A stretch of DNA of 64,000 nucleotides, taken from Thermomicrobiaceae bacterium. GTDB taxonomy: Bacteria > Chloroflexota > Chloroflexia > Thermomicrobiales > Thermomicrobiaceae. Positions 1 through 64,000 of the stretch are shown here, piece by piece; the stretch's first letter is position 1; the number at the start of each line of letters is the position of its first letter. The notes beneath the pieces are model-generated. The model was not told the origin of the DNA and made no database searches. It worked only from the letters and a program-made list of their open reading frames with translations. A program made the translations under genes and the position numbers. The stretch covers positions 1 through 64,000 of the forward strand of contig JADBJL010000091.1 of the NCBI GenBank assembly GCA_014874455.1, in the 5' to 3' direction.

Positions 1-50
1 GGGTGGGGGGGGGGGGGGGGGGCCGCGGGCGCCCCCCCCCCCCCCCCCCG
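1..50. repeat. G18/C18 palindrome at the window edge
   Basis: A run of 18 G (5-22) is followed by a 9-base CG-rich spacer and a run of 18 C (32-49), giving a perfect 18-bp all-GC stem. It lies only 7 bases past the stop codon of the binding-protein gene at 57-1433, so it could act as a very strong transcription stop or G-quadruplex/hairpin block. There is no T-tract on either side. Homopolymers of this length and symmetry are also a classic place for assembly or read errors, so the exact length is doubtful. Confidence 0.6.
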
Positions 51-56
51 CCGCCA

Positions 57-1433
57 CTATCCCTTGATCTGCTCCACCGCCTGGCGCGCCAGCTCGGCTG
101 CATCCTTCAGCGCCTGATCCGGCGGCTGAGCGCCAGTCCAGATCGCGCGCTGGGCATCTCCAGCCGGCCCCCACAGCGCGTCCATGAACGGCGTGTTCGG
201 CATGGGCACGCCACTGGCCGTCTGCTCGACGAAGGCGGCGATGACCGGATCGCTCTTCACCTGCTCCTGCGCCTGGAGGTTGGCCGGCACCTGCTTGTTC
301 GCCTGCGCCATCTGCGCCTGGAACTCCGCGCTCCCATAATAGCGCATCAGCTCGAGTGCCGCTTTCTCATTCTTGGCCCCGGCCGCCAGCATCATGCACT
401 TGACGCCGACGAACGGCCGGGCCGGCTGGCCGGTCGCGCTCACCACCGGGATCGGCGCCACCCCATAGTTGATGCCGGCCTTCTCGACGTCGGCGATGGC
501 CCAGGGGCCGGTCATCCAGATAGCCGCCTTGCCCTCGGTGAAGAGGGCGCGGGCCACGTCGTAGTCGATATCCTGCGGCATGATGGTCGAGAGCTGCTTG
601 AGGAACTCCCCGGCCTGGATGCTCTCCGGCGTGTCCAGGCCGACCGTGCCGTCCTCCTGGACGTAGTAGGCGCCGAAGCCGTACCACCACGGCGCGTTGT
701 GATAGGGGTCAGCCGCCGCCTGGTACACGAAGTAGTACTTGCCCGGATTGGCGTCGTTGAAGGCCTTCGCCTTCTCGATCAGCTCGTCGGTCGTCTTCGG
801 CAGCTCAGCCTCGCTGACCAGGTCCTTGTTGTAGATGAACGCGATCGCCTCCATCGACTCGGGCACGCCCCAGATGCGATCGCGATAGGTCATGGCGTCG
901 ACTGCTGTGGCGACGAAGTTCTGCTCCAGGTACGCGCGGTCGAAGCCCTTGTCGTCGAGGGGCTGGATCACTTCGATCTCCGCGTTCTTGCCGATCTGGT
1001 CATTCACCCAGGCGATGATGTCGGGCCCCTGTCCGGCCGGTACTGCGACGTTGACCTTCGTCGTCAGATCCGGCACCAGCAGCAGCTCGACAGTGACGTT
1101 GTTCTGGCTGGCCCAATCCCCGATGAGCTTCGTGATCGTCTCGGCGTAGCTGCCGGCCCAGTTGTGCCAGACCGTCACCCGGTTCGTCCCGGTTCCGACG
1201 ACGACCGGCGTCGGCTCCGGGGTCGCCTCAGGTGTCACCCCGGCACCCGCAGCGGGGGTCGGAGTCGCCACCTCCTCGGCGCCGGGCGTCGCCGCGACCA
1301 CCGTCGGGGTCGCGGCTGCCTCTGGCTGACCAGCCGGTGTTGGGCCGGGAGCTCCACCGGCACAGGCAGCTAGCAGGCTTGCGATTACGAGGATGACGAG
1401 GGGAACTGCGCGCGGGAACCATCGGCGGCCCAT
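57..1433 (-). CDS. ABC transporter substrate-binding lipoprotein, family 1 (sugar type)
   Basis: This 458-residue protein has a basic start, a hydrophobic stretch and a lipobox LLAAC with the lipidated Cys near residue 24, followed by a long Pro/Ala/Thr-rich linker of about 60 residues typical of surface-anchored binding proteins. The mature part resembles extracellular solute-binding proteins of family 1 (MalE-like), which capture sugars or oligosaccharides outside the membrane for an ABC importer. I start it at the ATG at 1433 because GGGAGGAGG sits just upstream; an in-frame ATG six codons earlier has no such site. No permease or ATPase gene for it is in the window; they may lie beyond the left edge. 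The substrate cannot be told from sequence. Confidence 0.88.
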   Translation of the reverse strand: MGRRWFPRAVPLVILVIASLLAACAGGAPGPTPAGQPEAAATPTVVAATPGAEEVATPTPAAGAGVTPEATPEPTPVVVGTGTNRVTVWHNWAGSYAETITKLIGDWASQNNVTVELLLVPDLTTKVNVAVPAGQGPDIIAWVNDQIGKNAEIEVIQPLDDKGFDRAYLEQNFVATAVDAMTYRDRIWGVPESMEAIAFIYNKDLVSEAELPKTTDELIEKAKAFNDANPGKYYFVYQAAADPYHNAPWWYGFGAYYVQEDGTVGLDTPESIQAGEFLKQLSTIMPQDIDYDVARALFTEGKAAIWMTGPWAIADVEKAGINYGVAPIPVVSATGQPARPFVGVKCMMLAAGAKNEKAALELMRYYGSAEFQAQMAQANKQVPANLQAQEQVKSDPVIAAFVEQTASGVPMPNTPFMDALWGPAGDAQRAIWTGAQPPDQALKDAAELARQAVEQIKG

Positions 1434-1629
1434 CTCAGCCTCCTCCCTCAACGGTCACGACCGTGACCGGCCCCTGCTCGTCGTGCGTGCTCGATCGCGA
1501 GAGCTATGGCAAGACCCTCCTTCCCGCTCTCCGAACTCGTCTCCCGGCTCGATCCCACGGCTCGCCTGCGAACTCGTCGCTGAGGAGAAGGTGAGCAACA
1601 GCCTGAGTCAGCGGTGTGCACCCGGCCCA
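1434..1629. other. intergenic spacer
   Basis: This spacer separates the binding-protein gene from the end of the MarR-type gene, which reads in the same direction. Apart from the ribosome-binding site at its left edge I see no further gene or clear hairpin. Confidence 0.5.
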
Positions 1630-2124
1630 TCAGCGCGCTCGCAGTTGCTCCTCCAGGCGGTCGCGCAACCGGAGGAGCAGGCCACGGAGCGCCTCACACC
1701 CCTGCGGCCCCATGTCGGCGAATCGGTGCTCGACACTCCGGTAAAACGCCGCTCCGGCCTCCTCGAGAAGCTGTGCACCTTGCGGCGTGAGCGACAGCCG
1801 CAGCGCGCGCCGATCCCGGCTGTCCCGGATACGGCTCACGAGGCCCCGCCGCTCCATCTGTGCGAGTAGCCGGCTGGTGTTGCTCTTATCGCAGAGCAAG
1901 CGGGCGCTCAGCTCGTTGACCGAGAGCGAGCCGGCTTCGTGCAGGTGCCGTAAGGCGTGGAACTGGGTCACCGATAAGCCGAACGGACGCAGCACCCGGG
2001 TGTCGCCATCGTCCAGCAAGAGGAAGACCTCACCCAGGAGACGGTGGATCGCGAGCGGCGCGATCGCGTCGGCCGCCGGCTCAGTTGCGCTCCGGTGCGC
2101 AGGCTGCTGCTCGTGAGTGACCAT
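1630..2124 (-). CDS. MarR family transcriptional regulator
   Basis: The 164-residue product is a winged helix-turn-helix protein of the MarR type. Residues about 65-110 carry the recognition helix and the wing with the typical DSRDRR turn, and flanking helices form the dimer interface. MarR proteins are usually repressors released by small ligands. The start is the ATG at 2124, which fits family length; a longer frame up to 2199 would run into the promoter described at 2171-2199. A perfect inverted repeat lies between promoter and start, so the protein probably represses itself. A Cys at about residue 78, near the recognition helix, might allow redox sensing, which is only a guess. The regulated target other than itself is unknown. 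Confidence 0.88.
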   Translation of the reverse strand: MVTHEQQPAHRSATEPAADAIAPLAIHRLLGEVFLLLDDGDTRVLRPFGLSVTQFHALRHLHEAGSLSVNELSARLLCDKSNTSRLLAQMERRGLVSRIRDSRDRRALRLSLTPQGAQLLEEAGAAFYRSVEHRFADMGPQGCEALRGLLLRLRDRLEEQLRAR

Positions 2125-2143
2125 CAGCCGTCTAAATCGAGAT

Positions 2144-2159
2144 AGTTGATGAATCAACT
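2144..2159. promoter_or_regulatory. MarR operator (inverted repeat AGTTGAT-GA-ATCAACT)
   Basis: Two perfect 7-base arms are separated by two bases, a 16-bp palindrome of the size and layout bound by MarR dimers. It sits just downstream of the predicted transcription start and about 20 bases before the ATG of the MarR gene, the expected place for autorepression. Confidence 0.72.
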
Positions 2160-2170
2160 TTCTTGGGTGC

Positions 2171-2199
2171 AGCATACTGCTGCCGGGCGCTATTGTCAA
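2171..2199 (-). promoter_or_regulatory. sigma-A type promoter of the MarR gene
   Basis: On the minus strand a consensus -35 TTGACA (2199-2194) is followed after exactly 17 bases by TATGCT (2176-2171) as -10. Transcription would begin near 2164, directly before the palindromic operator at 2144-2159. Confidence 0.7.
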
Positions 2200-2471
2200 G
2201 CCCCCTGACTGCTCAGGATCGATCAGTTTTCACTCCTTCTCCTGCCGTTCCGGTCTGCTGACGCCGCGCGCCGGGCTGGGGCTCCGCGCTCACCCGTCAA
2301 CGCTGGCTCACCTGCCCTCACCCCCCTTCCCCCTCTCCGGCGCGGCGGGAGCGGGGCGACGGGGCCTACGCCGCGGGTGGGATACGGGAGTTAAGCACCT
2401 CGCGCAAGCAGTATGCCAGCCAGCGAGTCGATCGCCGGGCAACGCCTGACGGTGCTTATCCAGCCCGGGCA

Positions 2472-2876
2472 CTACACCTCGAGGCCGCGCAGACCGCTGT
2501 TCACGACTGTCCCGAGCAGCACGCCGACCAGCCCGCAGAGGAGCCCCAACAGTACCGCCAGCACCGCCTGCGTCAGTCCGTAGTTGCTCAGCCGTACGGC
2601 GTAGGCCGGCACGACGAGCCCCGGCCCGGCCAGCAGGCCCCAGGTGAAGGCTCCGCCGAGCAGGGCAGCACCGGTCACTGCTGTGAGCGCACGCCGGAGG
2701 TCGACGACGGCGACGGTCACCAGCGCTCCGACCAGCACCATGCCGAATGCCATTCCCCAGACAGGCAACCGCAGCGGCGCCAGCGGCCCCAGTGCGACCG
2801 ACGCCGAGCTATACAAGCCGGCCAACGCGAGACCGCCCAGCACCACGACAACGAGCGACTGCCCGAGCCCGCTCAC
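2472..2876 (-). CDS. small integral membrane protein, unknown
   Basis: A 134-residue, very hydrophobic protein with about four predicted membrane spans and short Gly/Leu-rich loops. I do not recognise a family. It starts at a GTG that overlaps the TGA of the preceding secreted-protein gene (GTGA), so the two are translationally coupled and probably act together in the membrane. It is the last gene of the moeA operon. The 270 bases between it and the MarR promoter hold C-rich sequence resembling the repeats at 6922-7028 but no gene. Confidence 0.6.
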   Translation of the reverse strand: MSGLGQSLVVVVLGGLALAGLYSSASVALGPLAPLRLPVWGMAFGMVLVGALVTVAVVDLRRALTAVTGAALLGGAFTWGLLAGPGLVVPAYAVRLSNYGLTQAVLAVLLGLLCGLVGVLLGTVVNSGLRGLEV

Positions 2877-3358
2877 GCTTCCGTCTCCCAGACCGCCCAG
2901 TAGGGAACCAGTACCCAGTCGGTGAGCTCGTCGACTCGTAACCGTACCTCGCCCTCCACCCGCCAGCTCAGCCGGCCGCTCTCTCGCTCGCGCCGCACGT
3001 AGTCGCGAAGCTCCGCGTAGACGTTCGCTCGCAGCTCGAGCTCGTAGCGCTCGCCGGGTGGCAGCAGCAGGTCGCCCAGGTTCACCTCCCCGGCAGTCAG
3101 GCTCCGGCCGTTCAGCCAGAGGCCAGCCCGCGTGAACGAGAGGTGTAACGGTCGAGCCGAACGGTTCTCGAACCGCAGCCGGACGAGCACCGCGCTCGCA
3201 TCACCCGACACCTCGATTCGGGTGAGCGTGATCCGAAGATCGTCGAAGGCACGCCAAACCGCGGCCCACCGGCCCGCGGCGACACCGGCGTTCGCACCCG
3301 CCAGCAGGGCCACCAGCGCGAGCAACACCAGCGGCGGGCTCAGCCGCCGGGTTCCCAC
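2873..3358 (-). CDS. membrane-anchored or secreted protein with a late-embryogenesis-like beta domain
   Basis: The 161-residue product begins with an uncleaved or cleavable hydrophobic segment (about residues 8-27) followed by an extracytoplasmic beta-rich domain. The pattern of alternating hydrophobic strands with RFENRSARPLHL and a LPPGERYEL segment recalls LEA14/WHy-type immunoglobulin-like domains, but I am not certain of the family. It starts with GTG and overlaps the end of moeA by 19 bases, and its stop overlaps the start of the next membrane protein, so all three are one transcription unit. Its role is unknown. Confidence 0.6.
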   Translation of the reverse strand: MGTRRLSPPLVLLALVALLAGANAGVAAGRWAAVWRAFDDLRITLTRIEVSGDASAVLVRLRFENRSARPLHLSFTRAGLWLNGRSLTAGEVNLGDLLLPPGERYELELRANVYAELRDYVRRERESGRLSWRVEGEVRLRVDELTDWVLVPYWAVWETEA

Positions 3359-4593
3359 CCACCGGCTCCTTCAGGCTGCCCTTCGATCAACCCGCGGACG
3401 ATGGCCCGTACCCGCTCACCGGCTCGATACGGGCGATCGCGCGGCGGGATCAGCAGGAACGCGTTCGCGCCGATCAGCGACATCAGCCGCGCCGACGACT
3501 GCGACCCGGTGTTACGCGCGCGCAGCACCCCCTCGCCGTCCGCCCAGACGATGCCCCGCTGGAACTCGATCCGGTCGCCGCTCTCGACGTCGTGCTCGAG
3601 CATGACCGTCACCGGCCTCGGCAGCACCGGCTGCTGGCCGGTCATCGCCCGCAGCGCGGTCGCCACCAGGATCTCGAAGCCGACGATGGCCGAGACCGGG
3701 TTGCCGGGTAGGCCGAAGACGTAGGTCTGGCCGACCGTCGCGAAGTGGAACGGCTTGCCCGGCTTCATGAACAACCGGCGGAAGTGCACCGTGCCGAGCT
3801 CGTCCAGCACGCGGGTAATCAGATCCTTCTCGCCCACTGAGACGCCGCCCGACGTGAGCACGACGTCGCTCTCCGCGATCCGCTGGAGCAAGAGCTGGCG
3901 CAGTGCCCCGGCGTCGTCCGGCCCGTGGCCAGCCCAGACCACGTCCGCGCCAGCGCGCCGTGCGGCAACGACCAACGAGAAGCGGTTGGAGTCGCGGATC
4001 TGGCCTGGCCCCGGCTCCTGGTCGGGTTCGACCAGCTCGTCCCCTGTCGAGAGCACACTCACCCGCGGCCGTCGGCTCACCACGACCTGCGCCCGGCCCA
4101 GGCTAGCCAGGAGCCCGATCTCGGCCGGGCCGATCAGCGTACCCGCCGGGATCAGCACGTCACCCCGGCGCAGGTCGGCCCCGACCGGCCGCACGTTTTC
4201 CCCCGGCCGCACGTCCTCCCGCAAGATGATGACGTGGCCGTCGCGCACCTCGGTCTCTTCGACCGGCACCACTGCGTCGGCACCGCGCGGCAGCGGCGCG
4301 CCGGTCGTGATCCGGGCAGCGGTACCGGGCGTCACTTCGACATCGACGACTCGGCCGGCGAACTGGTCGGCGATGATCTCGCGCCAGGGAGAGGTGTCGT
4401 CGTGGATTACCGCGAAGCCGTCCATAGTCGCCGCCGGGAAGGGCGGCAGATCCCGGTCGGCGACCAGCGGCTCGGCCAGCACCCGGTCGCCGGCCTCGGA
4501 AAGTGGTACGACCTCGGCCGGCAGGCGTCGCACCTCTCGCAGGATGATCTCGAGAGCCTCCGTTGGCGGTAGTAGACGATCGGTCACGGTCAT
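3340..4593 (-). CDS. moeA: molybdopterin molybdenumtransferase MoeA
   Basis: MoeA inserts molybdate into adenylylated molybdopterin, the last common step of molybdenum cofactor synthesis in the cytoplasm. The 417-residue product shows the family blocks PFPAATMDGF (about 51-60), the STGDELV turn, TSGGVSVGEKD and the GLPGNPVSA segment of the MoeA/MogA catalytic domain, followed by a C-terminal beta domain. The ATG at 4593 has GAAGGG upstream and gives the normal family N-terminus; earlier in-frame ATGs at 4614 and 4641 lack good ribosome sites. The molybdenum hydroxylase at 33570-35867 is a possible client. It leads a three-gene operon with two small envelope proteins, an unusual partnership. 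Confidence 0.93.
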   Translation of the reverse strand: MTVTDRLLPPTEALEIILREVRRLPAEVVPLSEAGDRVLAEPLVADRDLPPFPAATMDGFAVIHDDTSPWREIIADQFAGRVVDVEVTPGTAARITTGAPLPRGADAVVPVEETEVRDGHVIILREDVRPGENVRPVGADLRRGDVLIPAGTLIGPAEIGLLASLGRAQVVVSRRPRVSVLSTGDELVEPDQEPGPGQIRDSNRFSLVVAARRAGADVVWAGHGPDDAGALRQLLLQRIAESDVVLTSGGVSVGEKDLITRVLDELGTVHFRRLFMKPGKPFHFATVGQTYVFGLPGNPVSAIVGFEILVATALRAMTGQQPVLPRPVTVMLEHDVESGDRIEFQRGIVWADGEGVLRARNTGSQSSARLMSLIGANAFLLIPPRDRPYRAGERVRAIVRGLIEGQPEGAGGWEPGG

Positions 4594-4851
4594 CACGGCT
4601 TGCCCTTCGGCCATGCGAAAAGCGTTGTCCACAGCGATCATCTTAGCACCGGCGACGACGATCCGGCCGTCGTCGAGGGCTCGTCTGGTAGGTGACCGCG
4701 CACGGGGATACGCAGCGTCGATCGGCCCGGCCTCGCCAGAGGGCGCAGTCCCGTCGGTCACCACCGGGCGCTGTCACACCCGACCCGCGGCCGGAGAGGC
4801 ACGTTTCAACAATCAGGTGCAGAGGCGCTTCCCCACAGAGGTACCGGCACG

Positions 4852-6576
4852 TTACTCCCCCTCGGAGCCGGTCGCCTGCGCCGCGAGAGCGAGGCGCTCG
4901 GCCACACCGCGCCCTGTGCCGAAGAGAGAGAACACGCGCTGCCGGTAGCGCTCGATCTCCTGCCTGCGCTTCGTCTCGTCCCACCCGAGCTCGCGAGCCA
5001 TAACGGCACTGACTGCCTCCAGCGCTGGCAGGCCGTGCTCCCAGTCGGCGAACATGACCCACACCCGGCGCTCTAGCGCGTCGGCCAGCGTCTGCGCGAG
5101 CTCGTAGCGGCAGGCATGCGCCACCTGCGCCTGAAGGTACGGTAGACCCGGAACGACCGGTTGCCCCAGCGACGCGTCCTCCGCAATTTGCTGCAGCACG
5201 AGCTCAGCGACGACACCGTGCGCACGGACGAGCGCCGGCAGGCTGGCTTCGACCCCCAGTTCGGCCGCCAGGCGCTCCAGTCCTGGGCGCGCTTTGGCTA
5301 ACCCAGGCGTGCCGATGAGCGGGAGTCGCCGCGTCACGTGGCGGAGCGGCAGCCCCAGGCGGAAAGCGATGCGGTCGACCGTCTCCTCGGCCATGTGCCG
5401 GTAGGTGGTCAGCTTGCCGCCCAGGATCGAGACCATCCCGTTCTCGTGCTCGACCAGCACGTGCGACCGAGAGAGTTCGGCAGTCGACTCGGCCAGGCCA
5501 CGCCGGATCAGCGGTCGGTACCCCGCATAGGCACTGACCACGTCACGACGTGTAAGCGCCCTCGTCAAATAGTGGTTCGCGTGTTCGAGCAGGTAATCGA
5601 TGTCCTCGTCGTCGGCCCGCGGCTCGTCGAGCGGCCCCATCCCGGTGTCGGTGGTGCCCAGAATGGCCCGCGGCCCGTACGGTACGACGAACAACAGCCG
5701 CTTGTCGCTCGTCTCCGGAAGCACGAGGGCTGCCTCGCTCAACTCGACAGCCTCTCTCTCCAGGACGAGGTGGACGCCCTTGCTGGGGACGATATGCACT
5801 TCCGGGCCATCGCCCGTCAGTCGCTCGACCTCCTCGCCGTGGATGCCGGTCGCGTTGACGAAGACGCGGGCGCGCACGGCGAACTCGTACCCGTCGAGCG
5901 TATCGCGCACGACGGCGGCCACCAGCCGCCCATTTTGCTTCTCGAAGCCAACGACCTCACAGTAGTTGCAGATGAGGGCACCGTGCCGAACGGCGGTCAG
6001 CAGGACATTCATGACCAGACGAGCATCGTCTGTCCGTGCGTCATAGTAGGCATAGGCATCGAAGAGGCCGTCGCGGCGCAAGAGCGGTGCCAGGCGAGCG
6101 ACCTCGCTCTGAGACAGGCGGCGATGACGTCCCACGTTCAGCCGGCCGGCCAGCAAGTCATAGGCGATCAGTCCGGCGCGGACGTAGAGGCTCATCGCCA
6201 ATCCTGGCGGCGGCGTTCGCTTTAGCCCCAGGGGATGGCGGTTGAAGCGGTAGAGTGGCAGGACGAACAGCAGCGGCTCCACGAGATAGGGAGCCCGGCG
6301 GATCAAGCGGCCGCGCTCGACGAGTGCCTCGTGTACCAGGCCGATATCGAGCTGGGGCAAGTAGCGGATGCCACCGTGCACCAGCTTCGTCGACCAGCTA
6401 CTGGTACCGCTGGCAAAATCGCGCCGCTCAACGAGCCCCACGCGCAGCCCGCGGGCAGCCGCGTCCAGCGCGACTCCGGCACCGGTAATGCCGCCCCCGA
6501 TGACCAGCACATCGAACTGGTCACGTTCGAGCTGTTCGCGGATCTCCTGACGATCGAGCCGGTGTAGCGTGACCAT
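4852..6576 (-). CDS. glpD: glycerol-3-phosphate dehydrogenase, FAD-dependent
   Basis: This 574-residue flavoprotein oxidises sn-glycerol 3-phosphate to dihydroxyacetone phosphate and passes electrons to the quinone pool at the membrane. The N-terminal dinucleotide site GGGITGAG is at about 27-34, followed by the FASGTSSWSTKLVHGG segment typical of GlpD; the C-terminal third is the DUF/DAO_C type helical domain. GAGGAGA lies just before the ATG at 6576. No glycerol kinase or facilitator is nearby. It stands alone, 258 bases before moeA, and the gap upstream is rich in repeats. The minus strand shows TATACT at 6739-6734 as a possible -10 but no convincing -35. Confidence 0.92.
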   Translation of the reverse strand: MVTLHRLDRQEIREQLERDQFDVLVIGGGITGAGVALDAAARGLRVGLVERRDFASGTSSWSTKLVHGGIRYLPQLDIGLVHEALVERGRLIRRAPYLVEPLLFVLPLYRFNRHPLGLKRTPPPGLAMSLYVRAGLIAYDLLAGRLNVGRHRRLSQSEVARLAPLLRRDGLFDAYAYYDARTDDARLVMNVLLTAVRHGALICNYCEVVGFEKQNGRLVAAVVRDTLDGYEFAVRARVFVNATGIHGEEVERLTGDGPEVHIVPSKGVHLVLEREAVELSEAALVLPETSDKRLLFVVPYGPRAILGTTDTGMGPLDEPRADDEDIDYLLEHANHYLTRALTRRDVVSAYAGYRPLIRRGLAESTAELSRSHVLVEHENGMVSILGGKLTTYRHMAEETVDRIAFRLGLPLRHVTRRLPLIGTPGLAKARPGLERLAAELGVEASLPALVRAHGVVAELVLQQIAEDASLGQPVVPGLPYLQAQVAHACRYELAQTLADALERRVWVMFADWEHGLPALEAVSAVMARELGWDETKRRQEIERYRQRVFSLFGTGRGVAERLALAAQATGSEGE

Positions 6577-6921
6577 GGTGTTCTCCTCTGTATCGCATGC
6601 CGCCTGGATTTTCCAGCAGGCAAAGGCTCACCCTCGAACCGGCGCTGGAGCGGCAAGGTGCTGGTCCCGGCGCCTTCGACCGGTTCCGGCACGAGAGCAC
6701 GGCAGCCAGCGGCGTCTGCGGGAACCTGACAAAAGTATACCGGCCCGCCCGTCCTCCCGGACCTCGCCGGTCTTGACAGCGCCTCGGTTGCCTGCGCGAA
6801 ACACGAAGCTGATGGCTATCGAGGAACGCGCAGCCTGAGGGTCGATCACATCCGGGTTCTCGCCTACCGTGCTGCCGATCGGCACCGATGAGCGCGGTTT
6901 TCAACCCGGCACGCAACGGCT

Positions 6922-7028
6922 CTCACCCCCTGACCCCTTCCCCGCCACGCGGAAGAGGGGGTGCCCGTAGGGCGGGGTGAGGGCTGTGGCGCGTGAGAGG
7001 GGGTGCCCAGAGGGTGGGCTGAGGGTTC
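6922..7028. repeat. G/C-rich interspersed repeat, two diverged units
   Basis: Two copies of about 33 bases beginning AGAGGGGGTGCCC start at 6954 and 6996, a 42-base period. The block opens with CTCACCCC (6922-6929), which is mirrored by GGGGTGAG at 6974-6981, so the first unit can fold as an imperfect hairpin. A related C-rich tract occurs at about 2310-2345. The pattern resembles dispersed, non-coding GC-rich repeats of high-GC genomes; I cannot assign a mobile element family. Confidence 0.5.
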
Positions 7029-7055
7029 CCTACGGCATCCAGAGATGCCGTAGGG
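7028..7055. repeat. perfect 12-bp hairpin
   Basis: The arms CCCTACGGCATC (7028-7039) and GATGCCGTAGGG (7044-7055) are perfectly complementary around a 4-base loop CAGA. No T-tract follows on either strand, so it may be part of the repeat element rather than a terminator. Confidence 0.65.
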
Positions 7056-7144
7056 GTTCCCGCTGCGCCCGGTGCTGAAGCATCGATCAAGTGCGCGCCT
7101 GCCCCGGACACGGCGAAACCGCTCGGCCTGCAAACGCCAGCGGC

Positions 7145-7172
7145 TTGGCAGCCAGAGCCAAGCTGCTAGACT
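7145..7172 (+). promoter_or_regulatory. candidate promoter of the membrane-protein gene at 7215
   Basis: TTGGCA (7145-7150) and TAGACT (7167-7172) are spaced by 16 bases and lie about 40 bases before the start codon. Five and four of six positions match the consensus. Confidence 0.45.
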
Positions 7173-7214
7173 AAGGGGAAACGATTCGCGACGGCGAGGC
7201 CTGGAGGTGGCTTC

Positions 7215-7799
7215 ATGCGCACCGTCGCGCGTATCCTGGCTAGCCTCGTAACGGCAAGCGCCGGCGTGGCAGCCTGGTATTTGGCCGGTCTCCTGATCGT
7301 CACTTACGACGTTGGGAGCGTGCCGGACTTCTGGGCCGCTGAGCGCCTGCTCGCGTACGGCCTGTTTATCCTCGCGCCTGCTCTTACCTTCACCCCACTC
7401 GCCCGGTTGGCGGCCATCCCGCTGCTCGAGCTGGAGGCAGTCGTCGCCTGGTCGACGCTCCTCTATGTGTTGACATTCGTCGATCCCGTACGGGCCCCGG
7501 TGCTTCCAGCGCTGCTGCTCTTCCTCGTACCGCTGACGATGTCTCTGGCGACACTCCTGACCCTGCTCGCCTATCTGCTCGGCTCCCGACTCGCGGCTCG
7601 GCGGGGCCGCCGCTACGACGCCCTGCGCGCTCGGCGCCAGGGCTATCTGGCAGCGATGTTCGTAGTCGGTTGCCTGCTGCTCAGGATGCTGGGCGTGCTG
7701 AGCCTGGTCAATGCCGGGTTACTCGCGCTGATCGTGTTGCTGATCGAGGTGTTGCTGCTCGCCCGGCCACTCGCGTCCGAGCGGTCTGCCGTCCTCTAG
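7215..7799 (+). CDS. polytopic membrane protein, unknown
   Basis: A 194-residue protein with about five to six hydrophobic spans and a short Arg-rich cytoplasmic loop (around RRGRRYDALRARRQG). I recognise no catalytic motif or family. GGAGGTGG lies just upstream of the ATG. Its TAG stop shares the palindrome CTAG (7796-7799) with the stop of the convergent peptidase gene, so the two coding regions end inside each other. Confidence 0.65.
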   Translation: MRTVARILASLVTASAGVAAWYLAGLLIVTYDVGSVPDFWAAERLLAYGLFILAPALTFTPLARLAAIPLLELEAVVAWSTLLYVLTFVDPVRAPVLPALLLFLVPLTMSLATLLTLLAYLLGSRLAARRGRRYDALRARRQGYLAAMFVVGCLLLRMLGVLSLVNAGLLALIVLLIEVLLLARPLASERSAVL

Positions 7800-9196
7800 C
7801 CGCGCGCCTCCGTCTCACCGGCCGCCGAGCGAGGGTTCAGCCAGCTATCTGGCGGCCTCTCCGAGCCAGCCCGATCATCCGGCTGGCAGCCACGAGGCCT
7901 CCGCGCACGTACCCACCGCCAGGCCATCGACACGAGTACCAGTGACGCGGCGAAAGCCATGAGCAGAAGTGAGGGATTCAGCGAGGCAGGCGGGTTGGCA
8001 GGCGGCCCGTCGAGCGATCCGGCCACGCGATCTCCGGGATAGCCCAACCAGGCTTTCCAGGCTTGATCCAACTCGTCGATCGTCATCCCGAGGGCGCGCT
8101 GGACGGCTTCGTCGTAGGAGACGCCCTCCTGGAACACCAGGAGCAGCGCTGCCATCCGCTGCTCACCCAACTGCTCGACAATGAACTGGACGACGCTCCG
8201 GCTCTCGGCGTAGGAAAGCAGCGCCTGCTCCGGGTCGACCGGGAAACTGGAGTTCAACGCCCGCACCGGGATCAAGCTCCCACTGCGGACGGCGCGCTCC
8301 AGGATCGGGCCGAACCGCGCGTCCTCGACCTCCTGATAGTAGGCCGCCAGACCCTCGTCGAGCCAGGCCGGAGGCGAGTTGTACGGGTTGCTCGTCGCCT
8401 GGGCGACCAACAAGTGGACGACCTCGTGGCTCAGCACCCGGCGAAACTCGGTCTCAGCGCCCGGGCCCGGCGACACTCCGGTGAGGATCAAGCGCAGCTC
8501 AGGTTGAGCTATCCCGCCGATCCACTCAGCGCTCTGGGGCGGCAGAGCGCTCAGCAGATCTCGCTGGCTACCATACACGACAACGCGAATCGGCCCCTCG
8601 ACTTCCAGGCCGAACGCGTTGTGAAAGCGATCGATGGCCTCGAGCGTGACGCGGAGCGCAGTCTGACCGTGCGATGGATCGGCGACGGCTGAGAAGACCT
8701 GCACCGGCCCCTGCTCCGTCCGCACCCAGGAATACCGCTGGTCGAGGTAGAGGAGCGTCTGCTCGGGCGAGTCGACCCAGCTCCCGTCGGCGAAATGCAG
8801 GCGCCAGCGATAGTGGATATCGAGCCCCGGCGGCAGGTAATTCGTCAGCATATCGCGCCGGTACGACACGTGCAGCTCACGGCCGGACCGGAACGGCGGC
8901 CTGACAACGGTGGTAACCGGCGAGAATGCAGGAGCATAGAGCAACTCGAGGCGCGTGACCTCGCGCTCGGCACGCGCGTCGAGCGTAAACTCGATCGCCT
9001 CTGGGAAGGCGACCGTGGCGCCGAGCTCCCGGAAGGCCACTCCCGACTCGGCCGCCACCGGCGAGGCTGGGGACAGCACCAGGAGCAGTGCCAGCAGGAC
9101 AGCGACGAGCGGCGCCGGCCAGTTGCACCGCCCGGGAAACCGCCAGCGCGTGCGCTCGTTCCTTCCAGGCCAGGGAGCCTGGCGAGCCGGCCTCAT
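7796..9196 (-). CDS. secreted, membrane-anchored zinc metallopeptidase (peptidase MA/gluzincin type)
   Basis: The 466-residue product has a signal-like hydrophobic stretch at about 28-48, an extracytoplasmic beta-rich region, then a zinc site HEVVH at 257-261 and WLDEGLA around 279-284, whose Glu would be the third zinc ligand as in gluzincins. A single membrane span lies near 412-433, followed by a basic cytoplasmic tail. It is therefore probably an outward-facing peptidase held at the membrane. A start at the ATG at 9196 with an AGGGGG tract upstream fits. The substrate is unknown. It converges on the gene at 7215 with a 4-base overlap. Confidence 0.8.
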   Translation of the reverse strand: MRPARQAPWPGRNERTRWRFPGRCNWPAPLVAVLLALLLVLSPASPVAAESGVAFRELGATVAFPEAIEFTLDARAEREVTRLELLYAPAFSPVTTVVRPPFRSGRELHVSYRRDMLTNYLPPGLDIHYRWRLHFADGSWVDSPEQTLLYLDQRYSWVRTEQGPVQVFSAVADPSHGQTALRVTLEAIDRFHNAFGLEVEGPIRVVVYGSQRDLLSALPPQSAEWIGGIAQPELRLILTGVSPGPGAETEFRRVLSHEVVHLLVAQATSNPYNSPPAWLDEGLAAYYQEVEDARFGPILERAVRSGSLIPVRALNSSFPVDPEQALLSYAESRSVVQFIVEQLGEQRMAALLLVFQEGVSYDEAVQRALGMTIDELDQAWKAWLGYPGDRVAGSLDGPPANPPASLNPSLLLMAFAASLVLVSMAWRWVRARRPRGCQPDDRAGSERPPDSWLNPRSAAGETEARG

Positions 9197-9382
9197 CGTT
9201 GTCCGCCCCCTGCCAACTCATAATGGCCATTCACGGTGCCGCTGGCGTTCCGGCAGGTCGAACTCGCCGGCAAACGTCTCATGGCCTGGTCTGCCCGCTC
9301 TCACTACCGGGTCTCGTTCGAGCCTCGGCCGGTGAGGTGGCCCGATTCTAGCAGCGGAAAGCAGGGCCGGACAACGATGGGC

Positions 9383-9414
9383 ATCCCCTCTCCCGAAGGT
9401 TCGGGAGAGGGGAT
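9383..9414. terminator. strong hairpin after prfB
   Basis: ATCCCCTCTCCCGAA is mirrored by TTCGGGAGAGGGGAT around two central bases, up to 15 pairs of stem before loop opening. It lies about 30 bases past the prfB stop and before the next minus-strand gene. It lacks a clear T-run, so it is a hairpin stop or an RNA stabiliser. Confidence 0.6.
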
Positions 9415-9443
9415 ATCGCAGCGCGGGGCAGGGCCGCCTGGCT

Positions 9444-10557
9444 CTAGACCGGCTCCAAGCTGAGGTCGCTGAGCTGGCGCTCGAGGTAGGCCTCGATGAA
9501 CAACTCGAGCTCACCGTCCAGCACCGCCTGGATATTCGGCGTGCTCACCTCGGTGCGGTGGTCGGTGACCATGGTGTACGGATGCAGCACGTAGGAGCGG
9601 ATCCGGCTGCCCCAGCCGGTCACCGACGGCTTCCCCTTGAGGCGAGCCTGCTGCTCCTGGCGCTCCCGCAGCTTCAGCTCGATCAGCCGCGCCCGCAGGA
9701 TCTTCATCGCGGTCTCGCGGTTCTGGATCTGCGAGCGCTCGTTCTGGCAGGTCACCACGATCCCGGTCGGCAAGTGCGTGATGCGCACAGCCGATTCAGT
9801 CTTGTTCACATGCTGGCCACCGGCGCCCGAGGCGCGGAAGGTATCGACCCGCAGATCCTCCTCGCGGATCTCGACCTCTGTCTCGTCCTCGACCTCGGGT
9901 AGCACCTCTACCAGCGCGAATGCGGTATGCCGCCGGTGCGCGGCGTCGAACGGCGAGAGTCGCACCAGCCGGTGCGTGCCGGCTTCTCCCTTGGTGTAGC
10001 CGTAGGCGTACGGGCCTCGGATCTCGACCGTCGCGCTCTTGATGCCCGCTTCCTCGCCCTCGCTGATATCGAGCACCTCGGTCTCGAAGCCCGCGCGCTG
10101 CGCCCAACGCAGGTACATCCGGAGCAGCATCTCGGCCCAGTCCTGGGCATCTACCCCGCCGGTGCCCGCGTGGACGGCGAGAATGGCATCCTGTGCGTCG
10201 TAGGGGCCGCTCAGCATCAGCCGGAGCTCGAGCTGGTGAAGCTGGCCGGCAAGCTGTGCGACCTCAGCGGCCAGCTCGGCCTGGAGGCCATCGTCATCTC
10301 CAGCCAACTCGGACAGCTCCTGCAGGTCGCGCGCCTGGCGGCAAAGCGACTCCCACTGCTCCACCTGGTCGCGGAGCTGGCTCAGCCGTCGCATCAGCCG
10401 CTGAGCGCGCTGCGGATCGTTCCAGAAGTCTGGATGGGCACTCTGCTCCTCGAGCTCGAGGATCTCCCGGCGCTTCGCGTCGAGGTCAAAGACGCACCCC
10501 GATCCGGTCGAGACGCTCGAGCATCTCGGGCAACTGGACGTCGATCGACTGCATCAT
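9444..10557 (-). CDS. prfB: peptide chain release factor 2, with programmed +1 frameshift
   Basis: RF2 reads UGA and UAA stop codons and triggers peptide release on the ribosome. The main frame (from 10487 down) carries the PCRF domain, RASGAGGQHVNKTES with the catalytic GGQ, and the SQIQNRETAM segment. The first part is in another frame: it starts at ATG 10557 behind GAGGTG and runs 23 codons to an in-frame TGA at 10488-10486. A +1 slip at CTT-TGA-C joins the two into a 370-residue protein and restores the conserved DFWNDP region. This is the classic autoregulatory circuit: scarce RF2 lets the ribosome shift and make more RF2. Starting the gene at the ATG at 10394 would miss the N-terminal domain. 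Confidence 0.95.
10485..10500 (-). promoter_or_regulatory. prfB programmed frameshift site
   Basis: Reading down the minus strand: an internal Shine-Dalgarno-like GGGGTG, one codon CGT, the slippery CTT, then TGA followed by C. Spacing and order match the known bacterial RF2 recoding signal; UGAC is the weak termination context used there. Confidence 0.93.
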
Positions 10558-10669
10558 GGCTCATCACCTCTGGTGCGCAAAAGTGGCTGACCGAGTGGCC
10601 AGCCTGTCGATACTATACCATACCGGCCCGCCTCTCGGCGAGCCGGTGCTTCCAGTGACGCTCTCCCGG

Positions 10670-10698
10670 TTGACGAATCCCGATCTGTGGCGTAAGGT
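10670..10698 (+). promoter_or_regulatory. candidate promoter of the rrf2-iscS pair
   Basis: TTGACG (10670-10675) and TAAGGT (10693-10698) have a 17-base spacer. The -35 is good and the -10 is weak. Transcription from here would give a leader of roughly 165 bases before the Rrf2 start, containing the long inverted repeats. Confidence 0.45.
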
Positions 10699-10723
10699 AT
10701 AGGCGAGGCGGAAGCAAGAATGA

Positions 10724-10816
10724 TTCTCACCTGGGATCGAGTTGCATGTGAGAAGGCCGATCCAGTCATGAACGACATCCGCCACGCTGGCGCCGTTGAC
10801 CAGCACTCGATCCCAG
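10724..10816 (+). promoter_or_regulatory. structured leader with competing inverted repeats
   Basis: A perfect 12-bp pair, CTGGGATCGAGT (10731-10742) with ACTCGATCCCAG (10805-10816), encloses 62 bases. A second pair, TTCTCAC (10724-10730) with GTGAGAA (10748-10754), puts the first 12-mer in its own loop, so the two stems exclude each other. This layout suits a regulatory RNA switch or a protein-bound operator in the leader of rrf2-iscS. It matches no riboswitch class I know. Confidence 0.45.
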
Positions 10817-10869
10817 CGTAGCATAAGGAACACGACCGTCCTGCAAACGCGAACGAGGAACCGCGGGCC

Positions 10870-11310
10870 ATGAAGGTTTCGACACGCGGCGAATACGGGA
10901 TGAGAGCGATGGTCTCGCTCGCCAAGCTGTTCGGGCAGGGGCCGATTCCACTGGCGACGATTGCCGCTGACTCGGCCGTGCCGCTGGCCTACCTCGAGCA
11001 ACTTATGCTGCCGCTCCGCCGCGCAGGGCTGGTGGTGAGCACCCGGGGTGCACACGGCGGCTACGAGCTCGCCCGCCCGCCAGATCAGGTCAAGGTGGGC
11101 GAGATTTACCGGGTGATGGAAGGCCCGGTCGCCCCGATGAGCTGTGTCAGCGAGGAAAGTGACGACGATACCTGCCCCATGATCGAGGGCTGCGCAACGC
11201 GGATCGTCTGGCTCAGAGTCCGCGACAGCATCATCGACGTGCTGGACTCGACGACGCTGGCTGACCTTCTGCACGCGGCCGGCCATGCCCATGCCGAGCA
11301 ATCGGTCTGA
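10870..11310 (+). CDS. Rrf2 family iron-sulfur-type transcription regulator
   Basis: This 146-residue regulator has the Rrf2 winged helix at the N-terminus (start MKVSTRGEYG, HGGYELARP wing near 62-70) and three Cys at about 92, 102 and 108, the layout used by IscR-like proteins to hold a 2Fe-2S cluster, though the first gap is nine residues rather than five. It lies 83 bases before iscS in the same direction, so it probably senses cluster supply and controls the desulfurase and itself. GAGGAA precedes the ATG. Its family name is secure; cluster binding is inferred. Confidence 0.88.
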   Translation: MKVSTRGEYGMRAMVSLAKLFGQGPIPLATIAADSAVPLAYLEQLMLPLRRAGLVVSTRGAHGGYELARPPDQVKVGEIYRVMEGPVAPMSCVSEESDDDTCPMIEGCATRIVWLRVRDSIIDVLDSTTLADLLHAAGHAHAEQSV

Positions 11311-11393
11311 GCGACGAGTCACGTACCGGCACGCGCACGCTGTTCGCTGCTCTCCGAGTCGTCGGCGCTACTGAAGATAGGGGAGGCTCGCTG

Positions 11394-12566
11394 TTGAATC
11401 GAACGGAGATCTACCTCGACCATGCCGCTACGACCCCGGTCGATCCCCGGGTGCTGCAGGCGATGCTCCCGTACTTCACGGAGAAGTACGGGAACCCGTC
11501 GAGTATCTACGCGGCCGGTCGGGAGGCGCGCGCTGCTTTGGATCACGCCCGGGCGCGCATCGCCCGCCTGCTCAACTGCCAGGCCCGTGAGATCATCTTC
11601 ACCAGCGGGGGCACCGAGAGCGACAACGTGGCGATCAAGGGAGTCGCCTGGTGGCATCGACTGCATGGTCGGGGCAACCATCTCGTCACCACCGCCTTCG
11701 AGCACCACGCCGTCCTGCACAGCGCCCAGTACCTCGAGAAGTTCGGTTTCGAGGTCACCTATGTGCGGCCCGGCCCGGACGGCATCGTCCGCGTCGAGGA
11801 CATCGAGGCGGCCCTCCGCCCCGACACGATCCTGATCTCCGTCATGTACGCCAACAACGAGATCGGGACGATCCAGCCCATTGCCGAGATCGGCCGGCTG
11901 GCGCGCGAGCGCGGGATCACCTTCCACTCGGACGCCGTCCAGGCGGCCGGCGTGCTTCCGCTCGACGTCGAGGCCTTGAACGTCGACCTGCTCTCGCTAT
12001 CTGCTCACAAGTTCTACGCTCCCAAGGGAGTCGGGCTGCTCTACGTGCGCCGACAGACCCCGATCCTCTGGCAGCAGCAGGGCGGAGCGCAGGAAAGCAA
12101 CCGCCGCGCCGGCACCGAGAACGTGCCTGGCATCGTCGGCATGGCGACCGCGCTGGAACTCGCTTACGCCGAGCTGGAGCAGCGCAACGCTCACGTCCAG
12201 CGGCTGCGTGACCGGCTGATCGACGGGCTTCTCAGCCGTATCCCCGGCACCCGGCTTAACGGCGACCGCGAGCGGCGGCTGCCGAACAACGTCAACGTCT
12301 CCTTCGAGGGTGTTGACGGTGAGACAGTACTGCTCAACCTGGACATGCACGGCATCGCGGCATCGAGCGGCTCAGCCTGCACCACCGGCTCCACCGAGCC
12401 CAGCCACGTGCTGCTGGCTCTCGGCCTGCACCCGGATCTCGTGCGCGGCAGCATCCGGCTCACGCTGGGCAAAGACAACACCGAGGCTGAGATCGACCGG
12501 ACGCTCGACGTCCTGGAGGAGACGATCATCCGGTTGCGCCGGCTAACCGCTGCCAGGGCCCGCTAG
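11394..12566 (+). CDS. iscS: cysteine desulfurase (IscS/NifS type)
   Basis: A PLP enzyme that takes sulfur from cysteine, leaving alanine, and delivers it as a persulfide for iron-sulfur clusters and tRNA thiolation. The 390-residue product has the PLP Lys in SLSAHKFYAPKG (K206), the HHAVLHS segment, and the active Cys in SSGSACTTGSTEPSHVL (C329), the long loop form of the IscS/NifS group. Translation starts at TTG 11394, 7 bases after GGGGAGG; no better ATG exists nearby. No iscU or iscA follows. The end overlaps the convergent scpB by 24 bases. Confidence 0.93.
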   Translation: MNRTEIYLDHAATTPVDPRVLQAMLPYFTEKYGNPSSIYAAGREARAALDHARARIARLLNCQAREIIFTSGGTESDNVAIKGVAWWHRLHGRGNHLVTTAFEHHAVLHSAQYLEKFGFEVTYVRPGPDGIVRVEDIEAALRPDTILISVMYANNEIGTIQPIAEIGRLARERGITFHSDAVQAAGVLPLDVEALNVDLLSLSAHKFYAPKGVGLLYVRRQTPILWQQQGGAQESNRRAGTENVPGIVGMATALELAYAELEQRNAHVQRLRDRLIDGLLSRIPGTRLNGDRERRLPNNVNVSFEGVDGETVLLNLDMHGIAASSGSACTTGSTEPSHVLLALGLHPDLVRGSIRLTLGKDNTEAEIDRTLDVLEETIIRLRRLTAARAR

Positions 12567-13106
12567 ATCCCCTGCTCTCCGAAGGGCCGCCTGGATCTCC
12601 GGCGGCAGCTCTGGCAGGTCGTCGAGGCTCGCCAGCCCGAAGGCCTGCAGGAACTGCGGCGTCGTGCCGTACTGGATGGGCTGGCCGACCGTCGCCAGCC
12701 GACCGACCGGCTCGATCAGTCCGCGGGCGACCAGGGTGTGAAGGGCAGCGCTCGAGTCCACCCCGCGGATCGCCTCGATCTCGGCGCGGGTGACCGGTTG
12801 GCGATAGGCCACGATTGCGAGTGTCTCCAGCGCCGCCGCCGAGAGCCGGGCCGGGCGATCCAAGCCGAGAAACGTCTCGACGAGTCCGGCCAGGGCCGGA
12901 GCGGTCGCGAACTGGTACGCTCCCGCGTGCTCGATCAGGACGAGGCCGAGACCGGGACAACGACCCCGCAGTGTCTCGAGCGCCGCGTCGAGCGCGGCCT
13001 CGTCGCATCCGAGCAGCTCCAGGAGCCGGGCACGCTCGATGGGGTCGCCACTCACGAAGAGCAGCGCTCCAAGTCGCGCGGCCAAGTCGATGGATGGCTC
13101 AGTCAT
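12543..13106 (-). CDS. scpB: segregation and condensation protein B
   Basis: ScpB is a winged-helix kleisin partner of the SMC complex, which compacts and helps partition the chromosome. The 187-residue protein shows two winged-helix domains with the family segments LAIVAYRQPVTRAEIEAIRGVD and QPIQYGTTPQFLQAFGL. It starts at ATG 13106 behind GAGGTG and overlaps the last 8 bases of scpA, so the pair is coupled. smc itself is not in the window. Confidence 0.93.
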   Translation of the reverse strand: MTEPSIDLAARLGALLFVSGDPIERARLLELLGCDEAALDAALETLRGRCPGLGLVLIEHAGAYQFATAPALAGLVETFLGLDRPARLSAAALETLAIVAYRQPVTRAEIEAIRGVDSSAALHTLVARGLIEPVGRLATVGQPIQYGTTPQFLQAFGLASLDDLPELPPEIQAALRRAGDLAGPGSG

Positions 13107-13857
13107 CGGCCATCACCTCGCGCCTGTGCCGCTCGCGCAGCGTCACGGTGATCTCGCCGAACGGCACGGCCTGCTCCGCCACCACCAGTCCACGCCGGAG
13201 CAAGGCGAGCAGGGCGAGGAATCCCGCTGCCAGTTCCCGGCGCTCGGCTCCCCGGCCAACGAGCTCGCCGAACGTTCGCGCTCCCCGGCGGAGTCGCGCG
13301 AGCAACCGCCGCGCCATGGCCTGAAGCGAGAGCTCAGGCGGCAGGCGCAGCGGTGCAGGAGGCGGCGTCACCCTCCGGTGCCAGCGCTGCAGCGCACTGG
13401 CCAGCGCAGCAGACTCCAACGTGACGAGCGCGTGACGCGAGGGCTGGGGCCGCCTGCTCGGCGACCGCGGATAGGCCCGCTGCCCGTTCTGCTCGCGGAG
13501 CCGGAGTTCCAGCGCCACCGCCCGAAACGCCTGGTAGAGCTGGAGCTGCTTGACCAGGTCATCGGGTTCCGGCGCGTCAGCCGGTTCAGGCTCAGCCGGG
13601 CGAGGCAACAACGCCCACGCCTTCAGCGCCACCAGGCGGGCCGCCACGACGGCGAAGTCGGCCACGAGCTCGAGCGGGACGTCGTCCAGCGTCGCGAGAC
13701 GGGACAGGAACTGGTCGGTCACAGCGGCGAGGGAGAGTTCGGTCACCGGCAGGTGCCGCTCCTCGACGAGCCGCAGGAGCAGGTCGAGCGGCCCGTAAAA
13801 GCCCTCGACCGCGATCGGGCAGTCAGCAAGCCGTACCGGACGCGCGTCGAGCGGCAT
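13099..13857 (-). CDS. scpA: segregation and condensation protein A
   Basis: The kleisin that bridges the two heads of SMC and binds ScpB. The 252-residue protein has the typical N-terminal block FYGPLDLLLRLVEE (about 19-32) and an Arg-rich C-terminal winged helix. The start ATG shares one base with the TAA of the M50 protease gene upstream (TAATG), and its end overlaps scpB, so translation of all three is linked. Confidence 0.92.
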   Translation of the reverse strand: MPLDARPVRLADCPIAVEGFYGPLDLLLRLVEERHLPVTELSLAAVTDQFLSRLATLDDVPLELVADFAVVAARLVALKAWALLPRPAEPEPADAPEPDDLVKQLQLYQAFRAVALELRLREQNGQRAYPRSPSRRPQPSRHALVTLESAALASALQRWHRRVTPPPAPLRLPPELSLQAMARRLLARLRRGARTFGELVGRGAERRELAAGFLALLALLRRGLVVAEQAVPFGEITVTLRERHRREVMADD

Positions 13858-14504
13858 TAGAACGGCGCCCGGCCCACGATCAAGGTGAAGAGGAGCCGAA
13901 AGACCGGCAGGTACATCTCAGCCAGGATACTCCCCCCACCCCAGCTCCCCAGCAAGATCAACACCAGCAGGATGCCGACTCCGTAGCGCTCCAGCGGTGC
14001 CAGGTAGGGGTACCAGAAGGCGGGGAGAATGCCGGTCAAGATCTTCAGGCCGTCGAGTGGGGGGATCGGGATCAGGTTGAAGGCGGCCAGCAAGATATTG
14101 ACAACCACGAGTTGCTGCACCAGCACGGCGACGAAGGACGGGACGGCGAGCTCGCCACCGAACCGGTACGGGATAGCGAAGGCCGTCGCCAGCACGACGT
14201 TCGACAGCGGCCCGGCGAGAGCCGTGAGGGCCATGCCGCGCTGGTGACCGCGCAGCCGTGCGGGGTTGACCGGTACCGGCCGGCCCCATCCGATCCCGAA
14301 CCCGACGACAGCGATCATGAGCATGCCGAGCGTGCCGATCGGGTCGAGGTGGGCGAGCGGGTTCAGCGTGACCCGGCCTTGACGCCGGGCGGTGTTGTCC
14401 CCCAGCATCAGGGCCGACCAGGCATGGCAGAACTCGTGGACGGTGATCCCGGCGACGAACGCGATGATCGTCGCCAGGATGACCTGCGGGTCACGTCCGA
14501 ACAC
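13857..14504 (-). CDS. site-2 protease-like zinc metalloprotease (M50)
   Basis: A 215-residue intramembrane protease with about five to six spans. The zinc motif HEFCH is at 23-27 and the second motif region NLIPIPPLDG lies in the later half, placing Asp near the metal; NPLAHLDPIGT is also typical of this small, PDZ-less group. Such enzymes cut within membranes, often to release regulators, but this subgroup has no defined target. It starts at GTG 14504, 14 bases after oppF, and runs into scpA. Its placement before scpAB is seen in many bacteria. Confidence 0.9.
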   Translation of the reverse strand: MFGRDPQVILATIIAFVAGITVHEFCHAWSALMLGDNTARRQGRVTLNPLAHLDPIGTLGMLMIAVVGFGIGWGRPVPVNPARLRGHQRGMALTALAGPLSNVVLATAFAIPYRFGGELAVPSFVAVLVQQLVVVNILLAAFNLIPIPPLDGLKILTGILPAFWYPYLAPLERYGVGILLVLILLGSWGGGSILAEMYLPVFRLLFTLIVGRAPF

Positions 14505-14518
14505 CGCGCCCTACATCG

Positions 14519-15542
14519 CTACGGCGTGCAGCCGGGATAGAGGTGGCAGGCCACGTGGTGGCCACCGCCCTGATCGACGAAGCGTGGCTCCACCTTCGAG
14601 CACACGTCCATCGCGTACGGGCAGCGCGTGTGGAACCGGCATCCCGACGGCGGGTTGATCGGGCTCGGCACATCGCCCGTGAGAATGATCCGCTCGCGCT
14701 TCTTCTCCACCACCGGATCGGGGATCGGCACGGCCGAGAGCAGCGCCTTGGTGTAGGGGTGGAGCGGGTCGTCGTAGAGCGAGTTGCGGTCGGCCAGCTC
14801 GACGATCTTGCCGAGGTACATCACCGCGACCCGATCGGAGATATGCCGGACGACGCTGAGGTCGTGCGCGATGAACAGGTACGTGAGCCTGAATTGCTCC
14901 TGAAGCTCTTCGAGCAGGTTGATGATCTGGGCCTGGATCGAGACGTCGAGCGCCGAGACCGGCTCGTCGGCCACGATGAACTCCGGGTCGGCCGCCAGGG
15001 CGCGGGCGATGCCGATGCGCTGCCGCTGGCCGCCAGAGAACTCGTGCGGGTAGCGGTTCGCGAAGTACGGGTTGAGCCCGACCGTTTCCAGCAACTCCTG
15101 GACACGCTCGTTGCGCTGGTTCTTCGGCACCAGGTTGTGGATCTGCATCGGCTCACTGATGATGCTGCCCACGGTCATACGCGGGTTGAGCGAGGCGTAC
15201 GGATCCTGGAAGATCATCTGGAGGTGGCGGCGCATCTTCCGCATCTCGCCGGGGCTGAGCTTGGTGAGGTCGGTACCCTTGAAGATCACCTCGCCAGCCG
15301 TCGGCTTGTAGAGCTGGAGGATCGCGCGGCCGGTCGTGCTCTTGCCGCAGCCGGACTCTCCCACCAACCCCAAGGTCTCACCCTTGTACACCTGGAACGA
15401 GATGTGGTCGACCGCTTGCACCCACCCGACCCGGCGCTGCAGGATAATGCCACGGGTGAGGGGGAAGTACATCACCAGGTCGCGGACGTCGAGCAGGACT
15501 TCCTGGCTGCGCCCGTCATGCTGCTGCGGGGTCGCGCGCACC

Positions 15543-15553
<11 letters not shown>
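14519..15553 (-). CDS. oppF: oligopeptide/dipeptide ABC transporter ATP-binding protein (OppF/DppF)
   Basis: One of the two ATPases that power peptide or related solute uptake through a permease pair. The 344-residue protein has Walker [10 protein letters not shown] (about 65-73), the signature [15 protein letters not shown] and Walker [13 protein letters not shown]. The C-terminal tail holds the Cys-rich oligopeptide motif [16 protein letters not shown], which follows the ATPase domain in this group. It overlaps oppD by 11 bases. No oppB/oppC permease genes are in the window. Confidence 0.92.
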
Positions 15554-16574
<1,021 letters not shown>

Positions 16575-16764
16575 CGCGTCTCCTTCGCCTCACGACCGCG
16601 CCACTCCGACCGCCAGACCACACGGAATACCGCCACCCGCTGGTCTCGCTGTCACGCCACTCGCTCAGACCTCGCACACGTGTGCCTACCGGCACCGGCT
16701 GCCTGGCTATGTCCCGACTCAGCGTCCCCGTTGGTCGTCCGGATCGCCGCGGGTACCGCACGAC

Positions 16765-16793
16765 AGTGTACCCTTGCCGTCAACAGCCGTCAA
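16765..16793 (-). promoter_or_regulatory. promoter of oppD-oppF-M50-scpAB
   Basis: TTGACG (16793-16788), 17 bases, TACACT (16770-16765) on the minus strand. The TTGACGGC of the -35 is repeated 10 bases further on, a short direct repeat that might be a regulator site. It lies within 10 bases of the stop of the binding-protein gene. Confidence 0.6.
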
Positions 16794-16802
16794 TATGGTC
16801 GC

Positions 16803-18527
16803 CTACAGCCGTAACCGCCACTGCTCGACGCCTGCTCGCAGCCGCACGGCAGTCGCTGAGAGCGGTGGAGCCTCGATCCGGTTCGACCACAGTACGGTAA
16901 GGTTGGGAAAGCAGAGCGGCAGCACAGGGAGGTCACGAAGCACGATCTCCTGTGCCTGCCGGTACAGCGCCGACCGCTCCTGCCGGTCGGTCGTCGCGAT
17001 GGCCTGCTCCAGGAGCGCGTCCAGCTCGGCATTGCTGTAATGGCCCGCGTTGAGTCCATCGAAGATCGAGTCGGTCGCCCAGACGATACGCTGATCGGGA
17101 TCGAGATCCCAACGCACACCGAGCACGAGCGCATCGAAGTCTCGCGTCTCGACGATCCGGCGGCGAACGTCGCTCCACCGCTCCAGCTCGAGCCTTACCT
17201 CGACGCCAATCTGTGCCCACTGGCGCTGCAGCCAGAGGGCGAGCGCGCGGCGAGTCGGGTCGGCGCCGGTCGCGACCAGCCGGAAGCTCAACCGCTGCCC
17301 CTCCCGCTGCCGAACGCCGTCGGGCCCCATCGACCAGCCGGCCTCGTCGAGCAACCGGGCCGCCTGCTCGGGATCGTACGAGTACTCGATGCCGGTCGGC
17401 CCGGCAGCCCAGGATGCCGGGGGCTGTGTCCCCTGCGCGACCTCCGCCTGGCCGTGCCAGACCTCGTCGACCATGGCCTGGCGATCCAGCGCGAGCAACA
17501 GCGCCTGCCGTACCCGGGGATCGAGGAAGAATTCGCTCTTGGTCGAATCCAACTGCAAGACGACCATGACCAGCTCGAAGCCAGGCAGCGACTGCACCGT
17601 GACTCCGTCGATCGCCGGGACGGCCCCCACCTGAGCCGCGTCGACCACAGCCCAGTCGATGAGGCCGTCCCGCAGCCCGGCAGCCAGTTCGTCCAGCGAG
17701 CCGACGACCCGGTACGTGTACTGGGGAACCTGTGGGGCGCCGCGGTAGTACTGTGGATTCCGCTCGAAGACGATCTGCTCTCCCCGTACCCACTTCGTGA
17801 GCATGAACGGCCCGGTTCCGACCGCGCTGCTGAGGCCGAATGGATCGGTGACGAGCTGCTCCGGCTGCACAGACGCCAGGACGTGCTCAGGCACGATGCC
17901 GAGCGTGGCCAGTGTCGGCAGGAAGGAGGCGTCCGGCTTGATCAGCTCGATGACGACCGTCTGCTGGTCGACCATACCGACCGCCTTCACTCGCTCCGCC
18001 AGTCGAGAGTGGCGCGGTGAGCGGACGTTGACGTCCAGCATCGCACGGTACGTGAACTCGACGTCGCGCGCGGTGAAGGGCTGGCCGTCGTGCCAGCGCA
18101 CGCCGTCACGGAGGTGGAATGTGTAGCGAGTGCCGTCCTCGCTGATCTCCCAGGACGCAGCCAGCGCTGGAGCGACGTCTCCGGTCGCCGGATCGATGGT
18201 GACCAGGCTGTCGAACACCAGGCGGCTGAGCTCTTCCGACACCGGGTCAGCTACGAAGAGCGGATTGAGCGTCCGCGGTTCCTCGAAGCCCGCCTCGACG
18301 ATCGAGACTCGCTGCCCAGGGGGTGAGGCGACAGGAAGCGAGGCCGTCGGAGCAGGGGCAGCAGGTGTGGCTCGCTGCTCAGCCGCTGGCTGCACGCCCA
18401 TCGGGGCGCTGGGTGCCGGGCTCTGCGCGGGCGCTGAACGCGACCCTCCGCGCTGGCATGCGACCAGCAGCAGAGCGGCGACAGCGATCAGGATCACACC
18501 CTGCCAGTGGTGCCCCTTCGCGCTCAC
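16803..18527 (-). CDS. ABC transporter substrate-binding lipoprotein, family 5 (peptide/nickel type)
   Basis: A 574-residue lipoprotein with basic start, hydrophobic segment and lipobox LLVAC (Cys about 24), followed by a Ser/Pro/Ala linker and a large periplasmic-binding domain. FEEPRTLNPLFVADPVSEEL and the RDGVRWHDGQPFTARDVEFTY-like segment are family 5 hallmarks; such proteins bind peptides, nickel chelates or oligosaccharides. The GTG start has no strong ribosome site. It lies before oppD-oppF in the same direction, separated by 228 bases and a promoter, so it is a likely but unproven partner. Permeases are missing here. Confidence 0.88.
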   Translation of the reverse strand: MSAKGHHWQGVILIAVAALLLVACQRGGSRSAPAQSPAPSAPMGVQPAAEQRATPAAPAPTASLPVASPPGQRVSIVEAGFEEPRTLNPLFVADPVSEELSRLVFDSLVTIDPATGDVAPALAASWEISEDGTRYTFHLRDGVRWHDGQPFTARDVEFTYRAMLDVNVRSPRHSRLAERVKAVGMVDQQTVVIELIKPDASFLPTLATLGIVPEHVLASVQPEQLVTDPFGLSSAVGTGPFMLTKWVRGEQIVFERNPQYYRGAPQVPQYTYRVVGSLDELAAGLRDGLIDWAVVDAAQVGAVPAIDGVTVQSLPGFELVMVVLQLDSTKSEFFLDPRVRQALLLALDRQAMVDEVWHGQAEVAQGTQPPASWAAGPTGIEYSYDPEQAARLLDEAGWSMGPDGVRQREGQRLSFRLVATGADPTRRALALWLQRQWAQIGVEVRLELERWSDVRRRIVETRDFDALVLGVRWDLDPDQRIVWATDSIFDGLNAGHYSNAELDALLEQAIATTDRQERSALYRQAQEIVLRDLPVLPLCFPNLTVLWSNRIEAPPLSATAVRLRAGVEQWRLRL

Positions 18528-18673
18528 CGTTCTGGAGTCATCCTCGTCCGTGGTTCCGCGCCAGCGCCCGACCGCCGGGGTGCAAGCGTACCACGTTCCC
18601 AGTGACCGCGCAGGAGCCGCGCCAGCCGCTCGCCGTCCGCACCACCTCGGCGGGGAACGATCAGCCGCCGGGC

Positions 18674-19624
18674 CTAATGGGCTTCCGCCGGCTGGACGAT
18701 CTTGACGCGGGTCAAGTAGTGCCGGTAGGGCGACTCCTCACCGCGTACCAGCGCGAAGAAGACTTGTTGCAATTTCGCTGTGATCGGGCCGATCTGACCG
18801 TTCCCGACCGGTCGACCGTCGATCGAGCCGACCGGCGCGATCTGCACGCCGGTACCGCACAGGAACGCCTCATCGCAGATGTACAGCTCGCTCCGGTCGA
18901 TCTCCCGCTCTTCGATCGAGATGCCCAGATCGCGCGCGAACTCGATGAGGGAGCGCCGGGTAATCCCTTCGAGGATATCCGCGGTGACCGGTGTCGTGAT
19001 CAGCACTCCGCCGCGGGCGATGAAGAGGTTCGCCCCGCTCCCTTCGGCCACCTTGCCGGCGGAGTTGAGCATGATCGCGTCGTCGAAGCCACACTCCTCC
19101 GCCTGGTCGCGCGCCAGGGCCGAATTGATGTACGCACCCGAGACTTTCCCGCGGCTCGGGATGATGTTGTCCTCGGTGCGTCGCCAAGACGAGACCATCA
19201 GCCGGATCGGGTGAGTGATCGGCAAATACTCCTGAAGCGGGATCATGTAGATCGCCAGCTCGTCGCGGATGCCCTTGAGCTTGGGGCCGAGTTCGAGGTC
19301 GGCCTTGTAGATGAATGGCCGGATATAGATATCGAAGCCCGGGGCGTTGCGCTTGACCAGCTCGACGATGATCTCAGCCACGCGCTCGGCATCGTACGGG
19401 AGTTCGGCGCGCAGGAAGCGGGCCGACTGCATCAGCCGGCGCGTGTGGTCCGGCAGGCGAAAAATGTTGATCGTCTCGCCGTCGCGATCCAGGTAGCCGC
19501 GGATGCCGCCGAAGACCCCCGTACCGTACTGGAGGGCATGGGTGGCGATGCTTACCTTGGCCTGATCCGCGGGAACGAAGTCCCCTTCGAAGAAGGCATA
19601 CGGCAACAGCTTGCTTTGCACCAT
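18674..19624 (-). CDS. ilvE: branched-chain amino acid aminotransferase
   Basis: A fold type IV PLP enzyme that interconverts Leu, Ile and Val with their 2-oxo acids using glutamate. The 316-residue protein has the THALQYGTGVFGGIR start, the PLP Lys in PSRGKVSGAYINSA (K160), and the EGSGANLF and FLCGTGVQIAPV blocks typical of IlvE. GGAG sits six bases before the ATG. It follows the aldolase gene by about 50 bases in the same direction, so the two may be cotranscribed. Confidence 0.92.
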   Translation of the reverse strand: MVQSKLLPYAFFEGDFVPADQAKVSIATHALQYGTGVFGGIRGYLDRDGETINIFRLPDHTRRLMQSARFLRAELPYDAERVAEIIVELVKRNAPGFDIYIRPFIYKADLELGPKLKGIRDELAIYMIPLQEYLPITHPIRLMVSSWRRTEDNIIPSRGKVSGAYINSALARDQAEECGFDDAIMLNSAGKVAEGSGANLFIARGGVLITTPVTADILEGITRRSLIEFARDLGISIEEREIDRSELYICDEAFLCGTGVQIAPVGSIDGRPVGNGQIGPITAKLQQVFFALVRGEESPYRHYLTRVKIVQPAEAH

Positions 19625-19674
19625 GACCCGCTCCGTTCCTCACTACCAGCCACCAGCGCCCAACTGCTCCCGTG

Positions 19675-20433
19675 CTAGCCCTTCGCCGCCTCGATCAGCG
19701 CGCGCCCGCTCGCTGCCAGCAGGCTCGTGGCATTGGTCACCACCATGCGGAACCCGCGTTCTCGCTGGTGTCGCGCCAGCTCCACCGTGGCAGCCGTCGT
19801 GCCCAGCGGCACCCGGCCATCGACCTGTCGCACCACCTGGTCAACGACCGCCTGTACCTCCGGGTGCAGCGGTTGGCCCGGATAGCCCATCGACTGCGCC
19901 AGGTCGTTGGGGCCGACGAAGAGGACATCGATCCCCGGTACCTCCAGGATCTGCGAAAGCCGCTCGACCGCCGTTCGGCTCTCGATTTGCACCATGACCA
20001 ACATCTCGGTGTTCGCTTGGACGGTATAGTCGGCCAAGGACTGCGTCAGACCGAATCCGGCCGCGCGCACACCGGCGATGCCTCGGAGCCCTTGCGGGTA
20101 GTACCGGGCAGCGGCGACCACAGCCCGTGCCTCCTCAGGGCTGTTCACTTGCGGCACCATGACACCCAGCGCCCCGATGTCGAGGTAGCGCAGGATGACC
20201 TGGCGCTCGTTCTGCGGCACTCGCACGATCGGCGTCGCGCCCCCGGCCTCGGCCCCCAACACCATGTGGTAGGCCGACTCAGGCGACATCGGCCCGTGCT
20301 CGGCATCGATCAGCACGAAGTCGAACCCGATCAACCCGCAGATCTCGGCGAGCTCGCTGGACGGATACGGGATGAAACACCCGACCACGACTTCGCCAGC
20401 CTGGAGTTTCCGCTTGACTACATTCGCTCGCAT
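19675..20433 (-). CDS. HpcH/HpaI family aldolase
   Basis: A class II, metal-dependent pyruvate aldolase-type enzyme of 252 residues. Key blocks are FVLIDAEHGPMS (metal-binding region and catalytic His), MVQIESRTAVE with the metal-ligand Glu, and VGPNDLAQSMG with the ligand Asp. Family members cleave 4-hydroxy-2-oxo acids to pyruvate and an aldehyde, or act on malyl/citramalyl-CoA; the true substrate is open. I use the ATG at 20433, which matches family N-termini; an ATG 15 codons upstream at 20478 is also possible. Confidence 0.85.
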   Translation of the reverse strand: MRANVVKRKLQAGEVVVGCFIPYPSSELAEICGLIGFDFVLIDAEHGPMSPESAYHMVLGAEAGGATPIVRVPQNERQVILRYLDIGALGVMVPQVNSPEEARAVVAAARYYPQGLRGIAGVRAAGFGLTQSLADYTVQANTEMLVMVQIESRTAVERLSQILEVPGIDVLFVGPNDLAQSMGYPGQPLHPEVQAVVDQVVRQVDGRVPLGTTAATVELARHQRERGFRMVVTNATSLLAASGRALIEAAKG

Positions 20434-20528
20434 TCGCGCCGCCACACTCCCCGTCTTAACCCTGCCCGTCGGCGGCATTCTACACCGCTGCCCGCCCGCA
20501 GCAACCGTGCAGGGGCCGACGGCGCGCC

Positions 20529-20558
20529 TTGACCCTCGTTTGTACAGTCCAGTATAGT
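20529..20558 (+). promoter_or_regulatory. promoter of the yceD-rpmF-fab operon
   Basis: TTGACC (20529-20534) and TATAGT (20553-20558), each five of six to consensus, have an 18-base spacer. Transcription would start near 20565, about 44 bases before the yceD start codon. Confidence 0.7.
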
Positions 20559-20608
20559 ATGCTAGTTGCGCCTCTCCGCCCAGAGAGCGCAGTTCGGAGG
20601 TTCCAACG

Positions 20609-21136
20609 ATGATCGCGACGCACCTTCACAACGACACCGTCATTAATGTCGCCCAGCTCCTGAAGGCGCGCGTCGGTGCCGTCCGCACTGTGACCGTCCA
20701 ACTCGACGACTTCGCGCTCGACGAGGATCTGCGGGTTCGCAAGCTGGAGGCCGAGCTACGGCTCACGCGCATCGCGTCAGGCATCCTGGTGACCGGGGAA
20801 GTCAAGATTACGAGCCCGCAAGTCTGCGCCCGTTGTCTCACGGAGTTCGAGGGCACCTACAGCGAGTCCTTCGAAGCGGAGTTCTGGCCGAGCATCGACG
20901 TCTTCACCGGGCTGCCACTACCCGCGCCGACCGACGACGAGATCTTCGTCATCGACGAGAACCACCAGCTCGACCTGCGTGAGATCCTCAGGCAGGTAGC
21001 GATCCTGGCCCAACCGATCAAGCCGGTCTGTGGGCCGGATTGTCCTGGATTCCAGTCGCTGCTGCCGGGCCATGAGGACGTCGGCGATTCGCGCCTGGCA
21101 GTGTTGCAAGCGCTCCTCGAGGAGCGAACCGACTGA
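20609..21136 (+). CDS. yceD: YceD/DUF177 family protein
   Basis: A 175-residue protein of the DUF177 family, tied in bacteria to accumulation of 23S rRNA and almost always encoded just before rpmF. Two Cys pairs are visible, CARCLTEF near residues 72-79 and CGPDCPGF near the C-terminus, which may bind a metal. GGAGG precedes the ATG. The role of the protein in the ribosome is not fully defined. Confidence 0.9.
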   Translation: MIATHLHNDTVINVAQLLKARVGAVRTVTVQLDDFALDEDLRVRKLEAELRLTRIASGILVTGEVKITSPQVCARCLTEFEGTYSESFEAEFWPSIDVFTGLPLPAPTDDEIFVIDENHQLDLREILRQVAILAQPIKPVCGPDCPGFQSLLPGHEDVGDSRLAVLQALLEERTD

Positions 21137-21220
21137 GCGTGAACTGCATGAACTGGATGAGTCGAAGCGCCCTCCGAGCGGATCGCCCGGGGGCATCAGG
21201 AGAGAGAAGGAGAACGTCGA

Positions 21221-21433
21221 ATGGGAGCATTGCCGAAGCACCGCGTCAGCCGGCGCCGTCAGGGTAACCGGCGACGCCACCACTACCTGAAGTTGCCACA
21301 GCTCATGACCTGCCCAGCCTGTGGCGAGAAGAAGCTCACGCACCATGTCTGCCCCAATTGCGGCACCTACCGGGGTCGGCAGGTCATCGAGGTGAACCGG
21401 ACGAGCCCGCGAACCCGGCGCGGGGCCGAGTAG
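21221..21433 (+). CDS. rpmF: 50S ribosomal protein L32
   Basis: The 70-residue protein begins MGALPKHRVSRRRQGNRR, as L32 does, and carries a four-Cys zinc ribbon (CPACG and CPNCG). It is part of the large ribosomal subunit. AAGGAG lies 8 bases before the ATG. The link to fatty-acid genes downstream is widely conserved in bacteria. Confidence 0.96.
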   Translation: MGALPKHRVSRRRQGNRRRHHYLKLPQLMTCPACGEKKLTHHVCPNCGTYRGRQVIEVNRTSPRTRRGAE

Positions 21434-21532
21434 CAGCACCAGGGGATCGCCCGGGCTTCCGCCCACGCTCCGTTACCGGAGCGAGCCGAGCGTCAGATCC
21501 CTCGGTGAGGCGGGGATGGGAGGGGTTCCGTC

Positions 21533-22543
21533 GTGGCCGGACGGCGTGCAGCGATCACGGGATGGGGCGCCTATCTGCCCCAACACGTCTTGACCAACCA
21601 GGATCTCGAGCGGATGGTCGACACGTCCGACGAGTGGATCGTCACGCGTACGGGCATCCGTGAGCGCCGCATCGCCAGCCCGGCTGAGACCACGCTCTAT
21701 ATGGCCACCATGGCAGCACGGCGCGCCGTCGCTGTCGCCGGTATCGATCCCCAGCAGCTCGACCTGATCGTCCTCGCGACCATCACTCCGGATCTCCTGA
21801 TGCCAGCTACCGCTTCCCTGCTGCAGGCCGAGCTGGGGGCAAGCCGGGCCGGGGCGTTCGACCTGGTGGCTGCCTGCTCAGGCTTCATGTACGCGGTCAC
21901 TGTCGGCGCCCAGTTCATCGCGACTGGTGCCGCCGATGCCGTGCTGGTCGTCGGCGCAGACGCGTTGACACGCTGGGTCGACTTCACCGATCGCAGCACC
22001 TGCGTGCTCTTCGGAGACGGCGCGGGCGCGGCGGTGCTCCAGGCGACCACGGCTGAAGAGGGTGTCCTTTCCAGCGTCCTCGGCTCCGACGGCACCGGCG
22101 CGATGCACCTCTACCTCGACGGCTTCCGCGAACTGCTGAGCGCGAACGGGGTACTGCCGCCCAAGCGCCCCTACATGCGGATGCAGGGTAGCGAGGTGTT
22201 CCGGTTCTCTGTCCGCGTCATGGGCGAGGCTGCGATCGAGGCGATTGCCAGAGCCGGGTTGCGGCTGGACGACATCGATCTGCTGATCCCACATCAGGCG
22301 AACCAGCGGATCATCGACGCCGCCGCCAAACGGCTCGGCCTGCCCCCCAGCAAGGTCTGGGTCAACCTCGACCGATACGGCAATACGTCGGCAGCCTCGG
22401 TGCCGATCTGCCTGGCGGAGGCAGCGGACGCCGGCGCCCTGCGGCCGGGCATGAACCTCGTGCTGGTCGCCTTCGGAGGCGGGCTATCCTGGGCCGCGAG
22501 CGTCGTCCGCTGGGGTTGGAGCGGGGTGCCCGGGCGGGAGTAG
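21533..22543 (+). CDS. fabH: 3-oxoacyl-ACP synthase III
   Basis: FabH starts fatty acid synthesis by condensing acyl-CoA with malonyl-ACP. The 336-residue product holds the full triad: C115 in LVAACSGF, H254 in LIPHQANQRI and N284 in RYGNTSAAS. It begins with GTG behind GGGAGGGG. Chloroflexota often use branched primers, which this enzyme could select, but the sequence does not show it. Confidence 0.95.
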   Translation: MAGRRAAITGWGAYLPQHVLTNQDLERMVDTSDEWIVTRTGIRERRIASPAETTLYMATMAARRAVAVAGIDPQQLDLIVLATITPDLLMPATASLLQAELGASRAGAFDLVAACSGFMYAVTVGAQFIATGAADAVLVVGADALTRWVDFTDRSTCVLFGDGAGAAVLQATTAEEGVLSSVLGSDGTGAMHLYLDGFRELLSANGVLPPKRPYMRMQGSEVFRFSVRVMGEAAIEAIARAGLRLDDIDLLIPHQANQRIIDAAAKRLGLPPSKVWVNLDRYGNTSAASVPICLAEAADAGALRPGMNLVLVAFGGGLSWAASVVRWGWSGVPGRE

Positions 22544-22546
22544 CGG

Positions 22547-23506
22547 ATGGGTGCAGTTGCCTGGGTCTTCCCCGGACAGGGGAGCCAACGAGTCGGCATG
22601 GGCCGCGAGCTGGCGCACCGCGAGCCGATCGCACGTGAGACCTTCGCTGCGGCGGACGAGGCCATCGGGTTTGCGCTCTCCCGGATCATCTTCGAGGGGC
22701 CGGAGGGCGAGCTGGCCGCCACGCGCAACCAGCAGCCGGCTATCCTCGCGACCAGCGTCGCCTACTGGCGGGTGCTGCGCCACTATGACCGGCTCCCGTC
22801 GCCGGACTGCCTCGCGGGGCACAGCCTGGGCGAGTACACCGCTCTGGTCGCCGCCGGCAGCCTCGACTTCGCTGACGCGATCCGGCTCGTCCGGCGGCGC
22901 GGCGAGTTGATGGAAGAGCATGGGCTCGGCGGGATGCTGGCGGTGATCGGGCTCGACGACGAGACGCTCGCCACTATCGCCGAGGAGGCCGGCGTCGAGG
23001 TCGCCAACATCAACGCGCCCGGCCAGATCACGCTCAGCGGGCGATCAGCCCAGCTCGAGCGGGCGGCGGCGCTGGCCCGGCAGCGCGGCGCGCGGCGCGT
23101 CGTCCGGCTGCCGGTCAACGCCGCCTTTCACTCGTCGCTGATGCGTCCGGTGGCGGAGGCACTGCGCCCGCTCGTGGAGTCGATCCCCATCGCGCCGCCG
23201 ATCGCTCCACTGCTGGCCGACGTCGATGCCCGCCCGCTCAGGGACCCAGACGAGCTGCGCCAGGAACTCCTGGCACAGATCGCCGCGCCGGTGCGCTGGG
23301 TCGACGTGATCAGCGCCGCAGCCGCACGGGGCGTCGAGAGCTACTACGAGGTGGGGCCAGGACGAGTGCTAAGCGGACTCATCGCTCGTATCCATCCGCT
23401 CGCCACTGTCCGCACGGCTGAGGAGCTGTTGAGCTGCATCGAGCACGTGTCGGGGAGACCAGGAGCGGAGTCGAGAGAGCATGGGCCGGGAGGTGATGAG
23501 CGATGA
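22547..23506 (+). CDS. fabD: malonyl-CoA:ACP transacylase
   Basis: Moves malonyl from CoA to acyl carrier protein. The 319-residue protein has the nucleophile in GHSLGEY (S93), GQGSQ at 10-14 and the His in NAAFHSSLM (H195). It begins 3 bases after the fabH stop and ends in a 4-base overlap with fabG, so the three are translated together. Confidence 0.95.
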   Translation: MGAVAWVFPGQGSQRVGMGRELAHREPIARETFAAADEAIGFALSRIIFEGPEGELAATRNQQPAILATSVAYWRVLRHYDRLPSPDCLAGHSLGEYTALVAAGSLDFADAIRLVRRRGELMEEHGLGGMLAVIGLDDETLATIAEEAGVEVANINAPGQITLSGRSAQLERAAALARQRGARRVVRLPVNAAFHSSLMRPVAEALRPLVESIPIAPPIAPLLADVDARPLRDPDELRQELLAQIAAPVRWVDVISAAAARGVESYYEVGPGRVLSGLIARIHPLATVRTAEELLSCIEHVSGRPGAESREHGPGGDER

Positions 23507-24255
23507 GCAATGACCACCGCGGCGCGGCCATCGTTACCGGCGCCGTGCGAGGTATCGGCCGGGCGACAGCCATACGACTGGCGCGCGACGGCTACAAGGT
23601 GGTGGTCAACTACCGGGGAGACATCGAGCTCGCCGAGGCGGTGGTCGCAGAGATCGCGGAACTCGGCGGCACCGCGATCGCCTTCCGCGCCGACGTGACC
23701 GATGCCGACCAGGTCGGCGAGATGGTCAGCCAGGCGATCGACCGTTTCGGCCGGCTCGAGGTGCTCGTCAACAACGCCGGGATCACACGAGACACGCTGA
23801 TCATGCGCATGCGTGACCAGGACTGGGACGACGTTCTGGAGACGAATCTGAAGGGGACGTTTCTCTGTTGCCGAGCCGCCATCCGGCCGATGATGCGCCA
23901 GCGGTACGGCCGCATCGTCAACCTCACCTCGGTCGTCGGCCTGGTGGGCAACGTCGGCCAGACGAACTATGCGGCGGCCAAAGCGGGTATCATCGGCCTT
24001 ACCAAGGCGCTGGCTCGGGAGGTCGGCAGCCGTGGCATCACGGTCAACGCCGTCGCGCCCGGGTTTATCCAGACCCGTCTCACGGAGGCGATCCCGGCAG
24101 AACTCCAGGAGCAGATTCTCAAGCAGATCCCGCTCGGCTACTATGGGACGCCGGAAGACGTCGCCGAGGCGATCGCGTTCCTGGCGTCGCCCGCCGCTCG
24201 CTATATCACCGGGGCCGTCCTGAGCGTCGATGGCGGCCTGTTCATGGCGACGTGA
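23503..24255 (+). CDS. fabG: 3-oxoacyl-ACP reductase
   Basis: An NADPH-dependent short-chain reductase for the first reduction of the elongation cycle. The 250-residue protein has TGAVRGIG (12-19), NNAG (90-93) and the catalytic S143, Y156, K160 set (YAAAK). The usual Ser in TGxSxGIG is Val here, a mild change. It overlaps fabD by ATGA. Confidence 0.94.
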   Translation: MSNDHRGAAIVTGAVRGIGRATAIRLARDGYKVVVNYRGDIELAEAVVAEIAELGGTAIAFRADVTDADQVGEMVSQAIDRFGRLEVLVNNAGITRDTLIMRMRDQDWDDVLETNLKGTFLCCRAAIRPMMRQRYGRIVNLTSVVGLVGNVGQTNYAAAKAGIIGLTKALAREVGSRGITVNAVAPGFIQTRLTEAIPAELQEQILKQIPLGYYGTPEDVAEAIAFLASPAARYITGAVLSVDGGLFMAT

Positions 24256-24260
24256 GGCCG

Positions 24261-25625
24261 ATGTTCCGGAAAGTGCTGATCGCGAACCGCGGGGAAATCG
24301 CTCTGCGGGTTCTGCGGGCTTGCCGTGAGCTCGGCGTTCCCGCCGTGGTGGCCTACTCTGAGGCCGACCGTGACTCGCTTCCGGTGCGCCTGGCCGACGA
24401 GGCGATCTGCATCGGCCCGGCCCCGGCAGAACGCAGCTACAACCACATCCCGGCCATCATCAGCGCAGCGGTGGTCACCGGATGCGACGCCCTGCATCCG
24501 GGTTACGGCTTCCTCGCAGAGAACCCGCTCCTGGCCGAGATCTGTGCCGAGTGCGGGATCACGTTCATCGGCCCACCAGCCCGCGTGCTCTCAGCTCTGG
24601 GTGACAAGGCGGCGGCACGGCGGTTGATGAGCCAGGCCGGCGTTCCCGTCATGCCCGGTAGTGAGGAGCCAGTCCGCGAAGTCGCCGAAGCGCGGGCCAT
24701 CGCCAAGGAGATCGGTTACCCCTTGCTGGTCAAGGCTGCGGCCGGCGGGGGTGGGCGCGGCATGCGGATCGTCTACCGGGAGGCAGAACTCGCGCAGGCG
24801 CTGGGCCTGGCCCAGCAGGAAGCCCACGCCGCCTTCGGCGACGCCACGGTCTACTTAGAGCGCTACCTGGAGCGACCGCGGCACGTCGAGGTACAGATCT
24901 TAGCCGACCGCCATGGACGCGTCGTCGCGCTCGGCGAGCGCGACTGCTCGATCCAGCGCCGCTACCAGAAGCTGATCGAGGAGGCGCCAGCCCCTAACCT
25001 CCCTGCGAAGGTGCGTGAAGCGCTGCGCAAAGCGGCGGTGCGCGGAGCGAGGGCGGTGGGGTATGTCGGGGCGGGGACGTTCGAGTTCTTGCTCGATCGA
25101 GACGGCCGCTTTTACTTCACTGAGGTCAACGCGCGCATCCAGGTCGAGCACCCGGTGACCGAAATGGTCACCGGCATCGACCTCGTGCAGTGGCAGCTCG
25201 CCCTCGCGGCCGGTGAGCGCCTCACCGTGCCGGATCCGGTACCCACCAGAGGCCATGCGGTCGAGGTAAGGGTAACGGCTGAAGATCCGGCGAACCAGTT
25301 CGCGCCGCGCGTCGGGCAGATTAGCGAGCTGAACCTGCCCGGGGGCCCAGGCATCCGGGTCGATACTCACCTGTATCCGGGCTACACCGTGCCGCCGCAC
25401 TATGACTCCCTGCTGGCCAAGATCGTCGCCTGGGCGCTCGATCGCTCGCAGGCCCTCGAGCGCCTCGACCGCGCCCTGCGCGAGACCATTATCAGTGGCC
25501 TGCCGACCCCCATCCCGCTCTACCGTCGCCTGCTGCGCGACCCCGATTTCCGTGCCGGGCGCCACTCGACGGTCTTCCTGCAAGAGTTTCTCGACCGCGA
25601 AGCGAACTTGGCGCTCTCGCCATGA
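24261..25625 (+). CDS. accC: acetyl-CoA carboxylase, biotin carboxylase subunit
   Basis: An ATP-grasp enzyme that carboxylates the biotin of BCCP with bicarbonate and ATP, the first half of malonyl-CoA formation. The 454-residue product starts MFRKVLIANRGEIALR, has KAAAGGGGRGMR and the VQILADRHG and EVNARIQVEHPVTE blocks. It begins 5 bases after fabG. Length fits a lone biotin carboxylase and not a fused pyruvate/propionyl carboxylase. accB is absent from this cluster, so the biotin partner must be encoded elsewhere. Confidence 0.93.
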   Translation: MFRKVLIANRGEIALRVLRACRELGVPAVVAYSEADRDSLPVRLADEAICIGPAPAERSYNHIPAIISAAVVTGCDALHPGYGFLAENPLLAEICAECGITFIGPPARVLSALGDKAAARRLMSQAGVPVMPGSEEPVREVAEARAIAKEIGYPLLVKAAAGGGGRGMRIVYREAELAQALGLAQQEAHAAFGDATVYLERYLERPRHVEVQILADRHGRVVALGERDCSIQRRYQKLIEEAPAPNLPAKVREALRKAAVRGARAVGYVGAGTFEFLLDRDGRFYFTEVNARIQVEHPVTEMVTGIDLVQWQLALAAGERLTVPDPVPTRGHAVEVRVTAEDPANQFAPRVGQISELNLPGGPGIRVDTHLYPGYTVPPHYDSLLAKIVAWALDRSQALERLDRALRETIISGLPTPIPLYRRLLRDPDFRAGRHSTVFLQEFLDREANLALSP

Positions 25626-25754
25626 CACCGGCCGTTCCCGGTCGGCCGCTAGGGGTCGCGTCCTGTACACTTAGCGTCGGAGCGTGGGCGGGCGGTGTTC
25701 AGACGGGCGGTACTGGTGAGCGCGCGTCCGCAAGGGAAACCGGAGACACGTGTG

Positions 25755-26177
25755 ATGACCGTCAGCCGAACACGCCGCCAGGCACGTATCCTCGCGATGC
25801 AGATCCTGTACGAAGCCGACGTCGCGGGTCATCCTGTCGAGGCGGTGCTGGCTCGCTACTTCGACGACCAGTCGATCCCGCAGCCGGTACGCCGGTACGC
25901 CGAGCGGCTCGTGCTCGGCGTACTGGAACACCGGGGGAGGATCGATGGCATGATCGCCGCGGCTGCACCAGCATTCCCCCTCGAACAGCTCCCTCCGGTC
26001 GACCGGAACATCCTGCGAGTGGCCGTGTACGAACTCCTGTACGAGTCGGACGTGCCGTTGAAGGCAGCGATCAACGAGGCGGTCGAGCTGGCCAAGCTGT
26101 ACGGTGGGGAGAGTTCGAGCCGGTTCGTCAACGGTGTGCTGGGCACGATCGCGGCGAACCTGGCGTCGTCAAGTTGA
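25755..26177 (+). CDS. nusB: transcription antitermination protein NusB
   Basis: NusB binds boxA RNA with NusE (S10) and prevents early termination in rRNA operons. The 140-residue helical protein shows [30 protein letters not shown] and [27 protein letters not shown] use ATG 25755 since it fits the family; a GTG three bases earlier or a frame from 25695 is possible. Confidence 0.9.
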
Positions 26178-26286
26178 ACTCGGCCTCCTCTGGCTACCGA
26201 GCGCTTGCGCCGTCGCTTCGTCTCGGGCATACTACGCCAGCAGTTGAGGAGGTCGGCACTCCGGAGGGGTCTGGGGAGGTAGAAGC

Positions 26287-26535
26287 GTGTCTGCAACATC
26301 ACCGCTCTTCGAGCGCGTCCAATCGGTTGTCGCCGAGCAGTTGGGAGTCGATCCGAGCGAGGTCACGCTCGACGCCGAGTTCGTGAAGGATCTGAATGCC
26401 GACTCGCTCGATCTGGTCGAGTTGATCATGCAGCTCGAGGAGGAGTTCGGGATCGAGATCTCCGACGAGGAGGCAGCGAACATCGTCACCGTGAGGGACG
26501 CGATCAACTTCATTGAAGAGCATATCAATCAGTAG
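26287..26535 (+). CDS. acpP: acyl carrier protein
   Basis: The 82-residue acidic carrier of fatty acid synthesis. The phosphopantetheine site is S40 in [11 protein letters not shown]. It begins at GTG behind GGGGAGG, and a weak promoter (TTGCGC-17-CATACT at 26205-26233) may give it its own transcription, sensible for a very abundant protein. Confidence 0.96.
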
Positions 26536-26667
26536 AGCGCGACGAGACCGCCACCGAGGTGTGTCCAAGCAGGCGCCGCACCGATTGTAGTCGGGACGGC
26601 GTCGGTTTTGTTACGCTTCATGGACGGAGCTGGTAGCGGTGACACTAAGCGCGACGAATGACCGACA

Positions 26668-27453
26668 ATGGTGAGCCTGCTCGACCGCGTCCGCGGGCGC
26701 TCGGTGGTCACTGCCCCGAGTGAGCCCGAACCGGAGCCGGAGGATCTGTTCAAGGAGATGACCCTCCAGGAGCACCTGGAGGAGCTGCGGCAGCGCTTGA
26801 TCTACTCCGGCCTCGCCGTGGCGGTCGGCTTCGTCGTCGGGCTGGTGCTCGCCTTCCCCACCCTCGATCTGATCACCCACATGACCGGGCTCGAGCGGCT
26901 TCAGGTCATCTCGCCGACCGAGTCGTTCATCACCTATACCAAAGTCGCCCTCTACATCGGCATCGGGATCGCGATGCCGGTGATCGTGTACCAGATCGTC
27001 CGCTTCCTGGCTCCCGGCCTGACCCGGCGTGAGCGACGCTACCTCTACCGGGCTCTGCCGTTCGTCAGCTTGATGTTCCTCTCGGGCGTCGCGTTCTCCT
27101 TCTTCGTCGTGATCCCGCGAGCGCTCGCGTTCCTGTCCCATTTCGGCAGTCAGGTGTTCAACGCGCAGTTCCGGGCGGAGGAAGTGATCTCCTTCTACAT
27201 GACCCTGCTGCTCTGGGTGGGCATCGTCTTCGAGCTGCCCGTCGTGATCTTCATCCTAGCCAAGCTCGGCATCGTCGACGCGCGGCGGCTCGCCTCGCTC
27301 CGCAAGTACGCCCTGCTGGTGATCATGGTCGCTGCCGCCGTCATCACCCCGACACCCGACCCGTTCAACATGTTCCTGGTCGCCGCTCCGATGTACTTCC
27401 TCTACGAGATCGGGGTGTTACTGGCACGCCTGGCCAAGCCCATCGCCCGCTAA
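26668..27453 (+). CDS. tatC: Sec-independent protein translocase TatC
   Basis: The core receptor of the twin-arginine export system, which moves folded proteins across the membrane. The 261-residue protein has six predicted spans, the family start LQEHLEELRQRL and the conserved PTESFITYTKVAL and SFYMTLLLWVGIVFELPVV blocks. Tat-exported cofactor proteins are plausible clients. tatA is not next to it. The ATG at 26668 has only a weak ribosome site. Confidence 0.94.
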   Translation: MVSLLDRVRGRSVVTAPSEPEPEPEDLFKEMTLQEHLEELRQRLIYSGLAVAVGFVVGLVLAFPTLDLITHMTGLERLQVISPTESFITYTKVALYIGIGIAMPVIVYQIVRFLAPGLTRRERRYLYRALPFVSLMFLSGVAFSFFVVIPRALAFLSHFGSQVFNAQFRAEEVISFYMTLLLWVGIVFELPVVIFILAKLGIVDARRLASLRKYALLVIMVAAAVITPTPDPFNMFLVAAPMYFLYEIGVLLARLAKPIAR

Positions 27454-27581
27454 CCGGCGCCGCCAAGACCGACCCGGCCGCCTTTTGTGGCCTGATCATC
27501 CTCAGCTTCAGCCGACGCGCCCGCCACGTCTTCTGCGAGGTGCAACCCATGAGGTGAGGGGTGTGCCGACCCAGCGGCACG

Positions 27582-29375
27582 CTACCCCTGCCGGAGGCCG
27601 AGCTCCTCGGGGCTCTGCGGCCGGACACGGAGCGTGCGCTCGTTGCGGTAGCTCACCAGACCCGGGCCGGCGCCGGGGATGCGCCGCACGTACCGGCGCT
27701 GCGTCACGTCGACTAGCACGTGGCTCGACTCCCGGCCCTCACTGTACCAGGCCGCCAGTGCGGCCGCGGTCTCGAGGACGGCCGGATCCGCTGGCCCCGC
27801 CCACTGGACTACCACGTGCGCCCCAGGCAAACCGCGAGCGTGGAGCCAGGTATCATCCGGCCGGGCCAGCTCGAAGGTCAGCGAGTCGTTCTCTCGGCCA
27901 TGCCGTCCGACATAGATCCGGTCACCGCGCGGTGTCACCCAGCCCCGTGGGCGCCGGATCGCTGAAGCCCGTTCGCGCTTCCTCCGGGTCGATCCGAGCT
28001 CTCCCTTCGGGCTACGGAACGCCTCCCACTCCTGGCGGAGCTGCTCGAGCTCCTCGGCCGATTCGGCCAACCGGATCAGCGTCGCGAGCTGCTGCACATA
28101 GGCCAGCTCGCGACGCGCGTCGTCGATCAGTGGCGGTACGTGCTGCGCTGCCGACTGCGCCTTGCGGTAGCGTTCGAAATAGGCCTGGGCATTCTCGCTC
28201 GGGGTACGGTCGGCGTCGAGCGGGATCCGTACACCCTCTACGAGGAGCTCCGTCTGGCCAGGCTCGATGGCGGCGAGGTGGGCGTAGATCAGCTCGCCCA
28301 TGCGCCGCCACTGCTCTGCCTCACGGCCTCGCTCCAGCTCCTGTTCCAGCGAGCGCAGTCGGGCCTCCACCCGTATCCGTGCCTCTTCGACCTGCTCGAG
28401 CAGCCGCTGCCGCCGCCGGGCGTGGCGCTCGAGCACGGCCCGGCGTCCTGTTGCCCGCTGCGCAAAGAAACGCTCGATCGCTGCGGACATCGTGGGGTAG
28501 CTCTCGACCGTCAGCCCGGCGAGGTAGGTGAGTCGGATCGCCGCGAACGCGACCGGCTCGTCGTCGCTCAGGTAGACCGTCGGCTCCCAGCCACCACGCT
28601 CGAGCGGCTCGATCACCTCGTTCACGGCGCGGGCCAAGCGCTCGGCAGTCACTGGGTCTGCTGCCACCTCACCTGCTGTGACTGCGGTGGAGCCGCATGC
28701 CCGAAAGGTGACCTCGCGAGCCATCTGTGGGCTGAAGCCGGCCAGCGCCTGCACCAGCACCCCAGGCAGCTCGGCGGCGGGATTCGCCTCCCGCACGAGC
28801 GACAGGGCGCTTTCCGGAGTCAGCCACCGAGGGTCACGCTTCACCTGGGGCGGTGGCGGCTCATAGGGCCGGCCTGGTAGTACCGGCCTGGCGGCGCTCA
28901 TCGCTGGCGTGACCCGCTTGATCGCGTCGAGTATGCGCCCGTCGTCGCCGACCAGGATCAGATTACTGTGCCGGCCCATCAGCTCGATCGCGAGGTGCAC
29001 GCGTGTCACCTTCCCCGCGTGCTCGGCCTGATGCTGGCCTCGCTCGTCGTCCTCGAAGAACTTCTCGAACGTGAGCCAGAGAATGCGCTCCAGCGGCGGC
29101 TGGCCGACCTCGATGAGACGCCCTCCCCGCACATACTTGCGGAGCAGGAGCAAGAGCGGCGTCACCTGCTCAGGGTCACCGGCTGGCCCGTGCTCGGCCA
29201 GGAGCACGCGCGGGTCTTGCGGGTCGGCATCGGCCAGAATCGTCAGTCGTCGGCCGGCATAGACTTCGATAGCCAGCGCGAGCGGGCCAGTCTGGACGAC
29301 CTTCTGGACGCGGCCCCTGAGCAGCCGGTCGCTGATTTCCTCGCGCAGCGCAGCGATGGTCAGGATGTCGAACAC
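27582..29375 (-). CDS. rqcH: ribosome quality control protein RqcH (NFACT family)
   Basis: RqcH binds stalled 50S subunits carrying peptidyl-tRNA and adds an alanine tail to mark the peptide for degradation. The 597-residue protein has the NFACT-N domain at the start (MFDILTIAALREEIS), a central helix-hairpin-helix and coiled-coil region of long Arg/Glu-rich helices, and the NFACT-R domain near the end (GDRIYVGRHGRENDSL, DDTWLHARGLPGAHVV). It was long annotated as fibronectin-binding protein. It is divergent from gmk. Confidence 0.9.
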   Translation of the reverse strand: MFDILTIAALREEISDRLLRGRVQKVVQTGPLALAIEVYAGRRLTILADADPQDPRVLLAEHGPAGDPEQVTPLLLLLRKYVRGGRLIEVGQPPLERILWLTFEKFFEDDERGQHQAEHAGKVTRVHLAIELMGRHSNLILVGDDGRILDAIKRVTPAMSAARPVLPGRPYEPPPPQVKRDPRWLTPESALSLVREANPAAELPGVLVQALAGFSPQMAREVTFRACGSTAVTAGEVAADPVTAERLARAVNEVIEPLERGGWEPTVYLSDDEPVAFAAIRLTYLAGLTVESYPTMSAAIERFFAQRATGRRAVLERHARRRQRLLEQVEEARIRVEARLRSLEQELERGREAEQWRRMGELIYAHLAAIEPGQTELLVEGVRIPLDADRTPSENAQAYFERYRKAQSAAQHVPPLIDDARRELAYVQQLATLIRLAESAEELEQLRQEWEAFRSPKGELGSTRRKRERASAIRRPRGWVTPRGDRIYVGRHGRENDSLTFELARPDDTWLHARGLPGAHVVVQWAGPADPAVLETAAALAAWYSEGRESSHVLVDVTQRRYVRRIPGAGPGLVSYRNERTLRVRPQSPEELGLRQG

Positions 29376-29583
29376 GGGACACCTTCTGGTATCGAAAGCG
29401 GAATGACGTACGACGAGCTGCCGGCGGACGGCAGACCATGTTGCTCTTACAACCAGTATGGCAGAATGAGATCGGCCGGGGGTGGTTGATGCGTGGCTTC
29501 ACCTGCCGAGGTCACATCCATCGAGAGCGTGGGAGATCAGGGAACGCCCCCGGCTGCGGCAAGTGTGTGGGAGGTCGCTGCCG

Positions 29584-30237
29584 GTGACTGACGACGTCGG
29601 ACTCAACACCCAGGCTGATGATCTTCTCGACGAGCTCCGCGCGCGCGTCCGCCCCAAGATCATTGTAATCTCCGGGCCATCCGGCGTGGGAAAAGACTCG
29701 GTCATCGAGCGGATGCGCTTGGCGTACCCAGATTTCTACTTCGCCGTCACGGCGACCACTCGACCGCGCCGGCCCGGTGAGATCGACGGCATCCACTACT
29801 ACTTCATGAGCCGCGAGGAGTTCCTGCAGGCACGCGAGCGGGGAGAGTTCCTCGAATCGGCGGAAGTCTACGGACATCTCTACGGTGTGCCGAAAGACCG
29901 TGTCCGCAAGGCGCTCCGGAGCGGCAAGTCCGTGGTGGTGAAAGTCGACGTGCAGGGAGCGGCCTCGATCCGCCGGCTTGTACCCCAGGCCATCCTGATC
30001 TTCCTAGCGCCTCCCTCGATGTCCGAGCTGATGCAGCGCCTGCGCAGCCGCAAGACCGACGACCCGGCGACCCTCATGGAGCGAATCGCCACTGCCTCCC
30101 GGGAGCTAGCCCAGGTCTTCGAGTTCGACTACGTGGTCTTCAACGAGCGTGACCAGCTCGACCAGACGCTGGCCACGATCAACGCGATCCTGCTTGCCGA
30201 GCAGTGCCGGGTGCATCAACCGGAAGTCGTGATCTGA
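29584..30237 (+). CDS. gmk: guanylate kinase
   Basis: Phosphorylates GMP to GDP with ATP in purine nucleotide supply. The 217-residue product has the P-loop GPSGVGKD (31-38), TTRPRRPGEIDGIHYYF and EVYGHLYGVPKDRV. I start at GTG 29584, 9 bases after GGGAGG; a longer frame from 29482 adds an unconserved Arg-rich tail. The Asp after the P-loop Lys replaces the more common Ser/Gly-Thr. Confidence 0.92.
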   Translation: MTDDVGLNTQADDLLDELRARVRPKIIVISGPSGVGKDSVIERMRLAYPDFYFAVTATTRPRRPGEIDGIHYYFMSREEFLQARERGEFLESAEVYGHLYGVPKDRVRKALRSGKSVVVKVDVQGAASIRRLVPQAILIFLAPPSMSELMQRLRSRKTDDPATLMERIATASRELAQVFEFDYVVFNERDQLDQTLATINAILLAEQCRVHQPEVVI

Positions 30238-30243
30238 GCAGAG

Positions 30244-30783
30244 CTACTCGGCCGCGCGGGCGGCGATCTCCGGTGCCTCGGCTTCCTCGTCCTCCGGGAC
30301 ATAGCGGAGTGTCGAGCGATCCTCGACCCGGTCGACGAACAGGATGCCGTCGAGGTGATCGATCTCGTGCTGGAGCACGCGCGCCAGAAAGCCACTGGCC
30401 TTGATCCGCACCTCTCGGTCGTCGAGATCGCGCGCCTTCACGGTGACGTTCATCGACCGTGGGACGTCTCCGACCCATCCGGGGATGCTGAGGCATCCCT
30501 CCGGGCCGACCTGCCGGCCGCTCGCCTTGACGATTTCGGGGTTGACGAGCGTGAGCCGTATCTCGGGGTCGTCTTCATGCTCGAACCCGGCCGGGATTCC
30601 GACGATGATCAGACGACGCAGAACCCCCACCTGCGGCGCGGCCAGGCCTACGCCGTTGGCCGCCTGGAGAGTATCCCACATGTCTCGGGCCAGCCGGCGT
30701 AGCCCCTCGTCGATCGACTTGACCCGAACCGCCTTCTGGCGTAGCCGTGGATCCCCTTCAGTGATGATCGTCAAGACCGCCAT
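30244..30783 (-). CDS. def: peptide deformylase
   Basis: Removes the formyl group from new proteins in the cytoplasm. The 179-residue metalloenzyme has all three motifs: GVGLAAPQVG, EGCLSIPG with metal ligand C97, and QHEIDHLDG with H139 and H143. A Glu/Ala-rich C-terminal tail follows. It lies 93 bases after priA in the same direction, a common pairing, and converges on gmk with a 6-base gap. Confidence 0.95.
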   Translation of the reverse strand: MAVLTIITEGDPRLRQKAVRVKSIDEGLRRLARDMWDTLQAANGVGLAAPQVGVLRRLIIVGIPAGFEHEDDPEIRLTLVNPEIVKASGRQVGPEGCLSIPGWVGDVPRSMNVTVKARDLDDREVRIKASGFLARVLQHEIDHLDGILFVDRVEDRSTLRYVPEDEEAEAPEIAARAAE

Positions 30784-30876
30784 CGAGCACTATCCCCACC
30801 CTGCGTCGTCGTTACCCCCAAAGTATAGCGTATTCTCACCTCTCTCAGCCCCGAGGCAGCGCCACGCGGTCATGGG

Positions 30877-33336
30877 TCAGAGCAGGCTGATCGGGTCGAC
30901 GTCGACGACCCAACCGGGGTCGATCGGGTAGGCTGCGACCAGGCGCTGGGCATCTGCGCCGCGCAAGAGGATCTGCCACTGGTACCGGCCGCGCAGGCGA
31001 GTGATGAAGGCAGGTGTCGGCCCCAGCACGTCCACGTCGCTCAGGCCGAGACGGCTCGCGGCCGCACGGAGGCGCTCGGCCATCGACTCGGCCGCGATCT
31101 GGCAGGCGAGGTCGTCGCTGTGCCGGTAGAGGAGGCGCACGAGCCGGCGAAAGGGTGGGTAGCCGTGACGGCGACGAAACGCGAGTTCCTCGCGGTAGAA
31201 GGCGTGGTAGTCGTGCCGGCTGGCCGCCTGGATGGCGTAATGATCCGGCGTGTAGGTCTGCACGATCACCCGCCCGCCGGGGCTTTTGCGCCCGGCCCGG
31301 CCGGCGACCTGCGTCAGGAGCTGGAACGTCCGCTCACCCGCCCGGTAGTCCGGCAGGTAGAGCTGCGTATCGGCGTTGATCACCCCGATCGTCGACACGA
31401 GCGGGAAATCGAACCCCTTGGCGACCATCTGCGTACCGATGATGATGTCGACCTCGTGCCGCCGCGCCTGCCGCACCAGCTCGGCTGGGTCGACTCCCGA
31501 GCGAGCGACGTCGTGATCCCAACGCGCGACCCGTGCTTCGGGGAAGATCCGGCGCACATCCCGCTCGACCCGCTGCGTACCGGCCCCGTAGTAGCTCACC
31601 GCTCGGCTGTGACAGGCCGGGCAGGTGGAGGGCGGCGGGCGCCGGAAGTTACAGCGGTGGCAGAGCAACAGGCTGCGATCTGCGTGGTAGGCCAGCGGCA
31701 CGTCGCAGAACGGGCAGGCTTCGACATGCCCGCATGCCCGACACTGGACGACCGTCGCCAGCCCGCGCCGGTTCAGCAGCAGGATCGCCTGCTCGCCAGC
31801 CGCCAGCGCTTCCGACAGCGCCCGGAGCAGCGCCTCGCTGAACAGCCCGAGGTTACCGCGCTGCAGCTCCAGGCGCATATCGACGATCTCGACCGGAGGC
31901 AGCCGCAGCGGTGCGCGGCTTACGAGTCCGTCCGCGCACACCACGCGCGGCCCGACCCGCTCCCGTAGCTCCAGCCGGATCACCTCGCCCTGGTCGCAGG
32001 CATAGCTGGTACTCACGTCGGGCGTGGCGCTGCCCAGCACCAGTACCGCTTCGTGTCGGCTGGCGAGCTGCCGAGCCACGACCCGCGCGTGGTAGCGCGG
32101 CGGCGAATCCTGCTTGTAGGCTGCCTCATGCTCCTCATCGATGACGACCAGTCCAAGCCGGCTCACCGGCGCAAACAGCGCCGAGCGCGGGCCGACCACC
32201 ACCGGCGCCTGGCCCTGAGCGACCGCCTGCCAGGCCGCTATCCGCTCGGCGCCGCTGAGCGCGCTATGGAGAAACACGACCTGGCCCGGAAACCTGGCGG
32301 CGAAGCGCCCAGCCACCTGGCTGGCCAGCGCGATCTCCGGCACCAGGACGATCACCTGCCGACCCTGCCGCAGGCACTCGGCGGTTGCGCGCAGGTATAG
32401 CTCGGTCTTGCCACTTCCAGTCACGCCGTGGAGCAGAAACATCTGCGCGCGCCGCGCGCGCAGCGCGTCGCGGATGTGCGACCAGGCCCGAACCTGCTCC
32501 GGCGTCAAGTCGAGGTCGCTGGCCGGGCCCTCAGGAACGACGGTGGCAGGCAACCGCGGTAGCTCCAGAATCTCGACCGTGCCCCGCTCGGCGAGCCTGC
32601 GGAGCGTGGCAAGCGACACGCCTTCGCGGCGCAGCGCTTCCCAGGGGACGGGTGCTTCGCCATGACGCGCCAGCCAGCGCTGGATCCGCTCCACGACCTG
32701 CCGCTGTTCGGGCGTCAACCCGTCCTCACCCCCCAGCCGCAGCCGCACGAAGCGCTCCATCGCCGCCCGCGGTGTCCACGGCCGCACACGCGCTGTCCGC
32801 TCGACGACCCCCGCCGTCACCAGCCGCTCGACCACGGTCGTCAAGCGCCTCCCGAGCACCCGGCGCGCTGCCTCCAATGTCATCTCGCCCCTGGCTGCCA
32901 GAAGATCGACCAGCGCGCGCTGTACCGGCGTGAGCGTGAGCACGGGCGCGGAGTCGAGCGCGCCTGGCCGCAGGCGCAGGACTTCGACCGTATGGCTACT
33001 GACGCCGGGAGGCAGGAACGGGGAGACCGCCTCAAACAGAGAGCAGGCGGTCTCCTCGCTGAGCCACTCCGCGATCTCCCACTGCCAGGGTTGGAGCCGG
33101 AAGGACGGTTCGACCGGTGCGTACAGCGGGCGGACAGGGAAGGGCGCTAGCTCACGGTGACAGCGCACGACCACTGCGAGCTTCAGCTCGTCGCGAACCG
33201 GAACCCAGACGAGCTGGCGCTCCTCGATCTGGCCGATCAGGTGCTCGGGAACGGCGTAGGTCAGCAGCCGCCGCCGCTCGGCGCTCGGCACGTCGGCGGC
33301 GACATCGACGAACAGCGCGGGCGGCGGGTCAGACAC
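30877..33336 (-). CDS. priA: primosomal protein N' (replication restart helicase PriA)
   Basis: A 3'-5' DNA helicase that recognises stalled forks and reloads the replisome. The 819-residue product has the N-terminal DNA-binding domain, helicase motif I GVTGSGKTE, DEEH box VIDEEHEAAYKQ, and the zinc-binding insert with four CxxC pairs (CRAC, CPFC, CHRC, CPAC). TQMVAKGFDFP and QVAGRAGR complete the second helicase lobe. Start at GTG 33336, with GGAG 10 bases upstream, matches the family; a frame reaching 33462 is probably not translated. Confidence 0.93.
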   Translation of the reverse strand: MSDPPPALFVDVAADVPSAERRRLLTYAVPEHLIGQIEERQLVWVPVRDELKLAVVVRCHRELAPFPVRPLYAPVEPSFRLQPWQWEIAEWLSEETACSLFEAVSPFLPPGVSSHTVEVLRLRPGALDSAPVLTLTPVQRALVDLLAARGEMTLEAARRVLGRRLTTVVERLVTAGVVERTARVRPWTPRAAMERFVRLRLGGEDGLTPEQRQVVERIQRWLARHGEAPVPWEALRREGVSLATLRRLAERGTVEILELPRLPATVVPEGPASDLDLTPEQVRAWSHIRDALRARRAQMFLLHGVTGSGKTELYLRATAECLRQGRQVIVLVPEIALASQVAGRFAARFPGQVVFLHSALSGAERIAAWQAVAQGQAPVVVGPRSALFAPVSRLGLVVIDEEHEAAYKQDSPPRYHARVVARQLASRHEAVLVLGSATPDVSTSYACDQGEVIRLELRERVGPRVVCADGLVSRAPLRLPPVEIVDMRLELQRGNLGLFSEALLRALSEALAAGEQAILLLNRRGLATVVQCRACGHVEACPFCDVPLAYHADRSLLLCHRCNFRRPPPSTCPACHSRAVSYYGAGTQRVERDVRRIFPEARVARWDHDVARSGVDPAELVRQARRHEVDIIIGTQMVAKGFDFPLVSTIGVINADTQLYLPDYRAGERTFQLLTQVAGRAGRKSPGGRVIVQTYTPDHYAIQAASRHDYHAFYREELAFRRRHGYPPFRRLVRLLYRHSDDLACQIAAESMAERLRAAASRLGLSDVDVLGPTPAFITRLRGRYQWQILLRGADAQRLVAAYPIDPGWVVDVDPISLL

Positions 33337-33464
33337 GGGCCATCGCTCCAGGCTTCGGGCATCTCGACCGACGCACGTCACCGATGAGGATACTCGTTTC
33401 TCGCTTGCCTCGCTGTCACCGGAAACCCGAGCAGCCTCTCGCCTCCTGCGAAGCGGCAACACCC

Positions 33465-33493
33465 TCGACGACAGACCGGCCTGCTCGTAGAAT
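33465..33493 (+). promoter_or_regulatory. candidate promoter of the molybdenum hydroxylase gene
   Basis: TCGACG (33465-33470), 17 bases, TAGAAT (33488-33493), about 77 bases before the start codon. Confidence 0.4.
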
Positions 33494-33569
33494 GGGCGCA
33501 GAAACCGGACAGCGATGTGCGGAGGAAGATCGGCGGCGCCCGAGCAGGCGTGGAGGGAAGGGGAAAGCC

Positions 33570-35867
33570 ATGGCGATCAGTCGCTACGTCGGCGCGCGTG
33601 TCCGGCGCAAGGAGGATCCTCGGCTCATCACCGGCACTTCGCTCTACGTCGACGACCTCAAACTGCCAGGCACGCTCTATGTCGCCTTCGTGCGGAGCAC
33701 GTATCCACATGCGCGGATCACGCGGATCGACCCTGCTCCGGCGTTGCAGATGCCGGGCGTGGTCGCAGTGATCACCGGCGAAGAACTCCGGCAGTGGGTC
33801 AAGGATGCCGCGCTCGGCGCTGGCGAAGGTGGTGAGAATGGCGCACCACGAGTCGATCTCCTGGCTGTGGACGTCGTCCGCTACGTTGGCCAGCCCATCG
33901 CCGCCGTCCTGGCCGAAGAGCGCTATCTCGCCCACGATGCCGTCGCCGCGGTACAGGTGGACTACGAGCCGCTGCCGGTCGTCACCGACCCTGAGGAGGC
34001 GATGAAGGACGGCGCGCCGCAGCTCTACCCGCAGGTCAAGAACAACATCGGCGCGCGCTGGGATCGCACGTCCGGCGATGTGGAGGGCGCCTTCGCCCAG
34101 GCGGATCTCGTGGTCAAGCAGCGCTTCGTCAACCAGCGCCTTGCCGGCATTCCGATGGAACCCCGCGCGGTCGCCGCGGCGCCTGAACCGCTGGTCGGCG
34201 GGGTGACCATCTGGAGCTCGACCCAGGCGCCTCACTGGAACCGCGACGCGATCGCTGGGGTGCTGGGGCTGGCGCAGAGCCAGGTGCGGGTGATCGCGCC
34301 TGAGGTCGGTGGCGGCTTCGGGGTCAAGATCGGCGCCTACCAGGAGGACGCGATCCTGGCAGCGCTCGCCTGGAAGCTGCACCGCCCGGTCAAGTGGGTC
34401 GAGACGCGCTCCGAGCATATGCTGGTGACGAACCACGGTCGCGACCAGGTCGTCGAATACGAAGCCGCTGTGCGCAAGGACGGCAAGATCCTGGCCCTAC
34501 GGGCCAACATTGTCCAGAACCTTGGCGCCTACCCCAAGGGACTCTACTTGCCCGGGTTGACCGGCACGATGGCAGTCGGCTGCTATGACATCCCGGCCGT
34601 CGAGATCCACGCGGTCGGCGTCTACACCAATACGATGGCGGTCGGAGCCTACCGCGGTGCCGGCCGGCCGGAGGCTGCCTACTACATCGAGCGGATGGTC
34701 GATCTCATCGCCAACGAGCTGGGGCTCGACCCGGTAGAGGTGCGGCGGGTCAACTACATCCGCCCGGAGCAGTTCCCCTACACCACCGCGACCGGCGAGC
34801 GGTACGACACCGGCGAGTACGAGAAGGCACTCAACCGGGCGCTGGAGGTCTCCCGCTACCAGGAGTGGCGGCAGCGCCAGCAGGAGCTGCGCCAGCAGGG
34901 CCGTTACCTCGGAGTCGGCATGGCCTCCTACGTGGAAATCTGCGGCTTCGGCCCCTGGGAGAGCGCGACTGTCCGCGTCGAGCCGAGCGGCGCGGTGAGC
35001 GTCTACACCGGCACCTCGCCCCACGGCCAGGGGCTGGAGACAGCGCTGGCCCAGCTCGTCGCCGATGAGCTCGGCGCCAACTTCGACGAGGTCGTCGTCC
35101 ACCACGGCGACACCGCCAGCGTCCCACAGGGGAACGGCACGATGGGGAGCCGCAGCCTGGTAGTGGGCGGAGGCGCCCTGCTGATGGCCATCGAGCGCGT
35201 CCGCGAGAAGGCACGGCGCATCGCGGCTCACTTGCTCGAGGCGGCGGTGGACGACATCGAGTTCGCCGATGGCAAGTACCGCGTCAAAGGAGCGCCCGAC
35301 CGTGCGGTGACACTGGCCGAGATCGCCCACGCAGCCTACGGCGGCTCGCTACCGGCTGAGATCGAGCCCGGCCTGGTCGCGACCGACTTCTTCGCTCCCG
35401 CCGACGAGGTCTTCCCGTTCGGTACCCACGTCGCCGTCGTCGAGGTGATCCCGGAGACGGGCGAAGTCAAGATCCTGCAATACGTTTCGGTCGATGACTG
35501 CGGGCCGCGCGTGAACCCGCTGCTGGTCGAAGGGCAGGTGCACGGTGGGCTGGCGCAGGGCATCGCCCAGGCGCTGTACGAAGAGGTCAAGTACGACGAG
35601 AGCGGCCAGCTCCTGACCGGCACGCTCATGGACTACGCCGTGCCCAGGGCTGCTATGCTCCCGTCGTTCATTACCGATAAGACGGAAACGACGACGCCGC
35701 TCAACCCGCTGGGCGCCAAGGGGATCGGTGAGGCCGCGACGATCGGCTCGACTCCCACCGTTGCCAACGCGGTGATGGACGCGCTCAAGCCGTTCGGCAT
35801 CAAGCACCTGGATATCCCCTTCACACCGCAGCGGGTCTGGGCCGCCATCCAGCAGGCCCAGGGTTAG
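33570..35867 (+). CDS. molybdenum hydroxylase large subunit, form II CoxL/xanthine dehydrogenase type
   Basis: The 765-residue protein carries the molybdopterin-binding fold of the xanthine oxidase family: PEVGGGFGVK near 245-253, GAYRGAGRPEAAY at 359-371 and GAKGIGEAATIG near the C-terminus with the catalytic Glu. The AYRGAGR loop marks form II; true CO dehydrogenase has AYxCSFR with the Cys that binds copper, so CO oxidation is unlikely to be its main job. Such enzymes hydroxylate purines, aldehydes or aromatic acids and normally need FAD and 2Fe-2S subunits, which are not adjacent. GGAAGGGG precedes the ATG. The substrate is unknown. Confidence 0.88.
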   Translation: MAISRYVGARVRRKEDPRLITGTSLYVDDLKLPGTLYVAFVRSTYPHARITRIDPAPALQMPGVVAVITGEELRQWVKDAALGAGEGGENGAPRVDLLAVDVVRYVGQPIAAVLAEERYLAHDAVAAVQVDYEPLPVVTDPEEAMKDGAPQLYPQVKNNIGARWDRTSGDVEGAFAQADLVVKQRFVNQRLAGIPMEPRAVAAAPEPLVGGVTIWSSTQAPHWNRDAIAGVLGLAQSQVRVIAPEVGGGFGVKIGAYQEDAILAALAWKLHRPVKWVETRSEHMLVTNHGRDQVVEYEAAVRKDGKILALRANIVQNLGAYPKGLYLPGLTGTMAVGCYDIPAVEIHAVGVYTNTMAVGAYRGAGRPEAAYYIERMVDLIANELGLDPVEVRRVNYIRPEQFPYTTATGERYDTGEYEKALNRALEVSRYQEWRQRQQELRQQGRYLGVGMASYVEICGFGPWESATVRVEPSGAVSVYTGTSPHGQGLETALAQLVADELGANFDEVVVHHGDTASVPQGNGTMGSRSLVVGGGALLMAIERVREKARRIAAHLLEAAVDDIEFADGKYRVKGAPDRAVTLAEIAHAAYGGSLPAEIEPGLVATDFFAPADEVFPFGTHVAVVEVIPETGEVKILQYVSVDDCGPRVNPLLVEGQVHGGLAQGIAQALYEEVKYDESGQLLTGTLMDYAVPRAAMLPSFITDKTETTTPLNPLGAKGIGEAATIGSTPTVANAVMDALKPFGIKHLDIPFTPQRVWAAIQQAQG

Positions 35868-35887
35868 GCGCGGTCGCCAGTCCTGTC

Positions 35888-35918
35888 GCACACCCCCGGC
35901 CGGTGGCCGGGGGTGTGC
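35888..35918 (+). terminator. terminator-like hairpin after the hydroxylase gene
   Basis: A perfect 14-bp stem, GCACACCCCCGGCC (35888-35901) with its complement at 35905-35918, closes on GGT. It lies 20 bases after the stop. No T-run follows, as is common for high-GC genomes. Confidence 0.72.
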
Positions 35919-35965
35919 CGTCCCTGGCAACGGCGAGATAGCGCGGCGCACTCACCTGTCGTTGG

Positions 35966-36121
35966 TTACGCGCTCATGAGCCGCCCGTGAGCGAACCAGG
36001 GCGAGTGGGACGGCTGGGGATCCATTGTCCGCGGTTGGCCCAGGGTGATCCAGTCGGCCAGGCAGGTGCCGATGGCTGGTGCGGTCTCGAGCGAGGTGCC
36101 TTTGTCGCCCAGGATCACGTC
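35966..36121 (-). pseudogene. C-terminal remnant of an FAD-dependent oxidoreductase
   Basis: On the minus strand about 50 codons read ILGDKGTSLETAPAIG, CLADWITLGQPRTMD and WFAHGRL before a TAA. This resembles the last part of amine/sarcosine oxidase-type flavoproteins (GDKGTS..TAPAIG..LAEWI..G.PRT), where the Gly-rich turn contacts FAD. Nothing upstream continues the fold and the next 75 bases lead into the SDR gene on the other strand, so only the tail of a deleted gene appears to be left. The family match is by eye and could be chance. Confidence 0.4.
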
Positions 36122-36194
36122 ACGGCCCTCAGCCTGAGGATCAGGCCGCTCGGGCATCCTTGCATCACGGGCCTTCACCGGAGGGAGGAACGCG

Positions 36195-36905
36195 ATGACT
36201 CTTGCGGGAACAGTCACGATGGTCACCGGCGGCACGGGGCAGGTCGGCCGGGTCGTCGTCCGTCGCTTCGCCGAGCAGGGTGGGCGGGTCATCGTCCCCT
36301 ATCGAAATCCGGCGAAGTGGGAGGAACTCCGCGCATGGATGGGGGCACTCGCAGCTCAGGTCGACGGCCTGCCCGCCGATCTGGCCGACCAGACCGCCGT
36401 CGAGCGCGCGGTCGCGCAGGCACTCGCCCGGCACGGGCAGATCGACCACCTGCTGTGCCTGGCGGGTGGCTTTGCGAGCGGGCGCTTCCTCGACGTCGGG
36501 GCGGAGCAGTGGGATCAGATGCTGGCGCTCAACCTGTTGCCCACCGTGCTCGTGCTGCGCGCCGTCTTGCCCCACTTCGTGGAGCGCGGCCGCGGGCGGG
36601 CAGTGACGATCGGCGCCCGCCAGGCGCTGGAACCGTCTGCGGGAGCTGCCTTCTACGCCGCGTCGAAAGCAGCGGTGATCGTCCTGACCCAGTCGATCGC
36701 GCGCGAGCTGCGCGGCACTGGCGTGACGGTCAACTGTGTCGTTCCGAGCACGATCGACACCGAGACGAACCGACAGATGATGCCCAAAGCCGACCCGACA
36801 AAGTGGGTCAAGCCCGAGGACGTGGCCGCGCTGCTGCTCTTCCTCTGCTCTCCGGAGGCAGAGGCGATCAACGGCGCCGTGATCCCGATCTACGGCAAGC
36901 TCTAA
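36195..36905 (+). CDS. short-chain dehydrogenase/reductase
   Basis: A 236-residue Rossmann oxidoreductase with TGGTGQVG at 11-18 for NAD(P) and YAASK as catalytic Tyr-Lys. The expected catalytic Ser region reads TIGARQALEP, with Ala where Ser is usual, and NNAG is replaced by LAGG, so activity may be altered. The end INGAVIPIYG is typical. GGAGG lies upstream of the ATG. Substrate unknown. It follows the flavoprotein remnant and converges with the M42 peptidase gene, ending 4 bases inside it. Confidence 0.85.
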   Translation: MTLAGTVTMVTGGTGQVGRVVVRRFAEQGGRVIVPYRNPAKWEELRAWMGALAAQVDGLPADLADQTAVERAVAQALARHGQIDHLLCLAGGFASGRFLDVGAEQWDQMLALNLLPTVLVLRAVLPHFVERGRGRAVTIGARQALEPSAGAAFYAASKAAVIVLTQSIARELRGTGVTVNCVVPSTIDTETNRQMMPKADPTKWVKPEDVAALLLFLCSPEAEAINGAVIPIYGKL

Positions 36906-37945
36906 CCGAGCGGCGTGCGGACGACAGCGGAAAGCAGCGCGAGCGTCAGCTCCAGGTCGCGCTCGTCGATCATCTCGAAGGCGGCGTGGGTGTACCTGGT
37001 ACCGACGGCGAGTAGCGCGGTCGGGATTCCCTGGCGGATGAGGGCGGCGCCGTCGCTGCCGAAGCGCTCGAACACCGCATGCTGCACCGGCACGCCCGCT
37101 GCTTCGGCGATCTCGGCCAGCCGCCAGGTCAACCGGTAGTCGTAGTGGGCCGATGCGTCCTTGTGCACGAGTTGTGGCCCCTGCCCGAGGGCTGTCGGCA
37201 TGGCCCGCTCTCCCACCGTCGGCAGGTCGCCGACCAGCCCGACCTCGAGCGCGATGGCGTAGTCGGCGTCCACGTCCTGGCGTAACGAGCTGGCGCCGAG
37301 CAGCCCGTTTTCCTCCTGCACGGTGACTGCAAAGTACAGGTCGCAGGCGAGCGATGACGCCTCGAGCTGCTCCAGCAGGAGCGTCATCGCGGCGAGTGCC
37401 ACCCGATCGTCCATCGCCTTGCCGTAGATCCGCGTACCCAGCCGCCGCACTGGAGGATTCCAGATCACGCCAGCACCGACGTGCACCCCACGCTCGATCG
37501 CCTCTTCTCGCGATCTGGCACCGATGTCGACAAAGAGATCGTCATAGGAGACAGCTTTGCCTCGCTGGCTCTCGGGAACAACGTGCCCGGTGGCGACCGC
37601 GAACAGCCCTTCGACCGGCCCCTTCCGCCCGAGCACGAGCGCCGGCTGCCCAACCGGGAACCGGTCAGCCGGCTCGCCTCGCACCTGGCCGGTGGTGAGC
37701 CAGAGGAATCCCTGCGGATCGATACTGCGGACGACAAAGCCGATCTCGTCGGCATGGGCCTGAAGCAACAAGCGCGGCCCCTGGCCACCGATGTGGGCGA
37801 TCAGGTTACCGACCCGCGAGCGCCAGATGCGCCGAGCGCGCGGTGCCCAGCGCGCCTCCAGCCAGTCGATGACGGCCGCTTCCTGCCCTGTCGGCCCGGG
37901 AAGCTCCAGCAGCTCGCGCAGCGTCTCGAAGCGGTCTTCGTCCAC
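36902..37945 (-). CDS. M42 family aminopeptidase/glutamyl-type metallopeptidase
   Basis: A dinuclear metallopeptidase of 347 residues, probably forming the large tetrahedral dodecamer typical of the family, that trims short peptides in the cytoplasm. Metal and catalytic blocks are LLQAHADEIGF, GKAMDDRVALA, VTVQEENGLLGA and TRYTHAAFEMID. I start at GTG 37945, 8 bases after AAGGAGG; an ATG at 38026 would add an unconserved leader. Confidence 0.9.
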   Translation of the reverse strand: MDEDRFETLRELLELPGPTGQEAAVIDWLEARWAPRARRIWRSRVGNLIAHIGGQGPRLLLQAHADEIGFVVRSIDPQGFLWLTTGQVRGEPADRFPVGQPALVLGRKGPVEGLFAVATGHVVPESQRGKAVSYDDLFVDIGARSREEAIERGVHVGAGVIWNPPVRRLGTRIYGKAMDDRVALAAMTLLLEQLEASSLACDLYFAVTVQEENGLLGASSLRQDVDADYAIALEVGLVGDLPTVGERAMPTALGQGPQLVHKDASAHYDYRLTWRLAEIAEAAGVPVQHAVFERFGSDGAALIRQGIPTALLAVGTRYTHAAFEMIDERDLELTLALLSAVVRTPLG

Positions 37946-38103
37946 CTGCACCACCTCCTTCTCCCACGCGCTCGCCAGTCCTGTCGCAGCGCGCCACGCG
38001 CCTCGCACGCTACCACAGGTCGACACCGCGTGGGGAAGGAAGTATGCGCCGAACTGCCGTCATTGCGGATTGGAAGGAGCACGACAGCGTCCCGCCGTGC
38101 CAC

Positions 38104-38652
38104 TCACTGGCGACGGCGAGGAGACTCGCTGTCGAGCATGGCCGCGAGCGCGCGCGCCCACCGGTTCGGCTTGCCGTCCGGTCGCGTCCCGGCGGCGCGC
38201 ACCATCATGCCGAGCGTGCGGCCGAGCGACGGCTCTGTCGACCGCTGTCGCGCTGCCGCTTGCGGCCGGCGTGGCGTCGCCGATTGCCCCGTCTCGGACT
38301 GAGTCGTCGATGACGACCGGGCGATACGAGGAGCTGGCGAGGCTGGCTTTGCCCGCATCGCGCGGATCACACGGCTGAGGCGGTCGTCGGCCGGCTGCAG
38401 GTGCCCCCCACGGCGCTTCCACAGGTATCGGCTGACGATCATCCCAACGAAGCCGCCGGAATAGGCGACCGCCGCTCCCGTGCCGAGCGGGTTCGCCGCA
38501 ATGATGTCGACCCCGCCGACGTCCGTGACCCAGATCACCCCCGCGGTGAGCAGGTAGCCGATGATCCAGGCCGCGGTCTCGTTGACTGCTTGCCCGAAGC
38601 GGTGACACGTCCTCCACGAGAGGAGAAAGACAAGCGGGACGATCAGCCACAC
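38104..38652 (-). CDS. membrane protein of unknown function
   Basis: Two to three hydrophobic spans in the first half (around IVPLVFLLSW, WIIGYLLTAGVIWV, AAVAYSGGFVGMI) and a basic, Ser/Pro/Gln-rich cytoplasmic tail of about 90 residues. I recognise no family. The GTG at 38652 has AGAGGTGG upstream and gives 182 residues; an earlier TTG at 38694 is less likely. Confidence 0.5.
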   Translation of the reverse strand: MWLIVPLVFLLSWRTCHRFGQAVNETAAWIIGYLLTAGVIWVTDVGGVDIIAANPLGTGAAVAYSGGFVGMIVSRYLWKRRGGHLQPADDRLSRVIRAMRAKPASPAPRIARSSSTTQSETGQSATPRRPQAAARQRSTEPSLGRTLGMMVRAAGTRPDGKPNRWARALAAMLDSESPRRRQ

Positions 38653-39005
38653 GGTCGCTCGCCACCTCTGCTCGACCCCGACCAACGGTACCAAGCGTAC
38701 TGGAATCGTCTGAGGCGCGCCAGCGCGCGCCGATCTCCTTCACCAGAGCCATCGCTGGACACGCTCCAACGCCCTCGGCGAACCAACGAGTTCGCGAGGT
38801 GTGGCAGGCTGCCCTCACCCGTCGTGTCCCTGGCTCACGCGATATGCTCAAATGGGCGGGCGGTGGTCAGCGCCAGCCACGTCCCGCATCTCACGGTTGC
38901 ACACGCTCGGGATTTGTGACACATCGTACCGACGTCCAGCTACGGAGGGGGGCGTACCTGCACAGGGCCGAGATCGAAGCGACGAGCAAGCGTGAGGAGA
39001 GCCGA
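38653..39005. other. divergent intergenic region
   Basis: About 350 bases between the membrane-protein and methyltransferase genes. I see no gene, clear promoter or hairpin here beyond the ribosome-binding site at its right end. Confidence 0.4.
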
Positions 39006-39788
39006 GTGATCTCGAAGATCGCGAGAGGGCTGGGACACCTGAGATTCTCTCGTTTACGGGGAGAAGGAAGCCGAGGCGTGCGCTGGCAGCGGCGGTTCCC
39101 CATATTCCTGGTGGGGCTGGGGCTGCTCGTCTTCTGGCAGAGACTCAACCGGCGGCCGCCCGTCACGCCGGACGAAGTGACTGAAGACGTGCGGCGCTTC
39201 TATGACCGGGTAGCGCCACGCTACGACCAGGCGATACGGCTGGCCGAGTGGGTGCTGTTCAAAGACGGGCGCCGGTGGGCGGCAGCGCAGGCCCGCGGGG
39301 ATACGCTCGAGATCGCCATCGGCACCGGGCGCAACCTGCCGTACTACGCTGACGACCTGCGTCTCACCGGAATCGACATCAGCACAGCGATGCTCGCGCT
39401 CGCGCAGGAACGGGCACAGCGACTGGGCCGTCAGGTCGAGCTGCGAGTCGGCGACGCCCAGGCGCTCGCCTTCCCTGACAGCTCGTTCGACACGGTGCTT
39501 TCCACGCTCTCGCTCTGCACGATCCCCGACGCGGAGAGGGCAGTCCGGGAAGCCGCTCGCGTGCTCCGGCCCGGCGGGCGCCTTGTACTGCTCGAGCACG
39601 TGCGGAGCCCACTCTTCCCTGTTCGGTGCGTCCAGCGCCTGCTGGAGCCGTTGACGCTGCGACTGGAGCACGACCACCTGCTACGCGAACCACTCGAATA
39701 TGTCCAGGCGGCCGGGCTGGTGGTAGAGCAGATGGAGCGCTCCCGGCTCGGTCTCGTCGAGCGGCTCGTCGCTCGCAAGCCGAGCTGA
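39006..39788 (+). CDS. membrane-anchored class I SAM-dependent methyltransferase
   Basis: The 260-residue protein has a basic N-terminus, one membrane span at about 31-45 (FPIFLVGLGLLVFW), then a UbiE/Methyltransf_11 type domain: the SAM-binding LEIAIGTGRN (101-110), GIDIS, GDAQALAFPDSSFD and the post-II motif VLRPGGRLVLLEH. The soluble domain would sit at the cytoplasmic face, suggesting a lipid or quinone-like acceptor. GTG 39006 follows GAGGAGA by 5 bases. Confidence 0.82.
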   Translation: MISKIARGLGHLRFSRLRGEGSRGVRWQRRFPIFLVGLGLLVFWQRLNRRPPVTPDEVTEDVRRFYDRVAPRYDQAIRLAEWVLFKDGRRWAAAQARGDTLEIAIGTGRNLPYYADDLRLTGIDISTAMLALAQERAQRLGRQVELRVGDAQALAFPDSSFDTVLSTLSLCTIPDAERAVREAARVLRPGGRLVLLEHVRSPLFPVRCVQRLLEPLTLRLEHDHLLREPLEYVQAAGLVVEQMERSRLGLVERLVARKPS

Positions 39789-39795
39789 TCCGGCT

Positions 39796-40671
39796 TCAGG
39801 CACGGCGAGGCAGCCCGGTCTCGATCGGCACGTCGTCGCGGTTGCCCCACTCGGCCCAGCTCCCGTCGTAGACCCGAACGTTCCGGTAGCCGGACAGCAG
39901 CAGCGCCAGCGCCGCATGGGCAGCGCGGACGCCGCCCTGGCAGTAGGTGATCACCGGGGTGTCGGGCGTCACCCCGACCGCCTCGTGGCGCGCCCGGATC
40001 TCCGCAGGCGACCGGAAGGTACGGTCACCGTCCCAGTCGAGGTTCTCCTGCCAGAAGCGGTGGATCGCGCCCGGAACGTGCCCACCGCGCCGCGCCCGCA
40101 CTTCCTCGCCGGTATACTCAGTCAGCCGCCGCACGTCGAGGACAACCGCCTCGCCCGTGTCGATCGCTCGGCGCACGTCGTCCAGCGTCGCGATCAGCTC
40201 GGGATGAACATCGCCGTCGAGCGTGAAGCGAGCGGGGCGAACCGTCGCCTCGTCGGTCGTGACCGGGCGCCCCTCGGCCAGCCACTTCGTCCAGCCGCCC
40301 TCGAGGATGCGCACCTGATGGCCGCGCCCGTAGCGGGTGAGAACGAGCCAGACACGAGCGCCGAAGTGGCCGCCCTCATCGTCGTAGGTGACGATCAGGT
40401 GCTCGTCCCCGATCCCGTACCGGCTCAGTTCAACGGCGACACGCTCCGGCGAGGCCATCATATACTCGACCGGGTGATCAGGGTCGCTCAGCGCAGCGTT
40501 CCAGTCGAAGTACGTCGCGCCCGGGATATGCCCTCGGCGGTACTCCTCGAAAGCATCGCGGCCGTCGAAGTAATAGCGGCAGTCCAGGATCCGCAGGCCC
40601 GGTTCACCCAGCCGCGCGGCTAACCACTCGGTCGTGACGAGGACGTCCTCTCGGCGAAGTTCGAGACGCAT
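39796..40671 (-). CDS. sulfurtransferase (two-domain rhodanese)
   Basis: A 291-residue thiosulfate or mercaptopyruvate sulfurtransferase that moves sulfane sulfur to cyanide or thiol acceptors. The second rhodanese domain has the active Cys in TYCQGGVRA (C244); the first has Asp in its place (TYDDEGGHFGAR), the usual inactive domain. CQGGVRA resembles thiosulfate-type rather than CGSGVTA mercaptopyruvate-type loops. GAGGAGG lies 6 bases before ATG 40671. It converges with the methyltransferase gene. Confidence 0.9.
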   Translation of the reverse strand: MRLELRREDVLVTTEWLAARLGEPGLRILDCRYYFDGRDAFEEYRRGHIPGATYFDWNAALSDPDHPVEYMMASPERVAVELSRYGIGDEHLIVTYDDEGGHFGARVWLVLTRYGRGHQVRILEGGWTKWLAEGRPVTTDEATVRPARFTLDGDVHPELIATLDDVRRAIDTGEAVVLDVRRLTEYTGEEVRARRGGHVPGAIHRFWQENLDWDGDRTFRSPAEIRARHEAVGVTPDTPVITYCQGGVRAAHAALALLLSGYRNVRVYDGSWAEWGNRDDVPIETGLPRRA

Positions 40672-40887
40672 CTGCAACCTCCTCTGCTGTCTCCCCGTCG
40701 CCTCGCCTCGCTCGACGCTCGGCCTCGGGTCTTCGCGTCCCAGCCTAGCGAGGCCGCGTCCATGGAGCGTTGGGGTGGATACGTATACCGATGGACGTGC
40801 AGCACGAGAATGTCGGCGGGCTACGCGAGCGACGACGCCGGTCGCGCCCCTGCATCGTTTCCGAGTATACGGGGCCTCACCGGCACG

Positions 40888-41289
40888 TCATCCGCCGGGC
40901 TGAGCCCGTTCCCTTCGCCAGCGAAGGTACGCCGCGAACCGCAGCAACTCGGCCAGGTCGTCCTGCGTCAGGCCGGTGAGGAGATCGGGTGGGGATTCAG
41001 CGGCAGTCCCCTCCCCGGCCGGCTCGAGCCGGCTGGCGACCGCGCGCAGCAGGCCAGCCAGCGAAAGGCTGTAGGCCGCTGCCAGGCTGCCCAGCGCCTC
41101 CGGCGAAGGCGCCTTCCGTCCCCGTTCGAGCTCGCTCAGGTACGGAACCGACAGGCCAGAGCGCTCGCTCAGCTCGCGCAGCGACCAGCCGCGGTTACGC
41201 CGCAAGTCTGACAACGCCCACCCTAACGCTGCGCGGTACTCCGCCCCAGCGGGTTCGGAGTCGGCAGCTTTACCCGAGTGCCCGCTCAC
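40888..41289 (-). CDS. XRE family helix-turn-helix regulator
   Basis: A 133-residue protein with a Cro/C1-type HTH near residues 24-78 (LRRNRGWSLRELSERSGLSVPYLSELERGRK split around the turn) followed by a short helical C-terminal region. Its GTG start overlaps the TGA of the preceding yjbQ-like gene, so the two are translated together. The target is unknown; regulation of its own operon is likely. Confidence 0.85.
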   Translation of the reverse strand: MSGHSGKAADSEPAGAEYRAALGWALSDLRRNRGWSLRELSERSGLSVPYLSELERGRKAPSPEALGSLAAAYSLSLAGLLRAVASRLEPAGEGTAAESPPDLLTGLTQDDLAELLRFAAYLRWRRERAQPGG

Positions 41290-41708
41290 TCGCCTAACAC
41301 CTGAATCACCACGTTGCGTGTCCGAGGATGCGTATCGAAGTCGATGAGCACCACTCGCTGCCAGGTTCCCAACAACACCTCACCTCGCTCGAAGGGAATC
41401 GTCACTGAGGGGCCGATGACCAGCGCCCGGAGGTGACTGTGCGCATTGTCGTCGTAGTTGAGCCGGTCGTGCAGGTAGTCCACCCCAGCCGGGGCGATCC
41501 GCTCGCCGACCTGCTTCACGTCTTCGATCAGCCCTGGCTCATATTCGCTGACGGTGACCCCGGCGGTCGAGTGTGCGACGAAGACGGTAACGACGCCTCT
41601 CTGGAACTCGCTTGCGGCGATCGCCTGGCGAACCATCGGCGTGAGGTCGATCATCTGGTCGTTCCCGCGGGTCGGGACTTGAGTGCGAGCCGAGTAGACC
41701 TTGCACAT
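41286..41708 (-). CDS. YjbQ/UPF0047 family protein
   Basis: A 140-residue protein of the YjbQ family, a trimeric barrel with a conserved His cluster, of which FVAHSTAGVTVSEYEPGL, DDNAHSHL and LGTWQRVVLIDFD can be seen. Members are called secondary thiamine-phosphate synthases because they can replace ThiE weakly; the natural role is unsure. I start at ATG 41708; GTG codons upstream are possible. It is coupled to the XRE regulator gene by GTGA. Confidence 0.85.
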   Translation of the reverse strand: MCKVYSARTQVPTRGNDQMIDLTPMVRQAIAASEFQRGVVTVFVAHSTAGVTVSEYEPGLIEDVKQVGERIAPAGVDYLHDRLNYDDNAHSHLRALVIGPSVTIPFERGEVLLGTWQRVVLIDFDTHPRTRNVVIQVLGE

Positions 41709-41903
41709 GATCGACACCCGTTTCGCTTCCCCCACAGGCCGTTGGCTTACGGTTCGACAATGCAGCTACCGAGTGCGCCGCGGCTGTAACCGCTCAGCGC
41801 CTCTCGCCGGTACAAGGCAATCGTCTTTCGCCTCCTCCATGGAGCGAGCTGCCACAGCGGTCACGTGCGCCTCTACTCTCCGAGAGCCTCGAAGGCCCGC
41901 TCG

Positions 41904-43388
41904 CTACCGGTTCGCGTAGTCCTCCAGGAAGTACACCAGGGTGCACACACCATGCCCGGTACCGCCAGCGGGCCCGAGTGGGCCCGCGCGCTCGGCCCAG
42001 GCCGGCCCGGCGATGTCGAGGTGGGCCCACGTGACGCCCTCGGTGAATTCCCGGAGGAACAGCGCCGCGTTGACTGCCCCTCCCCAGCGGCCACCAGTGT
42101 TCTTGATGTCCGCATGCTCGCTCTTCAACAGCTCCAGGTACTCGTCCCAGAGCGGCAGAGGCCATAGCTTCTCTCCGGCACGCTCACCAGCGCGCACCAA
42201 CCCATCGAGCAGTGCGCGGTCGGTACCGAAAAGCCCGGTCCCCTGCTTCCCGAGCGCCACGACACACGCTCCTGTCAGCGTCGCCAGGTCGATCAGGAGC
42301 TGGACACCCTGCCGAGCGGCATAAGTCAGCGCATCGGCGAGCAGCAGCCGACCCTCCGCATCAGTGCTGATCACCTCGATCGTCTTGCCGTTGAGCGCGC
42401 GCAGGATATCGCCGGGACGGAACGCTGCGCCGTCCGGCATGTTCTCGGCCGCCGCCACGACTCCGTGGACGGTCAACGGCAGGCCCAGCTCAGCCACCGC
42501 CCGCAGCGTGCCGATCACCGCCGCCGCCCCGGCCATGTCACCCTTCATCCGCTCCATACCCTCGGCTGGCTTGATACTGAGGCCGCCGCTGTCGAAGGTG
42601 ACCCCCTTGCCGACCAGCCCGATGCTCGCCAGAGAGTCGCCGGCAGGTCGATAGACCAGGTGAATCAGACGTGGCTCGTGCCGGCTTCCCTGCCCGACGG
42701 CCAGGATGGCACCAGCTCCGATCTCCTCCAACATGCCCCGGTCGTAGACCGTACACTCGAGCCCGACCTGCTCGGCGAGTTCCCAGGCGATCCCCGCCAG
42801 TCGCTCAGGAGAGAGATCATTGGCCGGGCGATTGACGAGATCGCGAGCCAAGTTCACCGCCTCGACCGTCGTCCGGCCACGCGCGATCGGCCGCTCCACG
42901 GCGGCCGGATCCGCGAGGAAGACAACGTGTTCGAGCTGGCGTGCCGCCTCAGAACTCGTACGGTACTCGAGAAAGCGATACGCCCCCAACCCCACCCCCT
43001 CGACGGCGGCCCGGCAGACTGCCCCCGGATCGAGACCTTCGACCGCCGGTAACGGTGAGGAGAGCGTGCGTACCCCAGCCTCCGCCGCTGCCTGCGCTGC
43101 CGCTCCCCAGGCGCGCCTGATCTGGTCGGCTGTCTGCCTTTCCTGCGACCCGATGCCGGTCACGACCAAGCACCGCGCCGGTAGCCGCCCCCATGTCGGC
43201 AAGACAGCGGCCTGGCCCACCCGACCACTCAGCCCCAGGCTGCTCAAACCCTGGCGGAGCGCGCCATCGAGCGCACGATCGAGCTCCTGCACCGATGCGT
43301 CCAGGCTCCCATCGGCCAGGACTGGCACCAGCAAGGTGTCGGTGACCTCGAGCGGGGAGCGCTGCTCGGCGGTGAAGCGGATGCTCAT
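41904..43388 (-). CDS. pepA: leucyl aminopeptidase (M17)
   Basis: A 494-residue dizinc aminopeptidase, usually a cytoplasmic hexamer that removes N-terminal Leu and other residues from peptides. The metal/catalytic blocks GKGVTFDSGGLSIKP, MKGDMAGAA and STDAEGRLLLADAL are present; the first residue of the last is Ser where most have Asn. ATG overlaps the stop of the DUF1684 gene (ATGA). Confidence 0.93.
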   Translation of the reverse strand: MSIRFTAEQRSPLEVTDTLLVPVLADGSLDASVQELDRALDGALRQGLSSLGLSGRVGQAAVLPTWGRLPARCLVVTGIGSQERQTADQIRRAWGAAAQAAAEAGVRTLSSPLPAVEGLDPGAVCRAAVEGVGLGAYRFLEYRTSSEAARQLEHVVFLADPAAVERPIARGRTTVEAVNLARDLVNRPANDLSPERLAGIAWELAEQVGLECTVYDRGMLEEIGAGAILAVGQGSRHEPRLIHLVYRPAGDSLASIGLVGKGVTFDSGGLSIKPAEGMERMKGDMAGAAAVIGTLRAVAELGLPLTVHGVVAAAENMPDGAAFRPGDILRALNGKTIEVISTDAEGRLLLADALTYAARQGVQLLIDLATLTGACVVALGKQGTGLFGTDRALLDGLVRAGERAGEKLWPLPLWDEYLELLKSEHADIKNTGGRWGGAVNAALFLREFTEGVTWAHLDIAGPAWAERAGPLGPAGGTGHGVCTLVYFLEDYANR

Positions 43389-43957
43389 GGGGCGTCCTCC
43401 TCGGAGCTCTCGAGCGTCAGGCTGAGGGGGTGAACCGAGACGAAGTCCGGATAGATCTTCTCACCGGCCCGGATCGGTACGTCGACCACGTTCTCAGCCG
43501 GCGGGAGAGGACACGTCCAGCGGTCGTTGTACGCGCAGTACGGGTTATAGGCGTAGTTGAAGTCGACCACCAGTTTGCCATCGGGCGCCTCTTGAGGGTC
43601 GAGGTACCGGCCGACTGGATAGGTCTCCTTACCGGCTGTCGCGTCGCGGAACGGTAAGAAGTACCGGCCGCGTCCCACTTCCCGGTAGACGACGAAACTG
43701 ACGGGCTTGCCCTCGATCGTCACCGTGATCTTGCCGGCCGGGATGAACTCTTTCGGCTCGCCGGTGGTCGTCGCGAGCACGACTGGCTCGTGCGAGACGG
43801 CCTCTCGATCGAGTTCAACCACGAACCGGAGCGCGGGGTTCTCCGGGTAGTAGCTCAGCCCCTGGAAGCGCTCTCGCTGTTCGGGCAGCAGCGGCGAGTT
43901 CGGGTGGCTGCGGAAAAACTGGTCACGGCGGCGACGGTACTCTTCTAGGCGGCTCAT
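43385..43957 (-). CDS. DUF1684 family protein
   Basis: The 190-residue protein has the strongly conserved DUF1684 core: RYFLPFRDATAGKETYP, DFNYAYNPYCAYN and CPLPPAENVVDVPIRAGE. The function of this family is not established. GGAG is 7 bases upstream of the ATG. It is the first gene of a two-gene operon with pepA. Confidence 0.88.
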   Translation of the reverse strand: MSRLEEYRRRRDQFFRSHPNSPLLPEQRERFQGLSYYPENPALRFVVELDREAVSHEPVVLATTTGEPKEFIPAGKITVTIEGKPVSFVVYREVGRGRYFLPFRDATAGKETYPVGRYLDPQEAPDGKLVVDFNYAYNPYCAYNDRWTCPLPPAENVVDVPIRAGEKIYPDFVSVHPLSLTLESSEEDAP

Positions 43958-44050
43958 CGGCTTGCTCCAGTCCTCAGGAACACGTCCACAGGGCAGAGAC
44001 GGCCCCGACGGCTAGGATACCGCAGGTGGCAAGTGAGCACGGCAAACGGA

Positions 44051-44077
44051 AAGCCGGCCCATAGAGATGGCCGGCTT
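44051..44077 (-). terminator. hairpin terminator of the small-peptide unit
   Basis: AAGCCGGCC (44051-44059) pairs with GGCCGGCTT (44069-44077) around a 9-base loop. On the minus strand it is followed by a T-rich stretch TTTCCGTTT, so it ends transcripts coming from the unit at 44143-44278. Confidence 0.68.
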
Positions 44078-44142
44078 CCGGTTCTCTTGGGCGCTCACCG
44101 GGACGCGTCAGATACCGTTCGCCGCGCCACGCGCCAGACGAC

Positions 44143-44190
44143 CTAGCTGACGACCTCCACAGTGACGCCCGGGACTGCGCTACTACTCAT
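44143..44190 (-). CDS. putative 15-residue peptide, unknown
   Basis: The frame ATG to TAG encodes MSSSAVPGVTVEVVS. It sits between a good promoter (44250-44278) and a hairpin terminator (44051-44077) on the same strand, and a perfect ribosome site AAGGAGGTGAT (44209-44199) lies about 12 bases upstream. A 5-codon frame MPGYE begins at ATG 44200, right against the same site and overlapping this start. The peptide could be a leader, a short signal or a modified-peptide precursor; it may also be a regulatory RNA with no product. No modifying enzyme is next to it. Confidence 0.33.
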   Translation of the reverse strand: MSSSAVPGVTVEVVS

Positions 44191-44249
44191 ATCCGGGCAT
44201 CACCTCCTTCCACCCTGCGCGGTCAACTCGACCACCGATCAACGCCATG

Positions 44250-44278
44250 AGCCTAGCATGTGGCCATCGGGGTGTCAA
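44250..44278 (-). promoter_or_regulatory. promoter of the small-peptide unit
   Basis: Consensus TTGACA (44278-44273), 17 bases, TAGGCT (44255-44250) on the minus strand; transcription would start near 44243 and run about 190 bases to the hairpin at 44051-44077. Confidence 0.62.
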
Positions 44279-44376
44279 CCAAGCAGCAACTGCCGCGCTT
44301 CCGCAGGTTGACAGAGTGCGTCGCTGCTCCCTATCATCCCGGCGGCTGCGCCCTGGTGTGCAGCGAGGAGGAGCGG

Positions 44377-45129
44377 ATGACCGAACCCTTGTACCTCGAC
44401 GACAGTTATCTCCGCGAGTTCGACGCCCGCGTCGTGGCCGTCACCCCAGACAACGGCGTGGTGCTCGACCGCACCGCTTTCTACCCTGGCGGCGGTGGCC
44501 AGCCGCACGATACCGGCACCCTATACGCTGGCGACCATGCCTGGCGCGTCGTCTCGCTCCGCCGGGGAACAGAGTACGGGCAGATCGTACATGTGCTCGA
44601 GGGCGGCCCACCCCCGGCCATCGGCACCGACGTCCACGGGGTGATCGACTGGGAGCGCCGCTACCGGCTGATGCGCACCCACACAGCGCTCCACGTCCTC
44701 TGCGGCGTGGTCTTCCGCGAGTACGGCGCCCTGGTCACCGGCGGCAATATGGACGTGGACAAGGCGCGCATGGACTTCGAGCTCGAAGATCTCAACCCCG
44801 AGCGAGTCGCCCGGATCGAGGCGCTGGTCAACCAGGCCCTCGCCCGGGGACTCGAGGTACGCTGGCGCACGCTCCCGCGGAGCGAGGCGGAGCAGATCCC
44901 TGACTTGATCCGCACCAAGGTCAACCTGCTGCCGCCTACCATTACCGAGGTGCGTGTGGTGGAGATCGTCGGTCTCGATCTCCAGGCGGACGGCGGCACG
45001 CACGTGCGCAATACGCGAGAAGTCGGCGGCATCAAGGTGATCGGTACCCGCTCCAAAGGACGGATCAACAAGCGGCTCGAGATCGCCCTGGTCGATCCCA
45101 GCGCGCCGGAACAGGGAGCACTCGCGTGA
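44377..45129 (+). CDS. alanyl-tRNA editing protein (AlaX type)
   Basis: A free-standing homolog of the AlaRS editing domain that hydrolyses Ser- or Gly-tRNA(Ala). The 250-residue protein has FYPGGGGQP near 35-43, the zinc motif HTALH (H102, H106) and the second motif ADGGTHVRNT, in which Asp sits where AlaRS has Cys. GAGGAGGAG precedes ATG 44377. It overlaps the next aminotransferase by GTGA. Confidence 0.88.
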   Translation: MTEPLYLDDSYLREFDARVVAVTPDNGVVLDRTAFYPGGGGQPHDTGTLYAGDHAWRVVSLRRGTEYGQIVHVLEGGPPPAIGTDVHGVIDWERRYRLMRTHTALHVLCGVVFREYGALVTGGNMDVDKARMDFELEDLNPERVARIEALVNQALARGLEVRWRTLPRSEAEQIPDLIRTKVNLLPPTITEVRVVEIVGLDLQADGGTHVRNTREVGGIKVIGTRSKGRINKRLEIALVDPSAPEQGALA

Positions 45130-46325
45130 GCCTCCCCTGGGATCGACTGCTCGCCGAGCGAGCGACACGGATCCGCCCCTCGCTCCTGGTCGACTTCGAC
45201 CGTCTGCCAGCGAGCGATGAGCTGATCCTCTTCTCCGGCGGCGCACCCCCTTTGGAATGCCTGCCGGTCGAGAAGATCGCGAGGGCACTCTTCGACGCCT
45301 GGCACGCCGAGCCTGGCGCGCTCGGCTACGGCGAACCCCAGGGGTACGAGCCATTGCGGGCCGCTATCGCAGAGCGCATGCGGCAACGTGGCGTGGCTAT
45401 CGACCCCGACGACCTGATCGTCACCAACGGTTCCCAGCAAGGCATCGACCTGGTGGCCCGCTTGCTGTTGGAGGCAGGCGACCGTGTGGTGGTGGAGGCG
45501 CCCACCTATTTCGGGGCCCTGCAGGTCTTCGAGCCGTTCGATGTCCAGATCGCGTCCGTTCCGGTGGACGACCGAGGGGTCATCGTGGAGGCGCTGGAGC
45601 GAGAACTGTCGGCTCGCCCTCGCCCGAAGCTGATCTACACGATCCCGACCTTCCAGAACCCGTCCGGGGTCACGCTCGACCCGGAACGACGAGCGGCGCT
45701 GGTCGCGCTCGCCGAGCGCTACGGCGTGCCGATCGTAGAGGACGACCCGTACGGGGAGCTGTGGTTCGACCGCCCGCCACCACCGCCGCTCCGCGCTTTG
45801 CACGCCGACGTGCTTTACCTGGGTACCTTCTCCAAGACCCTGGCGCCGAGTCTGCGCATCGGCTGGCTGGCCGCGCCACGTCGCCTGATGAAGCTCCTGG
45901 TCGACGCCAAAGAGGGTGCCGACATCCAGGCTGACCGGCTCCTCCAGCGTGCCCTCGCTCGCGTGCTTGCGGACGAGTGGTTCGAGCAGCATCTCGCAGC
46001 GGCGCGTGCACGCTACCGAGAGCGCTGTGCGCTCGTCCTGCGCGGCCTAAAGCGCGAGCTGGCGTCCCTGGCGACCTGGAACGAGCCGGCCGGTGGCTTC
46101 TTCATCTGGGTTGCCTTGCCGGAAGGTGTCGATACCGACGCGCTGCTGGTGGAGTGCGCGCGGCAGGGCGTTGCCTATATCCCTGGCTCGGCCTTCTACC
46201 ACGACCGCGCGCCTCGATCTACCTTCCGGCTGGGCTTTACCACGCTCTCCCCGGCCCAGTTAGACGAGGGCATCGCCCGGTTGGGGCGCGCTATCCGTGC
46301 CGCCCTTCGACCGGATCGCGCCTGA
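45126..46325 (+). CDS. PLP-dependent aminotransferase (MocR/2-aminoadipate type)
   Basis: A fold type I aminotransferase of 399 residues related to 2-aminoadipate and aromatic aminotransferases. The PLP Lys is in YLGTFSKTLAPSLRIGW, and TNGSQQGIDLVARLL, PTYFGALQ and FQNPSGVTL are family blocks. It lacks the GntR domain of MocR regulators. It is coupled to alaX by GTGA. Substrate is open. Confidence 0.88.
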   Translation: MSLPWDRLLAERATRIRPSLLVDFDRLPASDELILFSGGAPPLECLPVEKIARALFDAWHAEPGALGYGEPQGYEPLRAAIAERMRQRGVAIDPDDLIVTNGSQQGIDLVARLLLEAGDRVVVEAPTYFGALQVFEPFDVQIASVPVDDRGVIVEALERELSARPRPKLIYTIPTFQNPSGVTLDPERRAALVALAERYGVPIVEDDPYGELWFDRPPPPPLRALHADVLYLGTFSKTLAPSLRIGWLAAPRRLMKLLVDAKEGADIQADRLLQRALARVLADEWFEQHLAAARARYRERCALVLRGLKRELASLATWNEPAGGFFIWVALPEGVDTDALLVECARQGVAYIPGSAFYHDRAPRSTFRLGFTTLSPAQLDEGIARLGRAIRAALRPDRA

Positions 46326-46704
46326 CCGGAGAGGTCGATCCCGGCCAGGAGACTGCAGAGTTCGCCTGGCCACCGTGCCGCGTGGCCAAGCAGGGCGCAC
46401 GCGCTGCGAAGGTCAGCTCGTCCGGGCGGTTCATGCGTGACGAGCTGGTCATGCTGAACGCTGAGAAGGGGCTCTCGGCCAGCATCACGATGTGTGCCTT
46501 ACCCAGCCCTGACCGGGAACGGGCGGTGCCTCTGAAGTGAAGCAGGCCGGTACCGAGCTCGCGGAAGGCGGGTATGACACGCGAGCGCCTCGGCGACGAA
46601 GGGCGGCACGTCCGGCCTGGTGGAACGTACAAGAGCACGCCCATCTCGTAGGATGGCGGGCGGGGATCGATCAGACAGTGCGGATTACGCGCCCTGGGGC
46701 GCGG
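46326..46704. other. intergenic region between convergent genes
   Basis: About 380 bases between the aminotransferase and the PIG-L gene. I find no gene I can support, only short open frames without conserved sequence and no clear hairpin. Confidence 0.4.
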
Positions 46705-47457
46705 TCAGCCGATGCGGAAGTACTTGAAGGCCTCGGCGAGTTGCATCCGCTCAGCGCCGGGGAAGCGCTTGCGTCGCGCCTCGGCGGCGGCGTCCTGTGC
46801 CCACAGCCGGATCCAGGGCTCTGGATCCCAGTCGCCCATCTGGCTCACATGCGCGCGCAAGGCCTCGATCTTGCGCCCGAAGTACTCGGTGATGTCCACC
46901 CAGTAGTCTGGCTCCCTCGTGCCCGCCAGGTACACCTCCTGCACCGTGTGTGGCTCCAACCCCTCGGCGAGCAACTCCGGGTAGGTGAGCCGATCGCGCG
47001 AGGTGGGAAAGACAGCGGCCAGCGCCGCCTCGCCCATCGCGATGTGATCAGGATGCTGGATGTACTCCTGTCCGAACCAGCGCGCCGTCGGATCCTGACA
47101 GATCACAGCCTCCGGCTTGTACTTGCGGATCGCGCGGACGATCGCTCGCCGGAGTGCCAGATCGGGAACCAGCTCAGCGTCCGGAAATCGCAGGAACTCG
47201 ACCTGCTTGACACCGAGGATCCGCGCTGCCGCGACCTGCTCGGCTTCTCTGATCTCGGCCAGCCGCTCCGAGGTCACCGTCGGATCGTTGCTGCCCTTGT
47301 CACCGCTGGTGCCGAGCACGTAAACGACCTCGCAGCCGGCAGTCGCCCAGCGGGCCACAGTGCCAGCGCACATGAACTCGGCGTCGTCCGGATGGGCCAC
47401 GATGACCATCAAGCGAGTCGGTACCCGGCTTTCCCCTTGCTCGCGGTGCTCGCTCAT
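46705..47457 (-). CDS. PIG-L/LmbE family deacetylase
   Basis: A zinc-dependent N-deacetylase of 250 residues with AHPDD at 21-25 and the later HPDH motif for the metal. Members deacetylate GlcNAc derivatives such as GlcNAc-malate in bacillithiol synthesis or GlcNAc-inositol in mycothiol synthesis; which applies here is unclear. AAAGGGG precedes the ATG. It is the third gene after ctp and the DUF309 gene, 38 bases from the latter. Confidence 0.88.
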   Translation of the reverse strand: MSEHREQGESRVPTRLMVIVAHPDDAEFMCAGTVARWATAGCEVVYVLGTSGDKGSNDPTVTSERLAEIREAEQVAAARILGVKQVEFLRFPDAELVPDLALRRAIVRAIRKYKPEAVICQDPTARWFGQEYIQHPDHIAMGEAALAAVFPTSRDRLTYPELLAEGLEPHTVQEVYLAGTREPDYWVDITEYFGRKIEALRAHVSQMGDWDPEPWIRLWAQDAAAEARRKRFPGAERMQLAEAFKYFRIG

Positions 47458-47495
47458 CGATACCCCTTTCGCAGCCTGCGGGCCGACGACCAGCG

Positions 47496-47984
47496 TTACC
47501 CAACGCGTCGAGGGAGCAAGCTATTCCCGTGCCCCTCACGCGATTGAGGCTCCTGGCCACACCCCGGTATCGACGAGGACAGTACCAGCCGGACTCGCGG
47601 CACGAGCGCCCAGTCGAAGTCGGCAACTCGATCCGGCCCCAGCCGCTGGAGCACGTGCAGACAGTGCCGGGCTTCACACGCGAGGGAGAGCACGTCGACG
47701 CCCTGGCAGACCGGTGGGTAGTGGTCGAGCTTCGCCAGTCCCCGCTCGAGCTGGCGCACCGCGCCGATCCAGTTGCCACGGCGCAAGTGATGGAACGCCA
47801 CTCCGACGTGCAGGATGCCCTGGTAAAGAGAGCGCACCTGGTCGGTCTCCGCCCGCCACAGCTCCTCGAGGGCTTCGTGGCACTCGAAAAACTCGCACCG
47901 GTTGAACAGCGCCACGCCCTCAAGCAGCAGCGGTGGGGGTACGTCGCTGCAGCGGGCATACACCGGTTCGTTACGATCACTCAC
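47496..47984 (-). CDS. DUF309 family protein
   Basis: A 162-residue helical protein with the DUF309 core LFNRCEFFECHEALEELWR, LYQGILHVGVAFHHLRRGN. The function of the family is unknown; the His/Glu pairs could bind metal. I start at GTG 47984, which overlaps the end of ctp by 8 bases (GTGAGTGA), so translation is coupled. Confidence 0.82.
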   Translation of the reverse strand: MSDRNEPVYARCSDVPPPLLLEGVALFNRCEFFECHEALEELWRAETDQVRSLYQGILHVGVAFHHLRRGNWIGAVRQLERGLAKLDHYPPVCQGVDVLSLACEARHCLHVLQRLGPDRVADFDWALVPRVRLVLSSSIPGCGQEPQSREGHGNSLLPRRVG

Positions 47985-49293
47985 AGCGCAGACAACCCGA
48001 TCTCGGCGCGCTCGTCCCCGGCGCTGGATAGCCCTGCAGGATACGCAGCGCGGCCTGCAACTGCGCGTCCTGCGCGATGGCCTCCTCGGTGAGCGGCTTC
48101 CCGCTGCCCGGCATGGCCGGTGAAACCTCTGCCGGTAGCGACACCCGCACATCCGGCTGGATCCCGTTGCGCCAGATCTGACGACCCTTCGGCGTCAGCC
48201 ACAGCTCCGTGCCGAGCAAGATCGCCGAGCCGTCCTGGAGCCGAAACTCGGTCAGCACGGTTCCGGTACCGAACGTCTTCTCGCCGACCAAAGGTGCACG
48301 CCGGTTGTCCTGGATCGCACCCGCCACGATCTCTCCCGCCGAGGCTGTCCCATTGTTGACGAGGACGACCAGCGGCAGATCTGTCGGAGTGGCGGAGGCA
48401 TCGGTGCGATACTCGTCGCGCGCACCACTGCGTACCTGCGATTGAAAGACGGTGGTGTTCGGCGGCAGGAACTGCGAGGCCACTCCGATCGCCTCGTTCA
48501 CCAGCCCACCCGGGTTGTTGCGGAGATCCAGGACGATCCCGGTTGCGCCTGCGGCCTGCGCCTCGGCGATGGCGCGCTTCAGGTCGTCCGTCGCCCCACT
48601 CGAGAACTGGCTCAGCCGGATATCAGCGATGTTGCCAGGGAGCATGGCCCAGCTCACCGGGCTGATCCGGATCGTTTCGCGCACGAGCGTCACTTGAATC
48701 GGAGCTTGCTGACCCGGACGCTGGAAGACGAGCGTGACGCTGGTGCCTTCCGGGCCGCGCACGCGCCGGACGACCTCGTCCAGCCCCAGCCCCTGCGCTG
48801 GCTGGCCATCGATCTCGATCAACACGTCGCCCGGCCGGATCCCGGCCTCCTGAGCTGGCGTGTTGTCGAGCGGGGTGACCACGACGATCTTCCCGTCGCG
48901 CTCCTCGATCTGGATGCCCACGCCTGTATAGGTGCCTGCGAGCTCTTCCGCATGCATCCTGAGCTCCTCGGCCGTCAGGTACCGCGTGTGCCCCTGGTCA
49001 CCGAGCGTCTCGAGCATGCCACTGATGGCCGCCACCAGCATCTTTTGATCATCGATCGCTGACGGATCGACGTAGTGCTGGTGGACGATTTCCCACGCTT
49101 CCTCGAAGACCGAGGTCGGCGCGACTGGAGACGGGGCCGCCTGCGAGTGCAAAGGAGCGATCACCGGCGACGCAACGGCACCGAGGCCGACCCCCAGGAC
49201 AAAGACCAGCGTAAGGACGACGAGCATGAGTGAAAATCGCTTCCGGCGGTCGCGCGTTCGGTGCCTCTTCTCGATTGTCTCGTCCGATGTCAC
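47977..49293 (-). CDS. ctpA: C-terminal processing peptidase, S41 family
   Basis: A 438-residue membrane-anchored serine protease facing outward: one N-terminal span (about 20-45), a PDZ domain (TGVGIQIEERDGKIVVV to the LGLDEVVRRVRG area) and the protease domain with Ser in VNNGTASAGEIVAGA and Lys in VGEKTFGTG. Such enzymes cut signal-like C-termini of exported proteins or act in envelope stress. GTG 49293 follows GGAGG by 8 bases. Confidence 0.93.
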   Translation of the reverse strand: MTSDETIEKRHRTRDRRKRFSLMLVVLTLVFVLGVGLGAVASPVIAPLHSQAAPSPVAPTSVFEEAWEIVHQHYVDPSAIDDQKMLVAAISGMLETLGDQGHTRYLTAEELRMHAEELAGTYTGVGIQIEERDGKIVVVTPLDNTPAQEAGIRPGDVLIEIDGQPAQGLGLDEVVRRVRGPEGTSVTLVFQRPGQQAPIQVTLVRETIRISPVSWAMLPGNIADIRLSQFSSGATDDLKRAIAEAQAAGATGIVLDLRNNPGGLVNEAIGVASQFLPPNTTVFQSQVRSGARDEYRTDASATPTDLPLVVLVNNGTASAGEIVAGAIQDNRRAPLVGEKTFGTGTVLTEFRLQDGSAILLGTELWLTPKGRQIWRNGIQPDVRVSLPAEVSPAMPGSGKPLTEEAIAQDAQLQAALRILQGYPAPGTSAPRSGCLRCE

Positions 49294-49710
49294 GAGCTTG
49301 GCCTCCGATCCAATCCGCTCAGTACAGGCTGTGTCGGCTGCAACGCTACACTACGGTAAGCATACCGAATCGCACCTGGGCCAAGTCGACCAGCCGCGTC
49401 ACCGGCCAGCGATACCGAGCGGCGTAACGCAGCGCAACGACGCTCGATCCGCGGTGTCGGGCACCCTTCGCATAGCCCTCGAGGCCAGAGCGCTCAGGTC
49501 ACCAGACCGGGGGCGAGGACTTCGCCGGATTCTGCGGCCTTCGTTACGCGATCCAGCGCAGTCGACGCGCTGCCAGGCCAGAGCGCCGACCAGTCACCCC
49601 GGGTGTTGGTCGCCCGATCAGAGCCAGTGCCATCGACAGTCGGAAGCCCCGCCCTCTCGTCAGTTCGGTGCGAAACGGGGAACCCGGGCTCGCAGGCCCC
49701 TCGCGTACGG
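49294..49710. other. intergenic region
   Basis: About 417 bases upstream of ctp and downstream of the carboxymuconolactone decarboxylase-like gene. No gene, clear promoter or hairpin could be supported. Confidence 0.4.
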
Positions 49711-50097
49711 TCAATCGGACTCGACCCCGAGCGTGTGCTGTGCCTGCTCGGCCCGGAGCAGGTCGAGCGTCTCGATCGCATGCCGCAGGTGCGGGATCAC
49801 GATGCTCCCGCCCACTACCAGCGCCACGTTCAGGGCATCGTACAGCTCAGCATCGCTCCAGCCGAGCTTCACGCACTGGTCGAGGTGATAGTCGATGCAG
49901 TCGTTGCAGCGCAGCACGGTCGAGGCGACCAGGCCCAGCAGCTCTTTCGTCCTCGCGTCCAGCGCGCCGTCCCGATAGGTCGCGCTGTCGAGGCTGAAGA
50001 ACCGGTTGATGTCCCGGTGGCCGATCTCGCTGATACGCGCGTTCATTCGTGCCCGGTAGGCCCGGAACTCGTCCAGGCGATTGCCCATCGCGCTCAC
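49711..50097 (-). CDS. carboxymuconolactone decarboxylase/AhpD-like protein
   Basis: The 128-residue helical protein has the AhpD-type redox motif RCNDC-IDYH (C64, C67, H71). Family members are peroxidase partners or decarboxylases; the CxxC with the later His favours a thiol redox role. Its GTG start overlaps the TGA of the aldo-keto reductase gene (GTGA). Confidence 0.87.
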   Translation of the reverse strand: MSAMGNRLDEFRAYRARMNARISEIGHRDINRFFSLDSATYRDGALDARTKELLGLVASTVLRCNDCIDYHLDQCVKLGWSDAELYDALNVALVVGGSIVIPHLRHAIETLDLLRAEQAQHTLGVESD

Positions 50098-51050
50098 ACC
50101 CCCTGGCTCAGCGCCGCTGCGAGCCGCTGCTCGAGCTCATTCAACTCCTCCGTCGAGAGCCGCCACTCCCCCGCCCGCACGTTGGACTCGACCTGTTCCG
50201 GGCTCGTCGCGCCGACGATCACCGACGACACGACCGGCTGAGCAGCCAGCCAGGCCAGCGCCAGCTCGCCGACCGACCGCCCACGCTCGGCGGCGAACGT
50301 CTCTAGGGCCGCCAGCACCCGGAAGTTACGCTCGGTCAGCCAGCGCTGCTGCCAAGCCGGGTTCTCGTACCCGCGCACGCCCGGCGGCACCGGCTCGCCA
50401 GGGCGGTACTTGCCGGACAAGAAACCGCCGGCCAGCGGCGAGTAGGGGATGATGCCCAGCCCGTAGAAACGGCAGGCCGGGATCAGCTCCTGCTCGATCC
50501 CGCGCTCCAGCACGTTGTAGAGCGACTGGCTCACCACCGGCGGCGCGTAGCCACGGCGCTCGCACCGCCCCAGAATATCGGCGACCTGCCACGCGGCGTA
50601 GTTCGACACCCCGGCATAGCACACCTTACCTGCCCGCACGAGGTCGTCGAGGGCACGCAGGCTCTCCTCGACCGGCGTGTCCGGATCGGGCCGGTGGAGG
50701 TAGAAGAGATCGACGTAGTCGGTGCCGAGGCGCTTGAGGCTCGCCTCCAGGCTGGCGACGATGCGCCGGCGCGAGAGCCCCTGGCCGTTCGGCCCCTCGT
50801 GCAGCGGGTACCCTGTCTTGGTGGCCAGCACCACCTCGTGACGCCGCCCGACGATCGCTTTGCCGATGTACTCCTCCGACAGGCCCCTTGAGTAGGTATC
50901 GGCCGTGTCGATGTGGTTGACACCGAGATCGAGCGCTCGGTGCACGATCGCGGCTGTCTGCCGCTCGTCGCAGTAGCGGCCGAAGGTGTTGCCCCCGAGC
51001 CCGATGACCGACACCAGGACGCCGCTGCTGCCCAGCCGCCGATATTCCAC
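50094..51050 (-). CDS. aldo/keto reductase
   Basis: A 318-residue NAD(P)H-dependent TIM-barrel reductase. It has VEYRRLGSSGVLVSVIGLGG at the start, DTADTYSRGLSEEYIGKAI with the catalytic Asp and Tyr, the KTGYP Lys and the YAGVSNYA segment. GTG 51050 follows GAGGAGG by 7 bases. It is coupled to the AhpD-like gene, suggesting a shared redox or detoxification task. Confidence 0.9.
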   Translation of the reverse strand: MEYRRLGSSGVLVSVIGLGGNTFGRYCDERQTAAIVHRALDLGVNHIDTADTYSRGLSEEYIGKAIVGRRHEVVLATKTGYPLHEGPNGQGLSRRRIVASLEASLKRLGTDYVDLFYLHRPDPDTPVEESLRALDDLVRAGKVCYAGVSNYAAWQVADILGRCERRGYAPPVVSQSLYNVLERGIEQELIPACRFYGLGIIPYSPLAGGFLSGKYRPGEPVPPGVRGYENPAWQQRWLTERNFRVLAALETFAAERGRSVGELALAWLAAQPVVSSVIVGATSPEQVESNVRAGEWRLSTEELNELEQRLAAALSQGV

Positions 51051-51264
51051 GGAAGTGCCTCCTCTGCAATGCAGGCTCCGGCCCGCGCCGCACTGTCTGC
51101 CCTCGCCTAGTAGCCTAGCGCAGCCGGCGAGCCGCTGCACCGGGCGGGGCGAACAGGCTCACGGTGCACTCAACACCCCCGAGGCTCGGAGTCTTCCCGA
51201 GCTGAGGAGACCTCGTTTCCGGTATAGTCAGCGCAGGGAACCGGTCGACACGAGGTGGGCCACC

Positions 51265-52302
51265 GTGCAGTTCGGGGTATTCGACATCTTTCAGGTGACG
51301 CCGGACGTGCCGGCCGAGCGGGTCTACGCCGAGCGCCTGCGCGACGCCGAGCTCATCGATCGGCTCGACCTCGACTACTACTTCGTGGCCGAGCGCCATT
51401 TCCTCCCGCTGTACCGGACACCGGCCCCGAACGTGTGGCTGGGCGCGGTCGCGGCTCGTACCCGGCGGGTACGGCTCGGCGTGCTGGCGTACACGCTCCC
51501 GCTGCACAACCCCGTGTTACTCGCGGAGCAGATCTCGGTGCTCGACCACCTGAGCCGGGGACGACTCGAGGTGGGAGTCGGGCTGGGACACCGCCCGCAA
51601 GAGCTGGCCAGCCTGGGCATCGACCCGGCTAGGCGCCAGGCGCTCTTCCTCGAGGCGCTGGTACTGATGCGGCGAGCCTGGCAGGGCGAGTCGTTCGATC
51701 ACCCTGGCATCGCGTTCCGGTTCCGCGAGCTCTACGTCGAGCCGCCGTACCAGCGGCCGCACCCGCCCCTCTGGTACGCCGGCACCGACCCGGAAGCCGC
51801 GCGCTGGGCCGGCCGCAGCGGCCTGTCGCTGGCGGTCGGCTTCCGGCCGCTGAGCCAGCTCCAGGCGACCTGTGACGCCTGGCGCGCCGGGCAGGCCGAG
51901 TCCTCGTCGAGCCCGGTGCGGCTCGCGTTGATGCGCTCGCTGTACGTTGCCGAGAGCGACGCGCAGGCCCGCCGAGAGATGGTCGCGGATCTCCGTCGCC
52001 TCGGGCAGCTCCTCCCGGTGTCGCCAGCGGAGGCGACCTCGTCGCTGCAGCCGCTGCGCTCCACCTCGGAGGCCGAGCAGGCGCTCGACCGGCTGCTGGC
52101 CAATGAAGCGCTCATCGCCGGCAGCCCGGAGACCTGTGCCGAGGCGATCGCCCAGGCGGCACGCACACTGCGGCTCGACGTCTTCCTCGCCAACCCCTAC
52201 CTGAGCGGCGTGGAGCCGAAGCGGGTCGAGCGGACGCTCCGGCTGCTGGCCACCGCCGTCCGCCCGCGGGTACGTGAAGCGCTCAGCGCCACAGGTACCT
52301 GA
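51265..52302 (+). CDS. luciferase-like (LLM class) flavin-dependent oxidoreductase
   Basis: The 345-residue TIM-barrel protein shows the luciferase-like pattern: FGVFDIFQVTPD, YYFVAERHFLPLYRTPAPN, VRLGVLAYTLPLHNPVLLAEQ and RGRLEVGVGLGHRPQE. Such enzymes use FMNH2 or F420. The substrate is unknown. I start at GTG 51265 behind GAGGTGG; longer frames upstream lack support. It is divergent from the aldo/keto reductase gene. Confidence 0.87.
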   Translation: MQFGVFDIFQVTPDVPAERVYAERLRDAELIDRLDLDYYFVAERHFLPLYRTPAPNVWLGAVAARTRRVRLGVLAYTLPLHNPVLLAEQISVLDHLSRGRLEVGVGLGHRPQELASLGIDPARRQALFLEALVLMRRAWQGESFDHPGIAFRFRELYVEPPYQRPHPPLWYAGTDPEAARWAGRSGLSLAVGFRPLSQLQATCDAWRAGQAESSSSPVRLALMRSLYVAESDAQARREMVADLRRLGQLLPVSPAEATSSLQPLRSTSEAEQALDRLLANEALIAGSPETCAEAIAQAARTLRLDVFLANPYLSGVEPKRVERTLRLLATAVRPRVREALSATGT

Positions 52303-52461
52303 GCGCACGCAGCGTCGCCCCGTTAGGAGTTCTCTCAGGCAGGCAGCGTGCAAGGCCTCAAGGTCAGAGGCTCACGGGCGAGCGCTGGTTGCACACCCTG
52401 AGATCGAGCCTGGCACGTTGAGCCTGAAAGCGGCGCGAGCATCGGATTCGCTGGGCTCTGC

Positions 52462-53337
52462 TCACCAGTAAGGCGGCGGCTCAGGGAGCGTTTGCCCACA
52501 TCTGCACTGCCCACTGGTCTTCTCATAGTCCACTACCCGGCCGCACTTCGCACAGCGTACCCACATCGCATTCAGACGTTCGGCGCGCCAGACGCTCGTG
52601 TACACGGCGGCTCCGAAATCTGGCCCGAAGAACCTCTTCATCGCCTCGAGGTGGGTCCCGTCGCGAAGGAGTCGCTCAGTGCTTGCCGCGTCTTCCCAGG
52701 CCGTTACGGTCATCAGCCGGTCACCGATGCTGATGCCGATCCAGCCGATGAACCCTGGCATGGCGACCATCTCGGCCTCGATCGCACGGCTGGAATCCTT
52801 GACCTGCTCTCCCTCCTGCCCGGAACGGACCTAGATCAGGGTAATGCTGAACGCCCCTGGTTTGTTCTTCCTGCCGCTCTGAACGGAAACGGCAGAGCCG
52901 AACTGATAGGGGCCCAGGGTATGGGGTAGCACCAGGGTTTGCAGGCCCAACTGCCGCGGCACCTCCCCGGCGTCGAAGTATCCCTGCACCAAGCGAATCT
53001 TGCCCTCCACGACGGTGATGAAGTCGGCTCCCGGCAGCGCGATCGAACGTCCACTCGGCGGAAGGCCCTAGAAAGAACCGGTGTTGGTGCCTTTCATCAG
53101 CCATTGAGTGGCGATTTGTGCATCGTTGACCAGAGTCTCATCCACTATCTCAAACGAGAGGTCCGGGAACGCTCCCCATCGCCGACGGGCATAGGCGCCG
53201 ATGGCTTCGCCGTTGAGTTCCTGGGCTACAGGATCATTGTAGGTACCATCCTCAGCGAACGTCGCGACGATACCCGCGGCATCGCGACGGTTCCAGGCAT
53301 CGAAGTAGGCATGCGCCAAGTGCAACGTGTCCTCCAT
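52462..53337 (-). pseudogene. SnoaL-like plus monooxygenase-like plus zinc-ribbon protein, broken by two TAG codons
   Basis: One frame runs from ATG 53337 (GGAGGTGG upstream) to a stop at 52462, about 291 codons, without any indel, but holds TAG at 53070-53068 and at 52833-52831. The parts are a SnoaL/NTF2-like domain (HAYFDAWNRRDAAGIVATF), then GLPPSGRSIALPGADF, then an antibiotic-biosynthesis-monooxygenase-like half (MPGFIGWIGISIGDR) and a C-terminal ribbon CAKCG, CRCG. Without the stops it would be one continuous three-part protein, perhaps an ester cyclase-like enzyme. The first TAG fits CAG and the second GAG by one base change. It most likely no longer makes the full protein; readthrough is not excluded. 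Confidence 0.72.
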
Positions 53338-53619
53338 CATCCACCTCCACAGGCCGCCACTCACCGCACTGTCTGTGCCGGCAGCGGCCGAACGTGCGAC
53401 CACCAGTCGCCGAATCGAACGCCGGAATCTGTCGCGGTATGCCCTGCAACTGATGCTTCGAATCTACGCCCGGCGACGAGGTGCGGAAATAGTAGAAATG
53501 TGCTGCTTTCGGTTACTGCACGGTAGCAACCACTTCTTCGAGCGACACCGCGGAGCGCCGTCCGCTGTTAGAATTGCGCATCAACCTTGTGATCGAGGAA
53601 CTCATCGGGCAGCAGGGCT
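53338..53619. other. divergent promoter region of the broken pair
   Basis: About 280 bases with somewhat lower GC than the surroundings, between the broken SnoaL-type and LuxR-type genes. It should hold their promoters, but I cannot name clear -35/-10 sets. Confidence 0.35.
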
Positions 53620-54716
53620 ATGAGCGTATCCGAGTGCGCCCGAGACTAGGCATCCGCGGAGATCGAACGGCTGTGCCGCCAGGGGCACGACGTCGAGACG
53701 CTGTGCCGGGAGACGGTCAGATGCGTGAGGCGTATCGTCCCGTTCGAGGCCTACGCCATAGGCACGATGGGTCCTTTGACCAGCCTCCCAACGAGCATAG
53801 CCCACAGTGAGGAGCTGGCCAACGAGGAGGAGACACGCTTCTTCTGGGAGCACATCTATTTCGAGGACGACGTGAACGAATACGGCTGGATGGCACGCAA
53901 GAGAATCGCGGTCGTGCGACTCTCTGATGGCACTCGAGGAAGCCTCGAGCATGCTCTCAGGCATCGGGAGTTCAACAAGCTGAAGGGATTCGGCTATGAG
54001 CTTCGCGCCGTCTTGACGGCCGGGGCCTCCCCTGAAGCGGATTGTGCCTGATTCGGGAGGCGGGCAGCCCGGACTTCAGCGAACTCGAGGTCGAGTTCGT
54101 CAAGCGGATCTCGCCGCACCTCGGCGCTGGCCTGCGCGCGGCGGCGCTGAGACCCCGAAGCCAACTCGAACCCGTGGGCGATGAAACTGCAGGCGTGCTC
54201 ATCCTCGACCGCTGCGATCGCATCGTGTACCGCAACACGGCAGCGGATCGCCTCTTGCAGAAACTCGGAGGAACTGCGACTGGAGCGAACTACCTTCCAT
54301 TTGTCGTCTGGGCGGCGGTAGGCGCGCTGCGACGAGCGGTTGCGAATGCCCCGGATATCTCCAGCGCGACAAACCTCTACGTCCGCGGGCGTTCAGGAAC
54401 GTGGTTCACGCTGCAGGCATCTCCGGCCGAGTCGCGGCCGGGCGGAGCATCCGGGACGATGGTGGTCATTATCCCCGCCGGGCCGAGAGCACTGGCGGGG
54501 TTGCACGAGGCTGCCTATAGCTTGACCGGCAGGGAAAGGGAAGTCGTCAACTTCGTCGCGCGCGGCTACTCGACACGCCAGATCTCCGCTGCCCAATTCA
54601 TCTCCAAGTCAACCGTTCAGAACCACTTCTCGCCCATTTTCGAGAAGGTCGGGATCAGGAGCCGACGAGAGCTGGTCAAACGCCTCTTCCTCGACAGCAT
54701 GATGCTGCATGGGTAG
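53620..54716 (+). pseudogene. LuxR-type transcription regulator, broken by TAG and frame change
   Basis: The N-terminal part (frame of ATG 53620) reads ERLCRQGHDVETLCRETV and RRIVPFEAYAIGTMGP but has TAG at 53647-53649 and ends at TGA 54049-54051. The C-terminal part is in another frame from about 54036 and reads LCLIREAGSPDFSELE, a sensor region, and the LuxR HTH (LTGREREVVNFVARGYSTRQI) to the TAG at 54714. Between them the second frame also shows a TGA at 54033. The join at about 54030-54042 requires an insertion of two bases or loss of one. The intact homolog would be a regulator with a sensor domain, and it stands divergent from another broken gene, a probable former target. Confidence 0.75.
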
Positions 54717-54906
54717 AGCGGCGCTCGGCCGGCCGCTCACCCATCTGGGTGCGGAACTAGCCAGGCGCCGCGCCGCTGGGGGCGAAGGGTGACATTGAGA
54801 ACCGTTCGCCTGAGTTTGCCGGTGGAGCAGGCATATCCTTCTACGGCAGCTCGGCGTGAACGGGTAAGGAGTGGCGCGCAAACCGCTGCGCAGGTGCTGC
54901 TCGGGC
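54717..54906. other. intergenic spacer
   Basis: This spacer lies between the broken regulator and pntB, which converge. No clear hairpin or gene. Confidence 0.4.
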
Positions 54907-56310
54907 CTAGGCCGCCTTGACCGCCTCGATCAGCTTGATCAGCGACTCCTTGGCATCGCCGAACAGCATGCGGGTCTGCGGCATGTGGAACAGCTCGTTC
55001 TCGATACCGGCGAAGCCAGGCCGCATGCTGCGCTTGAGCACGATCACGTTGCGCGCCTGGTCGACATTCAGGATCGGCATGCCGTAGATCGGGCTGGAGG
55101 GATCGGTGCGCGCCGCCGGGTTGACCACGTCGTTCGCGCCGACGACCAGCGCCACGTCGGCCCGCTGGAACTCGTCGTTGATCTGCTCCATCTCGTAGAG
55201 CTGGTCGTACGGCACGTTGGCCTCGGCCAGCAGCACGTTCATGTGCCCGGGCATGCGACCGGCCACCGGATGGATCGCGAACTTCACCTCGACTCCGCGC
55301 TTCTCCAGCTCGACGGCCAGCTCGCGCAACTGGTGCTGGGCTTGCGCGACCGCCAGCCCGTACCCAGGCACGATGATCACCTCGTTGGCATAGGCCATCA
55401 GCACAGCCGCGTCTTCGGGCGTGATTTCCCGGATCGGCTTAGCTTCAGCGACCGCCGCGGCGCGGCCCGACACGCGGAACGCGCCGAACATCACGTTGGC
55501 GAGCGAGCGGTTCATGGCCCGGCTCATCAGGACAGTGAGCAGGGAACCAGAGGCACCCACCAGCGCGCCGGCCACGATCAGGATCTGGTTGTCCAGCACG
55601 AACCCGGTGGCAGCCGCAGCGAGCCCCGTCATCGAGTTCAGCACCGCGATCACCACCGGCATGTCGGCGCCGCCGACCGGCAGCACCAGCAGGACGCCGA
55701 ACAGCAGGGCGAGCGCGAACAACAGCCAGACGACCGCCACCCCGCCGGCCAGCCCCAGCAGCCAGACCCAGAGCGCGACGATGCCGAGGAAGGCGGCCAC
55801 GTTCACCGGCAACTGGAGCGGGAACCGCACCGGGCGCCCGGTCATGAGCTCCTGCAGCTTGGCGAAAGCGATCAGGCTCCCGGTGAGCGCGATCGAGCCG
55901 ATCGTCGTGCCGAAGGCGACCGACACTGCTTCGCCGCTGCTGACGGCCCCCGAGGCGGCGAAGCGCTGGAACTCTGCCACCGAGACGACCGCCGCGGTGC
56001 CGCCACCCATGCCGTTGAACAGCGCGACCATCTGCGGCATGGCGGTCATCGGCACCACTCGTGCCAGGTAGACGCTGGCCACGGTGCCGACGCCGATCCC
56101 GAAGACCATCACTGCGACGTTGGCCGCGCTCCAGGTGATGTGCCGATCCAGCAGTGTAACCACGACGGCCAAGAGCAGCGCGGCCGCGGAGATCTGGTTC
56201 CCCGAACGGGCCGTCCGTGGCGCGCTCATCCGCTTCAGGCCGAAGACCAGCGCGACCGCGGACACGAGGTAGGCAAGGTCGATCAGGGCGTCTCGATAGT
56301 TCTCGATCAC
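54907..56310 (-). CDS. pntB: NAD(P) transhydrogenase subunit beta
   Basis: A membrane subunit with about nine spans in the first 250 residues and the NADP(H)-binding domain III at the C-terminus (VPGYGLAVAQAQHQLRELA, GRMPGHMNVLLAEANVPYD, ALVVGANDVVNPAART). Transhydrogenase couples proton flow to hydride transfer from NADH to NADP+, giving NADPH. It is the third gene after pntAA and pntAB in the minus direction, overlapping pntAB by 4 bases. 467 residues fits the family. Confidence 0.95.
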   Translation of the reverse strand: MIENYRDALIDLAYLVSAVALVFGLKRMSAPRTARSGNQISAAALLLAVVVTLLDRHITWSAANVAVMVFGIGVGTVASVYLARVVPMTAMPQMVALFNGMGGGTAAVVSVAEFQRFAASGAVSSGEAVSVAFGTTIGSIALTGSLIAFAKLQELMTGRPVRFPLQLPVNVAAFLGIVALWVWLLGLAGGVAVVWLLFALALLFGVLLVLPVGGADMPVVIAVLNSMTGLAAAATGFVLDNQILIVAGALVGASGSLLTVLMSRAMNRSLANVMFGAFRVSGRAAAVAEAKPIREITPEDAAVLMAYANEVIIVPGYGLAVAQAQHQLRELAVELEKRGVEVKFAIHPVAGRMPGHMNVLLAEANVPYDQLYEMEQINDEFQRADVALVVGANDVVNPAARTDPSSPIYGMPILNVDQARNVIVLKRSMRPGFAGIENELFHMPQTRMLFGDAKESLIKLIEAVKAA

Positions 56311-56675
56311 GGCTTCCTCACCGGCTCCTTCTCACGCACTGCCTGCACAGCCGCGCCGGCCGGTACCGGCCGCGCCTCCTCCGGCTTCTCCGCCACCCTC
56401 GGCTTGAACATCTCGAGCATGCGGTCGGTCACCACCAGCCCGCCGAACAGGTTGGCCGCTCCGAGCGCGCAGCCGAGGAACCCCAGCAGGTAGAGCAGCG
56501 GGCTGTCAGCGCTCCCGGCAACCAGGATGCCGCCCAAGAGCACGATGCCGTGGATGGCGTTGGTGCCCGACATCAGCGGAGTGTGCAGCAACGAGGGAAC
56601 CCGCGAGATCACCTCGAACCCGAGAAAGATCGTGAGAATGAGCACGTAGAGGCCGAGCAGCAATTCCTGGTTCAC
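56307..56675 (-). CDS. pntAB: NAD(P) transhydrogenase subunit alpha part 2
   Basis: A 122-residue membrane protein with about four spans (LLLGLYVLILTIFLGFEVIS, SGTNAIHGIVLLGGILVA, LLYLLGFLGCALGAANLFGG), which is domain II-alpha split off from PntA, as in the three-subunit bacterial form. It overlaps pntB and pntAA by 4 bases each, so the complex is made in step. Confidence 0.94.
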   Translation of the reverse strand: MNQELLLGLYVLILTIFLGFEVISRVPSLLHTPLMSGTNAIHGIVLLGGILVAGSADSPLLYLLGFLGCALGAANLFGGLVVTDRMLEMFKPRVAEKPEEARPVPAGAAVQAVREKEPVRKP

Positions 56676-57838
56676 CGCACCTCCTCCTTCAATCGGGCCA
56701 GCGTCGGCTCGTGCAGGATCTCGCCATCTCTCGCCAGCACCACGCCGCGCGTGATCTCGTCCTCGAAGTCGAAGACCAGCTCTCCCCGTGGCGCCAGGTG
56801 TTCGATCAGCGCGGTCACGTTGCGGGCATACATCTGGCTGGCCGTGTATGCCATCTCGCTCGGCAGGTTCAGCGGCCCCATGATCGTCACGCCATAGCGG
56901 ACGACCGTCTCACCAGGCTGCGTCAGCTCGCAGTTGCCACCCATCTCGGCCGCCAGGTCGACGATGACCGATCGCGGTCGCATCGCCCGCACGGTCTCTT
57001 CGCGGATCAGCAGCGGCGCGCGCCGGCCAGGCACCAGCGCGGTCGTGATCACGACGTCCGCCTCGACGCAGTGGTTGTGGATCAGCTCCTGCTCCAGCCG
57101 CAGGTGCTCTTCGGCCAGCTCGGTGGCGTAGCCGCCAACTTCCTCCGTCCTGATCTCGATCTCCAGGAACTTGGCGCCAAGGCTCTCCACTTGCTCCTTC
57201 ACCACCGGGCGGGTGTCGAACGCTTCGACGATGGCGCCGAGCCGGCGCGCCGTCGCGATCGCCTGGAGCCCGGCCACGCCAGCGCCGAGGATCAGCACCT
57301 TCGCTGGCCGGATGGTGCCAGCGGCCGTCATCATCAGCGGGAAGAACTTGGGCAACTCGTTGGCCGCCAGCAACACCGCTTTGTAGCCGGCGACCGTGCT
57401 CATCGAGGAGAGCGCGTCCATCGGTTGCGCCCGCGTGATGCGCGGAATGGTGTCCATGCTGATCGCCGTGACCTTGCGTTCCGCTAACGCGGCTATCAGC
57501 TCCGGGCGAACCAGCGGCTGGAGGAAGGCGATGAGCGCTGCACCGGGCTGCAACAGGTCGACCTCATGCTGGGTGGGACGCTGGACTTTCACCACCAGCG
57601 AGGCCCGGCCGTAGACGGCGGCGGCATCCGAGACGAGTTGCGCGCCCGCCGCTTCGTATTCCTCGTCGGTGAAGCCGGCGGCCAGCCCGGCCTCCCGCTC
57701 GACCAGCACCGCGAACCCGCGCCCCACGAGCTTGCGGACGACCTCGGGCGTCAGCGCGACGCGCCGCTCGCCCGGTATCGTCTCGCGGGGCACCCCGATC
57801 GTCAGTAAGGGCGTCGAGGCTGAACCAGATGACTGCAC
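56672..57838 (-). CDS. pntAA: NAD(P) transhydrogenase subunit alpha part 1
   Basis: The soluble NAD(H)-binding domain I of the split transhydrogenase, 388 residues. It resembles alanine dehydrogenase, with GVPRETIPGERRVALTPE at the start and the Rossmann loop LILGAGVAGLQAIATARRLG. I start at GTG 57838, 8 bases after GGAGGAG; an upstream ATG would extend it without support. Confidence 0.93.
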   Translation of the reverse strand: MQSSGSASTPLLTIGVPRETIPGERRVALTPEVVRKLVGRGFAVLVEREAGLAAGFTDEEYEAAGAQLVSDAAAVYGRASLVVKVQRPTQHEVDLLQPGAALIAFLQPLVRPELIAALAERKVTAISMDTIPRITRAQPMDALSSMSTVAGYKAVLLAANELPKFFPLMMTAAGTIRPAKVLILGAGVAGLQAIATARRLGAIVEAFDTRPVVKEQVESLGAKFLEIEIRTEEVGGYATELAEEHLRLEQELIHNHCVEADVVITTALVPGRRAPLLIREETVRAMRPRSVIVDLAAEMGGNCELTQPGETVVRYGVTIMGPLNLPSEMAYTASQMYARNVTALIEHLAPRGELVFDFEDEITRGVVLARDGEILHEPTLARLKEEVR

Positions 57839-58155
57839 GATGGCCGCTCCTCCGCCTTGTGCCCACACAGCGGCCGGGTAGCTCGTTCACCCGAGCGCCC
57901 GGCCGGCCGCAACTCTGCTACCCACCTGACCGTGGCACGCCACCCGATCCGCATCGCAGGTTCTGCCGGCACACCTCTCAGCGGTGTATCGTACCAAATC
58001 GTGAGCGCGTTCACACTCGGTTCCCTCGTTGCATCCCTGTGCTCTTCCCTCTCTACACTCGCGGAGACGACCTGATGACGTGGTCGCAGCCGAGCCGCTA
58101 CGATCCACTGGGGGTACGGGCTCGGAGTGAGCCGAGGGGGTGGAGCGCGAACCGG
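57839..58155. other. divergent intergenic region
   Basis: This gap of about 317 bases lies between pntAA and the CopD-like gene. It includes a possible alternative start of the latter at ATG 58075. I see no clear promoter or other gene. Confidence 0.4.
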
Positions 58156-58659
58156 ATGGACTGGCTGTGGGCAGCGATCCGCTGGGTTCACCTGCTGGCC
58201 GCGATGACCTGGATCGGCGGCCAGCTCTTCCTGGTACTGGTGCTGCTGCCGGTGCTGCGACGCACTCTCCCTTCAGCTCAGCGTACTCTCCTCGTGGCCC
58301 AGCTCGGAGGCCGCTTCGCGGTCGTGGGCTGGATCGCGCTGGCGCTGCTGGTCGTGACCGGCTTCCTCAACGGGGAGCGGCGCGGCGTCGCCTGGGAGTC
58401 GTTGCCTGCCGCACAGTCGACCTATGGGCAGGTCTTGTTCGCCAAGCTGTGCCTCGTGGCCGTGGTCATCGCGCTGACGTTTCTCCACAGTCAGATCTTC
58501 GGCCCCCGCCTGACCCGCCTGGCGACCCAGGCGGCCGACAACGACCCACAGGCCGAGGCATACCGTCGCCGCCTCGCGCGGCTCTCGGCGATCGTCTCTG
58601 TCATCAACCTGCTCCTGAACCTGGTCATCGTCTATCTCGCAGCGCGACTCGTATCCTGA
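58156..58659 (+). CDS. CopD family membrane protein
   Basis: The 167-residue protein has four predicted spans and the CopD-like features WVHLLAAMTWIGGQLFLVLVLLPVLRRT split over spans, the HS motif in LTFLHSQIFGPRL, and GRFAVVGWIALALLVVTG. Such proteins relate to copper import or are called copper resistance D domain proteins, and the His residues may bind copper or heme. ATG 58156 behind GGTGGAG is preferred; an ATG at 58075 adds a 27-residue tail. It could serve the copper sites of the oxidase nearby, which is only a guess. Confidence 0.75.
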   Translation: MDWLWAAIRWVHLLAAMTWIGGQLFLVLVLLPVLRRTLPSAQRTLLVAQLGGRFAVVGWIALALLVVTGFLNGERRGVAWESLPAAQSTYGQVLFAKLCLVAVVIALTFLHSQIFGPRLTRLATQAADNDPQAEAYRRRLARLSAIVSVINLLLNLVIVYLAARLVS

Positions 58660-58732
58660 GGGCACGGAATGACAGGTCGCCGAGGCAGGGGTGACCCCGG
58701 AGGAACCACGCGCCGGGACGGGGGAGAGAGCG

Positions 58733-58873
58733 ATGCGCCTCGACGCCCCCATCGAGAGCGAGTCGGGCGTGCAGGTCTGGGTGCGACAGGTACACCCCGC
58801 ACGCGTGCTGGGCACTCCGGTGCTGGAGAGCGGAGCCGCCGCTGGCAAGGCACAAGGATGCGGCGGGCGGCTA
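58733..58873 (+). other. doubtful short open frame
   Basis: ATG 58733 behind GGGGGAGAG opens a frame beginning MRLDAPIESESGVQVWVRQV. It runs on into the antisense of the MFS gene end, has no family I know, and the only support is the ribosome site. Confidence 0.2.
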
Positions 58874-60337
58874 GTCCGCCGCGCTGCCGCGGGCCGGGCT
58901 CACCGGCTGCCGGCGCGCCTGGCGGCGCAGGCGGGCAGTGTCGGGGATCAGGAAGACCAGCGGGATCATGAGCAGGATCAACAGTGAGCTGACCTGGAAG
59001 ATCACCGCGAGCCCTTCACCGGGGCTGCGGAAAGAGCTCAGCAGGAGGACGACCAGCGCCGTGCCGACCACGCCGCCGGTCGAGCGAAACATCCCGCGCA
59101 TCCCGACGATCCGTGCCACCGCCTCCGGCATCAACTCCAATGCCGCGTTGTTGGAGGCCGGCGCGCTGACGCCGGTACCGACGCCCGAGATCGCCACGAG
59201 CATCGCGAGCAGCACCGCGTCGCTCACCGGATACCCAATGATGGACACCTGGTGCCAGCCTTGAGCGGTCAGGAACAGGCTAGCGCTCACCAGCAGGACG
59301 CCAGCGATCATCGGGAGACGATACCCGAGCCTGATCAGGAAGAAGGAGCTCAGCATCGAGCACAGCGCCATGGCGAGCGCCCGCGGGGTGAGGAGGAAGC
59401 CGACCGCCGTCTCGCCGAGACCATAGGCATCGATGGCGTAGAGCGGCACGAAGGTGAAAAAGCCGAAGACCAGCGCCCCGTGGAGGAAGTTGTACAGGTT
59501 GACCGCCGCGAAGGCACGCCCACGGAGCAGGCGCAGATCGATCATCGGGTCGGCGACGTGGCTCTCGTGAAAGACGAACGCGACCAGAGCGACGAAACCG
59601 AGCAGCCACCAGAGCATCACGTGCCAGGTGAACGCCTGGCGGTCACCCAGCACCGTCATGCCGCTCAGAATGCCGAGCATACCGAGTGCGAAGAGGCTGG
59701 CACCAGCAACGTCGACTCGTCGCTCTCGCCCTCGCCGCGCGCCACCCGGAATCAACGCGAGTCCTCCCAGCAGCAAGACGATCCCGATCGGCACGTTGGC
59801 GAAGAAGACGGCGCGCCAGCCGAACTGCTCGACCAGCCACCCACCGGCCACCGATCCCACCAACCCGCCGATCGGGAACACGCTCGTGAACAGGCCGATC
59901 GCCGTCGGGCGCCAGCGCTCATCGAAGACATCGCTGACGATTCCTGCCGCCGACGGCATGAACGCGCCACCGCCGACCGCCTGGAGGATACGGAAGAGGA
60001 TGAGGAGATAGACGTTCGGGGCGAAACTGCAGAGCAGCGAGCTCACGCTGAAGAGCACCACGCAGGCCAGGAAAAGCCGTTTGCGCTCCAACTCGTCGCT
60101 GAGCTTGCCCGCAAGCGGCATCATGACCGTCTGCGTGAGCTGGTAGCCGGTCAGCACCCAGCCGACCCAGACGACACTGGCGTTCAACCCTTCGGTCATC
60201 GCCGGGAACGCCAGCGCGACCGCCGTCATCCCGATACTCGACATCAAGAGGGCCAGGCTAACCACGAGAAAGACCAGGATCGACCGCCATCCAGGCCGGC
60301 GACCGGTCCGCAGCGGCCCCGTGCCGGTCGACTGCAT
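58871..60337 (-). CDS. MFS drug/solute exporter (DHA2, EmrB/QacA type)
   Basis: A 488-residue proton antiporter with about 14 predicted spans. Motif A region reads GKLSDELERKRLFL after span 2, and the antiporter motif C appears as GGLVGSVAGGWLVEQFGWR in span 5. It probably exports drugs or metabolites. ATG 60337 follows GAGGGGG; an ATG at 60409 would add a cytosolic extension. No regulator is adjacent. Confidence 0.88.
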   Translation of the reverse strand: MQSTGTGPLRTGRRPGWRSILVFLVVSLALLMSSIGMTAVALAFPAMTEGLNASVVWVGWVLTGYQLTQTVMMPLAGKLSDELERKRLFLACVVLFSVSSLLCSFAPNVYLLILFRILQAVGGGAFMPSAAGIVSDVFDERWRPTAIGLFTSVFPIGGLVGSVAGGWLVEQFGWRAVFFANVPIGIVLLLGGLALIPGGARRGRERRVDVAGASLFALGMLGILSGMTVLGDRQAFTWHVMLWWLLGFVALVAFVFHESHVADPMIDLRLLRGRAFAAVNLYNFLHGALVFGFFTFVPLYAIDAYGLGETAVGFLLTPRALAMALCSMLSSFFLIRLGYRLPMIAGVLLVSASLFLTAQGWHQVSIIGYPVSDAVLLAMLVAISGVGTGVSAPASNNAALELMPEAVARIVGMRGMFRSTGGVVGTALVVLLLSSFRSPGEGLAVIFQVSSLLILLMIPLVFLIPDTARLRRQARRQPVSPARGSAAD

Positions 60338-60559
60338 GCCACCCCCTCGTCGAGCCCTCTCCCTGCCGCTCGTACACAGTACCTTAACGTGACCATGCTC
60401 GTGAGGCAATCAACTATGCGCAAAGACGTGCCGGGGCGAACTCCGCGTGCCGATCCGGCTTTCGCGGCATAGCCGCGGCCAGTTTCATGCGGAAAGCGTG
60501 GCTGGCTCATAGTGGCGATCCGAGTCAGCGAACGTGCTCGCAAAATTCACGAGACCTGC
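60338..60559. other. divergent intergenic region upstream of the oxidase
   Basis: About 220 bases upstream of the MFS gene start and of the oxidase promoter. No clear gene or hairpin; the MFS promoter should lie here but is not obvious. Confidence 0.4.
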
Positions 60560-60588
60560 TTGACACCGTGTACATTCGCCTCTAGTAT
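60560..60588 (+). promoter_or_regulatory. promoter of the ba3 oxidase operon
   Basis: A consensus TTGACA (60560-60565) and TAGTAT (60583-60588) have a 17-base spacer. Transcription would start near 60595, leaving a leader of about 33 bases with GGGAGGAGG just before the first start codon. Confidence 0.68.
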
Positions 60589-60627
60589 GTCCCTAGACCT
60601 CACGGATTATCGGGAGGAGGCAGGGGG

Positions 60628-60747
60628 ATGAACGCGACGCCTCCTGAAGAGGCTCCCAAGGGCGCGCTTCTGCTGATGCTCTTGTTCTTCATCGTGCTGG
60701 TCGGCGCCTGGCTCACCCTGTACGCCGAGCTGTGGATGCGGAGGTGA
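60628..60747 (+). CDS. cytochrome c oxidase subunit IIa (ba3 type)
   Basis: A 39-residue protein, a single membrane span (about 13-32, LLLMLLFFIVLVGAW) with a short N-terminal tail. It lies directly before subunit II, three bases apart (TGA-GCG-ATG), as the small subunit IIa does in Thermus ba3 oxidase. It would pack against subunits I and II to complete the complex. GGAGGAGGCAGGGGG precedes the ATG. The call rests on size, topology and position more than on residue identity. Confidence 0.8.
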   Translation: MNATPPEEAPKGALLLMLLFFIVLVGAWLTLYAELWMRR

Positions 60748-60750
60748 GCG

Positions 60751-61254
60751 ATGACGGCGCAACAGCCGCGAGAGGCCCACGAGCCGTATATCTTCGAGCT
60801 GGCGTGGATACTCCCGAGTATCGCGATTCCGACGGCCATGCTGGTCGCTGTCATCATCGCAGCGTTCGGGATGGGCATCCACCTGCCCGGCCTCGGCACC
60901 ACAGTCGATCCGGCCCGCCTGAGCGAGACACCGCCGTTCGACACTCCTGGCCTCACCCAGATCGGCCCGAATCGCTACCAGCTCACGATCATCGCGAGCG
61001 CCTGGCAGTTCCAGCCCAACGAGGTACGAGTACCGGTCGGCGCGCAGGTCGACATCGTTGCAACCAGCCGGGACGTGATCCATGGCTTCGAGATCCCCGG
61101 CACCGACGTGAACCTCATGCTCATCCCCGGCCGGGTCACCCGTACCACGATCACCTTCTCCAAGCAGGGGAACTATCAGTTCATGTGCCATGAGTACTGT
61201 GGTGTCGGGCACCACCTGATGTGGGGCCGCATCATCGTGGAGGGGACGCCATGA
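60751..61254 (+). CDS. cbaB: cytochrome c oxidase subunit II, ba3 type, CuA site
   Basis: The electron entry subunit, 167 residues, with one N-terminal span (about 20-42) and the cupredoxin domain. CuA ligands are H111, C146, C150, H154 and M157, in VIHGFEI and CHEYCGVGHHLMWG. The length matches the short, one-span subunit II of Thermus ba3 and not the two-span aa3 form. It takes electrons from cytochrome c or a small copper protein. It overlaps the subunit I gene by ATGA. Confidence 0.94.
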   Translation: MTAQQPREAHEPYIFELAWILPSIAIPTAMLVAVIIAAFGMGIHLPGLGTTVDPARLSETPPFDTPGLTQIGPNRYQLTIIASAWQFQPNEVRVPVGAQVDIVATSRDVIHGFEIPGTDVNLMLIPGRVTRTTITFSKQGNYQFMCHEYCGVGHHLMWGRIIVEGTP

Positions 61255-62912
61255 GCAGCCAGCCGACGCGCTCTGCTGCCGAGCTCAGTTCGGTGCACCG
61301 GCTGACCGGGGCCTACCTCGCCGTCGCGCTCGTCTCGCTCACTCTCGCCAACATCTCAGCGATCTACCAGGCCTTCGATACCGCGAACGTCGACCTGCAG
61401 GACAGGTTTCCGATCTTTCGCTCGTACTACCAGGGGCTCACCCTGCACGGCGTCGGCAACGCGTTGCTCTGGACGACCTTCTTCATCTGCGGGTTCCTCA
61501 GCTTCACCATGGTCTATGCGCTGCGCCGCCCGCTCGCCTCGATGCGGCTGGCCTGGTGGACCTTCTGGTTGATGCTGGTCGGCTGGGTGCTGACGGTGGG
61601 TGCGATCCTCCTCAACCAGGCGACCGTGCTCTATACCTTCTACGCGCCGATGCGGGCGAACCCAGCCTTCTACCTCGGCCTGGCCCTGGTTGTGATCGGC
61701 ACCTGGTTGACCCTGGTCAACTACGTGCTGACCTACCGGCGCTGGCGCGCCGAGCATCCAGGCGAGCGGACGCCGATCGCTGCCTTCGGCGCGCTGATGA
61801 CCTTCGTGATGTGGACGATCGCCAGCGTCGGCGTGGCCCTCGAGGTCGTCGTGCTGCTCCTGCCCTGGTCGCTCGGGATCGTCTCGACCGTTGATCCGTT
61901 GCTCGCCCGCTCGCTCTTCTGGTTCACCGGCCACCCGATCGTCTACTTCTGGCTGCTGCCTGCCGTCGTCTCCTGGTACGGCATGCTGCCGCGCCTGGCC
62001 GGCGGCCGGCTGTTCAGCGAGAACGTCGCTCGCATCGCCTTCATCGTGTTCCTGATCATGTCGCTCCCGGTCGGGCTGCACCACCAGTACACCGATCCAG
62101 GTGTGTCCGAGTGGATGAAGCTGGTGCACGCCTTCTTCACGTTCCTCGTCTTCTTCGCCAGCCTGTTGACCATGTTCAACGTGGGGGCCACCCTCGAGTT
62201 CGCCGGGCGGGCACGCGGCGCCCGCGGCTGGCTCGACTGGATCCCGCGCCTTCCCTGGGGAGAGCCAGCCTTCACCGCCCAGGCGCTGGCACTCATCCTC
62301 TTCATCTTCGGCGGGATCAGCGGGCTCTCCAACGCCTCCTACAACGTCAACCTGGTCGTGCACAACACGCGCTGGATCGTCGGGCACTTTCACCTCACCG
62401 TCGGTGCGGCCGTCACGCTGACGTTCTTCGGTATCACCTACTGGCTCGTCCCGTTCCTCAGCGGTCGGGCGCTCTGGAGCCCCCGGCTGGCGCTCGCTCA
62501 GGCCTGGATCTTCTTCGTGGGGGAGCTGATCTTCTCGGAGACGCTGCACCGGCTCGGCTTGATGGGAATGCCGCGCCGGACACAGATCGCCGCCGCCCAG
62601 TACGACCTCCCCGCCTGGCACTACTGGTTTAACTCGCCGATCGCGGCCATCGGGGGCACGTTAATGTTCATCGGCGGGGTTCTGTACCTGCTCAACATCG
62701 TGCTCACGCTCACGGTCTCGCGCCGACCGGCGCAGGTGGAAGTGCCTCTGGCCGAGTATGCTCCCGGTGAGATGCCTCGGGTACCGGTGCTGCTCGACCG
62801 CTGGCGGCCTTGGGTCACGGTCGCGATCGTGCTGACGCTCGTCGCCTGGCTCCCACCGTTGTTCACCATCCTGTCGATGCTCTCACCAGTGCGCGGCGTG
62901 CGCGTCTGGTGA
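61251..62912 (+). CDS. cbaA: cytochrome c oxidase subunit I, ba3 type
   Basis: The catalytic heme-copper subunit that reduces O2 to water and pumps protons. The 553-residue protein has about 13 spans. Likely ligands are H66 (heme b) in LTLHGVGN, H228 and the cross-linked Y232 in GHPIVYFWLLP, H277/H278 in GLHHQYTDPG for CuB, and H379/H381 in GHFHLTVG for hemes a3 and b. HPIVY, not HPEVY, marks type B oxidases that have only the K channel. Operon position behind IIa and II fits; no subunit III is present. ATG 61251 lies in the ATGA overlap. Confidence 0.94.
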   Translation: MSSQPTRSAAELSSVHRLTGAYLAVALVSLTLANISAIYQAFDTANVDLQDRFPIFRSYYQGLTLHGVGNALLWTTFFICGFLSFTMVYALRRPLASMRLAWWTFWLMLVGWVLTVGAILLNQATVLYTFYAPMRANPAFYLGLALVVIGTWLTLVNYVLTYRRWRAEHPGERTPIAAFGALMTFVMWTIASVGVALEVVVLLLPWSLGIVSTVDPLLARSLFWFTGHPIVYFWLLPAVVSWYGMLPRLAGGRLFSENVARIAFIVFLIMSLPVGLHHQYTDPGVSEWMKLVHAFFTFLVFFASLLTMFNVGATLEFAGRARGARGWLDWIPRLPWGEPAFTAQALALILFIFGGISGLSNASYNVNLVVHNTRWIVGHFHLTVGAAVTLTFFGITYWLVPFLSGRALWSPRLALAQAWIFFVGELIFSETLHRLGLMGMPRRTQIAAAQYDLPAWHYWFNSPIAAIGGTLMFIGGVLYLLNIVLTLTVSRRPAQVEVPLAEYAPGEMPRVPVLLDRWRPWVTVAIVLTLVAWLPPLFTILSMLSPVRGVRVW

Positions 62913-63051
62913 GCGGGCCGGAACCTCGAGCGCCTCGCTGATACCGTTGCCGCATCGTACCGCGTGGGGCGATGCCGGCAGCACGGGTGCTTACCGTCAA
63001 CGACGCTTGCGGGGCGGACTCCGTGAGCTGCTCGGGTTTTGCTTGCTCGCC

Positions 63052-64000
63052 CTACGCCGCTGGGCTGACCAGGAGCGCCATGCCGTCGAAGTAGCCCCAG
63101 GAGCGCATGAAGTCGTCCCAGGCAAAGGCGCGGTATCGGCCGTCCCCCGGATCGGCGACATAGACCCAGTCCTGGTCGTAGCCGTAGACCACGACGACGT
63201 GCTCCTGCGGTACCAGTGAGAAGGTTTCACCCTCGTACTCGCCCGTCAACCGCGGCTGCACGCTGGCCATGTTGGTCATCCAAACCACGACCGGACGGCC
63301 CCGGTCGATCTCCGACCGCAGCACAGCCGCGTCGTCCTGGGCATACACGACCTGCGCCTGGAAACCGTAGCGCTCCAGCAGCGGCACCAGTGGCTCGGCA
63401 TAGACGCCGTAGTCATCGGTGCCGCCGAATACCCCATTCATGTCGCCGCGAAAGCCCCGGTGCGGGTTGGGGTGATAAGGCATGTTCTCGATGAAGACCC
63501 ACTCCGAGACCTGGCGGCCATAGTAGGCGGTCACCATGCTCAGGGCAGCCGACTCACAGCTCAGCGGCAACGACTGCTGAAACGCTGGCACGCCGCTCAA
63601 AAGCACGCCCTCGCCGGACTGCGCCGTGGTCGGCCGACTCGCCGGCACGCGGAGCATCTGCCCCTCGAAGATCCGGTCAGGGTCTGGTAGGCCATTGACC
63701 TGCATCAGGACAGCGACGTCGACGCCGTAGCGCCGGGCGATACCCCCCAGCGTCTCGCCAGGAGCCACCACATGGACGAGACTCTCCGGCTCGCTCAGCG
63801 CGGGCGCGCGTCCATCGGCCGGAATGACCAGCTCGCTACCCGCCAGCAGCCTGTCGGGGTCAGCCAGGCCATTCGCGGCAGCAATCGCTTGCACTGTGAC
63901 CCCGTACTGCCGCGCGATCTCCGCGAGGGTCTCGCCTTCCTGCACGCGGTGACGCCGGGCCGCCGCGCTCGATGCTTCGGAGAGGAGCAACTCGTGACCG
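63052..64000 (-). CDS. LysM-domain peptidase C39-like protein (N-terminus outside the window)
   Basis: The visible part has two LysM repeats (about 15-59 and 70-114 of the visible frame), the peptidoglycan-binding motif VQEGETLAEIARQYGVTV, followed by a C39-like papain-fold domain with Cys in LPLSCESAALSMVTAYYG and His in QEHVVVVYGYDQDWVYVADP. It probably cleaves peptides at the cell wall or is an inactive wall-bound relative. The frame stays open to base 64000, so the start, with a likely signal peptide, lies beyond the window. Confidence 0.85.
   Translation of the reverse strand, partial: GHELLLSEASSAAARRHRVQEGETLAEIARQYGVTVQAIAAANGLADPDRLLAGSELVIPADGRAPALSEPESLVHVVAPGETLGGIARRYGVDVAVLMQVNGLPDPDRIFEGQMLRVPASRPTTAQSGEGVLLSGVPAFQQSLPLSCESAALSMVTAYYGRQVSEWVFIENMPYHPNPHRGFRGDMNGVFGGTDDYGVYAEPLVPLLERYGFQAQVVYAQDDAAVLRSEIDRGRPVVVWMTNMASVQPRLTGEYEGETFSLVPQEHVVVVYGYDQDWVYVADPGDGRYRAFAWDDFMRSWGYFDGMALLVSPAA

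Follow-up and report, generated by a model that had tools for sequence, protein, structure and literature searches.

An enzyme gene with two in-frame TAG codons, probably a young pseudogene, next to a broken LuxR-type regulator

Results

The 64,000-nucleotide stretch of DNA analysed here (the window) contains a gene for a SnoaL/NTF2-like domain, a linker, an ABM-like domain and a zinc ribbon (52462..53337, minus strand; 291 codons followed by TGA), which is interrupted by two in-frame TAG codons. We consider it very probable that this gene is a young pseudogene in a decaying regulator-enzyme islet, because the enzyme copy is broken, the neighbouring regulator is broken, and the segment that holds them is missing in the closest relatives. 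The original prediction had left a choice between a young pseudogene and amber readthrough. The pseudogene is much the better supported of the two: the broken regulator, the absence of the segment in relatives and the lack of amber-decoding machinery all favour it, whereas readthrough has gained no positive support. The decayed LuxR-type gene and the 2.6-kb segment are new relative to that prediction.

A single frame with two internal stops

When re-read codon by codon, the minus-strand frame runs from an ATG at 53337 to a TGA at 52464-52462 with no frameshift, and it contains two internal stops only, both TAG: the first at codon 90 (53070-53068) and the second at codon 169 (52833-52831). A random frame of the same composition is expected to carry approximately 8.3 stops per 291 codons, and the chance of finding no more than two is about 0.01. 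Homology is stronger evidence for a real gene frame than this stop-count statistic: a profile built from intact homologs covers the entire enzyme span (E = 1e-138), with both TAGs inside the match. The prediction of one frame, two TAGs and no frameshift is thus borne out by both the re-reading and the profile.

Protein-like sequence had also been said to continue beyond the stops, and homologs that span them do exist. Eight uninterrupted full-length homologs, with 50-70% identity, the same three parts and the same length, align over both TAGs. One belongs to a different genus within the family (L003), three from Chloroflexi/SAR202 metagenome-assembled genomes (MAGs; L023-L025), and three from other families of the same phylum (L104-L106). 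The closest, L022 (69-70% identity), lies in a MAG labelled Proteobacteria, which suggests either that the gene moved between phyla or that the contig was mis-binned; it adjoins outer-membrane porin-like and amylosucrase-like genes. The three-domain family is rare, with a match in 2 of 158 genomes of the class and, among 400 genomes sampled from the phylum, in 6 (one of these six to the C-terminal part only), and a search of plasmids matched the SnoaL half only. Genome G178 encodes an ABM-like and zinc-ribbon protein with no SnoaL domain (L112:9066-9998), perhaps starting at an internal ATG, and this protein adjoins a large gene that resembles a polyketide-type ketoreductase/dehydratase by sequence.

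None of the eight intact homologs has a stop codon at either TAG column. The first TAG, within the SnoaL-like domain, aligns with A/Q/G/R/G/Q/M/A. The second, where the first ABM-like strand ends, aligns with T/H/S/E/E/W/Q/D; judged from this alignment, the two columns hold no conserved residue. Gln and Glu had been proposed as the replaced residues. The two homologs that share the local Q-G-L-P-P context (FQGLPP) both carry Gln at the first column, while the second column is variable, with Glu in 2 of 8. Since neither column is conserved, the guess is half right: it holds for the first TAG, as far as the nearest relatives go.

Architecture of the encoded protein

The predicted order of SnoaL-like domain, linker, monooxygenase-like domain and zinc ribbon proves to be right. 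The SnoaL/NTF2-like domain occupies residues 1-130 of the intact protein and is recognised by Pfam in the window copy (E = 4e-21, 75.6 bits versus a curated cut-off of 28.4). By profile and predicted fold, its best structural matches are AclR, SnoaL2 and SnoaL (PF07366; PDB 2gey, 2gex, 1sjw), and the NCBIfam scores are under the curated cut-offs. In the case of the ABM domain (PF03992), the window copy scores below the cut-off (E = 0.13, 12.9 bits versus 23.1), and the profile matches three of five homologs, with a best E of 2e-6; residues 160-250 are predicted to follow the order strand-helix-strand-strand-helix-strand. The zinc ribbon gives a weak Pfam match. Four cysteines within the last 35 residues are invariant across homologs and form a CxxC...CxC pattern (C262, C265, C278 and C280 in L022 numbering), a putative metal-ligand pattern that the window copy retains. 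The AlphaFold model is of moderate quality (pLDDT 76, pTM 0.52).

No full-length family model for the combination of SnoaL, ABM-like domain and zinc ribbon was found in this analysis; the case brings out an unnamed three-domain family. The family names suggest that the protein may be an enzyme that modifies a polycyclic or polyketide-like compound.

The positions of the stops bear on gene fission, by which the three stretches would be made as separate functional proteins. The stand-alone-looking ABM-zinc-ribbon gene in G178 speaks for such an arrangement. However, in the modelled homolog the first TAG falls after strand 74-84 and before strand 98-110, so that the NTF2-like SnoaL fold would lose its last two strands, the second comes where the first ABM strand ends, and the next ATG after it (52770) is already 20 codons inside the ABM-like domain. 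Neither TAG, therefore, cleanly splits foldable units, and we regard fission as extremely improbable.

A broken regulator in a segment absent from the same genus

Divergent from the enzyme gene lies a LuxR-type regulator gene (about 53617..54716, plus strand), whose C-terminal GerE helix-turn-helix scores above the cut-off (51.8 bits versus 23.5) and whose frame is broken upstream. Comparison with full-length intact homologs (L079, 50%; L080, 46%) reveals three lesions on the plus strand: an in-frame TAG near the N-terminus (53647..53649), aligned to an Arg of L079; a one-base deletion (54025..54038, 14 bases versus 15 in L079); and, after the deletion, a TGA at 54033-54035. It is likely that this gene is the regulator of the adjoining enzyme. 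In genome G039 (L113:3651-5851), an intact homologous regulator is divergent to a small SnoaL-like ORF and an ORF that by eye resembles an EthD-type dimeric barrel, so that parts fused in the window's enzyme have their counterparts here in separate genes. By analogy, this arrangement suggests, without proving, that the window pair is a regulator-enzyme unit.

Both broken genes lie in a 2.63-kb segment (52267..54898) that is absent from three genomes of the same genus (G001, G002 and G003), none of which has a copy of the enzyme elsewhere. The GC content of the segment is 62.6%, versus 67.3% for the window. On its left is an intact luciferase-like monooxygenase gene (51244..52302, plus strand) that is syntenic in the same-genus genomes, and on its right an intact pntB-like gene (54907..56310, minus strand, stop codon TAG) whose same-genus orthologs are 95-99% identical. 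The flanking genes are 2.63 kb apart in the window versus 15-24 bases apart in G001 and G003. In G002 they are about 180 bases apart, with some 170 bp of unrelated sequence at the junction, which indicates that the site where these convergent genes meet varies. Close to a contig end, the luciferase-like ortholog of G002 (L101:1-962, G002:C20) seems to be divided between two frames. The simplest reading is that this lineage acquired the segment laterally; the other same-genus genomes may instead have lost it. We found no convincing direct or inverted repeats of mobile-element or transposon ends at the segment borders, and no excess of promoters or terminators in the segment over shuffled sequences.

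This comparison also allows us to assess whether the TAGs could be absent from the real organism, through consensus or assembly error, or present in part of the population only, through strain mixture. The assembly is a draft of 114 contigs with an estimated contamination of 4.6%, which leaves some room for such a cause. Yet the neighbouring gene carries three more lesions, while conserved genes in the flanking part of the window, from 46 to 64 kb, are uninterrupted relative to a same-genus genome; errors would thus have to be confined to one 2.6-kb segment, which is unlikely, and we give error or strain mixture a small chance. The contig itself belongs to the genome, since synteny with the same genus holds on either side of the segment.

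Selection on the enzyme copy

Between the window copy and L022, dN is 0.18 and dS is 0.78, so that dN/dS is about 0.23, and all three stretches of the frame are constrained. At 84 otherwise invariant columns the window copy has 7 private changes, versus 4-17 for the intact copies in a leave-one-out comparison; the count of polarised amino-acid changes, set against L022, is 9 versus 14. A custom two-ratio codon model assigned the window branch a dN/dS of about 0.5-0.7 (2dlnL about 19). We dropped this value as proof of relaxed selection because the intact control branch, L022, behaved identically, and saturation in other parts of the tree most likely produced the signal.

Given that constraint is not visibly relaxed, inactivation is probably recent relative to the split from L022. 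As the enzyme frame also lacks any indel, its two stops must have arisen very recently or else be tolerated. By themselves, the selection data are compatible with the tolerated stops proposed in PMC7918605.

Decoding of UAG and the case for readthrough

Global recoding of TAG, which the original prediction had considered unlikely, can be rejected. The release factor RF1 is present, intact and above its curated cut-off; none of the 43 tRNA genes genome-wide has a CUA anticodon; and TAG terminates about a third of genes (99 of 273 ORF-called genes in a 399-kb sample). TAG is, as had been stated, a normal stop in the window: pntB ends in TAG where the same-genus ortholog has TAA at the matching place. 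Pyrrolysine is ruled out as well, as the best match to the PylS family is far under the cut-off and is probably PheS. We discarded extension beyond stop codons as a genome-wide readthrough test, since it is confounded by downstream genes in the same frame.

Nor does the identity of the two stops call for a special explanation. Between 39% and 63% of the accessible nonsense mutations in the enzyme gene give TAG, and two of two would be TAG about a quarter of the time. Because about half of the possible nonsense mutations yield this codon, two TAGs are unremarkable.

Amber readthrough would consist of near-cognate decoding at both TAGs, yielding little full-length protein and perhaps acting as a brake on expression. 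Belinky et al. (2021) proposed conserved bacterial in-frame stops as tolerated readthrough, arguing that many such stops with no other decay are tolerated (PMC7918605), and the window gene fits this in that its frame is otherwise intact, its constraint is not visibly relaxed and its stops fall at non-conserved positions. Against this stand the intact RF1 and the failure to find a suppressor tRNA or Pyl system in the genome; two serial stops would multiply the loss; no other homolog examined has a stop at the TAG columns; and the neighbouring regulator is frameshifted, a kind of decay beyond repair by readthrough. Structure is not unusual after the first TAG (z = +2.0) and only mildly so after the second (z = -1.8). 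We therefore judge readthrough to be very unlikely. An early form of stop-gated expression, in which low-level readthrough with no dedicated machinery keeps a costly acquired enzyme almost silent yet under purifying selection, has in our estimation a slightly smaller chance still.

Discussion

The young-pseudogene reading implies the following history. In this lineage, a segment with a divergent LuxR-type regulator and a SnoaL-ABM-zinc-ribbon enzyme would have come to lie between the luciferase-like gene and pntB; it was presumably acquired before decay began, when regulator and enzyme may have been a functional pair. The regulator would have been killed by the early TAG, the one-base deletion and the TGA, and the enzyme by its two TAGs. 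If these terminate translation, the product would be an 89-residue truncated SnoaL domain, followed at most by reinitiated fragments that lack the first ABM strand.

As a pseudogene, the locus carries little weight beyond annotation, where gene callers would list short proteins, two or three in number, that are spurious. It nonetheless illustrates cleanly an early stage in the decay of a regulator-enzyme pair whose distribution is laterally patchy.

It is useful to place the gene beside known systems. The intact SnoaL-ABM-zinc-ribbon proteins described above share its domain order, length and cysteines, but unlike the window copy they have no internal stops. The polyketide cyclase-hydroxylase family of SnoaL, SnoaL2 and AclR resembles its N-terminal 130 residues by profile and predicted fold, although those structures lack the C-terminal ABM-like domain and zinc ribbon. 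The cases of Belinky et al. (2021) are similar in that a TAG interrupts an otherwise constrained frame, here opposite CAG in the closest homolog; their stops, however, recur in orthologs of several species, whereas the window TAGs occur in no ortholog and the neighbouring gene is frameshifted (PMC7918605). Nonsense pseudogenes in laterally acquired bacterial segments have in common with the window locus in-frame stops, a decayed neighbour, patchy presence and lower GC content. Compared with that class, the window enzyme has no indel and a constraint that is not yet visibly relaxed, as befits an early stage of decay.
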